From Ectocarpus siliculosus (taxonomy: Eukaryota; Sar; Phaeophyceae; Ectocarpales; Ectocarpaceae), in NCBI GenBank assembly GCA_000310025.1, contig FN649727.1, positions 3,650,528 through 3,714,527 of the forward strand: a stretch of 64,000 nucleotides of DNA, written 5' to 3'. Shown here piece after piece: positions 1-64,000 of this stretch (position 1 is the stretch's first letter; every line of letters starts with the position of its first letter). Both the position numbers and the translations under genes were made by a program. The notes under the pieces were generated by a model, which saw only the letters and a list, made by a program, of their open reading frames with translations, had not been told where the DNA came from and made no database searches.

Positions 1-474
1 CCGGAGAAGATGGTGCTTCGGGTTTGCGCGAGGGAGCAAAATTGGAATGTCTGGATCCGCCCTTTCACAGCAACACGATCTGTGCGCCCCTTTCGTTGAG
101 CCCTTAGCCTCTCAAGACTGTTCTCCCTGTACATGAGGACGCTGTAATGATCTCCGACGAACCGTCACTGAGAGTGGGTAACAGCTGGCCCGTACAACAA
201 ATCCCTGCAACGCTAGAGAGTACAAATGCTCAAGAACAGCTAGAAAACCTCATGTCCACGAAATAATCTCGTGCACGTGCCTAAATAGCGTGCTTTCAAC
301 GCTGTTCTGAACTCCATCAACGCAAAATGTCGTAGGGGTTCCAAATGCAAAGCGGCAGCACGCTTGGCTTTTCATTTCCAAAGTTTTCAAAATTCAGGAC
401 GTCGTTGCACATTTCACCCAAAACCGTTCAGTTATCAGGCCTATTGGCTTGTTTCCAAAGTTTTCAATGTCCAG
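1..474. other. No recognised gene at left edge
   Basis: I see no convincing exon here. The stretch lies 3' of the stop codon of the minus-strand gene that ends at 475 and probably holds its 3' untranslated region. Open frames at 345-557 and 364-759 on the plus strand overlap or abut the minus-strand exon 475-656 and look like shadows. Confidence 0.4.
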
Positions 475-3400
475 TCAACGCAGACGCAGCCGCGGCTGGA
501 CCATGTGGGCCTCCTCCCCGGCCACCTCGAGATGACTGCGGTCGTAGAAGTTCTTGATGTGGCCTATCGGGCCAAACTCTGGAGCCGTCGGGCGATGGTC
601 CCACGCCATGTTCCCGATGTCCTGGGCCATGGTGCGGTACGGACCCATACGCTTCCCTGTGGACTGTTAGGTCGGGTGTTGTTCGTCGCGAATGCAGAAA
701 GAGCGGCGAGATATACCTCTGAAATAAACAGTTATTTGCGTCGTCCAAGTCTCCGTTGATCGAGTTTGGTTGTTTCCGTTGCTGCTGTTGTTGTTGCTGT
801 TTCGTACTGTTGGTGTTCCTGAACCCATCTCTTCCTCAGTTTTTAGCAGTTGGCTCACGTGTATCCCTACGAAGCGAACACACGGCACAGACTAGAGAGC
901 AAAGAGAGAATGAACACTAAAAATGTGCAAAGTTTGCGTCCGAAGAAGACTCGATAGTAACACGATTTTGTCGTCTGAGATGCCAAAAACAAATGCTGGC
1001 GTTGTTCGAGGTACAGCAACTGTCGCTGCATACAACAGCACACGCGAATGCCAAGAAACGACGCCGATGTTTACTGGTTCAAAGTTCTGTAGCAAGGGAT
1101 CTTAAGCCTTGGAACAGCCGTCCAATAAGAACCGCTGGCGATACACGCTCACCTTCTGAAAGTCGTAAAACGCATCGTGTTTTCGATAAGGGTTGAATTC
1201 ATTTTGAAGGGAGCGGCCGACGTCATACAGGTGCTTGATCTCCTCCTTCCCTTCAACGAATCTTCTCGAGGAGGCGTGCTTGGCTTTGGCCTGCGCCACC
1301 TTCTCTCGCTCGTCCTGTCAGGCGTGTCGGTGAGATGTTGTGTATGTGTTTTCTTGTTGAATAGTATCGACCGCGCGAACCGGTTAATTAATAAACGATG
1401 GCAAACCCATTCAGTCCTTTGGCCGAGCACAACGAGACGAACATCCGTGTCTGTCGATTATCCTGATCAGGCACAGATTTCCACAGAAAAAGCGATTAAT
1501 CTTTAAACTCTCTACAGCTGTTTGTATTACTGCTTTCCTTCCAGAACATTAGCTGTTGCGGTGCTGACTAGTCGTCCAGTAAGTCGATTGATAGTCAGTG
1601 CAGCTAGTCGGTCACCCATGTACCACTTCACATCCCGCTGGACGAAGATTATGTGCGTGGCAGTGTACGGGGCGAGCGTCTGCCCTTTTGGAGGTGCCCG
1701 TACACGTTGTTTGTTTGAAAGGCAACCCTCCTCTGCTCCTCGGCTAACCTGTACCTGCAGCGGGATCGAGTGGGCAAATCTGTCCTTCCCGGACACGCTC
1801 ACCGTGCAAAACCTACGTGCAGTCTAGGCGATGGGGAGCTATTGTTCGATGAATTTCTCATCACTTGTTCTGCAATGTGAGAGACCCTGAGTCGTTCCTG
1901 CTCCTCCGGGGCAGCCTTTCGAACGCCCACCGGTGGCATCAATCTGCCAGACCGCCAGTTTCTCTCTCACACACCCTGACTTTCACCGTATCCTGCTACA
2001 GTATGCACGGGCCACACGTCCCCGAGCCAAATAGGTTGTGATGATAGATTCTTACCTTCACGTTCCGTGATGCGTTCATCAACCGCTGCTCCTGGCGGAG
2101 CATTTCCCTTTCCATATGTCAACACCAACGTGCGATGGCGACGGAATTGCAGCCAAGGAACCGTTGAGCGCGCGTAGAGTATTTGAAACAATGAGGAACA
2201 AGCTCTTGGTTCAGTGAAAGACGGACTTCAAGCACAGCGCGCCAAAGTCACTTTAACGGGGCAACGAGGCCCACCCAGATACTTTTCAAATACCTGTACT
2301 GCTGCGTTCGAATGGTGGCCGTAAATTCCCCCCTCTTGAAAGCATCCTTGGTACCGAAACCTAGGTTTCGCTTGCTCAGCGGCTGAGTCTTGGTGAACCG
2401 CTCTGTCTCCTGTAGCCACGAAGAATAGCAAGCATATGGGCACGGGCGGTACAAAAAACTGTCAGTGAATGCGCGCACATGAAACACTGACTACTGTAGA
2501 ACCTGGGCCGTTGTTTTTCAAGCACCAACAACATGCAACGTTTCGATCAATACGGAAGGAGCCGAAATGTAGGTACCATTTGGTGCAGCCCTATATACAA
2601 AAATATAGTCTTATCGGTTAGTTTATGGCTCTGACTCCGGCCTCGTGTCTACCTATCTTCGTGTAAAACTACGATAGCAAGTGCTTTAAAATAGACATAT
2701 TCTGCCATAATTCGCACTGGTTCAAGTCTGCCTACAGGCACACACGCTTGCCTGGAACGGCTCTGAGGAGTATTTGAGCTTGGCGAAGTTCCCGTTATCT
2801 GCGTTCGCCGGGCTTTGACAAAAAGGAGAGGGCGCGCGAAAGGAAAAGGAGGGGGTCGGTGTTCCTGCGAGGTTCGATCGTGGAGTCTTCGCCGTGATGC
2901 GGCTTGGTAGTAGGGAATAAAGCGCTTTCACAGGGGTTGTTGTGTGCCGGACTGCGTCATTACGGACTACAAGAGAACTTGTCTCCTTTCACAGACACGT
3001 TTCTCCGCGTCGAAAAGAAATGAATGTTGGTAATTGAGCAGAAGCCTCCGATGGAGGAAGGTAAAGGGACGAGGTTCGCGGGTGTTTTTCGTGGGACGTT
3101 GTACTGTTGACCTCCGGTGCGCGTCATAGAGCCTTTTAATAACCGCAAGAAACGTGGACCAACCCCCCCCTTGTTTTGGTTGCTCATTGAACCAATTAGG
3201 GGAAAATGGAAGAGGAGGAAATTGCGTCGAAACCCAAAGAGGTGTGTAGAACACAAGCAGCTGGAGAAACGCCAAGGAGAGAGTAGAACAGCAGTTTTAC
3301 AAGTAAGTGCTGGGAGTATCGTGCTGGGTAGAAGTCAACGCCGGTTCTCTTCAGGTATAGTCTAAAACACAACAACAAAGGGCGCAACGTCTGGGGGGGA

Positions 3401-4436
3401 AGGTAGTGGATTGACACGCCCAGGTTCTATATAATAATCCTGGCAATTGGTGCCGAACGCGAGTGACCTCGGGTGTGCAGTCAGCCGTGCCCAGTATTTT
3501 CCCTGCGAATGACTTTATCTTTTGACGCATTCCAATGATGGAAAATGGCGATAACAGCTATTGGCGGCGTACCAAATTCATACCAGATAATATCGTAATA
3601 TCCCCCCCTCGGTATGCTATCGAGAATCACTCGGGGAGCGGTAAGCTCTTAGGGGCAGGATTCAAGTGTATGCACAACGTCGATCTTATTGTTTTTGTTC
3701 GTTTGAGGATTGTTGCGAGCTCTGGCGAGAAGAAAGGGGCGGCGATGGTCGATCTCGATTGCTGTTTGCCAAAGCCAACTCGAGATTGTTTTGACCGGTT
3801 TGGAGATGGAAGCACCTTTCTTTCTACTCCGTGTTGAGACACGAGTGAGTTTGTCGGGAGATTTGGCAAACGTCTATCTCCTTTTGCACTTTTAAAGCCA
3901 ATCTTGCACTCGCACTTCATCCCCCGAGAACCCTGAGAATGAAGGGGGAGGGGGGAGGTGTACTCATAGTTGTGCATGCCACAGCCGTTAGACCATTGAC
4001 CTCGCATCCCTACAAGGCCGGGACGGAGCACGCCGGGTTCTCACCGGACCAGGCTCGGGGGGTGGGGGGTGGATTTTTTGCGGTATTTATGGTGTGGCTG
4101 TCGGTGCCATACATAGAGTACCGAAGAGCCGCGGGGCATACGCCTGCATCGTGGGGGGGGTATGAGTGGGATATTCTGTTGTCCCCGCCAGACGTGGTAC
4201 AGCACAACAAGCAACAGGCGTTTATTGTACTGACCACAGCTTGCGAGCCGATCTGTTTTCATACATGGACGGGAGACGGTGGCCGCAATAACCCCCGCTG
4301 CTGCTCCACTTACCAACCCTCGGTCTGAAACTGTTTGCCCTTCCAGCGGCCGGGCAACCTCCTTAGCTCCTTGTAAGGGTCTCCGACGGAAATGAACCTG
4401 TTCCCTTCGACGATGTTCTTGTTCACGCGCTTGGTG
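475..4436 (-). CDS. Probable flagellar/ciliary protein, multi-exon, incomplete model
   Basis: Exon blocks supported on the minus strand, 5' to 3': 4436-4314, 2812-2752, 2409-2294, 2107-2056, 1963-1803, 1754-~1685, 1314-1153, 656-475 (stop 475-477). The first five join in phase. The first carries FISVGDPY followed by RWKGKQFQTEG, then the next NFAKLKYSSEPFQ, then LGFGTKDAFKRGEF and TIRTQQYREMLRQEQRLM. These short motif blocks recall CFAP96/C4orf47-type axonemal proteins (DUF4586); that is a resemblance from memory, not a search result. Later exons are charged and probably coiled coil, and the last holds the block PTAPEFGPIGHIKNFYDR. The intron 2751-2410 starts with GC (CAG|GCAAGC). The acceptor of 1963-1803 is weak. 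Joins 1754 to 1314 and 1153 to 656 do not agree in phase, so at least one small exon is missing in each. The first block starts mid-codon, so the start codon lies further upstream and was not found. Confidence 0.55.
3944..4056 (+). repeat. Poly-G-headed dispersed repeat, copy A (partial)
   Basis: After a G-rich tract comes a block around TGTGCATGCCACAGCCGTTA that continues through CATTGACCTCGCATCCCTAC to a G run. The same order occurs at 13176-13568, 24284-24674 and 25579-25831 (opposite strand), and as fragments near 19664, 35953 and 36108. It lies inside an intron of the minus-strand gene. Confidence 0.75.
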
Positions 4437-5066
4437 CTATACATGGTTCGTTGTACTGTAAGAAACCCCGACTGGCCGGGCCACTACCGTTCATGTGGTT
4501 TATCTTGTCAGCTGTCTTCCTCGTGCAAGAGGGTAGTATCGCCCCCAGCAATAAAGAAGAGTGATGAGGTTGCCGTGCCCAACACGAGACAACTTTGTTT
4601 GGTCGTCCCGTGTTACCCTCCTCCGACTCCGATAGTCTGAGCGTGTCGCGTGTGAATTTCGGCAACAGCGCAGAGTTAATAGAGTATCGGCGAAAGCCAC
4701 GCATGTGCAGCAAGTGAGGTTCGTGTTCAAACGACACGTGATTGCGCATGCAACGCATTCAAACCGATTACGGCGTAAATACTCGAATAGTATATAGGTC
4801 TTACCGTAGAGATAGACTACACTAAATGTATGCTACATGCACCAAGAATCCCCGAAATCGCTTTGCTCATTACTCAGCCTTTGTGCGGACAATGCGTAGG
4901 TAAGAGCTCTGGTTCTTATTACGTGTGCCTCGATCTCATGTTCGCAGGAGTCAGCGAAGCGTGGTCTATTCAAACACGCTGGTACCCCCACACATTAGCG
5001 ATGCCTTACAAAACATGACAAACATGCGACACATGTCCGATTTATGTACGCGTGCACCACGTACAG

Positions 5067-5187
5067 TTTGCATCAGGGCGAAGTCATGTTACAAGCCCAA
5101 CAGGTGGGAGCCGAGGACCTGTGGTACAACAACCATCAAGCCTACCGTGAGCTCACCAACAGAGGAGACAGACACAACGACACCTGA
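5067..5187 (+). CDS. Possible terminal exon of an unplaced plus-strand gene
   Basis: After a TACAG acceptor there is an open block of 39 codons ending in TGA at 5185-5187. It has coding-like composition: it reads VMLQAQQVGAEDLWYNNHQA and then YRELTNRGDRHNDT. I found no upstream partner exon and do not recognise the product. It may be spurious. Confidence 0.22.
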
Positions 5188-5838
5188 CCTGTGAGCAGTG
5201 AGAAGGAGGTAAAAGGGAGAACCCAGCCAAGGGGGATGCAATTTTCTTTCCGCCGTCGTTCTCTCACGAGAGTCAATTTGTTGTGGATATTCTCTCGAGG
5301 TGGTGGAAAGTGTAAAACGGCGACACGCCGCGTTGGATACTGAGATCTACGCTTTTCTCCAAAGATCCACGTTTTTTTTTTTTTTCCAAGGCAAAGCTTC
5401 TACAACAAATGATCGCATGCATGTACCCGTAGTACTTGAATGTTTGCATACGGCCGAAAAGGAGCCCATGTGGCCAAACGCAAGCGACGATTGGGCCGCA
5501 CTCACTAGGTCTGAAGAAAGCTATAGAGTATGTATATTTTCTATAAAGATAGAGAGAACGAAGTCAAAACATATGTACACGGCAGTCTACCCCTGCCGGA
5601 GCGCGTTTGAGGACAAGCAGCAGCAGTGCATGCATGAACGCCGACAGTCGGTTGCTTTCTGAAAGAGAGGTGTCATCACGCCTTGCTCGCAACTCCGCAC
5701 CAGACGGCCGGTCGGCGGAGTACGTAACCATGTAATATCAAGGCAGTTGTTGTTAGGAGGGCCAAATTCGCCGGCGGAATCTGTGTGTGTGTGTTGCATA
5801 GGGAAGGAACCTTTGTTGGCATCTCACACAACCCGTAG

Positions 5839-6044
5839 GTGACACAAGATACCACACCCCCTAGACCCATTTCAACTAATACTATATGCTCCATGACCAA
5901 GACGATGCCCAAATAAAAATATGTGTTTTCGGAAAGATCTCGACAAGGCGGTTCCACCACCGCCATTTTAGACACCGCCACTCTTTCTCCAGGGGAGTAA
6001 TCGAGCTTGAAAATCGGTCCAGGGGGTGTGGTATCTTGTGTCAC
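5839..6044. repeat. 24-bp perfect inverted repeat around a 158-bp spacer
   Basis: The arms at 5839-5862 and 6021-6044 are exact reverse complements (GTGACACAAGATACCACACC plus CCCT). The arrangement resembles a short miniature inverted-repeat element. I could not define a target duplication, because the sequences outside the arms differ. Confidence 0.6.
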
Positions 6045-7307
6045 GTACCGTAGGTGGCATATGCATTTGTTTTTGTGCGCACACGCGTTGTACAGCATCC
6101 CTGCATTTAGCAGGAAGGAGACAGATGAAGCCTGCTTGTCAGGTCGACAAGTTTCCATCGTCTAAGAGAGTGTTTTGCCGCTTCTTAAAGGGTAACCGGT
6201 ATCGATGACATAGATCTACACGGCACATAGCATACGACGTTTACCGTTACCACTTTGGTGCATGAAATGAAACCAGACTTGCAGTTGAGTGACCCGGGTG
6301 CACGGCCACACAAAACGATCACTGGGGGAGAGCCGCCGCCGCTGCCGCCAGAAATGCTTTTTCAGAACAACAAGGCACACCCGAGTGTCCCATTTCAAGT
6401 TGGATCCGAACAAACTCATCTCTTACAATGAGCGGGGGAGGCATACAAACCGAACGAAGTTGATCCTTTGGGCACAGACTCTTGACCGAACCAAATGGCA
6501 GTGTATTAACCGCATCCCGACAACAAATGATGACGAGTTCTTTGTACAAGACAACACGGCGACAGAAGTAGTTGCAGCGCGACAAGGAATAAGAGCTACG
6601 CCTAAAACAGTCTCCTCATCCTGCACCAACAAACCGCAGGACATACTACTTGAGACAATTTACGGATAGAAGCCGGCACACTCACGTGGCTTCGCGCTCG
6701 ATCCCACGAAAAAAACGAAGAAACGTACCGTCCCACCCCACCCATCGCACACACCTACGGTAGTATAACCCAAATCCTAAACAAACGCACCAAGTACTAA
6801 CCCCTCTGAACGTACGATACAAGCATCAAGGAGGCACTAAGGGGTGTGTGCAAACAAGTGATTTTGGACACGCGTCCTGCTGCTGGTACACCACCATCTA
6901 CAAGGCGGTCTGCCGCTGTACCCGATCGCCTTGACACGAACACTGCCGCCAGCTGCGTGCATTTCTCCCACTGCTGTCTGTCCGCCTCGAGTCCACGACC
7001 GTTTCGTGCTGACATCGTACTAAAACTTGGTGCACAGCAGGGAGTCCTGTCCGGCTGCAAGCCGAAGATTCGACCACAGGAAAGAGAAAAAGAGATCCGA
7101 ATCCCAAGAAAAAAGAGGCAAGGCTCTTCCGGCCCGGACACTGGCACAAACTACATGTGTCGATCTTTCCCCCCCTTCTCTCACAAATCGGTATCTATGC
7201 ATACCGCATGTGCCATCCTACGTCCTATCCAAGCTGTAGCTCAAGAGCCACAACTGCTGATGCTCGTGTGCGTGCCTCTCGACCTGTTCGTCGCCGCCTC
7301 TATAAGA

Positions 7308-10300
7308 TCAATCTGTCTTGAGTCCACCGCCGCTGGTGTCCGTGATAAACTTGGCGTACAGCAGGCTGTCTGGCTGCACGTCCATGTTGAACGTCGCGTA
7401 GATCGCCAAGAAGCCCATGAGGGCGAGCCCCACCCCCGTCCACATGTTGAGCTGGAACTGGGTGATTTCCACGAGGGTAGTCTCATTGGTCGCGGCGGAT
7501 GATGATGAGTCATCGTCGCCTGGAACAGACAAAAAAAAAATCGTATTCAAGATTAACAAGAGAAGCCCCTCCGACAATCAGCAAAAGAATGCAGGGCCGA
7601 GGGAGTTCGGCGAGAGAAACTGCACAAGGGAATCGTCGGGACACGAGAAAGGCGAGCACGAGCACATGACGCCGCATCTGCATGGTGGACCCGTGGGGTC
7701 TCCGTGACTACCGAATAAAAGGAGATGACGCATCGGAGACATGACAACCACAACACGTACGCACACGTTTGGCCCGCACATCACACACATCTGCGCATTT
7801 GATCGTTATTCGGCGTTTGTAAAGCCCAACTATTGGACTTCGTTCACACCAAAGAGTGTCTCATCGCGCGATACATCAGGCACGAAATACACACGGATCG
7901 CGAGGTTCAGCAAAGGCGGCTGAAAAAAGAAAAACACGCACTTTGAAGGCGGCGGCCGCCGACGGCGAGCTTTTGCGACAGGGCCGGGCCGACGATGAGC
8001 TGCGAGGTCAGGCGGCGGCCCGCTCCAGCAGACATGGCGTTGAATGCTTCGCCAAGCGCGGCGTCGAGGGCCTTCGACGCCAATCTTGCCTTGATAGACC
8101 GCGCACCGTAGGAGGTGTTGATCGCCTTCGGCAAAATATGCGCGCGGGGAGGGGGGGGGGGGGGGCGAAGGGAATCAAATCAAGGACCGAACGGCGGCGC
8201 ACAAGACGATCAACCAAAGCCTTTAAAAAAAACAGCAAGCAGCAAGTGGAAAAACGGCACTGAGATAGCAAGGGTGTTCTCCAAAAAATGCAACATGAAA
8301 CCGTCACCAGGAAGTCTTCTTCAGAAACAAAGCATCAGGTTCGACACACGTTTCAGTGGGGAGGAATGGGTGGATAGTGGGTGGAATGGAGCAACAGTCG
8401 TAGCTTCAGCAGCAAATCCCCCGCCCCTACCTTGAGAGAAGACAGGTATACTATCACCAGGGGGGGGGACCCCGCGCGTCCGGCGACAAGCCGCTCCGAC
8501 AGAGCCTCGGGCAGTCTGGACAAGAAGATCAGCTCTTCCACCAAGCGCACGTCAGCCTGCGCACAAGAGAGAGTGCAACAACAAGAAAACACACACACAC
8601 CGGAAATCCAACGATGGGAGAAACGCCATCTTAAGTGTTTATCTCACATGGTGTGGAACCCCAACACAGAGGCGACAACATTCTCTCTCTCTCTCTCTCT
8701 GTCTCCCTCTCTCTCTAACTCAGTCACAGGTTGAGCAGCATGCTCCCCTCCCTCTTAATGGTATCGCCGCATCAAGAAATTCACATATCGAAAGTACCCC
8801 GAATCGCAGATCCTTCTGCAAGCAACAAGCACTTGTTGCATACTGGCAACGAACCAGCTCTTTCAGTCAACATACACATAGCGGAGAAAAGGTGTTCTGA
8901 GCTTGGTCTGTTCTATCTACCGATGCGTAAAAAAACAATGTTTTTCATCAGAAGAAAGAGTAGCGCTATACATTAGGCGACCAGCAAGGTCCACAAAACT
9001 TGAACAACACGGACGAGAAACACACCGTGCAACACGTTGGGGCGTAGGGACAACACACGACTCACGTCCACCGTCAGGTCGAGCACCGCGGCGTCCTCCT
9101 CCCCCTCGTCCGCGCCCGACAAAACGAGCGTCCGGAGGCCGCTCGACGTGTCCACCGTCACGCCGGTCGGCGAGTTCCCCTCCCCAAGCGCCGCATCAGC
9201 GGGCGCAACCTCCAGCAGGCCGCCCGACGACGAACACGCCTCCGTGTAGCCCAGCGCCGGGTCTACGGCAGCGCAGATTACGCCGCTCACCGCGTCCACA
9301 ACTGTGTGATGCAAAACGTGGGGAGAGGGGGAGAAGAGAGAGACAGAGACAGAGACAGAGACAGGGGCAGACGGACAGAGTTACACAGAGAAAGAGAGAG
9401 AGAGAGGTCCAAACCAAACTCATGCGTGAAGAAAACGAAGAGCGCGTTCTACAGTAGCAGCCATCGGTTGCAATGCATGTGCTGAGCCACCACACCAGAC
9501 AACCAACAAAAGCGCACGCTCTGTCCCTCCGGCAATATTTAGTATAGGGTGCTGCATCGTCTGTCTGGTGGGACACCCCCGAAGCGAAACAACCCGGTTG
9601 TGCGCAGCATCTGCTGTACCAAAGACCCACCGTCGAAGGAAGTGCCGAGGGTACTCTCGAGCCCGGACGTCCAGGCGTCATTGGTTGGTGTCCTAAGGCC
9701 GTATACCGCAGTCGGCTCCTCGAGCCACTCCGTCATGAACGGCGTAGATGTAGACCCTTGATTTTCCCGAGTGCCGATGGGGGGGGGGGGGGGGGGGGGG
9801 GNNNNNNNNNNNNNNNNNNNNNNNNNNNNNNNNNNNNNNNNNNNNNNNNNNNNNNNNNNNNNNNNNNNNNNNNNNNNNNNNNNNNNNNNNNNNNNNNNNN
9901 NNNNNNNNNNNNNNNNNNNNNNNNNNNNNNNTTGGAGGAGGAAAGTTAAACTTTGGGGATGGGAACATGGGGGCCAGCGCCTTCAACGCTGGCCACGATT
10001 CTCATGCAAAACACACGCGGGACGGCCTGTGCTACGCACGCCTTCCCGTGCCATATTCCGTAATGCCGCCGCCCGTAGTTGGTAGGATTCAACGTGAAGT
10101 AAGCAGAGTTGCCCTCTCAATAAACGGCTATATATGATTTCCTATGCCTCCCGGTTGCTGCTGAAGATACTGCTGGTGCTAGTGGAAACTATCGCCTACG
10201 GCATGTCTCGCGTGTCTCTGGCGGGGTCTGCGATCCCCAAACGCATCGGGACTGGTAGGGTTCCCGTTAAACTTCAGGGATGCGTACAAGCGGCGTGTGC

Positions 10301-11215
10301 ATCTGTATCGACTTGAGTCGTTTCACACCTGATCGGCACCGCCGATGCATGACAAAGTAAGGAGGATGGGGCGACTCTCAGGCTAACGTCATATGGTCGG
10401 GCATTGACCTCTACCTTGGAAATTGTGCTATCGCGTGTTCACCCTGTGAGACACAGCAGCAGTTACACCGCTTTTATGCTACGCTTTACAATAGTTCCGC
10501 AACCGCGTTGGTCGAACAGAGATATGGGTTGCTAACCAGACGGGCGTGCAACTCGTCGTCGCAAGGCGCACCCCATTGTTGGACGTGCCGATCAAACCTA
10601 CAACTCGAAAATGACGCAATGTATTTTCATTTCAACTGCTGTGAGGGCGGGGTTACAGCATGGTGCTTGTGGGTATCGTATGCATACTGCTATAGGCAGA
10701 TGAGGGTGGGGGGGGCGGGTGACAGGTTGCAGAACCACTTTATGCACAGGAACAGAAGCACCAATTTACACCATCCGTCCATGTGAGTGCAGTGCACAAC
10801 GTAGAAACAACTACCAGCGTGTCGTTCCTGCCCCCCCTGATATCTACTCCACCCCGCACTACATCTTCCTCTCTCTGCAATCAATACCTTTGGGTCGAAT
10901 TCCATCGACGAACACCAAGACGTTCGCGTCGGGTCTGTTGAAAATGTCTCCCGCCGGCAGCCCCGCCTCTACCTCCGCGCGTGCGTCCAGGCTCATCACT
11001 CTCGCGATAGCGGAGGAGAGGAGCTGGGGTGTCATCGTGGCCAGCCTAGAGCTGATCGTGGACGGGGCGTGCATCACAGCATCCTCGCCCTCAGCCAAGC
11101 CGTGCTGCACGAAGGCGACCTTCGAAGACGGCGCTGCGGCCGCCCACACCCCTTGCCGTGATCCGAAGAGCGCCAAGGCTGCTGCCAGAAGCGAGATTCT
11201 GCCTGATCTCGCCAT
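7308..11215 (-). CDS. ATP6AP2: ATP6AP2 / renin-receptor-like V-ATPase accessory protein
   Basis: Five exons: 11215-10888, 9301-9066, 8556-8431, 8125-7942, 7519-7308. All phases agree and give 361 residues (human ATP6AP2 has 350). Residues 1-26 form a signal peptide (hydrophobic LLAAALALFG). The block GDIFNRPDANVLVFVDGI matches the human N-terminal GNLFHRPRATVMVMVKGV. Residues 317-336 are a single membrane span, followed by NMD and DSLLYAKF, the hallmark of the ATP6AP2 C-terminal segment (human WNMDPGYDSIIYRM). The family is a type I membrane protein that assists assembly of the V-ATPase membrane sector in the secretory pathway; that role is inferred here. Intron 1 (1.6 kb) contains an assembly gap, so a further small exon there cannot be excluded, although the phase closes without one. 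The start is the first ATG before the signal peptide, 296 bp from the divergent TMEM14-like gene. Confidence 0.85.
8681..8716 (+). repeat. CT microsatellite
   Basis: A nearly pure CT tract lies within intron 2 (between 9066 and 8556) of the ATP6AP2-like gene. Related (GAGACA)n repeats lie in the same intron-rich area at 9333-9370. Confidence 0.85.
9779..9931. other. G23 homopolymer followed by a 130-bp assembly gap
   Basis: A run of about 23 G (9779-9801) runs directly into N (9802-9931). The gap is in intron 1 of the ATP6AP2-like gene. Its true size and content are unknown. Confidence 0.95.
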
Positions 11216-11511
11216 GCTGCCTTGACGGCGTACCTCGACGAGAGAAGCACGCGCTGTCTCCTTGTATCTACCCTTTCTCGCCCAGTACACAAACAAGACG
11301 CTCTCCCTCTGTCTCTCTCTGTCTTCCCGTCTGAACTGCAGCGGCTGTGCACAGCAGCTGCTGTGCGTGCATTGTTCAGAACATCACACCGCACTACAAA
11401 AGTGGGGGGGTGTATTATTTTAGGCAAGAATACACGTATGCGGAGCCCCCTCAGTCGGGAATGTGGTGGATTCACTTTCCTGCCGCTGCTATCGCTCTTT
11501 GCTGGCTGATC
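11216..11511. promoter_or_regulatory. Shared upstream region of ATP6AP2-like and TMEM14-like genes
   Basis: The 296 bp between the two divergent start codons must hold both 5' ends. It contains a CTCTCCCTCTGTCTCTCTCT tract near 11300 and a GTATTATTTTAGGC stretch near 11411. No element can be assigned with confidence. Confidence 0.5.
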
Positions 11512-14500
11512 ATGCACGACTTCTGCCTCACTATCCCTTATGGGATGATTGTGATGTTTGGGGGAATCATTGGTTTCCTCGCAGCGGGCTCGAAAGCTTC
11601 TCTAATGGCGGGGGTGAGGATCGACTTTGTTCTCAACAAAATTCCGCCGCATTTAGTTCTCTGTCGGATCTCGGGATACTAGACGTTAGGGAGGAGTGCT
11701 CTGTGGTATGGCAGTACATCCCAGATGTATCTCTATCAGTGACTGTTGTTATTGAATGCCGTCCTTTTAAAACGGCACCCCTTTCCTTGCTTGCGCGCCC
11801 TCCGTTTCTCCAATTCGGCTCGCACGAAGTTGGAAAACATGTGTAGCTTGCTCCGTTCGCCAGTCTCCCGTTTGCTCTTTTTGATCTGTACACACGAGCA
11901 GTCCTCTTTTGTTGCTCGGGGGAGCTCCGGGCGGCTGCTTCCTTTTCATTTGTAGACCAAAAGTTTTAATTAAAGGGAATAATAAAAACACACACAGAAA
12001 GACTACCCATTCGAGATATACCCACAGTCGAACGGGATGTGGTGGAGTCTTTTCAGTGAGTGAAGGGAAACCGACTGGGTACTGGACTTATTTTGAGTCT
12101 TTTAAAGTCTAACACTGATGATTTATACCAGTGATGCCAGCTGGTGCTAAGTACAAAAACATCTGTATAGGTAACTTACATTTTACAATACATCCCCTAT
12201 AGTTCTCTACTGGGTCAACGACAAAATATCGGGGAGAAACCCTCCGTTGTGTCGTGAATTGTAAAGATTTGTAGACCAAAAGTGTTTTCAAGGACGTCGA
12301 AAACGCCCTGGGTTCCCATTGATGGGATGCCTAATCCATCTGCAATAGCAACGCTTTCGGCTCCTTTCAACCTGTGCGCCTTCCCACTGCTGGTCGGCTT
12401 GCATAACTTCTAGGTCCTCCCCTCTACCATTCTTTAGGCACGTTCGGGGGCAGATGCATGCTGTGTGTTAATCCGTTAGAGGTAGACATGTTATTGGTCT
12501 TGGGCTACGTCGCCGGAGTTCCTCTTTTGGTTGCCTCTTCTTCATCCAGCACGCCACGTTGCTGTCTTCGCAATGTATTTCCTACGGCTATGTGTGGCGC
12601 CTACCTCTCGTCGGCGGGCATACTGTACCAGGGCGGAAGCGGGGCGCTCCTCATGCTTCTGGGTTACGGAGGGTAAGCCCTGCTTTACATACATGTACAC
12701 GAGCTTGCGAGAGATTGATGGTTAAACTTTCTCTACAAAGAGTAGAGGATTTTCCTTTGATGCCATCTTCGTGTCATCTTCTCTGGGGTCCTGGTGCCTG
12801 TGCAGCTGAACACTCCGTCGGTATTTTCGTCACTATTTAGGATGTTCACACGATCGAAAGGAAATCCATTGGCATGCTGTGTGATGGTTAATTTTTCGTC
12901 TTGTTGTTGTGACACTGTAGGTAATTGGGCATCACAGCTATGGTTGCCTTCTTTCCTGAGGCCATATGATACTCAACCGAGGAGAGGACCATGGCACAAG
13001 AGTTTGAAGTAGCGTGCCTTCCCCCCCAAGTACATCCAGAGGTTTGCAGCGACCGAGAGAAGAAACAGCTGCGCAAGAGGCCGTATGGTAATTTCCTTTG
13101 CCGATGTCCAGCTTTGCCACGTCCCTACTCTACGAACAGCAAACGTAGCCAGTTGTTATCCCCACCCATGCCCCTTCGAGTAGATTATGTTGGCGGGATC
13201 GAGAACCCTCACTCCGCGCAAAGAGGATGATCGCACCACGTTGTGTTTAAATGGTCAAGCACTTTCGAGGCACTTGCACAGTGCTTACAACTGTCTCTGG
13301 AGTGAAAGCACCAGAAAATAAATTAAGTCGTACGCAGCTGTCATCTGTATGCAAGGAAGTAAGCACAAGATGCCGAACACCCGTAGCAGGATGCAGCGCA
13401 CCCTCCAAGCGACTCGCCGAATACCTCACGGCGCTCTGCGCTTGGTGATGTGAGAGCCTGGTGCGGTGAGAGCCCGGCGTGCTCCGTCCCAGCTTTGTAG
13501 GGATGCGAGGTCATTGGTCTACAACCACGGCAATGCACGACTATGAGTCACCCCCCCCCCCCCCCCCCATCGCATTTGACGCCTCTTAGCGTTGCTCCGT
13601 TTTTTGGCCTGCCAAACAATAGCCTCGACAGCATCATCGCGATCGTTCTGTCCCGCCGCACAGGATTATGCGGGCGCTGATGACCGCACTGCCGCAGACA
13701 CTTATGCTGACTTGCTCCTGCCTACCTTGCTTTACCGTATGTGCCGCATTTCCCCCCTTTCGGTGTCTCGGTCTCTTGATTTAGGTACATGGAGTACAAG
13801 GCGAAGTGAGTACGGAACCCCTCCCTGCAGCCCTGGCAGGCTTTGTGGCATCATTGTGCGGACAGAGAACGAATCTTGATCAAGGCAGCGGCGGTGCAGT
13901 ATCACATGGGTAGAGAAAAGGGCAGAGCAGTACAAGATGGCTGGCTTACCGGACCGTGCTGGGGATCATGCTGCGGTCCCCGTGTTTTTTTGTCAAGTTG
14001 AAGTTCGGGTTGTACGGGGTAGCAATGCCCCGACAAGAAGCCTTGGGGGCCTTCGGACCTTTTGTGCGCCCATCACCACTGGCCTCTTGCTTTGTCTTTC
14101 TTTTTTCAAACGTCTATATGGTGCAGAGCGCCGTTGGGTGGTGAACGGGTGAATGATGCAGCTGCGGAATACGAGGCATCCAATCGACAACCCCCCTGTT
14201 ACATTTTATCCGTACTAGTAGCACAATTGTTCGATATCGCTCCTACTGTTAAGTGCTTCGTAAATGTTGCTGCTGGTGATCCCTTACAACGCTGAATGCT
14301 CTCTTGCTCGCTTGTACTACAGGGGCACCGTCTCGCAGCTGTGGACTATCGCGTCGCTTGGTGAGTGCAGGGGCAGGGGGGTAAACGCCTACAACTGTGC
14401 ATTGAAACAGCCCTGTCGCAACATGGCAACCTCGTGAGGACCCACTCACTCTGTCAATAGTTGCGCTTGGCAAGATTTTGACACCCTGGCAGCAGATATT

Positions 14501-15142
14501 TCTGCTGTCTATTGGTCAAACGTAGTTACGATCTAGATCGGGCGAGGCTACACCGCAAGATTTCGGTGGTGAACGTGCGGCAGCTGGTTCCAAGTTTGTT
14601 TTCATCTGGTCCTGCTATGCGCTTGTAACTCCGTGGTGCAGGCAGGTACGCCTGAGCTGACTTTCGATAACCTTTTCGACAGAGGAGGCTTTTCCAAGCC
14701 GTGAAGCTTTTTTTGAACACACTTGTGTATGTTATGTGTGGACACATATTGTACGTACATGCCTGGTATCCTGTGTTGCATCGGTCGCATGTGCAACGCC
14801 GGCAATGTTTTCTCCTGTGCGACCAGCTCGTGCAACACGCACCGACAGGACAGCTTTTTACTCGCTGCTGCCCCTGTGTCTTTTTTCTCGCCTGGTTCCG
14901 TACGCTCACACCACGTTGCTCCTTCTCTCGTGTCCATGCGTTCCGCAGTGATATCCAACGTCATTTGGGTCATGATGGCGAAGCGGTTCCGCAAGACAGG
15001 GAAGATCATGCCGTCTGCGCCGCTCGGCATCCTCGCGCTGTTGATGGCCTTCTTCTACGCTTACCAGATGGCGAAGACGACCAAGACCAGCTTCAAACCT
15101 GCCGCACAGGATGGCAGCGCAACTGATAAGAAGGAGTCTTGA
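11512..15142 (+). CDS. TMEM14 / FAX family small membrane protein
   Basis: Five exons with matching phases: 11512-11613, 12632-12672, 13785-13805, 14323-14360, 14949-15142, giving 131 residues. The exons of 41, 21 and 38 nt are very short, yet each has canonical GT-AG borders. [20 protein letters not shown] corresponds to the first TMEM14 helix (human ASGGIIGYVKAGSVPSLAAG). [20 protein letters not shown] corresponds to the conserved motif before the last helix (human RFYHSGKFMPAGLIAGASLL). The protein is almost wholly three to four membrane helices with a short polar tail. Family members move fatty acids out of plastids (plant FAX) or porphyrin and lipid precursors in mitochondria (TMEM14C); which applies here is not shown. 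An in-frame ATG at 11461 would add 17 residues. Introns 1 and 2 each carry a dispersed repeat. Confidence 0.88.
11965..12266. mobile_element. Short retroposon-like element, copy 1, with 17-bp target duplication
   Basis: The 302-bp block is flanked by identical 17-bp repeats, ATTTGTAGACCAAAAGT, at 11948-11964 and 12267-12283. The block from CAGAAAGACTACCCATTCGA to about 12260 recurs at 52798-53075 with high identity, and a diverged 5' part recurs at 63525-63645. Length and target duplication fit a SINE or truncated LINE. It lies in intron 1 of the TMEM14-like gene. Confidence 0.8.
13176..13568 (-). repeat. Poly-G-headed dispersed repeat, copy B (near full length)
   Basis: About 390 bp, ending on the plus strand in a run of some 19 C (13549-13568). 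It matches the copy at 24284-24674 over essentially its whole length, from GAGTAGATTATGTTG to GCACGACTATGAGT. It sits in intron 2 of the TMEM14-like gene. Confidence 0.85.
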
Positions 15143-16860
15143 TGCTCTTTTTTAATTATTTTTTTGTTGGTCTCGCGGTCTTTGTCGAGGTATTGTAAGG
15201 TCGTTAGGATGTTGGACGCGGTAGAACGATAACCTTGAGCGAGCTGACCGATGTGATTCCGACCAACCCACTTGTAGACACCGCCGGGAGGAAGGTGAGG
15301 TGGGTTGAGGAGTTGACGCTGCCCGAAGGTGTCGGCCTATCCATGTACGTCGTTCGACGCGAGGCTGGTCGTGCGATGGGCCAGGGTTGACTGGTATATA
15401 GAGCGGCAGCATGACGTTGCGCCGCAGTTGTGTAGTATTGTCTTGTGTTTCCTGCGCACTAGAAGAGCCCTAGCGTACAAGCTTATCTTGCTTTTTTCCA
15501 ACGTACACAGCTGTACGGCGGGAGTTTTTTTGTGCGGATGTGCGGCCTGGGGTAGGAGTGGTGGAGGTGGGAAGTTGAATGGCTTCTGGTGACACGAAGG
15601 AGGCGTTTTTTCGCGTTCATGCGTTCTGTAACTTACGGAGCTCTCTTTGTCGTTGTGGGAGCTGCCGGCCAGCACAACGTTAGCCGAAGATTTTTTGCAG
15701 CAGGGCATCCGTAGTGAGCAATGGTGGGCGGTGAGGTCGTTTGCGCATCGACACTACTATGTAAGTTGTCAATGTCGTCCCCTGTTGATTTGTTCTGCCT
15801 TTCGGGTGGTGTTTTTTCCCGTAGTATCCGTCTCTGTAACAAGGGTTCACCTCGACTATTCTGTAGCATCCACGGCGTATGGGCCTCAACATGACTCAGA
15901 TATGTTTGTGGGGGGGTGACGGTGATAATTTATTTCTGTGTGCTTCTTCTCCATAGAGGAGCCGGGGATTGCATGGTTGGTTGGTCTCCGACTCGCCAGG
16001 AGTGTTTCCAACAGCTATGGTGTGTACGTACGTGTGACTTACACGCCTTTTCTCGAAGTTCAAATATCGCGCATCGTGTAGATACCTGTGAGCGACCTGC
16101 AGCCGCCGTCGAACCCTTCTTGTTTTTTTTTCTGTGTCACGATGTGTGTAGGTACGCGACCGGACGTTACCGATTCCTTGTATAAGGGGAAAGCAATGGT
16201 GTCGACTGCTGCCACCGCGCTCTGCGGAATGTTGACCTGCGGTCGTGCATTAGCATCACGCACAGCAGTAGCTGACGAAGTCTTGCTCCGTATTAACGGA
16301 TTGCATGGTTTGGAGATACGCACCATGCAGTTTAAAGCTTGGTACGCGGCCAGAAGATAAAATGATCTCTTGGGACATTGCTCGAACCATTTGGAATGAA
16401 AAATGCGTGCAGGATCGACCAATAGTCACATGATACCCTAAACACAGGAGTCTTTGAAACAGGTCTCCGCACCCACAAGACGACATATATCCTCTTGTGA
16501 CGCGCAGTGACAACTTTTTTTACAGGGTTGCAGGGTTGGTTCTCTGCGAGCTGTATCACGCCACTGATTGGTCAAGTTTTCCCGAGAACCCGAGATTTGA
16601 AATTTGGCAAGATTCAAACCGAAACCATCCGCCGCATCCGCAACCTCCGGCCGTTTGCCCTCTCTGGATGGGTTTGTATGTTGTGTGACGAAGAAGGGTG
16701 GACGTGTGGACGTGCATGGGCAGCGACTACTTCCCGCAGTCTCTCTAGTACATTTCCCGCGTCTGGTGCCGCTCTCATTCAACGCAAGACACCAAAAGCA
16801 ACACGGATAAAGAGAGTGGAGACATCCATCGTTGTGCACTCCACCCTGCACGTACAACAC
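15143..16860. other. Intergenic stretch, no gene seen
   Basis: It holds the 3' region of the TMEM14-like gene and the 5' region of the following plus-strand gene. A 16507 ATG opens the same frame as the downstream exon, but residues before 16861 lack the Ala/Pro/Lys-rich coding composition seen after it. An untranslated first exon may lie here. Confidence 0.4.
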
Positions 16861-19800
16861 ATGAGACCTCCGCCAAAGCGGGCCGGAGGCCGCCAGTCAA
16901 GAGGGCCGGCGCTCACTTCTGTACTCCCTGTGCCCGATGGATCTCGGCGTGCAGCACCCAGTACCGGCATGCCACCAGACGAGAGGCTGGACTCTCCGCC
17001 TGGTTCGGCGAATGGACCGGGTCACGGCAAGGTTGAGACAAGTGCTGGTGCCGCCGTCGAGGGCGAACCTAGACCCGAGAGTGATCGCCACCGGCTCAGC
17101 TCTCAAGCAGCTGTATCACCAGCAGCGCCGGAGGCTTCGGCAGCCGATGAGCTGCAGCGACAAGCTCGCCACTTCTCCAGCGAGGGCTGCGTGTTTCGAG
17201 TCGGGGACACGGTCCTGGCCAGAACCGCGGGCAGGCCTGCCAGGGAGGCCACTGTCGTCGAGGCGGACCCCTCCGACGGTTCGCGCTTCAAGGTCGCTTT
17301 CAAGGACAAGCGCAAGAAGGGCGGCTGGCGGGACAAGAACGAGCTGTCTTCTCTCCCTCGGCCCGCCGACGCTGGGTCTGCTGCAACCGCGATGGTGCCA
17401 CTGCCGTCGAGTTCCGCCGCTGCTGCTGGTGAAGCAAGGCCGGCGCCGCCGCAGCAGCGAAGAGATGACAGAAACGCAGAGGTCGATGCTGCTGCTGCTG
17501 CTGCAACTGCACCGGAACCTTCACTGGCCGCCGACAGCGAGAGGACATCTGGCAAGCAGCAGCCGCCCTGTTCAGAAGTTGTAGCAGCTGAATCACCGGG
17601 GGCACTGGCGGCTGCGGTAAGTGACGAGGCACAGCGACAGGGCCACCTCCCAAGCGGGGGCTGCTTGTTCCAAGTCGGGGATGCGGTGCTGGTGAACACC
17701 GCCGGCAAGGCGGCGGCGTCTTCTTCGGAGGCCACCGTTGTCGAAGTGGATCCCCCCGGCGGCTCGCGGTTCAAGGTTGCTTTCAAAGACAAGCGCAAGA
17801 AGGGGGGCTGGCGGGACAAGAGCGAGCTGTCCGCTGTTCGGCACACCGGCGCCGGATCTACCGCCGCGGGACAGCCTCCTTCAGAGCCTGCTTCCGGCGC
17901 TGCTTGTGGCACGGGCGGCGGCGGTGGTGGTACCGTTGGTGCTGAACCTGGTGCTGGGCTACCACGGCCAGGAGCCAGCGACACCAGGTCCTCGCCGGCA
18001 TGTTCTTCGACAGCGGTCGAGGCCGAGCCGATGCCGCAAAGCGACCGACAGCCCAGCCCAACAGCGGTAGTCGGCACTCATGAGTCTTCGGAGCCAGCTG
18101 CGCCGGTACCGGCACCGGCGTCGCCCTCAGGTCCCTTGTTTGGAGTCGGGGAGGCGGTGCTGGTGAGCACGGCCGGCAAGACGGCGGCGACAGCTTCGTT
18201 TGAGGCCACGGTTGTCGAGGTGGACCCCTCCGACTCCTCGCGGTTCAGGGTCGCCTTCAAGAACAAGCGCAAGCAAGGTGGCTGGCGGCACAGGAGCGAG
18301 CTGTCCGCTCTTATGCGCCGCACCGGCGCTAGATCTACCGCAACGCGACCAGCTTCTGGGTCGGTCGGCAACGCCGGTCCTACCAGTGGCTCTTCTGCAA
18401 GTCACGAGAAGAGTAGAGCCGGGATGTTGGGGCAAGGAGGCCGTGCATCCGAGGCCCCGGCACTGGGCGCTGCTTCCGAGGCGAGAGCGCGGGCAAAGGG
18501 CCCGCCGGGCCAAGGCTTGCAGCGGTCGGCGTCACAGGGGGAGAGGCCCGTCGACAAGGTCGGGAATAGGAAAACAGCGGCGCCGGCGATGGATACTACC
18601 GCCGTGCGGGAGAGCGGGGGCATTTCGGGACCGCCGAAGAGAAAGCGATCCGCGGCTACTGCGGCGGCGGCTGCCATCACGGCAACTGCTGGCAACCGCG
18701 GTAGAGGAGGCAGCAGAAGCAGCGGCGGCGGTGGCGTCCAAGCTATCAAAAAGAAGCCTGTGAAGAAGGGGGGCCAGGCCAAACGGGGGTCCGTTGCTGC
18801 TGCTGGTGGTACTGCCGCTGGGATCACGAAAAAGACGCCCCGCAAGAAGGGCTGGCAACGGCCGACGGTGGTGACTCCTGGGTCTGTGGAGGGACGCCCG
18901 GAGTCTGCACTCAGGTTGGTTGGACACCTCTTGTGTGTGTGCGCGGCCTCGGAAATGGCTACCGCCACAAGTTCTAAACTCTTTTCTTTTGCTCAACACC
19001 GCTCGGAGCGCGCCTTTGCCGACCCAAGCCGACGCCCCCCTCCCGTCACCGTTTCATTCTTTTCCCCTTCTCCTCGTCTTCCCGTCGTTCTCCGCCTCTG
19101 CCTCCGCCCCAACACAGGACTACCCACCCGACAGAGATCATCCGGCCGAGAAAGCAGTTCAAGGTCCAACAGGCCCGAGTAACGCCCAAGGCCAGGGCCG
19201 GCTCGAGCAACCCCTCGTCTCGCGGAGCGGCGGCACCCCGTTCTTCCTTCTCGGCCGGCCGCGGCGGCAGCGCCAGCGCTCCCCGCCGCATGCTCTGCCA
19301 GCCGTCCCACTCCGTTCGAGACGCCAAGCGTGGAGGTTTTGAAGGTGGTGATGGCGGCGACCGCAGCAGCGGGGTGGGAGGAGGAGCAGGGGCTGACGAC
19401 GAGTCGGACGTGGTCCGACGTGGGCGACGCGCGCGGAGGCAGGTGCACCCGAGCCTGTCGGAGGACACGATGGCGGCCGCCAATGGCGGCATCGAGAGCG
19501 ACTACCGCAGCGATGAAGACGGGGAGGGCGCTGGTGCTGGCGGAGGCTACGGAGACGCCCCTTTTCGCTTCCGCACGAGCGAGGTTGCGCCGTGGGGGGA
19601 GGGAGATAGGCCGCTAATCAAGGTTGGTGGTGCAGGGGCGGGGAGGGGCGGCAGGGCGTCCTGGTGTTTTGCATGCCTTAGCTGTTAGACCATTGACCAC
19701 GGGTGAGGTCAGGTGGAGACAGCATTGATGGAGACGAAGGTGTGGCGTGGAAAGAGTCGGAGTGTGGTCATTACCGCCGCCTCCGCATACATCTAACTGG

Positions 19801-22800
19801 CCACCTCTTTTTCCTATTATTAATAGGTGCGACTGAGCCTGCTGGAAGGGGACGCCCCGCTGTCGGCCGAACGCAGCGCTCTCGCCGTCGTGACGTTTGT
19901 ATTCGACCGCCACCGCTACTCCGCCGAGCAGCTGGCTAACGTCCTGACGGCCGAGGGCTTCCTGTGCTACCGTGACGAGGACAAGAGGGTGAGCGATACT
20001 ACAGGTAGATAATGACGGGGCCGATCTTCGGTATAAGGGGGGGTGCACTCTGACGTGCAGCTTTCAAGGCTACTCTTGCTAAAAGAAAGAGCGCACAAGG
20101 AGCAGGTGCAGGACGTGTGTGTTCGCTGACCCGTTGTGTACTTCATCCTTCGCGACTTCTGTGCCTCCAAAAGGCACGACATGATCAACACCCACAATCA
20201 TGGCGATGGTGCGTCAGGAGGGCACCAGCGTATTTTTTCTTCTTTCGTGAGAGAGGGGAGAGCCACGGCACACACACTGGGTAGGAGGCAGTCATCACAC
20301 CGCTTCTCCGGAAGAACGTTCGGCGTACTATCAAAGGGCAACTGCTGATTGTGACGGTTACACTAGAAGACAACGACTGTTTGACGAACAGGTTTGGCAC
20401 CGTTTTTTTCCTTCCCTTTCTTCGAACCAATGGGCGTCCTCTTTGCACCGCCTACCATGCTATACTACTGCTTCAAGCTCTTGACGTTTGCTGGGGCGTT
20501 TGGTTAGCTCACGTTGCTCTCTGTACGCGCGTTGTGCACACAACCACGCGGCGGCACGCACGGCGCGGCGCTCGTTCTCCGCACAGGTGTTCGTGCTCAC
20601 GGAGAGCAAGGAAGCCGACCAGAAGGAGGCCCTGAGGCGCGTGCGTGAGCTGGCACTTTCGCGGTGCGGGGTGGAGGTCAAGGCGACCCCGTGGCTCGAG
20701 GGCCGGCCCGCCCTGGACGAGTTCCTGGACAACCACCGCGGTGTCCTCGACCTCATCATACGCCACCGCTTGGCGTGCGGGATGTGGTGCGTGTGTTTTA
20801 ACTTTTTTTTCTGCCATGTTGTATTGTTGGCGAGTTTCGCTCTCCGTTTTTTCTGTTTCTCTTGCCGTTCTGTTTTTTGCGGTTTTTGCCTCTTGAGCGA
20901 TTTGGCGGAGTGTGTTCGTGCATCAATTTTCGTCTTGTTGTTCTTGGGGTGTTTTTTGTCAGTGACCTCGCCCTCCTCCACAGTTTTTTTAGAACAGTTA
21001 CAGTTTATTTCCGCCTCAGCCCTTTTACAGGCTTGACCCACCCACGCCAAGGGACACCATCAACCCCTGCAGCATTCACAGGTGCCCGGTGTAGTAGCAA
21101 GGAGGACAACCCCATTGTTGGGTAACCGCTTGTTCATGGAAACGCCGGATTCCCCCCCCCCCCCCCCGATATCGACAGGTCTGAGGTTGGTGGGGTCTAC
21201 TTCAACGCGCTGTTCTGCGGGCGGCGGTCGAAGCGCACCTTCAATGGCGTCCGCCTGCAGATCAACCTGGCCGTGTCGCACAACCGTGCCCTGGAGACCG
21301 GGGTCTGGGAGCTGTGGATGACGGTGGAACCCGTGGTGCACCGCTTCTCGCCCGTGGATTGGTGAGGGAAATTCCGTTAGCAGGTGGCAGTAGTATGAGG
21401 CTTCGCCTCCAGCATTTTAGTCTTCGCCGGGTCTCGTATGGTGCTATCTTCAGGACGTTTCTTAACGTTGCCAACGTTCTGTTTTCTAGTCCTTTTGGTA
21501 GGAGTCGTGTTGGGTGCAGTTTGGTACTGATTCTGCGCGTGGAGCAAGGGAGTTTTGTGTGTGCCGAGTTTCTGTTTGGTGTTGTCTACGGAATGAATGC
21601 ATGGCTGTGTGTGGACACCGTGGCGAGTCGTGATATCTCTCGGGGGCTGATTGGTGAGCGTGACCCTATCGACGACCAAATCAGTTTTCGTTGGTGGTGG
21701 TGTTTCGCACTTGGAAGTTGTGGTTGAGCTTCTTGGCCGCAAAATAGCACGTTGGACCATTGTTTGAACTACGACAGACGTGAAGCGACAGAATCACGTA
21801 CAACGATGGTGCCTGATAGTTCGAGCAAGGAGTGCGTGTGCTTCGCGTCAGTAATTTTCTAAAGTCAAACTGAAAATCAAGGAACCGAAGAATATTCTCG
21901 GCTAAATGCAGAGCAAGCAAGTCGACGCGAGCGGAAAGAAAGACGCTGGCAAATAGGAAGGTTCACGTTACGTCGCCGCCTTCTCGTGAAGTGCTCGACC
22001 GTGCGTTGGAGGGGCCTTGGGTTCGATCGCAGCCGAGCCCCGTCGATCATTTACGATTGGACAGGTTTTTGCAACCAGCCGCTCGAAGTTTGGCAAGAGG
22101 TAGCGCACGAGATTACACGCCAGGCAGGATCGTTTCGCAGGCGTCTCCTCATTTTCTTTTTGTGCCGCGGTTGGGTGCGGCTTTGCGTCGCAGTGTCGCG
22201 GGGTTTGAACGCAGGGGTTCCACGGTACTTCGAAGAGAAGGGTATTCGGTTTTGGCAAGAGCTTCAACGAGCCCTGTAAGGAAATTATTTTGTCATGGGG
22301 TCAGTGTTAGAACAGGTTCTCCCTCCTCGAGGCGCCGCCCCCCTTATTTCAGCCTGCCAATGAACAGCGAGGCACAAGCACGCATTGCTGTCCAGGACGG
22401 CAGTCGGCACGATCAGTGGGCCTTCGTCTCGAGGAAGGGTTGCTACGAGTGCAAAACCTCACAACATTTGGCAGGACAGGAATCACAAGTGTAGTTGAAG
22501 ATATGAATGAATCCCCCCCCCTTTTTCTCTCCGTTCCTCCTCCTACCGTATCTCGGAGCCACACGTTTGACACGTTCAAAGGATAACACGAGGGCTCCTT
22601 GACCCATCCAATAGGAGGGATAAACTGAGACAAAACACGCTCGCTTGACGAACTCAACAAAGTTTATTCCTTATCCTGACGAACTCAACACCAGGTGGGC
22701 TCTGATGCAAGAGAAGGAAGACAAAGGGCTAGCAGATTTTTCCGGGTCTAAGTCGGACGATCTCGAGGAGCGGTTGCAGGTTGTCTGCCTGCCAAAGCTG

Positions 22801-25800
22801 ACCCGTGGGGTGGTGGACGACGTCAAGGAGGTATGGTAGGCCGGCCATGGTAGGGTACGGTTGGGTCGGGAGGGGGGGGGTTCTCATACCCGTCCATCCC
22901 GTAGTCGTCCGGAAGGGGGGGGGGGGTGGGAGGGAGAGATTTGTGTGCTGGCTACTGTGCAGGGTATGCGTATTGTTGGGAACGTGTTGCTGGGCAATCA
23001 GGTTCAATTGACCGCCGTGTGTTGCTGCATCGCGGTGGTAGGGAGAAGACCACTCAGGCTTTCACGCTCCTCGTTTGAAAAGAGTGATGCGACAAGCAGG
23101 GTACCCTAAATAAATGCAAGTTTTTTTGTAAATGTTTGTGCCATGTGTGGGGGGGGGCAACAGGACGCGTTCGAGATGGACCTTCTACAGGAGGCCAACC
23201 TCAAGAGGGGCTACTACGTCGGCCCTCGCTCGGAGGACGAAATGGTGAGAACGTACGTACAGTAGTGCGACATTTTTGTGAGGGGGAAGTAATGGAGAGG
23301 TAGGAGAAAGAGGGAGGTGGGAGACAGAGACGGAGAGGAGTGGTTGTTTGGCGACTTCGACGACATTGGTGGTCGCCATGTAGGAATTCGATTCTCGGGA
23401 CGTTCTCGTGGCCCCTGACGCATTCCTTTTCCGGTATGTTCCGTATCAAGCCTCCCGCTAAGAGTAGCACGTTAGGAGTAGACGTCTGAATGCTGAAGGA
23501 AGAGTAGGGGGCGTCAACTTGCTGCAAAGAGCCTGGTCTGCCAAACAGTGTCACTTGGAGGGTTTGAGCCTGCTTGCTTACTGAGCCTACCACTCCCCCG
23601 CCGACCGTCATCGCCGCTTCTCTGCCCGACCATCGCGCGGCGCTGTTGCCCCCACGCCCTCCCCGCTGATCCAATAACCAAACCGATGTTTCCTTGTGTC
23701 TTGGGTTGACGGGCGAAGGTGGAGTACTGGCGTCAGGTCCACCATCTCGCTCTCCCGTCTTCGAGCTTCGCGTTCGTCAAAGTCCGGATCGGGGGCATGG
23801 TGAGAGCCGGCGGAGCCGAACGTTATTCGCGTTGTTGGTAGCGTGGCCGTCTGGTAACCGCATGACGAGTAGTAAATGATCGCGCTTGTGGGTTGCTTGA
23901 ATTTGTCTGCTGGGCCCTCAAGGCAGCTCCGTGCTGGGTCGGCATCTCGCTTGCTGCATTGACGGTGATAACTGTACTACTTCTGCGGCGGTGCAAAAAA
24001 GCAATGGGTCTCTTCGACAACCAGGCGAGAAAACAAAAACCCTTTTCATACTGACCCTTCCCCCCCCCCCCCCCCCCCCGATGTTTGCCATCGGGGTTGG
24101 GTTTTCGTCGCTTGGCAACGACGTTGGAAAACATGCCCCCCCCGGTGTTTGCCATCGGGATTGGGTTTTCGTCGCTTGGCAGCAATGTTGTAAAACAAGC
24201 CGATCACTTCGTGAGCTCGGCAACCAGGTTACCGCTTTTTTTTTACCTCTGTTTTTCTTTTGGGCGGTAACCATGAATGGTGGTCGAGTAGATTATGTTG
24301 TGCGGGACCGAGAACCCTCACTCCGCGCAAAGGGGATAATCGCACCATGTTGTGTTACAATGGTCAAGCACCCTCGAGGCAGTTACACAGTGCTTATAGC
24401 TGTCTCTGGAAGTGAAAGCACCAGAAAATATCTTAAGTCATACGCAGCTGTCATCCGTACGCAAGGAAGCACAAGATGCCGAACACCCTTACCAGGATGC
24501 AGCTCACCCTTCATGCGACTCGCCGAATACTTCACGGTGCTTCGCGCTTGGTGATGTGAGAGCCTGGTCCGGTGAGAACCCGGCGTGCTCCGTCCCGGCT
24601 TTGTAGGGATGCGAGGTCAATGGTCTAACGACTACGGCATGCACGACTATGAGTACACCCCCCCCCCCCACCCCNNNNNNNNNNNNNNNNNNNNNNNNNN
24701 NNNNNNNNNNNNNNNNNNNNNNNNNNNNNNNNNNNNNNNNNNNNNNNNNNNNNNNNNNNNNNNNNNNNNNNNNNCGCGTGATCTCCTTAATTTTTCCTCT
24801 TCCCGCCATACCCCCGCCTTCCTGGATGCCGACTATTTTAAGGTGTTGACCTACCCGAGCTGGTGCGTTATTCGAGGGCAGAGGGAGATCCCGGAGGCGA
24901 CGAAGGCCATGCGCGGACGCATTCTGGACTCGTTTACGGACGCCCTTGACGGTAAAAACCCATGCCGGTGCCGTAATAACGTCCACTGTTGTGTATCCAT
25001 CGCATCGCTCTCGGCCGGTAGGCAGTACTTCGCTTCCATCCTACGTGTCTCGCTCGAGTGCTTTCAATTATACCAAGGCCGGGGAGGGTCATTCAGCCTT
25101 CCTTTACGTCTTTCTTTCAATAGGTATTTCTCAAGTGGTTCTGTTGGCTTCGACTGCTCCATGGGGCAGCTTCTTGCACTCCGTCGTGTCAGGTTTGACT
25201 AAGACGGTTTTAGTCGCGTTTCTGACCCGTAGAAAAACACTTCCCCATCCACCGTGGAGCTGGTATAACGTAATTGTTATTATTGACATGTTCGTATACG
25301 GCGGTAGCTTTCGACATGGTCTGTTCATACTCGTTTGGAGACTTCTTGATTCTCACCCCTCGCTGGAAGAACCTCCAAGTGCCACATCCTACACTTCCTC
25401 TAAGTACCTGCATTTTCTTTTGGTTGTAGTCCCTGCCAGCAGTCTCCCGTGGTGCGGATTGAAACCTGTGTCTCCATCTCGACAGATTTGTCCAACACCT
25501 CGACAGATTTGTCCAAAACCGCACGAGCACAAACCGTCCGAGAGGGCGCTTCGAAATGTTTTCCCACCCCTCCCACCGTGAAAGCACCAGAAAATAAATG
25601 AAGTCAGTCATTCGCAGCTGTCATCCGTATGCAACGAAGAAAGCACACGATGCCGAATACCCGTAGCAGGATGCAGCGCACCCTCCAAGCGACTCGCCGA
25701 ATACCTCACGGCGCTCTGCGCTTGGTGATGTGAGAGCCTGGTCCGGCGAGAACCCGGCGTGCTCCGTCCCGGCTTCGTACGGGTGCGAAGTGAATGGTCT

Positions 25801-27921
25801 AACGACAACAAGAGTACACCCCCCCCCCCCCTCCCACCACCCACCCAACCACCCACCCGCACCAATGGGAACCAGCTTTGTTTCCCCGCCGGCTTGGGGG
25901 GCCTCGTTCTTTTTCGCCCGTCTCTCTGCAGGCATGCAGGGCGTGCACGTGATGCAGACGACCTTCACTTGGCAGGTGCAGGGCGAAGGAGGGGGTCGGA
26001 CGTTCGGCGACGCCCCGGCCTTCGCCACCGCGAACGGCACGGCGGTGGCCGTCCAGAAGACCGGCGCCGCGGCCCCCGCCGTTACTCCCGGTCCCGCGTC
26101 GGGCGACGGGGACGGCCCAGCAGCAGCAGCAGCACGCGGCTACAGCGACGACGGCTCCGTGGGAGGCGGCTCCGGAAAGGCGACGCAGGCGGCGGCTGGG
26201 CTTCGCACGCCCGGACCCTCGGCAGCAGGGGTGGGCGGCGGGGCGGCGGACAGCAGTGGTCTTGACGACGATCAGAGGCGGGGATCCGCGCCGGTGGTGG
26301 TTACCCCGCCCGCGGATCCCAACGCGTCGACCCCGCCCCCTCCCTTGCTGGTGTGCCGCCTGGGGGAACAACAGCAGCAGAGCCCGGAGAGCAGGGCCGC
26401 GGCGGCGGCGGCGCAGGCCTCGGTCGCCGCTGTGCGGAAGAGCGTGGTTCGGCGAAGAGGAGCGGTCGTGCCGAAGAGAGTCCCTTCGCTGCCAACGGCG
26501 ACGGCGGCGGCGGCGGCGGCTGGTGCTGCCGGTGGAGCTGGTGCTGCTGGCGAGTCATCGTCGGCCCCACGCCTGTGCTCGGCTCCTTTCGTCATCAAGA
26601 GGAAGACAGCCTCCCCGTCCTCCGCCGTCGCGGCAGGTAAGGTTAGCGGCAACAAGAGCGGGCCGCTAGACCTGAGCGGGGGCGACCAAGCCGCGGCGAT
26701 GGCGCGGCAAACCGGAGGTAGAGATAGTGTCGACCTCGGCACCCCTCGGGCGGATGGCAGCGGCGACCGCAGCGAAACGGCCGCTCCTACACCGGCAGCT
26801 GCCGGGGTAGTGACGCCGGCGGCGGGAGCGGGGGAAGCGCCGCCGCCGCCGCCGCCGGCCTCCTCCGAGGGGGCAGGGCTGAAGAAGAAACGCAAGGACA
26901 AGTCGTCGCGCCGGGAGGGAGGGGCGGCGTCCGTTGACAAGGAACGGCGGAAGAAGAGCAAGAAGGGGACCGGGGTGTCGGCGGCGGCGGCGGCGGCGCG
27001 TGCGGCGGTCGGGGCCGGAGCAGGAGTCGGGGCTGGGGAGGAGTTGAGGCGCGCGTCTCCGGTGGGGCATACGCCTGCTGCCGCGCCTCCGATGGTCGTC
27101 ACCTTTGCGGCGGCCGGTAGCCTAGGGATGGGGTTGGAAGCAGACACCACGGAGGAGGGCACCATGCGCCTGGCCGGCAAGGCGCCGACGAGCGCGGCCG
27201 CTGCGGTTCCGAACGGCTGGCGACTAACGGCGGTGGGCGGCAAGAGCGTGCGGCGTCTGGGAGGTGGGTGGGCTGACGGTAACGAGATCGTGGTACCATG
27301 CTAGCGCCGCGAAGAGTCGCGGAGCCTTCGATTAGTGTATGGATCGTTGACTAGAGTCACTACCCTTTTCGGCGAGTTGCTTGAGGTGGGCGCACTTGCG
27401 CGCAGGCACACCTTAACTCCCCTTGCTGACAGTCAGTCTTGTTGACCAACCACTGATGCACTTTTTAGAAAGCATTTGGTCTGAAATACCGCCCCTTTCT
27501 CCCGCCCCACGATCGCCGACCTGTTTCAGACGAGAAGATCGCGGCCCTCCTCATGATCCGCCCCGTGGAGGTTACCTTCGAACAAGTTCCAAGGGCCGAG
27601 ATTGAGGCCAAAGCCACGCCCCCGCCCCCCGCCCCCGCCCCCGCGGCTCCCCGAAAGCGCGCCGCTCCGGCCAAATCGAAGGCGGCGGCGGCGGCGGCGA
27701 CGGCGGGGGCAAAGCCGAAGGCGGGGACCAAGGCAAAGGCGCCCGCTGGCCGGAGCAAGGGCAAGAAGGCAAGCAAGGTCACCACCGTTCGGAAGGCTTT
27801 CAAGATTCAGGCACGAGCCCCACCCCAGCAGGAGGGGCGGGGAGGAGAGACCGGCGGCGGAGGTGGGGGACACGCCGTTCCCATGGCCGTGCAGGCAAGC
27901 TCCACCTCGGCCGCGATCTAG
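16861..27921 (+). CDS. 1,714-residue protein with triplicated basic SH3/Tudor-like unit
   Basis: Ten exons whose phases all agree: 16861-18914, 19118-19622, 19827-19988, 20587-20786, 21179-21361, 22695-22830, 23164-23244, 24843-24951, 25932-27263, 27539-27921. Three ~55-residue units begin near residues 110, 268 and 426. The core runs from VGD/VGE-VLV through ATVVEVDP and SRFKVAFKDKRKKGGWRDK to SELS; it looks like a small beta barrel of the Tudor/agenet kind. The 157-residue spacing includes a similar linker, so whole blocks were duplicated. Lys/Arg-rich, Ala/Gly-rich disorder follows, then a well-behaved core from exons 3-8 (YSAEQLANVLTAEGFLCYRD; GVWELWMTVEPVVHRFSP), which I do not recognise. 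The tail is again Ala-rich with nuclear-localisation-like clusters (KKKRKDK, RRKKSKK). A nuclear or chromatin role is only an inference. The start is the ATG before MRPPPKRAGG; 16507 is an in-frame alternative. The exon 9 donor could also be near 27278. Confidence 0.8.
19664..19699 (+). repeat. Fragment of poly-G-headed repeat, copy E
   Basis: A short match around TTTTGCATGCCTTAGCTGTT AGACCATTGACC, preceded by a G-rich stretch, in intron 2 of the triplicated-unit gene. Confidence 0.55.
24284..24674 (-). repeat. Poly-G-headed dispersed repeat, copy C, running into an assembly gap
   Basis: A near full-length copy in intron 7 of the triplicated-unit gene. Its homopolymer end (C-rich on the plus strand, 24658-24674) runs straight into the gap at 24675-24774. 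Copy D lies 0.9 kb downstream in the same orientation. Confidence 0.85.
24675..24774. other. 100-bp assembly gap
   Basis: The gap lies in intron 7 of the triplicated-unit gene, between a C-rich homopolymer and the pyrimidine-rich stretch before exon 8. A round 100 N suggests an unknown true length. Confidence 0.95.
25579..25831 (-). repeat. Poly-G-headed dispersed repeat, copy D (one end missing)
   Basis: It starts at GTGAAAGCACCAGAAAATAA and lacks the roughly 130 bp present at that end of copies B and C. It ends in the usual C run at 25819-25831. It lies in intron 8 of the triplicated-unit gene. Confidence 0.82.
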
Positions 27922-30900
27922 CTCTCTCAATTCATGCCGACAAGCATTCCGTGTGCCGTGGGGCACGGACAAGGATGGCGGGAGGGGGGGGGGGGGGAGT
28001 TAGATGCCGTCGGTACTTTTGTGTATGTCTGTTGCAGTGTCCTCGCGGGAAAGCCCAGCGGTGGCGGTGATGACGATCTGGGGTGACGGGACATTTTTTT
28101 GTCGCTGGTCGGAAGGCTTCAGGGGGGGGGGTGCTGCCAGACCCTGTCCTTGTGCGATCACATTTTGAATGTCATGGAACGATAGACGGCGCGTTCCCCT
28201 TCCGCTTGGTTGGATAGATTGAGCCAGGCTGTTTTCAGTGAATGGTTGAAGGTTCAAATGGACCGGGAGGTGGGGGAGGGAGGAAGATAGAGGAGGTGTG
28301 TAGCGTACATGACGGAAGCCCCCCCATGAGTGAAAAGTCCACGGGTGGGTGGGGACGATCTGTGATGCCAGCGAGTGCGTTGGGGAGGAGAGAAGTGGTG
28401 TGCTTCGATTCAAGTACAGGCGGCGCGTGAACCTCGATGCTAGGCGTCGTCCCCCCCTCGCCCTGGCCCCGCCCCTCCCTCTTGTAGATGATGTGTAATA
28501 ATAGAGTGGACGCTGACCAGTTTGGAGTGGTTCGGCAACTGTTATAGAAAAAGAGTATCGGGCGGGTGGCGGCGGCAAAAAAAAGATTCTCGACTGCTAG
28601 ATGCTGGAGTTGTTGCAGGGTGTTGAGAAGGCATTGTGCCCCATTATCATGGTTTTTTTTTTCTCGTTTTGGTGTTCTTTTTTCTACACGACGAGTGAGT
28701 GTGACCAATCAGTGTTGATTGACGCTGCTGGTTTGTCAACACGCACGCGATGGGAAAGGGCGATATGAAAACCGAAGATATTCTGAGTGCGCGGTCGGCC
28801 GCGACTGGGGTTGATTAGAAATTGTGTGTTTTCATGCTTCTCTGGGCTGACTTTTGGGCGTGGAGCCTCTCAAGTGGGGTGGCTGCTAGCTCGGACCGGA
28901 CGGTGGGCCTAGCAGCACTAGATAGAGAGATTACGCACGGCCGCTTTTGTCAAGGGCGTCCAGATGAGCTTTGGAAGACATTTTCCGTGGGTGCATCGTG
29001 AGTGATTGCGTTGCTGGCGTTACCGTTGTCAGGTGTCCTTGTTATTATTGTGTCCAGCGTGAACAATCATGTATAGACTACGCCACCGAAAACAAATAAA
29101 TACGTTTTGAATGGGGTGTCGTGTTTTGAGTGTACTGGTTTCGCTTTGTCTAGTGGGGCAGTCCAATATTGGGATGTAGGTTGTCAATCAGTAGGTTTGC
29201 GGGGGTGGGAGGGTTATGGAGGGGCTCTTGTTGCTTGCTCCGGTGTCGAGACAATTCATTGCATGTCCTTGCCTCAATTGTACAGTAGTGAGTTTTCGCG
29301 GGTATAGTAGATTCCGTCGGAACAATTTTCTCTGCGTATCCTCGAAAATCGACCGTATCACCGTGCGTGCCAGTCTTTGTCTTGATACGGTCTTGAAAGA
29401 GCCTTTGCAGCCTTTGAAGAAAGCACGGTGCCGACAGTGCAGAAAATTCCAGAGTGATTGTTGTGTTGTGTTGTGTTGTGTTGTGTGTTCGTCCGCCATG
29501 TATTCTGGGGGCCAGTTTACACCTTGCTGTCGGTGTATGTTTTACGCAACAACCGTGAGTGAAAAAAAAAGGTTTTGCCTATACGCACTGTATCATAAAA
29601 GAAGAGAGGTTGGTTTTTCAGGGCTCGGAAAGAAATTGGAGGTTAGTTTACATAGCACAGCAATCTAGTTTGAAGGTGAACTCTTGGTAGAGTCTACCAG
29701 TAGTTGTTTCCGCTGGCTGGGTGTGACGCAATGTATCAGATACGTTTGATGGGAAGGGGGCGTCTTGGCATCATGCACTATTTTTGTTTGCCTAGCACGC
29801 GGCGGAGCGGTGCCATGCCTTCCTTGCCTACTACTACTAGAAACGAGGTAGAAGAGCCTGCAGTCTACACACATGATATCATCAGCACCCGCACAATATG
29901 CGATCGGCGCTTACATGGCTTTAGTGAACACGTTTTTTTTTACCCACGAAGAAGGGAGTTTCGAGGGATGCGACATTATTATATGCGTTTGACGGAAGGA
30001 TACGGGTGGTGTACACTTTAGAGATGGTTATCAGATGCGCACTCACAACTGTAATTTTACCTTCGTGTATTGGCCGGGCCCCCGGAGTTCGGACTGGAGG
30101 TGATCCTATGAGAAGACGAGAAGACGGTTGGTTGTAGAGGGCATTGGTTTAGAGTGTCGGCAGGTACGTGTGCCCGGTGGGTCGTCGTGGCTTTCGTGCT
30201 TCACAAGTCATCAGCTTCATTGCGTACGATGCGAGCTTCGTACGACCGCAAGAAACGAGGATGGGGTGAGGAAAGGGGAGCGCGGACCCCGTCAACACCC
30301 ACGTTTCACCCATTCAGGAAGCTTGCGCTTGTTGTGCTTCTGGGTGGCGTAAACCAGCGTCTATGCACCACCAGCAGTTGGGATGACCTCGAGAGGGGGT
30401 AGGAGGTGAGAGAGAGAAAGAGGGGGGGGGGACCGGGCAATGACAAGTTGATCGGGTGACATTTTCGCGCACCTGAAGAAAACAAGGGGACGTGGGTTGA
30501 TGGGCCAACAACCGGTCGAAACGAGGAGAAAAGTATCTACACGTCTAATTTTTTCCGCGCACCGTCAACGCCGTCGTACGAGATGATCCTACTCTTTCAT
30601 ATTTTTAGAGCGCGACAAGGACACTCAGTTAACTATCTCTTTGCCGCCATCTGTCATCGGAACACGCGTAGAAGCAAAGCCTAATTATTGTTTGCTTTCG
30701 TTGTGTTCGAAGCAACCAAGTGGAAACCCCGAGCCGGTATCCGGGCCGGGTGCGTGTGCCGCCTCTCCGGCCACAGCAAACACGGACGGTGCCCGCCTTC
30801 CATCCATCCTCAAGCTTGGTAAAGTCCTACAGTAGTAGTAGTCTTCCCGCACACACGCACTCGACGTTGTGGGAGGTATATATACAAGACAAGAGCACTC

Positions 30901-31411
30901 GTACACGCAGCGATAAAGCTTCTTGTTCGCGTCATTTGTTGCTGAGCACGACCCCCGCCATAGGCGCCGGGGAGAAACCAACAAAGAGTCACAGGTTGCC
31001 AACATATCACGAGGCTGCTCGGACGGATGAGAAGCTGTGGCTACGTCGGGGGGCGGTGAGAGCGTATATTCCCGTCCGAAGAAGCTCTTCCAGAACCAAA
31101 TACTTCCAAGTACCAGACACCGATGCTTCACACCAACAACCGGCAAGAATATAATCTCTCCGCCCGGCATCATCTCCGCCCGGCAACCGCTCGCTACCAT
31201 AGTCGCAACGCACCTTTACCCCGGCACCCACCAAAACCACGTCCCTTTTCTCCGCCCGCAAGCTGATATCGCTCCCTCGTCCAACCTGTTCCCTCCCTAC
31301 GCATTAGCTCCAACGCATGGCCATGCGTGCTGCCCACTCGAAAGCGGCACAGCCTTGTCAACCCCGCAGAGATACAAAAACATATATTGTCCTATCTATC
31401 GGCCAATTTCA
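27922..31411. other. Convergent intergenic stretch, no gene seen
   Basis: This 3.5 kb lies between the 3' ends of two convergent genes. Open frames on both strands are short, without recognisable content, and of lower GC than the neighbouring exons. Long 3' untranslated regions probably take up part of it. There is a (TGTGT)n tract near 29461-29487. Confidence 0.45.
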
Positions 31412-32497
31412 TCACTTCCCCTTAGACTTCGAGCGGTTTGATCGTGGCTTGACCTTTGGTCTAGTCGCCGGCTCTTCCCGCTTGCTGCTGCCGCCACCGC
31501 CGCGGCCTCTAGACTTCCCGCCGGCAGCCTTGTTCTCCGTCCTCCATTCCACTTCTTCCTCCGCCGCCGCCGCCGCAGCAGCAGCAGCATCGGCATCGCC
31601 CCCTGCTGCTGCTTCTGCGGCCGTCGCCCCCTCTCCCATGGCGGTATCCCCGGAACCAGAAGCAGCAGGCCCCTTCCCCTTGCCCTCCGCGGGGAGGCTG
31701 ACGTCGCTGCTCTGTTCTCGTGGCTCCTCCTTGGCCGCGGGCAACGCGACGGCGCCTGCGGCCGCGCCCCTGCCACCCCCTTGCCTCTTTGAGCCGCCGG
31801 CAGAGGCCTTCGTGTCGCCACCGTCGACCGCGGGGGCAGCGGCAGCCGCGTCTCTTCTTGATCTGGCCGTCCCCCTCCTCCCTTCCGAGCCACCCTCACT
31901 TCGTCCTTCCTCTACTGCTGCTGTCCCTTTCGACTCCTCGACACCACCAACACCACCACCACCACTAACACCCGCGGCGGAGCCTCCGCCAGCCACGTCA
32001 TCCCCCTCGTGCTCTTGCTTGACCGCCGTTTCCTTCACGGCGCTGGCCGCCTTCGCCGGCCTCTTCTTCGGCTTGAAGTGGCGCTTCGGGGCAGGAGCAC
32101 GCGCCGCTGCTCCTGCTACTACTGCTGCTCCCACGGCTGCAGGCCCGGCCTTCGCCTTCCCCTTGGCGGCGGCCGCAGCACCAGCCTCTTCGATGACGCT
32201 GGGCTTCTCTTCCTTGGGCTCCGCCCCTCTCGCCGGCGCAACCGTCTCCTCCTCCTCCTCCTCCGTTATCTCTTCCTTGGCGGCGACCTCGCCCCGCCTC
32301 AGGACGCCGAACGACGGCACGGCGCGCGACATAGGCGCTCGGGCGGCTGATGCCGACGCCGCCGACGCGGCGCGCGCCGCGGCTTCCAAGACCTTGACGA
32401 AGGTGCCGAACGTTGGGCACGACGGCGGGGCGAGGATGTCGTCGCCCAACCGTTCCTGTTGTGCACACACGGCGACGGGGAGGACGACAGGTTCCAT
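31412..32497 (-). CDS. Ala/Lys/Glu-rich disordered protein or C-terminal exon of RPC5
   Basis: A 361-codon frame with strongly GC-biased third positions, reading MEPVVLPVAVCAQQERLGDD at its start. It then has acidic (EEEEEET), basic (KRHFKPKKRPAK) and Gly/Ala-rich tracts and ends in KPRSNRSKSKGK. There is no domain I recognise. The ATG has a purine at -3 and G at +4, so it could be a separate single-exon gene. Alternatively it is the last exon of the RPC5 gene upstream on the same strand: an acceptor at about 32518 (GCTGAG|TT) would extend the frame by eight codons, and a donor that leaves one base (around 32978 or 33026) would fit in phase. Human RPC5 also has an acidic linker after its first winged helix, which makes the fusion plausible. 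The plus-strand frame over the same stretch is a shadow. Confidence 0.6.
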   Translation of the reverse strand: MEPVVLPVAVCAQQERLGDDILAPPSCPTFGTFVKVLEAAARAASAASASAARAPMSRAVPSFGVLRRGEVAAKEEITEEEEEETVAPARGAEPKEEKPSVIEEAGAAAAAKGKAKAGPAAVGAAVVAGAAARAPAPKRHFKPKKRPAKAASAVKETAVKQEHEGDDVAGGGSAAGVSGGGGVGGVEESKGTAAVEEGRSEGGSEGRRGTARSRRDAAAAAPAVDGGDTKASAGGSKRQGGGRGAAAGAVALPAAKEEPREQSSDVSLPAEGKGKGPAASGSGDTAMGEGATAAEAAAGGDADAAAAAAAAAEEEVEWRTENKAAGGKSRGRGGGGSSKREEPATRPKVKPRSNRSKSKGK

Positions 32498-32972
32498 GAC
32501 ATCAAGATAACCATCAACTCAGCTGCTGTAGCAGCAGCAGCAGCAGTAGCGGTAGTGGCACAGAAGAACCAAGTACGCCAGCAGCAAGAACATGCGTAGA
32601 CTGTTGGTCCTGATACAAAGTACGCCGCGAGTAAATAGCGTGCGCACGCAAGCCATGGTTGCCTACCAAAAGAGCCGAGACGGGGGTGCAATGTAGTCTA
32701 GAGATGGGTGCAACGGATGTGCTGGACCGAATCGACAGCCTTGGAGGCTGGGGCTCACGTGTTGCTGTGTAACCTACGGCGCGGCTAAGCTCCTGACGGC
32801 CACCCCCAGATGAACGTGGGTAGGCACACGTGGCGAGGATAGGTTTGGGCATCGTTCGCCATTTCTCTCATTGTGTGAGAGAAAGAGAGCAGGGGGGGTA
32901 GGGACCCCGTGAAATCCATCAAAAATGATAAAAAAACATTCATCATGACACCAAAATGATGGTCGGCTTTAA

Positions 32973-35595
32973 CTAACGAACAAAGAATGTTTGACGTGCG
33001 CGGTCCACGGGCTTGAAATCACCACCCTTCACCTTCAGGATGGACTCGTGCAGCGTCCATCTCTCCTCCTCGAGCTCGACGATCTCGGGGTGCTCCATGC
33101 CGAACGTCAGTCCGTCCTTAACCTTGGGCACCCACCTGTGGGCATGAGAAGTCAGCAGTTCACGCCATGAATCCATGGAAAAAAAAAAAAATGGTCCCCG
33201 GGGCGTTTCGTGTGCATTGGGCAAGGAGAGAAGGAGAGAAAAGACAAAAAACAGCAATACCACGTCACACCAGTTTTGATCACCGCCGGTATACGCATAT
33301 TCTCAGGACCGCCTTTTGGTTGCTCTCTCCAATGAGGAAACACTTCACCAGTAGTAGCATGCATGGTGTTAGCCACCTCTCACCTTCTGTCGACTGTGTC
33401 GAGCTCGGCGATGCGCAAGAGGAGTTCCTTGAGCGTTACGGGTTCGAGTTCGGGGAAACGTCTCTGCAAGTCCGGTCGGCTCACGGCTCCGTATCTGCAC
33501 CATTGGGCGCCGGGGGGCGGACGGAGATCAAAACACACGTGACAATCAAACAGCATCGTTAGTACCAGAATCTGCAGACTGGTGAACGCATTAACAACAG
33601 AGGATGAAACACACACCAAAAGCGGTGGGTCCAAAGAACTGATGATCGCGAACCACAAAGGCCGCGTGATGACGCGGTCGAGGCAGGATGGCCGGAAAGG
33701 CGGGAACAGTTGCCCAAGCATGCGGGAACCTATTTAGCTTGCTGACTAAATTAATTAAGACTACCAATGCAAACAGAGAAGAGAACAGTGGCCACCCGCA
33801 GCAGCAGCAGAATGCCTGCCATGCCCACCTGTGAAGCAAACACTGCGCGACCGACAAGCAGTCGGCGGCATGCGGGGGGCCCCGCGGCCAAACGTCCGCC
33901 GGCAGAGCCGCCCAGTTGCCTCGCATCAGCAGCCCCTTCTGCCGCCCTTCCACGCTCAGCGCCTGAAGCACGGCGTCCGGGGACATGTTGGTCACGTCCA
34001 GCAGCATGCTGAAGGGCACGAGGTGAGCCAGCTTGAGGTACCCCACAACCTGCCGGAGTGCAAAAGGAGCACAGGGAGGAGAGTACGCGATAGTAGGGGG
34101 AGAAGGGGGGGGGTGACGCAGACAAACAAGACGTGGTGAGTAGAGAGACAGCCTGGGGAAACAAAACAGGAGGTACTTAACAACGGCGGGGGCGGGGTGA
34201 TACGCATAGACACGGAGGAGCGGGGGCACAACATGTCTTCTAGCATCTTTAGTCCTTGGGGGCTGCTCCAGATACTGGAAAAACCGTTCAGAACGTCGAC
34301 AACACGCAACATTTTCCGTCAAGGAACGGCATTGTTTCATGCGTGAACACTCAACCGTACAGGGTCGCAACCACACCGCCACCCTTGCAACAGTCCGACT
34401 CAACCTCTTGCTCGCAAGGTACTCCAGAAATGTGTCAACTCGACAAAAACAACGGTATGAACACGGCACCACTGCCAATTAGCAAGCGTACCTTGGCATC
34501 CCCCCCCAGCTGATGCGCGGGAGCCGCGGGAAGGTTGACGGGAGAGTACGTGCCCGTTCCGGCGGTGACCAGGTCAATGCTATCGGCCAGAGATCTGCTC
34601 GCAAGCAGCAAGATCACCGACGCGCAACAAAGGCAACAGCGGGGGGGAACATGGAACATGGAACACGCATGTAGAGAGAGAGCGTCAGCTCTGCGTGACG
34701 GGGGCGCAAGCAACAAGAGGGGAAACGCTAAGCCCGTGATCGCGGCGAAACGTATGGAGGGCGCCAAGAAGTTTTTGCGTGTAGCCGATCCATCGAGAGT
34801 TGAAAACACCCAGGGAAGGTTTCACATCGCGCGGGAACAACAACAATCGAACCAAGACACAGTTTGTCGATGCCTGCCTCACAACCACCTCAAGCACAAG
34901 CAAAACCCCCCACACCATCACACACTACAGCCTCCACCACCAACCACAGCAGCCGCCACAACCACTCGGCCTTCGAAACCAACAGCATCTCCACCTCACC
35001 GGACCAAAACAGCACGCACCACCACCGATGCATACACACACAAAAAAAAAACTCACCGTCCCCTGCCCCCGGCGGAGAAAGACTCCCCGTTCTCGTCGTA
35101 CTCCTCCATGTAATCCAGCCCCTGGAGGTAACGCTCGCACGGGGGGAATTCCTTGGTGGTCGTCCCGCGATTGGCGCTGGCGTCGTCGTCGACGAACATG
35201 CGGGAGAATTCGTCCAGGGACCGATCGTCGTTCTGGCCGTGCACCTGGCGCAATCCGGGTTCCCGGCGCAGTCGTATCCGCAATCAGACTCTAGATTCAG
35301 ACAAGACACTTAAGAGAGAGGATTGATTTCCTCCCCTCCGGCGATTGGGCAAGGTAGGGAAGATTCACCGCTGCGGTTTGCCTAGATTTACAACCCTGTG
35401 TATCCTTCGGACCCAACTGCGGCTCTGACGTGCGCCGTGTCGTGTCCCCCCACGACTCAACAGTGCCAACACGCACGAGTGGTTGCAAGGGCAAAAGCTA
35501 AAATCTTACACCAATATCTTAAAAACAATCGTCCAAAAACTCGGCCGTCGCCTCAGACTCTCTGTCTTTCTCCCTCTCTCCCTCTCTCTCTCCGT

Positions 35596-35654
<59 letters not shown>

Positions 35655-38600
35655 CTCTCTCTCCCCCTCCCTCCCGTGCTCCTTCTTGCTAGTCGTAGTC
35701 GTTGAGAAAGCGAGAGAGAGACTTTAGGCACTTCTTCCATTTCCGATACACACACCTCCAGGGCGACCCACGGCTCGGCGTCCTCAATGGACTTCTTGTA
35801 GGCGTACGACGACTTTCGCGCCGCGGTGGCCCGCTCGCTCTCCTTCTTCTTGAACGACACCTGCTGCGGCTTCTCCGCCTCCTTGGTGCCGCCGTTATCG
35901 GGGTCGTCCAGATCCATCTCGATCTCCTGAGCCTGAATTGTTGGTTGGTGGAGAGGGGGAGGGGGGGCGTACTCTAATGTTTTGCATGCCGTAGTGGTTA
36001 GACCGTTGACCCCGCGTCCTCGAGAGGACGGAGCATTGTTCCCACAGAGGACCGATCACCGATGGCCAATCGTTCTTTCCGACTTTACCAAAGGTGGTTC
36101 AAAAAGAGAGGAGGGGGGGGGGGGTACACATGTAAGCGCACGCCGAGGTCGTTGACCTCGCATCCCTACAATGCCGAGACGGTTTTAGCCGGCCCTGGTT
36201 GGTGGATTGATTTCATGCGACTACGAGGGGCTAAAGCAGAGACCGAGCCAACGCACGTAGATCGCGGTGGGTGACGAGGCAGAGCACAGGGTGTGAGAGA
36301 GGCAAGCGTACATGCATGACGCGGAGGAACGAGACAGGAAGAAGGGAAAAAAAAACGGGCGAAGCGAGAAGGCGGGGTGTGGTGACGGGCAGTGCCGGTG
36401 GTGCTGGGGTTCACTAGCCCGACATCGCAATCGACCAGTGTGGCACCAGGGAACACCGAGAGGTCGGACGACAAGCAAACACGGCGGGACAAAAACGACG
36501 CCAAACGGGGACACCCAAACAACCCAACCCAACGCAGATATTTCAACAGACAAGGTCGCACCGATGGTGGCGGGTGTTGTTGGTGTGGGCTGGCGGGCGA
36601 AGACAGGTATCAATGCAATCCTGTCCGTAGCGATCAATGCCGCAGAAAACGTATGTAGCTCTCTCCCCTCTATTTCGGCCCACAACTCGTACCGTCTCTT
36701 TCTTCTCCCCTTGTCTCTCTCTTTTTCTGCCTCCCTCTCGTAGTCCTCTCTCTCTCTCTCTTTCTCTCTCTCCACAGGTTCTCAGCTGATGCTTAGTCCA
36801 CCAGTCGGACGAAACAAAGGGACTGAAGACAGCAGAGACCACACGGCAACCCCATCGCAGTGAAACCTACAACAAACGCAACAACCCCGCCCACCTTGGC
36901 CTCATCGATGTGCTGAAAGCAGGGACGCATCTGCATGGTGGCGTGGATCGGGGTCAGGTGTAGCTCGTCGCTCCGAATCACGCCGAACGCGAAGTTGGTC
37001 GCCGGCCGCACCCTGCATACCACCACCACGAGCGGTGTAGATGAGAAAAATGAGAAACGATTTGATTGAGTATGCAGGTTCCATGCAGTTTGAAGTCTTG
37101 TCGCCCCCGTCGTTTCTATCTCTTTCTCCCTTTCTACTTCTCTCTCTCTCTCTCTCTGTTTGGTTGTCCCTGCGCCTTCTCTATCTGTCTGTCTGTCTGG
37201 TCCTAGCTAGCATAGGAGCATTGAGGGGTAAGAGCCGGGGTCGTGTGGAGGCACGCCTCCTGCCGAGGTCGCCATCCTCACGTTGCGTGAACTCGTCAAT
37301 CACACGGAAAACAAAAGACGAGAGCTGAACATCGAAGGCCTCGGCGACTAGGAGTCTCATCGCGATTCCAGCTAGGAACCGATCCTTAACGACTCGTACA
37401 TCAAAGCTCGCGCTCGCGCGCATCGTGATCCACCCCACAACGAACGATGAGTCGAAGCGAGCTTTGTGTGGACCACGTGTTCGGCACCAACCGACAACAG
37501 TTCCACAACCACCCTAGCTCAAAACTGGAGTATAAACAGTTTGCAACGAGCACAAGAGCAACCGCCACGAAACTTGATACATTAAATAAAAAGGAAGATC
37601 GAAGGAGCAGCCTGACCTGCTGCCCGTGTGCTTCTGAGTGGCCCGCCGGAGTTGCCCCGGGGCGTTCTTGTCGTAGTGCTTGCCTCCCTGCTTGATAGGG
37701 TGCTCCACTTCCAGCAGGTGGTTCGCTGCTTTCACCTGTGACGTGAGAGGGGGCGGGGGGGGGGCAACGCGGCCTCGGATAAGTACAAGACCCTCTTCTT
37801 GAGGTAAGGCGGTTGAGAAGCGGGTCTCGTTGCTCTTGGCTGCACTGCAATAAATAGCGGGATGTCTTCCGCATGGATATGTTGGTCCCAAGAAGTTTGC
37901 GTATCGGAGGATACGTAGCAATTGCGAGGCGGTGGGACTTGCAAACCGTGTATTGCACCAAAGCAGGACTACGTTAGTAAATCCATCCGTAAAAGCAGTC
38001 CTCGAGGAGCTTTTGAGGCTTTCACAGCGAGGATGGCTTGTTCTAATAAGCGTACTGGATGCCGTCCTGGGGGCCTGTGGGTACAACATATCGTCAACTT
38101 CAGGAACTGAGGCGCTAAACCAAGACTAGCAAAACAGCTTAAACAACGCCCGTTTGTCGTTGTTTCGCACTGGACGAAGTCACTCATCCAAATGAGCCTA
38201 AGTTGTCTGCCTCTCTTTGTCCCCAAGAACAAGCTCAAGAAGTAGAGCGCACCCTGTCACGGCGTCTCTGAAGTCCGTCAATAGACACTGTTACAAGCAA
38301 CCAACCGGCTATATGATCAATAAGTCTAACCAGCGGTGAGCGAACATCCTCTCATGTGCTGTCTGCTACAGTATTCCCGTGGCTGGCGCTCAGAGTAACC
38401 CATTTTTTACAAAATTCAAAATCGATTTGCCCCACCAACAAGCCGGCAGTGCTAAAAAGGCGGTCTCTCTCCTGTTGTTCCTTTGATCGTTGATCGTTCA
38501 TACCATATGCATACAGTAGTACATACCTTGACTGCGAGGGGCGTGCTCGAAGGGCGATCCGCCGGCTGCATCGGGTACTGCAGCAGGTACCTATTATATT

Positions 38601-39142
38601 TATCATTGTAATCGACGTCGTTCAGGGAGTAGAAACACAGCAGCGCACTTTGGGATGAGCCATGGTACGTACGGCGTGCCCCGTTCCTCTCCTCCACACA
38701 AACGCCCCAGTACAGAAGTAGTTGAAGCCACAGAAGAGTGCTAATATCGTAGATGCAACTGCCACTATTTTTTGCCCGCCCGTGAACGCGCTTGCTTGTT
38801 CATGAACAACGAATCGAGGATGGTAAAAAAAACTGGTACAAAATGGCGGCACCTTTTTACTTCTGAGACGACGCATCAATATGACGGGCATTACACTCAC
38901 AGGTGGTCTTCCAACTCGTCCGCGAGGTAGACGTCCAGCACCCGATCCAGCGGGTCGTCCGGGTCGCCGTAGGCATACACGTCCTCCTCGGCGATCTCGA
39001 CCCCCTTCACGACCACGCCCTTGCCGCCGCCGCCGCCGCCGCTGCCGCTGCCGCTGCCGCTGCTACGGCTTTCGCCCGGTGGAAGGTCCATGTCCTCGTC
39101 CTCTTCCTCTTCGGACATGGGGTCGTCCATCGAGGGGTCCAT
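32973..39142 (-). CDS. POLR3E: RNA polymerase III subunit RPC5 (POLR3E / Rpc37 family)
   Basis: Ten exons: 39142-38901, 38590-38527, 37735-37617, 37012-36895, 35932-35756, 35244-35057, 34594-34492, 34049-33829, 33494-33384, 33135-32973. All phases agree and give 501 residues (human 708, yeast Rpc37 282). The order of family motifs is intact: VLDVYLADELEDHLYLLQYP (human EIDVYLAKSLAEKLYLFQYP), SDELHLTPIHATMQMRPCF (human GELHLTPLHGILQLRPSF), SYAYKKSIEDAEPWVALEV, VPFSMLLDVT then LLMRGNWA, and a winged-helix block ending in EHPEIVELEEERW. RPC5 pairs with RPC4 and acts in initiation and termination on tRNA and 5S genes in the nucleus. The N terminus has an acidic stretch (MSEEEEDEDMD) and an Ser/Gly run. 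The metazoan C-terminal winged helices are not seen; the frame at 31412-32497 may continue the protein. Confidence 0.9.
35551..35672 (+). repeat. Long CT microsatellite
   Basis: About 120 bp of nearly pure CT within intron 5 of the RPC5 gene, just downstream of the exon 35932-35756. Shorter CT tracts lie at 36715-36773 and 37115-37157 in neighbouring introns. Confidence 0.9.
35953..36205 (+). repeat. Two head fragments of the poly-G-headed repeat (copies F1, F2)
   Basis: F1 (35953-36050) runs from a G tract to TTTGCATGCCGTAGTGGTTA. F2 (36108-36205) runs from a G13 tract to GTTGACCTCGCATCCCTACA. They are in the same orientation, 60 bp apart, in intron 4 of the RPC5 gene. Confidence 0.65.
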
Positions 39143-39925
39143 TTCAGCTGCTGCTGGTGATGCTGGTGGTGGTCTGCTGCTCTTGCTATTAGTATTTGCT
39201 GTACTGCTGTGTACTGCGGTAGAACCAGATCCGCGGCCAGCCTGCTGTTGTTGCTGTCTGTCTTCGATCCCACCTGAAGCACGTTCAGGGGAAAGGGGAA
39301 AGGTTCAAATTGCAAAAGCGGAAAAACACGTTGCATCTGCAGGCATGCATCATATGAAACGCACACCCACCCAGGGTCAGCTGCCGGTGGTCCACAGCAA
39401 ATGGGTGCCAAGATATCAACACGTTGCCAACCACAGGAACACGAGGAGGTGCTGTTGGCGCTGCAGATGGAGATTGTGGATGCCAGGCTGATTTTCTCTT
39501 GCTGCTGCAGCATCCTAAGTGCAAGCAGTTGGTGGGTGCAACACAATTCATCACCTAGCTTCTTTCTGTCACCTGTGCCAAGTCGATTTCCTGCCCAAGT
39601 CAAGGGGTGGGCTCTCCAGAGAGCGTGCTGTGTGCCGCGGAGGTTGTACACCCGGAACGTCCAGAACCTCCGTACGTACAACAGCTGGGAGTTTAAAGCT
39701 GGGGGGGGTAGCGAATAGCGAACGACCCATTGCGCCTTGATTGCGCCGCACTTGCACTGCCAGCGCGACTTGCCACTTGCCAGCTTTTGCAAGGATAGGG
39801 ATAGGGCGACCGACAGCAGTGCAGCAGCCGTGTCCTGGCAAGATATGTTGCACTCTGCCAGAGCATCTAGGATTGCGATTGCGTTTCGGTTGTTGGTCGG
39901 TGTACCCGCGGCGTCATCTTTCTCC
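39143..39925. promoter_or_regulatory. Shared upstream region of RPC5 and short-chain dehydrogenase
   Basis: 783 bp lie between divergent start codons. A CAGCTGCTGCTGGTGATGCT GGTGGTGG triplet-rich stretch follows the RPC5 start. No specific site can be assigned. Confidence 0.45.
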
Positions 39926-42257
39926 ATGGCAGCAGCAGCAGCAGCCGGCCGGCGCACGGTCGTCGTCACTGGAGCTGACGGGGGCATCGGGAGCTCGTTT
40001 TGCAAGCACTACGCAAGCAAAGGTGACCAGGTCTTCGCCTGCAGGTACGTGGGACTGAGGAGGCAATAAAAGCAAGCCCTAGCAGCATCGTACGATTGTA
40101 GCCTTTTGTTGCGGCCCACAAGAGAGCGTAGCGGATGTGTTGCTGTCGTATCGTAGGTGTACATTTTCTAGGGCATCGTGCCCGTCACGCGCTCATGTTT
40201 CCCACCCATTCACGTGAGATACCGCGATTGCTGAGCGAGGGATATTCCGCAGCACTCTTGTGTGGGTGACTATTGTTGTGCTGAAGAGTGTTGCGCTGGA
40301 AGGACTTGGCGGGAGTTATGGGGTATGAAACATACTTCAGGTTATTCAAACATGTTTGTATCCATCAACAAGGATCCAACGCGGATGTCAATTTTGGCTC
40401 GCACCGTAAATGGTACAGGTGTATCGCATCTTGATACGTAGCCAGCATGTGGAATGTATGGAGATTGGATTGGGGTAACCTGTGACCACGAGCTCGTCTC
40501 TTGACCTTGGGAGAGTATGGAAGAAGTACTCGCTTCTTGATCGCGGGAGAGTACGCAAGAGGAGGTGGTACTAGAAATAGCTAATCGGTTGATTGGTTCG
40601 TGAAACAACACCGGGCGTGTGGTATATGTTGGTCCACCAAGTAAACACATCTTCGCTTGCTTGCTGCGTATGTTGGTCCAATTTTACTCGTCACGTACCC
40701 ATCCTACCGCGAAATAGCCAACAACTAGCACCCTTTCTACCCCGAAGCTCTCTTACAATTCATTGCGTTTCGTTTCCTCGACGTCGCATTGAAACGAACC
40801 CTCCGTCGCCATGAACAGACGAAAAGCAACCCCGGACGCGAGCTCGCTCTTCGACAACAACCCGAACATCCACGTGGTGGACGGGGTGGATGTTACCATG
40901 GACGAAGGGGCGGGGTGTCTCGTTAGCGCCCTCGAGAAGGCCGGCAGCCCGAAGGTGGACGTGCTCATCAATAATGCGGGAGTCATGAAGCGAGACCGTA
41001 ACACGCTGGACATCGGTGTTTTGCGCGAGTCCATGGAGGTTAACGCCTACGGTGCTTTGAGAATCACCAACACTCTGTGAGTGCTGCATGCAGTAAGCAG
41101 ATGGTATCGGTACTCATGTGCGGAGGGGTGGAGAAGCTTTCGTGTTGAATTCAATCTTCCGTGACATGATGGTAGAAGTTGCTGTAGCGTCATGTGTGAC
41201 TGGTGCCACTAGGCCCCACAAGTCTACTCCCGCAAAGGAGCAAAGGACGTGCATAGCATACATCCACCACCTCAAGTTGCCAATCGTGTGCTCTTTTGTT
41301 CTTGCCAACAATACAGGCTCGGCAAGAGGATGTTGGCTGCTCCTGGGGCAAAAATCATCTTGATCACATCAAAGATGGGATCGATGGCGGATAACTCATC
41401 GGGCGGAGCTTACGGGTAGGATGTAGGGCTGGAGAAACCCTACTCCGTACCAAAGAATCGAGGGTACTGGTGTGTAGCAAAGATATGTGAAAGGAACCGA
41501 CCGAACGAACACGAGAACGTAGTTCTGGGTGAGACTTTGCACATGACCAATCTCTCACCCTTTCGGTTTTCGATTTCCGTCCCTTTTTACATAGCAACGT
41601 TTCTTCCTCCGGCTGGACGATACTTCCCAGGAGTTTTAGATGTTGGCGCCCATATACTGCACGAACGATTCCTTACTGTTCGCGGGTTTACGCCCGATAT
41701 CTTCTCGTCCTGTCGCATGATGGTTCTGCCAGGTATCGCATGTCCAAGGCCGCACTCAATGCTGCGGGTGTGTCATTGGCCCACGATCTGAAGGGCGATG
41801 GTATGGCCGTTGCCATTCTTCACCCGGGTGAGACAGCTGAAATTGCAATTGCTCTAGGGCCAACAACGGCAACATGGTCCCTTTCGCCTTGAAACCCAAG
41901 CGCGAAAATCTCGTACTCAAGTTTTTATTTTTTGTTGAAAACAGTCACCAGTTTTGTTTTGTGTTGTTCTGGAATCCCACAACGTGAGTTAGTGATACAA
42001 AGATGACGAAGCTTGTGCATGTTTGTTCCGTCTAGACTATCATTACTCATGGTTTCATTGTGACCCATTACCATTCATCAAAGCTGCACTCTCCCGTGCG
42101 TGTATTTGCAGGCTGGGTGAGGACAAGGATGACCGGCGACTCCGGATTGGTTGACACCCACGAGTCGGTGGCGGGCATGACGGATAGAATCGAGGAGCTA
42201 GACCTGTCGAATTCGGGAACGTTTTGGGGGTTCAAGGGCGACGTCATCCCGTGGTGA
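39926..42257 (+). CDS. Short-chain dehydrogenase/reductase (classical SDR)
   Basis: Five exons with matching phases: 39926-40044, 40819-41076, 41317-41415, 41733-41827, 42112-42257, giving 238 residues, the usual length. The cofactor motif TGADGGIG lies at residues 15-22, so the start at 39926 places the Rossmann strand at the N terminus as expected. The stabilising NNAG is at 91-94. The active-site Ser is in ITSKMGSM (about 144-148), and YRMSK gives the catalytic Tyr160 and Lys164. LHPGWVRTRM is the normal post-catalytic motif. The overall pattern (GSMADN..GGAYGYRMSK) is like the C-factor/CsgA-type NAD(P)-dependent carbonyl reductases. Substrate cannot be told from sequence, and no targeting peptide is evident. 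It is head to head with RPC5 and convergent with the J-domain gene. Confidence 0.92.
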
Positions 42258-42946
42258 TGCTACGAACAGACAGATTTTTTGCTTTTATGGCTTGCGCTGC
42301 CCACCAAGAAGGGCAGACTAGAATTGAGTGACGTGCATTTTTTTGTTGTGTTGACAACGCGCGGAACAGAGGTCGACATCCGATGACGATAGGGGTCATG
42401 AAGAACGACTCCCTACCAGAGACGGAACCTAGGGAATGGATGCCTTGCGGTCCTTGCAATGAGCTTTGGTTGCGCTGTCCACGGGCGTGCAGGGCTTGTC
42501 GGATGCCTATACGTAGGCATGGGAGTTGGTATCGAGGCATGCTGAGTGTTGCGTTTGTTTTGTGCAAACGAGAAAACAGTGTTCAGCATCGAGGCGCCAG
42601 GTTGTTGCACGTTGCCGACGCATGTGCGCGTTCAAGCGCCCACCTCAAAATACTTCTTCAGCAGAGATCTTTGGTAATTTGAAGTACAAATTAAACCTGA
42701 GCGGTCTGCCTTAGCTGACGTGAAGTCCGACCGAAGTACCGGCGCCCATGTACAGCGCCAGCACGAAATCGTTCCACGCAGTGCCAACAGCACGATTGAT
42801 CTGCTAGCGCCAACGAATTTTGGCATTTGTTTTAGCAAGAAGCGGGTAGCTCTTTCGTGTTGCAACATCCCCGAACGGTGGCTACAACATTGAAAAGTCG
42901 CTTCTACACGATTAATCAGTTCTTTCTCCTGCCACTGTTTAACTGG
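42258..42946. other. Convergent intergenic stretch
   Basis: 689 bp between two stop codons facing each other. I see no gene. It contains a 7-bp-stem palindrome ATGCCTATACGTAGGCAT at 42503-42520, which may be chance. Confidence 0.4.
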
Positions 42947-45900
42947 TCACGCGTTAGTTGTTCTCTCCAAAGCTTTAGAGCTAGAAACCATCCACTCGTA
43001 AGCGTCGCCTACAAGTTCGAACACGTCCTGAGCGCGCGCAGAGTGTATGGCGTACCGCACCCAGCGGTCCGGATGCCAGAGCAGCGACTGGCGGTAGTAA
43101 GCGCGTCGCAGTTCGCGACCACTCGCGTCCCGATCCACCCCCAGCCGCTCCCACGCAGGTTGATCTCGAGTCGGCAACCCTGCGCCCGTTTCCAGAGTCT
43201 CGATGCCGGGGTGGTACCAGAGCAAAGCCAAGAGTGGCTCTGTGCTCGGGGAGTAGACGTAAGCTACGTTAATGCCGTTCTCCTCCAGTACTTGCTGGCA
43301 CGTCATCACGTACCACGCCGCGCCAGCTCCCCCTGAGACGGTGGAAACAGCCTCGGTCGCAACCGACGACGATGGCCGCACCTGGTGCGGCGCGCCCGTT
43401 CCCATCCCCACGTCGCTCACCCATTCACCGCTCGCTCCTTCGCCTTTCACGGGCCAGGGACAAGCGAGCCGGCTGAACACTGCCCTACATCGGCGAAGGA
43501 TGGCGCCATGCTCCGTCTCTTCCACGATTACTCGTGCGGCAGCCAACGGGACGTTCGCGGCTCCTACATCCTTGCTGTCATTGCCGTCTATGAAGAACTG
43601 AAGCGTCAAGTTTCCGGACCCACTGAACGACAGGTGGGAGAAATGAACGACGCCGACGTCTGAAGTGTTGAAGCGCCCATGAGCATTCGCGACGGCACCG
43701 TTGGATCCGCGCAAGGCGACGGAAGCGCGCACCACCGTTGAGCTGTCCTTGTGGATCTTGCCCCCCCATTGATCCCAGACCTCGAGTGTGGCGTGCATGG
43801 GCTGGTCGGGAAACAGAGTTTCGCCCTCGTGCCCGAGGTCTGTGATGTGGAGTCTCGATGGACGGGGAACGGCTTCCCGGCACTCCTCAACTTCGGAGGC
43901 GGAAGGGGCTCCCGCACCCGACACAGAATTGGCACATCGCGCGGGGGCAGTGCTCGACGCCCCCTTGCAGATCGCGAGCCGTCCGGCTTCCCCTATCCGG
44001 TGCGCCGCCGTCTCGGCGCAGGCGACAGGCGCTCCCGAGCTTGCCCCGCGGCAGAGCGAGGCGGCACTGGCGCCGCTGAACCCGATCATCAAACCGGCTG
44101 CTGCGCAATCTGCGGTCTCTTCCCCGCCAGGCTGCCCGTCGGCCGCACAGAGGACCTCCACATCGCTGTCACTCATTCGGAGCGGCGCCGCTCGCGCGCA
44201 TAGTGCCGGTTTGTCGTCCAATGCGTCCCGACATACACGAGCAGCTAATCGGTGGTCAACCCCTCTCCGAGGACGCCTGCCAGCCTCAGGGTCTAGTGGG
44301 CATACGGCCTCCCAATCCGGCTGTCCTTGAAGCTCGCGAGGCCCGGAGGCCGCGAGGCAGAGCGCCGGACTGGTGGACAGCGCCCCGATACATGTCTCAA
44401 CTCGGACATCCGCCGGGATTTGGCGGGGCGCGGCCGCAAAGCAAGACGCCGGCGCTAGCGACGTCGATCCGGCGCACAGCACAGCGGCCAAGCGTCGGTC
44501 GGCGCCCGCCCGGAAGGCCGCCTTCGCGCAGTGAGCGGGGGCCGCGGACGATGCGCCCTGACACAGCGTCATCAGCGCGTCGGAAGATTCTCCGACGGTG
44601 TGGCGGGCCACCTTCGCGCACTCTGCGGCGGCCTTCTTGTCGGCGGCCCCACGGCAAAGGGCAACCGCAGAGGCCGACGGAAGGTCCTGCGGCACTGTTT
44701 TCAGGCAAGCGGTTGGAGTGGTCGGGCTCTCCTCGGCGGCCCCCTGGCACAGACCCACGCGGTCTTCCGCAGATAGCGAGGGGGGGGTGGATGCTAGACA
44801 GGTCGCGGGAGCAATGCCAGAAGCTCCGCGACATAGTGCTACCTTGTTGGGGGGGCTGATGCGACGATCTCGTACTTGTCCAGCGCATCTGGGAACCGGG
44901 TGCGTTGATCAGTACAAAGAGCAAGCAGGTTGGTCGAAGGTGGTAGATGGGAACGCTAGGCTGAATTGTCTGCAATAAAAACGGAGTACACCTGTTGGGT
45001 TCAGCACTTCCACGAGTTTTTAGTTTCACAGAATGGTATGAGTGACGATCAGAGGAGCAAGAACAGCTTCGTAGCACGCAGGTTGTGTGATACTGATGGG
45101 GTCGATGACAAAGACTAAATTTACCGTCTTGGACGCGATACGGACAACATTTCGTATACTACGCACAGTTGCTAACAGTTTCATCAACGGTAAGGGTGAC
45201 GTTGGCTCCTGCCGTGGACGATGTGGCTGTAGGATCACAAGGTCGACATAGTTTTCGTCAGCTATCGAGAGCAAACATGTGTCCTTTCGTAAGAGATAAG
45301 CAATGAGAGACGCCGAGAACATGGTAGGTTGGGCGTCGTGTCAATCAGGGTCCTCCTACGAAATAGCCGTACACAGTGGTGCTCCGACTTCCGACGGTGG
45401 CCGGGATGTTTCCAGCGTTGTAGACATATGCATGAACTTCACTTTTCTAGTACTTGGCATCCGCACACTGCTGTAACATCGCACCTTGCCGGAGCATCCG
45501 TTCTTGCTCCTACACACAACTCCACACGTTCATCTGTCGAGAGCGCTGTGGCGAGGGCGGACCGACGAAAACAGTCCGCCGGACCTTGACCGCTGGCACC
45601 CCGGCACAACCTCACCGTGATATCTGGTCCATTTCTAAGTTGGTCTCTAGCATTAGTACAAATGGCTGGCCCTACGCCTTTAGCTCCGCTGCAAAGGCCA
45701 ACCGCTGCTTCAAGAGGAAGGTTCTGCGGTAACAGATCGAGGCACTCGGCTGGCGCTACGTTCGACGCTCCTTTGCACACGTCCACCACCAGATGAGGTT
45801 TTCGTTTGGATTGAACAGAGTGCTCTACACACAGCGCCGGTGCCTGAGAGGAAGTGGACATGAGCGGCGGGAATAGTTGTGAGCGAAGGCGTCAACGGCC

Positions 45901-46781
45901 GATGAATGTAAGTGGCACACAGGACGGTCCCGGAGATAAGAAACGCCGAATGAACTGCGAGACTGCGGGCCCGTTCTGGCATGGTCATGACCGCGCTATG
46001 TAGCACCGTCAAACCGGTTGCTGCATCTCTCTTGCAATCAGACCGCGCACAGAGAGCTGTCTACCTTTGGGTCGTAAAAACAAAGGATAGGTTGTTAATA
46101 CAGGGCTTTCAGGAGAAAAATACGTGACATAACAATTGAGTGCTACGAAACAGACGTCAGCGATGCATCCTACACTATATCCTATGACATGTGTATGCCT
46201 GACGGGGGCAACGAAATGAGAAATTGGCGCTGCACCCGAAATTGACGTTTCTGATCGGCGGGGGCCTACGCGCACCTATTCTGGAGCGCTCGGTGTGCAT
46301 ACAGTAGGTCCATCATTGCGCCACGATAATCCGGTACGGCCGGGGCGCAACACAGCAGTGAAGTACTTAGACTTACATCCGAAAGAGCACCTCTGCAAAG
46401 CTCAACCCTGAGATCTGGAGAAAGATTCCTGGCCGTACTCTGGGACAGTCCCGCCACGCACAGCCCTGGAAGTTCGGAGATCGCCCCAGAGCACAACTCA
46501 AGGATATGAGAGCCTGACAGTCGCGGTGCCGCGTGAGCCTTCCTTGCGCAAAGTGCCGGAGCGGTCGTTGTGGCCTGCCCGCACAGAGCTACCCTCTGAT
46601 CCGCAGTCAGAAAGTATGGCGCAAGTCGAGAACACTCCTTGGCGACACGCAACGACCCTTGACATGAACATGGTACTACAACAGCACACACCAGCAAGCA
46701 ACAGAGTCGTCGGCTATGTTTAGACGATGATCTGCTCTTGCGACCTGGACTCGGCCGTACCTGCTTCAACACAGACCCCAT
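42947..46781 (-). CDS. Secretory-type protein with ~19 two-cysteine repeats and C-terminal J domain
   Basis: Three exons, all in phase: 46781-46377, 45843-45485, 44888-42947, giving 901 residues. Residues 26-40 (LCCLLVCAVVVPCSC) form a signal peptide or anchor after a basic N terminus. From about residue 50 to 593 there is an array with ~29-residue spacing and pattern LC-x-GA-xxxx-PA-x-C-xxxA, each unit with two cysteines. Clear units start at Cys67, 97, 129, 158, 186, 215, 245, 274 and so on to 591. Both exon joins restore the repeat exactly, which supports the model. Residues ~600-710 look like an Ig-like beta domain (HATLEVWDQWGGKIHKDSST). Residues 830-890 are a J domain with HPD at 860-862, preceded by RELRRAYYRQSLLW. 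J domains activate Hsp70; together with the signal and cysteines this suggests an endoplasmic-reticulum lumen or extracellular role, by inference. I do not know this architecture. Confidence 0.86.
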
Positions 46782-48488
46782 CCTACCGCTATATACTGCT
46801 GTAGTCTACATACATATATCAGATTGGTGCTAATGCTGCTGCTTCTCTAGGTCAAGTCGCTGCTACGGTACAGCCCCGCAGATCCGACGAAACGAGAGAG
46901 AGCGAAAACGAGAAAAGGGCAACGATGGCAACGACGCAACGACTCATCATTTGAAACGGTAGGTATTTCGCCGCAGTTCTTGTCCTCGCGTCGAAATGTG
47001 ACAATGTGACAATGTGACTGCGACATGGGGCGAACCATATTGTCGTAGAGGAGCAGGATTCACTTTCATTGATTGTGGCCCTACTCTAGTTGAACATGAC
47101 AGGGAGGGAGGGGGGGGGGGGGGTCCCCTGTCCTGGCACTTCCTATGTATCAACTTGTCAACTTGTCAACAGGATCAACGTGAGAATGCGGTCAACATGT
47201 AGACTCGCGTCCTGCTGACGACGCCAACAACCAGATCAGGACTCGGGGTTTGCCTGGGAGTTTCTCCTATCATGGAGGGTACCTATCTACGTCATACAGC
47301 AGCAATATCGTTTACACATGGACTGATAACGCCTATGTCCACAGTCAACATCATCGCAGTGTCTCGTGTCTTGTGTCTCCTCCTCGTGTCCTTGTCATCC
47401 CGCCCCGAAAAACGACAGTCCACAGTGCACGTGAAGCGTGGTTATTTGTCGAATACATAGCATCGACCGCGCTTATCGGCTGACCAATGAACATACGTCA
47501 GTCTTATATCGTAGTAGTGGTTGTGTGGACATGAACTCTGAGAGACGCGTATAATAAGCATGCTCCCGCATGCATGTGACGAACGAAGCTCGCTGGAACT
47601 CGAGAGGTGAGAGACCGCGTTGTGACAAGTCTTCACATCGAAGGGGGGAGGGTACTGCATTTCTTGTTCGTTTTTCATGATCCAGCAGTCTCGGCACCAA
47701 AAACCGATCTAGACGAGTTCGGAGTGACACATGCCCTGCTGGTCTATTTACCGCTAAATTTATTATTGCATCCAGCATCGACAGAAAATGGTCTATCAAA
47801 GATGATGTTTACGATTGGTGTGGTTTAGACTTCGTATGATGCACTGTGGCGTAGCTGGGCCGTTGAGTCGTTGTGCCGACCTGGTGCTCTATCCATTTTT
47901 TAGCGACACTTGCAATAACAAAGTTTGACAATAACTTTTTGGGTGTCAGTATCTGTTCCTCACCAGGCCCACTCGGAAAGATGAAAACGATCGTCATATC
48001 ATTTCTTTTAAGGGACAAAATATGACGGTTGTGCGCTCTCATCACTGCTACTCGCGCTCCCCATCTTGCCCTCGTCCTGCATTCCCTTCCCTCTCTCAAA
48101 CCACAGAAGGCAAGTGTAAGCAATACACTGATATCGAGCATAGATTTCTACACACGTGTTGGAAAATATAAGGGCCATTCTGAAAGAAGCGCGAATGAAT
48201 ACCGCAATGGTCCCTATATTTCTGAACAAGAGTAAGTGGCAGTCTTTAGTTTTGCAGCGAGGCAGAGGGAACCCTCGAGGAGGCTCGGCCAACCGCACCG
48301 GCAATGATCCTGCACTCAAGGTGTCACGATAACCTAGAACAACGTTCGTTCCCAGAAGGGACAAGGGTAAACGGAGACTGCGACGTTGCAGTCATGCCCC
48401 AGACCCCTCTTTGTCCTGTTGCGTAGAATCCAACGGCGACTCTGAAAAACGTATTGAGAAAAAGTGTTCGAGACATTGGGTCCCCTAT
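46782..48488. other. Intergenic stretch, no gene seen
   Basis: This holds the promoter of the J-domain gene. Open frames on both strands are short and unremarkable. There is a G run at 47109-47124. Confidence 0.4.
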
Positions 48489-48491
48489 TTA

Positions 48492-49714
48492 GGCCACTTG
48501 TTAAGCTGTCCTTTTTTGGGCTGTCCCTTTTCTCAAAAAGGGACGAACCAAAAAAGAATCTAGCAAAAAGATGACCCACTTGTTACGGTGCTGGTCGATC
48601 CTTTTTGCTCATCCGCCAAAAAAAATGACCCTGCAACAACAAGTGCAACGGCCGTTCGTCTCACAATGAGTACCTTGGCACCGAGTTGGTTTTTCGGTGA
48701 TATCTCCGCACAGAGCGAAGCATCAGCAACTGTAAAGCTATCCCCCGCGAGCTGGGTGCTTGGTCCGCCTTGTGTGGCGGCTGATCGAGACCACAGGGCA
48801 GTGGGAGGCACGGCAACTGAGGTGGCGAGAGTCAACAGCACCTTGAAAAACCCCACCGCGCCAACAACCAGCTTTGTTTGCTCTTTTTTGCCCATGCCGC
48901 AACTTTGGTTCATGGATGCTCCTTCGCCACACACTGAAACAACAGCGATGACAAAGGTATCCGCCACGAGCTATGTGTATGGTTCGTCTTGTGTGGTGGT
49001 TGATACAGACCAGAAGGCTGACGGGCGGTCAGAGGTTGTGAGCCCGAGAGTGGTGGACAAGCGGAAAAAATGACCCGCCGCGTCTCCAAGCATATTTTTT
49101 GTTCTTTTTCCCCGTGTTGCAACTTTGGTTCATCGATGCTCCCTCGTCACACACCGAAGCAACAGCGATGACAAAGGTATCCGCCATGAGCTGTGCGTCT
49201 GATTCGTCTTGTGTGGTGATTGATACAGACCAGGACGCTATAGGTCGCCCAGAAGTTGTGTTCGCAAAAGTTGACTGTGCACCAAAAAGACCCACCGCTG
49301 CTGCGTCCAGGCTCTTTCGGCTCGTTTGCCGCTTGTTTGCCGCACACACATCGGGTTGTCCACCTGGTCAGCCGAATGACAACATTACGTCTATCGCCGA
49401 GGCTACTGACTCCGTACCAGTCACATGACACGACTCGTGCGAATACCGTTAGAGTTTGCGGGGATCATCCGTCGAGATATTCAAGTTTGTGGGCAAGTGT
49501 CATGTGTTGTGACAGAAAAAGGACAACAAAAAAGGACCGTCCCATCCTGTCACAAAGTTGCCCAAAAAGGGACAGGATGGGGCGATCTTTTTTCGCTGTC
49601 CCTTTTCGGGAGGTTCAAAAATGCAAAAAAAGACCACGTAACAAGTGGTTCTTGGTCAGTTGTCCCTTTTTGAGAAAAGGGACAGCCCAAAAAAGGACAG
49701 CTTAACAAGTGGCC
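48492..49714. mobile_element. Non-autonomous PIF/Harbinger-like DNA transposon
   Basis: Perfect 53-bp terminal inverted repeats, starting GGCCACTTGTTAAGCTGTCC, lie at 48492-48544 and 49662-49714. They are flanked by the 3-bp direct repeat TTA (48489-48491, 49715-49717), the TWA target typical of PIF/Harbinger. A second, inner inverted pair (CCACTTGTTAC near 48574 and its complement near 49638) is present. The inside is three ~220-bp tandem units at about 48690, 48911 and 49131. No transposase is recognised, so an autonomous partner elsewhere would be needed. Identical arms suggest recent movement. Confidence 0.85.
48690..49345. repeat. Three ~220-bp tandem units inside the transposon
   Basis: Units begin around AACTTTGGTTCAT (48901 and 49121, spacing 220); a more diverged first unit precedes them. 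The two later units share blocks such as ACAGCGATGACAAAGGTATC. Plus-strand translation gives repeated MTKVSA and CVVVDTDQ peptides, but a stop separates the frames, so coding is doubtful. Confidence 0.75.
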
Positions 49715-49717
49715 TTA

Positions 49718-51594
49718 GAACACCAAAATCAGCCCACTATTTGCTCGGCGTATACGTACTAAATCACTGGACAACCCTTCGTTGGTGATAGGTTCTCCAC
49801 CTCGGACGGACAAGCGTACCAGGCAATGGCGGCGAATCCAGAAGGCCCGCGGTGCATCATCGAAGTGTCGGGGGGGGAGGTTGGTCAACGAACTCGACGA
49901 CTACAATCGCGCGTTTTCTCAGTGGCGGCGACAACACGCGATGAAACTCAGAATTTTGTCAACGACGGCCCTTTCAAGAAGGCAAGAGCTACAAGCACAT
50001 GGCTTTTTTAGTGTTTGGAGCCTAAACATAATATGTGAAAAATGCTACCAAGCTCGCGCACAGCTCGAATATATGAGCAGGTCCGTCATTATACCCTGAC
50101 AAGATTTCGAACTCCCTACCACACAGCAGCAGTACTTTCCCTTTGCCTCAAACAGACAGGTCGTCATCTCTGTACGTGGCCTGTTGTTGCTGCTGCTACA
50201 GGACTCCTTCTTGGGCGCACTCGCACGGTCCGTGGTTCCAGCGAGATGCAGTAACAAGGAACAGGGAGTGCAAGTCCTGCCGGTACATAACGTATTTCGA
50301 GATTGACACGCACATGTACTTGTCGTGACTCCCAAGGCCGCCGTTTACAACGTCGTTCAAGGACCAATCGGCGAGAAACACAAACGCCGGCGCTTTTCTG
50401 CAGAGCTGCTTCAAGAACACGAGAATCACCTCTCGGTAAGTCTGTTGGGCATAAATGGATGAATAGCAAACAAGGTCTGTTTGTAGCCACCGTCCTTCTG
50501 CTGTCTAATCAATGCTCTCGCCGTCGCATATATTTTAACGACCGTCATCCTGTAACCGAACAAACAAACTACAAAAACGCGCTTACTTGTCATGCAAAAA
50601 ACATCGTAGTGTCGGTTGTTGGAGTCAAGCAGCATTCCGCCAACTTGGGAAATGACAAAGGTACATGCATTATAAAACATTGTCCGTGAGTGGTGAGTCA
50701 GCCTACACCCTTGCTAGCGTCGTGACGGTTTTGGCGTTCCTGGATTGGATTTTGTCGATCGGTACTTTTTCTCGACGTTTTCCTTAGGCGAATCTTCATA
50801 CCAAGCACGACTGGCAGACAGGCACCGGGTAGTATTATCCCTCGCACGTATAGCCATGCACGTAGTAAACAAGGTTGGGTCCGGGAACGCAACGGATGGG
50901 GGTGACGTTTGCCCGCCACGTGATTGTGCGGGTTATTCGGCGATGCGATCCCCATACGTATTATTTCATGACTTACATGGAAATACCACACTATGACTAG
51001 TGGTTTAGTAGGCCAGGTTGTGTGTAAGTCGACCGAGGCAATGAAAAGGCCGCAAACGCTTTGGATGCATTCCTGTCACTTGTGCTGAAAGAAGCGAAGG
51101 GGAACACGATACCCGTCTACTGACAGAGATAGAGACAACGAACCTACGTTTTGGCAGGGTTGAAATGGCCCCTTCTGTATGGTCAGGGGATGCCCTCGGT
51201 ATACGGTGGTCACACCGCAGTGTGGCTCTAGTGGAGTGTGAGGTAAATGTCACCGACGTCATTCCCCACATATCCTCTTCCACGACTACAGATCCGAAAT
51301 CGGACGCCCGAAATAATGTGCGCGATACGAAATCATGGCACGCAACAGAGTGTTGTAGACATCCCGACGTTTGTTTGCGGTGTATGCCTCTGCTGCCTTC
51401 TTCGGAACACCGCCGCCAACGACAAACAAAATAATTCGCAGCTTAGACTCCGCGCTTGTGTTCTTCACCCACAATTACAAAGCACCAATCAATGTCGTAG
51501 AAGCAGCACGACTGTGACAAGCCTTGGTTCTATCGACCTGACCACTGCGCAAGATAACTACATACTAGCGAACGCCTCGTGACAATTTCTAATA
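49718..51594. other. Stretch with exon-like minus-strand blocks of an unresolved gene
   Basis: Minus-strand blocks have protein-like composition: 51470-51286 (KLRIILFVVGGGVPKKAAEA, ending in a stop), about 50640-50585 (GGMLLDSNNRHYDVFCMT before a GTAAGC donor) and 50417-50196 (VILVFLKQLCRKAPAFVFLA DWSLNDVV, ending in a stop). The last two can be joined in phase. I do not recognise the product and cannot build a start-to-stop model. It may be a decayed or partial gene. Confidence 0.35.
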
Positions 51595-53745
51595 CTACCA
51601 AAATCGCTTCTGCTGGGATCCAACGGTCGCGACGAGCTTGTCCTCTCCGGCGGGCACCTTCATCATGCCGAAATCCCCTTCACCGTCGTCCATCACTTCC
51701 CCGTTGCGCTTGAAGACGCCGCCAAACACCTGCGGCTTGGGCTCACCACCCAACTCTGCTTCCCCCGCCCCCTCCCCGTCATTTCCCTCCGACAGCAGCC
51801 CCCCCATCTCGCCCATGCCGTCCACCATCAACACCGTCCCGTCCATCTCCAGCTGCTGCTTCTTCTCGAAAGACAGCACGATGGTGAACCTGAGGCGCGC
51901 CCTGTTGGTCCTCTTGTCCGAGTAGACCGCCCACCTTCCGCCCACGGGCTGGAGGCCCTCTGGATCGCTCCACTCGACACCAGGCGTTTTTCTGACGGTT
52001 GGGCCGCCCACCACCTTTTGATCCGGTGGGGAGGGATACGGCACACCCACAAGGAGCGATAGACCACGATCAAATCAGACGAAGCGTAGAGTGGGGTCCT
52101 TATGCGCGGACGAACATAAGTGCATCGTGCACGAAACGATAAAAATAGAGCTCTGTAACACACACCAGCAGCGCACGGGCACGGACGTCGAAGGCCCGGC
52201 CGCGTACACCGCCGCAGTACACAGTAAGCAGCAGCGTTGTACGAGGGGCGTCGACTGCTGCCGCTGCTGCTACTGCTGCCGTTGTATGAAATAAAACACT
52301 AAATATAATAGCTCACAACCCCGCCTTCAGCACTTCGTGTTACCTGGCCGTCAGCTCGAAGGATAACGCGGCCGCTTAGGTCTTCGCCATCACCTGTGCT
52401 GCCGTACAGCTGAACGCAACCGTCAGCGGAGCGAAGCACGCGTGCGGCGAAACGCAACAAAGCGACGGGGTGGGGGCAAAGGGAAGGGTTTTGCAGTGTA
52501 CCGTTGTGTAGAGACATGTAGTGAAAACTAGGGGGCGGGTAAACAGATATAGTTGGGGGTGCGGCAGTACTAAAAGCGGAACGTTGAGCACGCCCAGGGC
52601 GTCCAAGGAAACTGGGCTGATGGGCTGCTGTACTGCCTTGAATACCAAGTGCGCATGTTGCAAAAATGTGCCTGGGGGTGCATAACAAGAAACGATCTGC
52701 TTCGGGTAGTCCTTTGTATCGACCATATGTTGCTACTCGTGCATACATGCTACTGCTGGAGAGTACAACGTATGTAATTAAGTAAAATAAATACACGCAC
52801 AGAAAGACTACCCATTCGAGATATTCCCACAGCCGAACGGGATGTGGTGGATTCTGTTCAGTGAATGGAGGAAAACCGGCTGGGTACTGGACTTATTTCG
52901 AGTCTTTTAAGTCTTTACACTGATGATTTTATCAGTGATGCCAGCTGGTGCTAAGTACAAAAACATCTGTATACAAGGTATCCTACATTTTACAATACAT
53001 CCCCTGTACTTCTCTACTGGGTCAACGACAAAACATCGGGGATAATCCCTCCGTTGTGTCTTGTGTTGTAAAATGTAACCTTCATAGGGGACACGGCACA
53101 GCAGTGTCTATTGACAGCTTAATGTAGAATCTGGTCCACCCTCTACCGCTGTTCTACACTACAGTACGACATCGGCGCATGAGACGTGCTTTTGTACTGG
53201 TGTACCTTCCAAAACCCGACCATTGCTTCGGGTTGTCCATTCTCGAGCTTGGTATCCTGGAGCGTAATCTCCTTGGTGACTGGCGAGCCCGGGAACGCGT
53301 CGTTCGGGAATATTGCCCCCTCCAAGCCTAGCCCCACACCCTTCCCCACGCCAGCTACGGGTGCTGCCGCAGCTTCGACGACCGCACGCCGTCCGTCTTC
53401 AACTTGCTCTTCTAGTCGATCCCTCTCTGCCTTGTTTGCCCTGAACTCGTCGATGCCAACGAGTTCATCAATGCCATCATCATCGTTGGCGCTACTTCTG
53501 TCATCATCTTGATCGCCGGCTGCTTCTGCTGCTGCTCGAGGAGCTGTTGGTGAGGTGTTTGAAACACACCTCAACGGTGACCGGCTGCTTGATGTTACGC
53601 CGCATAGGGACGGTCGTGCCGCACCACTACCTCTGGCGGCTAATGGTGGGGCGAACGACATGGACGAACCAGTCAAGCTCATTGCAACTAGAAACGCGAG
53701 CGCAGGGCATTGTCGATGTCGTTGATGCCGTTGGTTTGCCATCAT
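51595..53745 (-). CDS. Plastid-targeted conserved-looking protein, function unknown
   Basis: Three exons in phase: 53745-53206, 52409-52344, 52014-51595, giving 341 residues. The N terminus has a hydrophobic signal segment (ALAFLVAMSLTG) followed by SSMSFAPPLAARGSG. This is the signal-peptide/FAP-motif/Ser-Arg-rich transit peptide layout used for import into secondary plastids. An acidic, coiled stretch follows (residues about 75-110), then a compact domain with GFWKLYGS, GRVILRADGQVVGGP, GGRWAVYSDK and RLRFTIVLSFEKKQQLEMDG. I do not recognise the family. Intron 1 carries copy 2 of the retroposon-like element. The start lies only 195 bp from the divergent homoserine dehydrogenase start, which is also plastid-targeted. 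An adjacent ATG at 53742 is an equally good start. Confidence 0.8.
52798..53075. mobile_element. Short retroposon-like element, copy 2
   Basis: It matches copy 1 (11965-12266) from CAGAAAGACTACCCATTCGA to the CCGTTGTGTC end, with scattered substitutions and small indels. It is in intron 1 of the plastid-protein gene. Only a short possible target repeat (ATGTAA on both sides) is visible. Confidence 0.78.
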
Positions 53746-53940
53746 CCAGCTCTACCTGCTGTCCAATCCTTAGGCTGCTGAGGTTTGATTGTGATGTCTG
53801 ACTCCCATCGGGGGTGTCGCACAATCAGCTGAAAATCTACAACTGGGGGGGATCCCTGTTCTATCAAATGCCTCATACACCTGTGGCACGAACCACGGTA
53901 TACTGCAACCCTGGCAACGAAAGAGCAGACTAACTGAATC
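53746..53940. promoter_or_regulatory. Compact bidirectional promoter of two plastid-protein genes
   Basis: 195 bp separate the two divergent ATGs, so both untranslated leaders and core promoters must be packed here or overlap. I see no TATA box at a convincing distance. Confidence 0.6.
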
Positions 53941-56900
53941 ATGGAACCAATGTGCACGCCGAAGACGAGGGTGGGTGGCCGCCGCCAGCGCCCGTCGTTT
54001 ATTTCCACGGCCGCGGTAGCTGTCGGTTGCATGTCCTCGTGGTCCCAAGCTTTCGTGGTCCCAACGGCATCGTCGTCGCGCGCAGTGTCCGGAGCTTTCA
54101 CCCCCACCGTGAACTCTCGCACCCCAGTATGGGAGAGCGGCGCCGTGGAACGGAGGTGAGAGGGAGGTAAAGGGAGAGGAGCGCGGTGTCAGTCTCGTGC
54201 GAGGGGCGCAGGGACGTGTGTATGCTTTCTGCACTACCGTACACATGAAGGCGCTGCAACATGTGACATGTTAGACGCGTGTAGGCTGACATAGCAAGCA
54301 CGACCGTAACCACTTGTCCGACAGGTCGGGTTGCCTTTATACCTGTTGCAGGGGTGCTCTTTTCCTGTGTAGCAGCGACAGCACCAGCAGGAGCAACTTT
54401 CCATGAAGAACAGATCCGCCCGTTGTTCGAAGTTACCATTGGCAAAGCTTTCAGTGCTGACCGTGAAGCTCATGTTCAACATTCGTCTGAAAGCTCTATG
54501 CATCTAGACTATGCATAGGAATCCGCCTTCATCTCTTAGCGCAGCGTCATGCATACCCCCGGCTGGCTTACGCCGCCGCAGAAGATTCAGACCCCATGCC
54601 TATGCCTGGCAGTGATAGTTGATCGGCAGAGCATGTTCTCTGCGTCTTTTCTCCCGCCGGTTGCCTGTTGATCATTTGGTTGGCTCATGTCCGATACCGT
54701 CGGCGTTCTTCCAGGATTTGTCATGTAATCCCCAATAGTATCATCGTGTCGTCGGTCTGGCGCGGAACGCCCACAACAGCGTTACATGATACGAGACGGG
54801 AAGCGTGTTGAGCTTGGGCGGAGCGCTACAATGCACCCGAAATACCCCGGCTCCCTCTCTCGCACGCTGCCAGACGGAAGGAAAAAATAAATCGAAATCC
54901 CTTTCTATTCGGATCTGAAGCTAGATCTCGGTCGGGTCTGTTGCTGCGTTTCGACCCGCGCACGGATATGAAAGGGGATGCACGCACCTCGACGGACAGC
55001 AGTGTTGCTTCCGACGGTTTGCGGTGCAAGCTTTCGTGGCATTTTCAGCATGAGCAGCAAGATACTGCGTGTATGGTTATCATGCCGACCGACACCATAG
55101 GGCAAACAATGCCGCTGCTGCTGCAGTCCGAAAGGGTGAAACCGCTCACGCAAACCCTGGTCTCTGAGAATATATATCCCGCAGACATATCAAACGTTTG
55201 GATTATCGTAGTTACCGACGACGTTGTCTGTCCCCACAGGTCCCATTTGGACCCGTTGCCATACCCGGTTGTTTTGTTTTAGCGCCCCCTCTACCCCCCT
55301 CTCTACCCGGTCGCAGGAGGCTGCGCGCCGCGCTGCGCATGGTAGCAGCCGAGAAGGAGGCCGCCGCGCCGGCCACCACGACGGGACCGTCACCCGTCGG
55401 GGCACCCCTCAGGGTGGGGATGTTCGGGGGGGGCACTGTCGGTGGAGGCGTGTATGAGATCTGCGAGCAGGTGACGGAACACCATCGATACCGTGTCTTC
55501 TCCACAGCAGCCCTCGCAAGCAATTTAAGCTTGGTTTTGTTCTACAAGGGGGTTACGGGGTGGGGTTAGGGTTAGGGATAGGGATACGAAGCCCGTATTT
55601 CATATATTAACTCTAAAACCCTCGCGTAGGCGGTCCCTGTTCCGCCGAGAGGCAGGGCACCACAAGCGACACACGTTTGTAAAGACAAATGAGCCACATG
55701 TACCCTCGTCAATGCGTAGGCACGCTCATGACCTGCGAACATGGACGACTTGATATTCTGTGTGTTGTCTCTTGCCTTGGTGGGCGGGTACGATTGCGTT
55801 GGGGCGCCAACAGGACAAGAAGGCGTTCTTCCAGGGGCTGGGCTGCGACTCGGAAATCATCAAGGTTTGCGTACGGGACAGCAAGAAGCCCAGAGACTAC
55901 AAGATGGACCCTAAAACGGAGGTGGGCTCGACGGCAGAGTGCCATGCGCCGCACTATGAGAAACGATACGGTAGTTAAAAATACAAAGCGTATTTGGATA
56001 GAGGACGCAGCGTGAGCAAGGTCGAGCTCACGGCGAAAACCACCGCTGTGAGTGCTGTGAGGTTTTCACGCGTAGCAATCCTGAAGGCCCTGACGAAGAC
56101 TTAGTTGTTGGTTGATGTCTTGGAACAGGCGCTGTTGCCTTGCTCTATTTGGTAGACTGGACGCAGGGGCGTGAAGATGCTTCCATCCCCTGATATATTT
56201 TTGTCCCAGGGAGTTGCAGCCCCCCGCCGTAACCTGCGAGTCTTTCCTAAGAACTACCGTTCAGACCCTCAGATCCCATGGCGAAAGGCATCCATGTTGT
56301 TGTGCTCTGACGGTGTTGGTTTCCAGCTTCCTTCTCGATAGCCCATGGTGAGTTCCAACACTAATATTGCCAAAAGCGCCGATCCGAGTGCAGCGAAGGC
56401 CCTCACGAAAGAAGCCCGCAGCCCTACCTACACTTCCTGCTTGCACATGGGCGGTTTCCTGACGTGCCCTCCACCGTGACCGCCTCCGGGCCTCGCGACG
56501 GGCCGTATTGGCCGGGCACTCCCGGGGTAGCCCACGTCGAGGCAGCGGACGACACCGGCTAATACCGTACTCCCCGAAGTGCGTTGCATAGGAGGGCCGT
56601 TCCAAGGCACGGGGCTACCCCCTCCGTGTTTCGGTCCTCCGATAAATTTTGCTATGTTCGGGAGCTCTTTGAGCATGGCGGCCCGATCGACTTGCTGTCC
56701 CTCCTCCGGGGAACTCATGAGCTTGCCGCCCAACCACAAGCCGGTAGCGTCGATGCGCCCACTCCGCACTGTATGTTCTATGCCAGTCTTCAGTGCGATA
56801 TCGGGCCGCCATGCTCAAAGAGCTCCCGAACTTAGCAAAATTTATCGGAGGGCCGAAACACGTAAGGGGTAGCCCGGTGCCGTGGAATGACCCTCCTATG

Positions 56901-59900
56901 CAGCCTGTAGCTTATAGCCCCGCACTTTGGGGGGTACGGTAATAGCCAACCGTCCGTAGTTTAGTTGGTATCAAGCAGCGCGTACATCCGCACTCTTGTC
57001 TGCGGATTCTGTCGGACACGCACATACACAATGACCCATCGGCATATCTAGCACGTTTCCCGTGTTTTATTTAAAGTAGGACAATAACGATACCTACTTA
57101 GCCGATGCACGCTCAGTTCGCCGCACTTTAACCCATGATTCCCAGGTCCAACAAGGGAAACACGGTTGCGTCCAAAAGAAATCTCTGACAACAAATAACC
57201 TCCTGTAATATCCCATCCAACAACTCGCACCGGACACACAGCTATACACTCCTCGTCATGCGGCACTGTGAGAAGGAGGTTTGCTCCATCCCGTTGGTTC
57301 TTGCCATATTGAAAATTGAACATTTTGTTGTCAAATCGAGGAAATCTGTGACCACCGCATTTGTCTTCGATTACGTTTGCCAAGATGAGGAAGTAGGGGC
57401 AGCTGTTGGCGGGCAGGAGCAGGAGTTACAGCAGTCGCATGCTGATGTAGGTGGACCATTACTCGGCTGTCGGGGATTGGTGGGTGTTGTCTTGCAGTTC
57501 GACAGGTCTTGTCGTTTGTGTCACTTTGCTGCTGCTACTGCTGCCGCTCTATTGCGCCGAGTTTCTTTTTCTGGCCCTCTTGCCATGTCTGTTTCCGATG
57601 GTGGTCCCGGTGTGATGCCGACACACACATGTGCCGGTGACGCGCTTGGGCGGCCGGGGGTTCTACATGCGCCAAGTTTTGCTGGAATGTGGCCCTGATT
57701 TGATTTTGGGATGAAAAACTGCTGTTAGTCGTTGATGCGGGATTTGATGCCTCTGTTTCCTCTCTTTGCCTGTGCATCTCTTGCGGGTCGTCATTGCCTA
57801 CACCTTTCTGTTGTATGGAACCTGGTTTTGACATATTTCAATCGAATAATCCATCACCTTCGTGCTGTCACCGGTCTGTTTGTTCGAATCGTCCGGGGGC
57901 TGCAGGTGGTGACGGACTACGCCGCTATCCTGGACGACGATTCCATCAACTGTGTCGTGGAGCTTATGGGCGGCGTCACGGACGCGAAGGACGTGAGTGA
58001 TACCCCGATGTCGTGGGTTGGGTCGAGTGAAGCATGGACGCAAACGCTCTCAGAGTTCGGGTCGTCCCATCGCCCTGTCGTCGCCGTCGTTGTGGTTTCT
58101 GCTGCTGTTGATTTGAGTGAGCGTGCTGCCGGAAGGTTTTGCCTGGGTTCGGCGCTGATCGTAGCGAAAAAGGAGGGCAACCTGCTGAGTGGTCGTCGGC
58201 AGTAGCAGGCGGACAAGGGATGGGAGAACATCTTTCCGAAAGGGGGCGAAAGGCAATATCTATATATGCGTACCAGGTTTAAGAATACTGCGCAGGTACA
58301 CGTGGGGTCGCAACTGCGGCTGTTTGTGTGCTGCTGTTGCTGCCGCATTTATGCCTGGCCTCTCGTCGGCGACCGTCGACTAAATAGACCGCTAGCATCG
58401 GCGACAATATTGTAATTTTTCAATTTTGCTGTTTGTCAAAGCCGTTGTCGACGTCTTTGCGTTGTTGCCTCGTGGTGCGAAGGTGGTCTTCGAGGCCATC
58501 CGTCGCAACAAGCACGTCGTCACGGCGAACAAGGCCCTCGTGGCTGCGTACCTCGGCGAGATCCAGGAGCTGCTCAAGGAGCACCCGGGGGTGACGTTCG
58601 GATACGAGGCCGCGGTGTGCGGCGGTGAGTTTTGACGGGGGCGTCAGGAGACACATGGGAGACGAGGATGAGGAGGAGGAGGAGAGCGAGCGCCCTGCTT
58701 GTTGCCACCTACGAATTAAGCTAATACTTTTTGCGTTCTACATTCGTTGCCTACGTACGGTTCTTGTCCCACTATTTAGCCTCTCTCCTGCATAACCTCT
58801 GACGCGTCACGCTGCAAATGTACCTATGGTGCACGCCGTAGCCACAGCATACTTGCTCATCGTCCTCTTCGGCGGGAAGCGAAACATTGCTGGATCTTCC
58901 ACCACTTGAGCGTTTTAGCTGTGGGTTGGTGTAGCTGTGGGTTGGTGCGTCAACGTCACCCAATTTGTTGTTTTCTCGCGCGACGTTTGGTCGCCAACTT
59001 GTTTCGACGGGCGGTAGAAGCCTCGCTCTTGTGTGCATATCTACCGCCTGGGTACCACCCTTGTACGCCGCACAGACAGCTCCTGTTTTTTTTTTGGGTT
59101 TCATCCATTTTGACTGACGGACCCTCGACACCCCTCCGTTGTCGTTCCCCGCCATGTGTGTGTCGCGACCCACCATGTGCAGGCATTCCCATCATCGCCA
59201 CACTGCAGAACGACTACCTGGGGGACAAGATTCTCAAGGCAAGAAGGGGGGGGGGGGGAGTTGGTGGTGGTGGTGGTATAATAGTGGCCTTGTGCACGCT
59301 GCACCTTGCGTGGTGGGTCCGAGTGCTGTCATAGTAGTGCAACAACGCAGCTGGGTGTGAATTTTGGCTGTATGAGCGACCGCCATGAGAGCAGCTGAAG
59401 TCACTCACGAAACGGCAATGGTGAAAAAGAAGCAACAGACAGTAATGTTGCAGTTCAGTGGTGCACAACGTTAGTTAGACCAAGGGGGGTGGTCCTGTGT
59501 GCTTGCCACAATTTTATCGCTTCTGCCTCGGGAAGCGTGGTGACGAGCAAACCAAAGCTTGCCAGTTCGTCTTCGCGCTGAACCACTTTCAGGCTTGCTC
59601 GGCTATTATCGTGTGCGGAATGGTCCGTTCTTTCTTGTAATGTCCCTGCGCACGTGCACACGTTATTGACGAGGAAACCCTGTACAAGCATCGGATCTCG
59701 TCAAAGCTTGTGTATTTTTTTGGTCTTTTAATTTTTCGTCTCGCTTTGTTGTACGTGGATCCCCCCTCCCCCCCCCCTCCCCCCGCGCGCGCGTATCTAT
59801 TCTCTGTTGTTGTCGTTGGTCTTAGGTGTGCGGCATCATGAACGGGACCACTAACTTTATGCTCTCCAAGATGGAGAGCGAGGGCGCCGACTACGGAGAA

Positions 59901-62900
59901 GTGCTCAAGGAGGCGCAGGACTTGGGCTACGCGGAGGGTGAGGAGGAAGTGCGGCACGTACTCCCGCCGTGTGTCTGTGATACCTTGGTTGTTCGAGAGT
60001 GTGTCCGTGCGGGTGTGTCTTTGCTAGGTACATATGCGGCGTTTGTGTCGCCGATGACGCCAAGCGGTTAGAGAGCATCCCGGGTACCGGGCGGGGCCGG
60101 TCTGAGCTTTGTTTGCTCCCGGGGGTTGTAAGCGTGGAATTTGTTTTTCACACTGCTCTAGGAATTTAAACCAACCCCCCCCTGCTTCCTTTAGGGTTAG
60201 CAATGTAGTGTAGCTCGTTCATGCAGAGAGGGAAGCATATGCCAATTTTGCGGACGATATCGCACCCCTTCACGGCATCAGCGAAACCCTTTTCTCAAAT
60301 ATTTTTAGGACGCGCCGGCATGTAGTATCCACGCTCACCACCTGTTGGGAGTGTAAAAGGGGTGTGTGTGTTCTCGTGCGATCCATTTCGGATCGAATTT
60401 TTCCTGTGCGTGCTGCATGCGCGGTGTCACTCGTAGATAGAACCCCCGTTGAACTGTGACAAAACTCAACTCTCGCATCTGCTGGGTCACGACTGCTTCA
60501 CCCCCACCCCCACCCCCGACACCTCTTCGGTCGGATCGCAGCGGACCCTACGGCGGACGTGGAGGGATTTGACGTGCAGGCTAAGATCGCTCTCCTGACA
60601 AAGCTGGCGTTCGGCGCCACGGTGCCATCGGATTTGGTAAGACGGAGGACGAAGGCGGGGGGGGTGCGTGGTTGAGCCGGAGGACCGGGGGGAGTGCGGT
60701 CAAGATGAAGGATTGAGGAGCAAATGATGATGTTGGGGGAGTGTCTCCGAGAGGGTGGGAGAGGTCCTAGTGTTTGTTTTCTCAAGCTGCCGGACTGTAT
60801 TGTAGCAGCACGTTTTAGAGCTGTTTGGAGTACGAAGACATCTGAAGTCGGGAACATGCCAATCTGCGAACGGCGGCGTTGGGCACGGCGACACTTGCCA
60901 CCCCAGCGCCGTCGCAACCCCAACACCCCCTCGTCACAACAAACCTGAGACGTTCTGTATACATTGCTCTTGTTTTTTGTTTCGTTCAACAGATCCAGTG
61001 CAAGGGAATCTCATCCCTGACCTCGGTCGACTTCGAGTACGCCAAGATGATGAAGTCGACCATCAAGCTGCTGGGCACCGCCATGCGGTCCCCCGACGGC
61101 GAGAAGCTCTCGGTCTTCGTGTCCCCCGTGCTCGTGCCGCTCAGCCACCCCATTGCCTCCGCCAGAGGAGCAGGGAACATCGTCTCCGTCGACTCCAAGG
61201 TTTGCGTCCTTAAGGGGGTGGCTGTCGTTGCAGGCTTGAGAGTGGACTGGGGTCGCAACAAAGCTCGTGCGTGTACTGGTCAGCTCTAGTCTAGGGGTGG
61301 AACACAGCCTGGTAGTATGTAGAGCAGGTCTCTGGTGGATCAAATATACCGCCTAAGTCGGGTCACGGATTTGGTTTTCACACCCTCCGTAGGCTTGTTG
61401 GGGGAGCGGAACGTTCTACGAGCGGCTACAGAGTTGTCTAGATATCGGCGCATGTGGATCCTGTGACTCAAGGTTTGTAACTATTTTGCCCCCCGCCCCA
61501 ACTCAGTGGCAGCTACTCCCATCCCTCCACCCCCCACCCACACCTGGTTGTTGTGCCGCCCCCCCCCCTCCCGCAGAACATGGGCACGGCATCGTTCTCT
61601 GGACCCGGCGCGGGGCGGTACCCCACGGCTAACTCTGTGGTGAACGACATCGTTCGCCTCGGGACGGGCAAGGTTGGCTCCCCCTTCCCCTTCGACAAGG
61701 TGGGTGAAGCGTTCATGCTCGTGGTGGTGTCGCAGATGGCGGTGGGTGCTGCGTAGCGGGTGAGGGCGTTCGGTCGTCTCGTTCTGGTGGATAAGTTGCT
61801 GTCGTTGTTGGTGTCGTTTGTCTCGCCAGTGGAGGGAGTCATTCTCAGTCACCTGTGGATCGTTTTAGATGGAATTGTGGGAGACGGTGAGAACGCTCGG
61901 GAGGCACAGGACTTGTGTGAGGCGATTCGCTGGGCTTGTAGGTTTCTTTTGACCGCGCCTCCTGTTTCGCGAGGTCTTGTCCGATGGTCCACATGTTCAT
62001 TTTCGCCCGAATTGGCCTGATTGAGGGGCCCGGCGAGCGTTGGCTGTTCGTGGATCACGTGTCAGCTGTTGAGCCGACGGTGGGGGTTACGCGGCCTGCT
62101 CGAGTTCGTTGCAACCGAGCCGTTACCTTTGGGAGTTAGGTGGCTGGCCTCCTGGGGGCGACGCAAGAGGACATGGCCAATGTCATCGCGGTCGCACCGT
62201 TGCATCTCGACGTCATGACGTTCGGTAGTGCCGGTTTTGCGTCCAACCTTCAGAAATTGCCTGGAATCTGTATCATGTGCGTGGTAATTTTATTTTACTC
62301 GCCTTTACTTTTTAAGTGTGCATGAGTATGCTTTTAGGGGGTGGCGTCTTGCTGCAGGTCCGACTGCTGTACTCCGCTGCGTTTGGTCACTCCCTATTAT
62401 GTGTTAGTGTTGCCCAATGTCTGTGGGGCATGTGTGCGTTAGCAATACATTGGTTGCGCAGGAATCAAAAATCTTCCTGTTTCTGCAAAGCAGTTTTTGT
62501 TGTATTTCTTGTGAAGGCTCTCTTCTCGCGGACACGTCCCCGGGGTATGGAGCAAGTTTTTTTCAACTGTTGGCGTCAAGCACACTCGCCACGGGTGGCT
62601 GACGGTCCTCGGGCGTGCGTACTAATGTACCGACGACCCCCCTACGTGCCCCTGAGAAGGAAGCTCGAGAAAAGACTCGCTTCTGCCAGCGAAATATGTC
62701 CCGAATCACGAAAACAGGCGAAATGGTACATGTACATAAGATATCTTCACACGGTGATTGGTGTTTTGTATGTTGTGGGTCCTGGCCCCGTTCATCCCCT
62801 CGCCTTACCTCCCACCTGCGTGTCTTATTTGTCCTGCGACTGCTGTGGCAGGAGTGGGAGCTGGAGTCGGACTTCACGTCAGCCTTTTACTTGCGCATCA

Positions 62901-63922
62901 CCTGCTCGTGAGTGCTCTTGTGTTGCTGTTCGTGTTTCCATTCCACTCGGCAAGTTTTCGAGCCAAATAGGAGCGCACCATGTAATGCCCGATATATTGT
63001 CGATTGGGTTTCATTTCCGTTATGTTGCAGATTTTTGGGCCACGTCTCTCAAGTGAGAGTGCCGTCTTGCGAAATTGGCCATCTTAATTTTTTTTTCGTT
63101 GTTTTTTTACGGTGTGCAGGGACGATCTTGGGATCATCCAGCGAGTGGGGGAGCTGGCGGCGGAGAACGGTGTCTCCATCCATGCTATCCTGCAAAACCC
63201 CATCGAGGACGTCGACAACGTTGACTTCGTTGTCACCACGGACCCCTGCAAGTGCGTTGTGTGGCTGCAGCTGCTGTATTTTGCTGATTTAGCGACGTCT
63301 GTTTCGAGAGTCGGACCTTTTGAAGCGTAGTTTGTGAGGCGGTGACGCATAACCTGATGTCTCTGTTTCTTTGACTCGTGCGTCTCCACGGTGCTAAGCG
63401 ACTGGCCAATGGAAACACGCCGGTCCTAGCAGGGAAAAAACACGCTGGAAGGCTTTCTGATCCGATTGTGCGCGTATGTGCTGGATTCGTGAACATTTGT
63501 TTTTCTGAAGTTTTACATACAATTACGGAAAGACTACCCTTGCGAGATATAACCACAGTCGAAAAAAATGTGTTGAATTATTTTTCGTTTACATTGAAAG
63601 GGAGAAAAACCGGCTGGATGCTGGTCTTATATTGAGTATTTAAGCCTGATTTTTGTTTATGTTCGTCGAATTTGACGTCGTTCCGCGGGTTCCATCAGCG
63701 CTAAGAGTCGAATGCCGCCTCCGATTCCGCCCCGGATTTCGTTCACTGCATCTGTTCGATGTAAGAAGGACGATTTCGCACACACTTACCCGCCCGCCTT
63801 CGCCAAATGGGGTATTCGTCTGCTCGTTTTCCTTCAGGCAATCGCAAGTGGACGAGCTGTCGAGCTCCATCGGACAGGAGAAGTGGGCAAAAGGAGTGCC
63901 CCTCATCCTAACTCTCCTGTGA
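53941..63922 (+). CDS. Homoserine dehydrogenase, monofunctional, plastid-targeted, with ACT domain
   Basis: Thirteen exons, all phases consistent: 53941-54155, 55317-55470, 55814-55921, 57906-57992, 58483-58624, 59183-59238, 59826-59937, 60542-60636, 60993-61199, 61577-61699, 62852-62907, 63120-63251, 63838-63922; 523 residues. It reduces aspartate semialdehyde to homoserine for threonine and methionine synthesis. The N terminus is a signal segment followed by SQAFVVP and a Ser/Thr/Arg-rich transit region. The NAD(P)-binding loop [10 protein letters not shown] is at ~108-117. Next come [41 protein letters not shown] and [20 protein letters not shown] (catalytic acidic residues and Lys). The last three exons give an ACT domain ([18 protein letters not shown]), which in this family binds threonine as feedback inhibitor. 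Intron 6 appears to begin with GC (AAG|GCAAGA). No aspartokinase domain is fused. Confidence 0.93.
55564..55587 (+). repeat. Short telomere-like TTAGGG tract
   Basis: GGTTAGGGTTAGGGATAGGG lies in intron 2 of the homoserine dehydrogenase gene, just after a G-rich stretch: two exact and two near TTAGGG units. Confidence 0.7.
56564..56940. mobile_element. Inverted-repeat (foldback/MITE-like) element
   Basis: The ends ACCGTACTCCCCGAAGTGCG and the complement of CGCACTTTGGGGGGTACGGT pair. Further in, ~100-bp arms (about 56588-56690 and 56798-56905) pair with few mismatches, leaving a ~105-bp loop. The 3-bp AAT flanks both sides (56561-56563, 56941-56943). It sits in intron 3 of the homoserine dehydrogenase gene. 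No coding capacity is seen. Confidence 0.8.
63525..63645. mobile_element. Retroposon-like element, copy 3 (diverged, partial)
   Basis: It keeps the order GGAAAGACTACCC, GCGAGATATAACCACAGTCG, AAAACCGGCTGGATGCTGGT and TTATATTGAGTATTTAAG found in copies 1 and 2, but lacks the later half. It lies in the last intron of homoserine dehydrogenase. Confidence 0.7.
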
Positions 63923-64000
63923 TGCGATGAGTCGATGCGATATTTTGACTCTGTTGTTTCACGTGGACTGATCACATGATTCTCGTTATGTTTGCTGAAA
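63923..64000 (+). other. Start of homoserine dehydrogenase 3' untranslated region
   Basis: The 78 bp after the TGA stop hold no further gene. Confidence 0.6.

Follow-up and report, generated by a model that had tools for sequence, protein, structure and literature searches.

A J-protein gene with a cysteine-repeat array

The window, i.e., the whole 64,000-nucleotide stretch of DNA analyzed, carries on its minus strand a gene (46781-42947) of three exons separated by GT-AG introns, encoding a predicted protein of 901 amino acids with 45 cysteines (Table 1). The open frames reported in the first-pass annotation, a model's reading of the same letters, are present on that strand, and the 901-residue translation contains a single stop codon, at its end. 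The start codon at 46781 is preceded by an in-frame stop eight codons upstream, and the donor of exon 1 is GATGTAAGT. Exon 3 holds ten complete repeat units in the phase of the first-pass annotation, equivalent to eleven hairpins in the phase proposed below. Scanning the complete window for Rfam families and tRNAs gave no match, and a tandem-repeat scan of the gene found one array, with three copies of an 8-base unit.

Table 1. Features of the J-protein gene and its predicted product, in window coordinates (aa, residues of the 901-residue protein)
Feature	Position	Strand	Remarks
Putative signal peptide	46659..46781	(-)	~aa 1-41, hydrophobic core 26-36; hydropathy only
Exon 1	46377..46781	(-)	Start codon at 46781; encodes the signal-type start and the first ~2.7 units, aa 1-135
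Intron 1	45844..46376	(-)	GTAAGT...CTCAG, phase 0; alternative joins possible
Exon 2	45485..45843	(-)	Repeat units exclusively, aa 136-255, final codon split
Intron 2	44889..45484	(-)	GTGCGA...CCCAG, phase 2; alternative joins possible
Exon 3	42947..44888	(-)	aa 255-901: repeats, segment without assigned fold, J domain, stop; single open frame
Cysteine array C50-C591	43880..46634, introns included	(-)	Cysteine positions
Proposed disulfide hairpins	C50-C67, C78-C97 ... C573-C591		18 pairs, C474 unpaired; phase argument and alpha-alpha model
Segment without assigned fold (previously 'Ig-like')	43538..43867	(-)	aa 596-705; no significant family or PDB match
J domain, PF00226	42980..43150	(-)	aa 835-891; Pfam, PDB J domains

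The C-terminal J domain recognized in the first reading was borne out by Pfam, in which PF00226 matched residues 835-891 with an E value of 1.4e-8 (35.1 bits, cut-off 27.8); solved J domains in the PDB align across the same stretch, and the HPD motif is intact (43075-43067, minus strand). The protein combines an HPD-bearing J domain with the lack, in Pfam searches up to E 1, of the zinc finger and C-terminal domains of classes A and B, as in class C type J-domain proteins. The 'Ig-like' label of the preceding segment found no support: residues 596-715 matched no Pfam family up to E 10, Ig-like and bacterial Ig families included, and their one match in the PDB had an E value of 0.59. A single-sequence fold of the C-terminal 327 residues reached a pLDDT of 37.6, too poor to judge an Ig-like fold.

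At the other end of the protein, hydropathy makes the suggested signal-type start plausible. The sequence LCCLLVCAVVV (residues 26-36) is the best hydrophobic 11-mer within the first 60 residues, and the best hydrophobic 19-mer of the whole protein also starts at residue 26 (2.06; the next elsewhere scores 1.53). A hydrophobic start without a comparable second stretch fits a soluble secretory protein.

The cysteine array of the window protein

Thirty-seven of the 45 cysteines fall within residues 50-591, where short steps (11, sometimes 12 or 14) and long steps (17-21, once 23) alternate almost strictly, giving a C-x10-C pattern with mostly 16-18 residues between. These cysteines form 17 complete C-x(10-13)-C units and leave three single (C50, C451, and C591), close to the ~19 two-cysteine units and ~38 regular cysteines originally counted. 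The unit motif matches the protein 10 times, while in 2000 shuffles it matched 0.03 times on average and never more than once, and self-similarity at lags of 116, 57, 29, and 88 exceeds the largest maximum of 500 shuffles. When up to two mismatches were allowed, the DNA pattern of the unit was found 18 times in the window versus 2.8 expected; 13 of these 18 matches lie within the J-protein gene, all on its strand.

The array corresponds to no family in the collections searched. PF00226 was the sole Pfam family of the whole 901-residue protein up to E 1, with no match in the array, and NCBIfam returned only DnaJ models for exon 3. A three-hairpin profile matched no PDB chain, and a one-unit profile gave six PDB matches with E values of 0.17 or worse. 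Neither TPR nor Sel1 repeats were detected up to E 1 in the whole protein or up to E 10 in ten three-hairpin segments (five from the window). The same ten segments gave four single-member Pfam matches at E 10, namely DUF2880 (the best, E 0.003), AP5B1_N, DUF4307, and Gp10_D3, which were taken as chance or composition. The description of the architecture as new-looking therefore holds, since no Pfam family matches the array of the window protein, and the repeat has no counterpart among the families of Pfam, NCBIfam, and the PDB in the copies used. A literature search, with a coverage mostly outside subscription journals, found nothing on this repeat or on its fusion to a J domain.

Similar arrays in bacteria

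Searches of viral and genome contigs with back-translated peptides yielded no relative, and tblastn against phage records gave no match. A degenerate one-unit DNA pattern, however, found at least 118 stretches in prokaryote genomes and 63 stretches, with one match each, in viral contigs. These 181 loci and the window were then scored in six frames with a profile built from 14 window units only. The top matches beyond the window exons were seven-unit arrays in Elusimicrobia (L097, L110, L176, and L064; groups are named here after the titles of the records), together with L167 of Myxococcales and short proteins of Corallococcus, Myxococcus, Pyxidicoccus, and Citreicoccus; the viral loci among the best 25 frames (L032, L019, and L054) contain one unit each. 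Because the search pattern itself had picked one unit per locus, every exact search motif was masked and the loci were rescored, with shuffles reaching at most 5.2 bits. All seven masked Elusimicrobia arrays retained E values of 1.2e-12 or better and L167 one of 1.4e-13, while L187 (2.1e-6) and L191 (2.9e-5) had no motif to mask. L187 and L188-L191 had been retrieved through similarity to the Elusimicrobia proteins, not to the window. With the motif masked, all eight short Myxococcus-type proteins tested fell short of significance (best E 0.028); the case for their kinship is correspondingly weaker and relies on the searched motif and the cysteine pattern.

Arrays of this kind are thus not unique to the window gene, as they are carried by secreted-looking proteins of Elusimicrobia and Myxococcota. 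These proteins (L064, L097, L176, L187, L167, L173, and others) share with the window the unit C-x-x-A...L-C-x-GA-x4-AP-x-C, long gap first, but differ in having 3-8 hairpins and a cysteine step that is shorter (15) or slightly longer (19-20). Those examined by eye that have a complete start open with a signal-like stretch. Members of the long Elusimicrobia family have a proline-rich C-terminal tail, and L205 looks lipoprotein-like, also by eye. No J domain was found among nine bacterial array proteins scanned. The bacterial and window repeats may reflect either common descent or convergence, the unit being too short to tell. In two of the nine (L097, 21.8 bits; L064, 23.7 bits), AP5B1_N exceeded its Pfam cut-off of 21.2 bits, but the best stretches span 18 and 14 residues and none passes alone. 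These matches were attributed to chance or composition, as were NCBIfam prenyltransferase models in L064 and its kin (at most 21.8 bits against cut-offs of 364-420).

The distribution of the repeat was surveyed with several profiles. Profile A7, whose members are the ten three-hairpin segments mentioned above and which recovered all six control genomes (G001-G006), was found in 2 of 199 genomes of a planctomycete group (both short weak fragments, one with an internal stop), in none of 194 of a cyanobacterial group, in none of 198 of the group of G402, and in 3 of 282 of the group of G006, G006 itself included. Profile A6, representing the short Myxococcus-type proteins, was present in 50 of 193 genomes of the Myxococcus group (G004 and G005 counted), and A5 in 6 of 198 of the Elusimicrobia group, counting G003 itself and a weak fragment with four stops (G102). 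Profile A4 gave no match in eight genomes, in a run without a control. Absences in this survey are soft because few candidates were scored per genome: up to 28-29 for A7 in the planctomycete, cyanobacterial, and G402 groups, and up to 20 for A6 in the Myxococcus group and A7 in that of G006. The gene neighbors of L097 and L064 were not informative.

Three further observations concern the bacterial proteins themselves. L187 (G002, C179:1187-1513, minus strand) is a second, different Elusimicrobia protein with four C-terminal hairpins, and it ends two residues past its last cysteine. L206 (G1129, C126) has two sets of hairpins with a longer gap (~25 residues between cysteines) in the LC-x-G...PAxC style (E 5.5e-4), and perhaps belongs to a wider superfamily. 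L173, L065, L111, and their kin are short (~140 residues), signal-bearing proteins with three hairpins that make up a conserved orphan family; no Pfam family exceeded its cut-off in the four members scanned.

Phase of the repeat and predicted fold

The unit was first described as ~29 residues of the form LC-x-GA...PA-x-C. The array is real, but the closed unit is probably phase-shifted, as the bacterial proteins indicate. When the longest regular run of each protein was considered, the cysteine series opened with a long step in all 19 arrays (18 bacterial proteins and the window). It closes with a long step in 11 of them; the other eight, all of the short Myxococcus type, have one extra cysteine 11 residues on, which L169 of the same type lacks. 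In this count the series of L167 is broken by two extra cysteines, and that of the window has a 23-residue step after a long step. L110, whose start is missing, was omitted, as were L205 and L206, which by eye also open with a long-step cysteine. Since many of the proteins are near-orthologues, the 19 arrays represent only about five independent families: the long Elusimicrobia type, L187, L167, the short Myxococcus type, and the window.

Bonding across the short step would give the window protein 17 pairs and the three single cysteines named above, whereas bonding across the long step would give 18 pairs and a single cysteine, C474. Given the long opening gap of every array and the one cysteine left by long-step pairing, the pinned hairpin probably runs PA-x-C-x(14-20)-L-C, shifted against the unit first described, and x-GA-x4-AP-x is proposed as the linker between hairpins. 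The unpaired C474 counts against this phase.

The structure of consecutive units, a check proposed with the first-pass annotation, was predicted by AlphaFold2 from a 12-row alignment, comprising 105 window residues and 11 more rows (three from the window and eight from Elusimicrobia). The best of five models contains seven helices in 105 residues (pLDDT 88.9, pTM 0.80; pLDDT of the other four, 77.0, 56.5, 51.0, and 50.0), and the array is accordingly predicted by the model to be an alpha-alpha solenoid. Together, the cysteine phase and the AlphaFold2 fold are consistent with putative inter-repeat disulfides in such a solenoid. Foldseek retrieved nothing at E 0.001; its top hits were TAL effector repeats, an alpha solenoid (E 0.49 at best, query-length TM 0.47-0.61). 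Kinship with TAL effectors was rejected, and the weak likeness was read as a matter of alpha-alpha solenoid fold only.

Discussion

The repeat is present both in a genome with introns and in two groups of bacteria, yet it is undescribed in the copies of Pfam, NCBIfam, and the PDB that were searched, and therefore deserves a family of its own. Its cysteine phase would provide a simple, testable rule for predicting its disulfides.

The window protein is probably a secretory-pathway helper of a new kind, and the 'secretory-pathway cochaperone' suggested at the outset appears, as judged from sequence, to be its best reading. Its 37 regularly spaced cysteines lead us to expect an oxidizing compartment. 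In more specific terms, the chances seem to us evenly balanced that it is a soluble J protein of the secretory pathway, most likely ER-lumenal, acting as a P58IPK-like BiP co-chaperone with an Hcp-like, disulfide-locked binding solenoid. Its signal-type start would direct it into the ER and the signal peptide would then be removed. The N-terminal ~540 residues are predicted to adopt a long alpha-alpha solenoid structure with ~18 short helical hairpins; a disulfide (PA-x-C-x14-20-L-C) would pin each hairpin, and the conserved x-GA-x4-AP-x would join it to the next. Client proteins or a partner would bind along this solenoid, and the J domain, beyond a linker, would recruit BiP (the ER Hsp70) through its HPD and trigger the ATPase, as expected from the J-domain family. 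A tyrosine at the position of one J-domain contact, K26 of DnaJ, counts against this, as does the lack of an ER-retention tail. J proteins determine the clientele of the ER Hsp70, and those known from the ER use TPR, thioredoxin-like, or beta domains; if true, a J protein whose binding rod is locked by disulfides would extend this range.

The closest counterpart in overall plan is P58IPK (DNAJC3). This ER J protein consists of nine TPRs followed, across a flexible linker, by the J domain at its C-terminus; two disulfides each join consecutive helices, and the distance between the HPD and the putative client site is 100 angstrom (PMC3143134). The window protein shares the order of helical solenoid, linker, and C-terminal J domain, although its solenoid is predicted and its signal is deduced from hydropathy. 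It differs in having ~18 hairpins with a spacing of 28-31 residues and a disulfide proposed in each, instead of nine TPRs and two disulfides, as well as an extra segment of unassigned fold before the J domain. Since ER-lumenal J proteins with a helical solenoid exist (P58IPK/DNAJC3; PMC3143134), the kind of repeat is new while the overall plan is not. Having no TPR match, the window protein falls outside the P58IPK family, although it would act in a similar way.

The Hcp family (Helicobacter cysteine-rich proteins), which is not known to include J domains, offers a parallel for the disulfides. These are signal-bearing proteins of alpha-alpha repeats in which disulfides connect a repeat, at its end, with the beginning of the following one (PMC3851747), an arrangement similar to that proposed for the window protein. 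However, Hcp repeats are Sel1 units of 36-38 residues, and the window repeat has no Sel1 match. SEL1L is likewise an ER-lumenal solenoid serving quality control (PMC4746701), but it is built of Sel1 repeats, its central domain is without disulfides, and it is membrane-anchored.

The other role first suggested, that of a secreted cell-wall or surface protein, is possible though rather doubtful. The disulfide-locked solenoid would then be a tough extracellular rod for adhesion or ligand binding, and the J domain either a leftover or an aid solely to the protein's own folding and export. This would agree with the secreted appearance of the bacterial repeat proteins (signal-like start, proline-rich tail, lipoprotein-like L205), with the lack of a J domain in the nine scanned, and with the C-terminus of the window protein, ALERTTNA, which contains no ER-retention tail. 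Nevertheless, its J domain scores above the Pfam cut-off and has kept the HPD, features that one would expect to have been lost from a leftover.

It is improbable that the fusion is an artefact of the gene model, in which a neighboring repeat-protein gene (exons 1-2) was joined to a separate J-protein gene, or an intron unseen in exon 3 drops the linker or shifts the J domain out. The model was built from the DNA sequence, the middle segment has no significant match, and exon 3 contains one donor sequence of the GTAAG/GTGAG type, at 43420. Moreover, the splice joins are not unique: frame and regular cysteine spacing are preserved by 30 of the 459 GT-AG pairs tried for intron 1 and by 23 of 335 for intron 2. 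The first-pass statement that both joins restore the pattern and leave the model well supported was thus overstated; the joins used, with a GTAAGT donor in intron 1 and pyrimidine-rich acceptors, are a plausible choice among several. Against an artefact, a single 646-codon frame of exon 3 spans ten complete units and the J domain, so that the fusion of array and J domain is independent of splicing, and the first methionine of this exon (residue 361) lies within the array. Likewise, the signal-like start and the first repeats are both encoded in exon 1, and their link does not depend on the joins. Third-position GC is 0.67-0.74 throughout residues 601-900, compared with a GC of 0.49-0.53 in the introns, and the segment between array and J domain therefore looks coding; over residues 1-300 it is 0.48-0.53, not above the introns and uninformative on coding.

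Finally, it is very improbable that the protein works in the plastid or periplastid space of an alga with secondary plastids instead of in the ER lumen: such compartments have their own Hsp70 and a nearby minus-strand open frame (53143-53751) has a plastid-type leader by eye, but import in these algae normally needs phenylalanine or another aromatic residue at the cleavage site, which the guessed site SCQ/GSL lacks, and an oxidizing compartment better suits the 37-cysteine array.

For the ER co-chaperone that we prefer, a speculative origin can be outlined. An algal lineage might have acquired a bacterial 'covalent ladder' hairpin repeat and combined it with a J domain; the result would be a new class of ER co-chaperone whose client rod contains ~18 disulfides and is possibly redox-reporting or redox-dependent. 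We regard this scenario as tentative and on balance unlikely.

Other genes in the window

Several other coding regions were noted in the window. On the plus strand, an 893-codon open frame (16501-19182) carries a Tudor/Agenet-like unit (VGDxVLV-TAGK...ATVVEVDP-SRFKVAFKDKRKKGGWRDKSEL) repeated about three times, for which DUF1918, Tudor_3, and Agenet gave weak Pfam matches, all under cut-off. An exon piece at 33594-34478 (minus strand) matches RPC5, a subunit of RNA polymerase III (E 4.8e-6, 26.5 bits, cut-off 23.1). Tail to tail with the J-protein gene lies a plus-strand region (41533-42257) with two pieces that have no Pfam match; by eye, YRMSKAALN..., HPGE, and GWVRTRM presumably resemble the end of a short-chain dehydrogenase. 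The open frame at 53143-53751 matches no Pfam family, and its plastid-like leader, SSMSFAPP, hints at a photosynthetic stramenopile.
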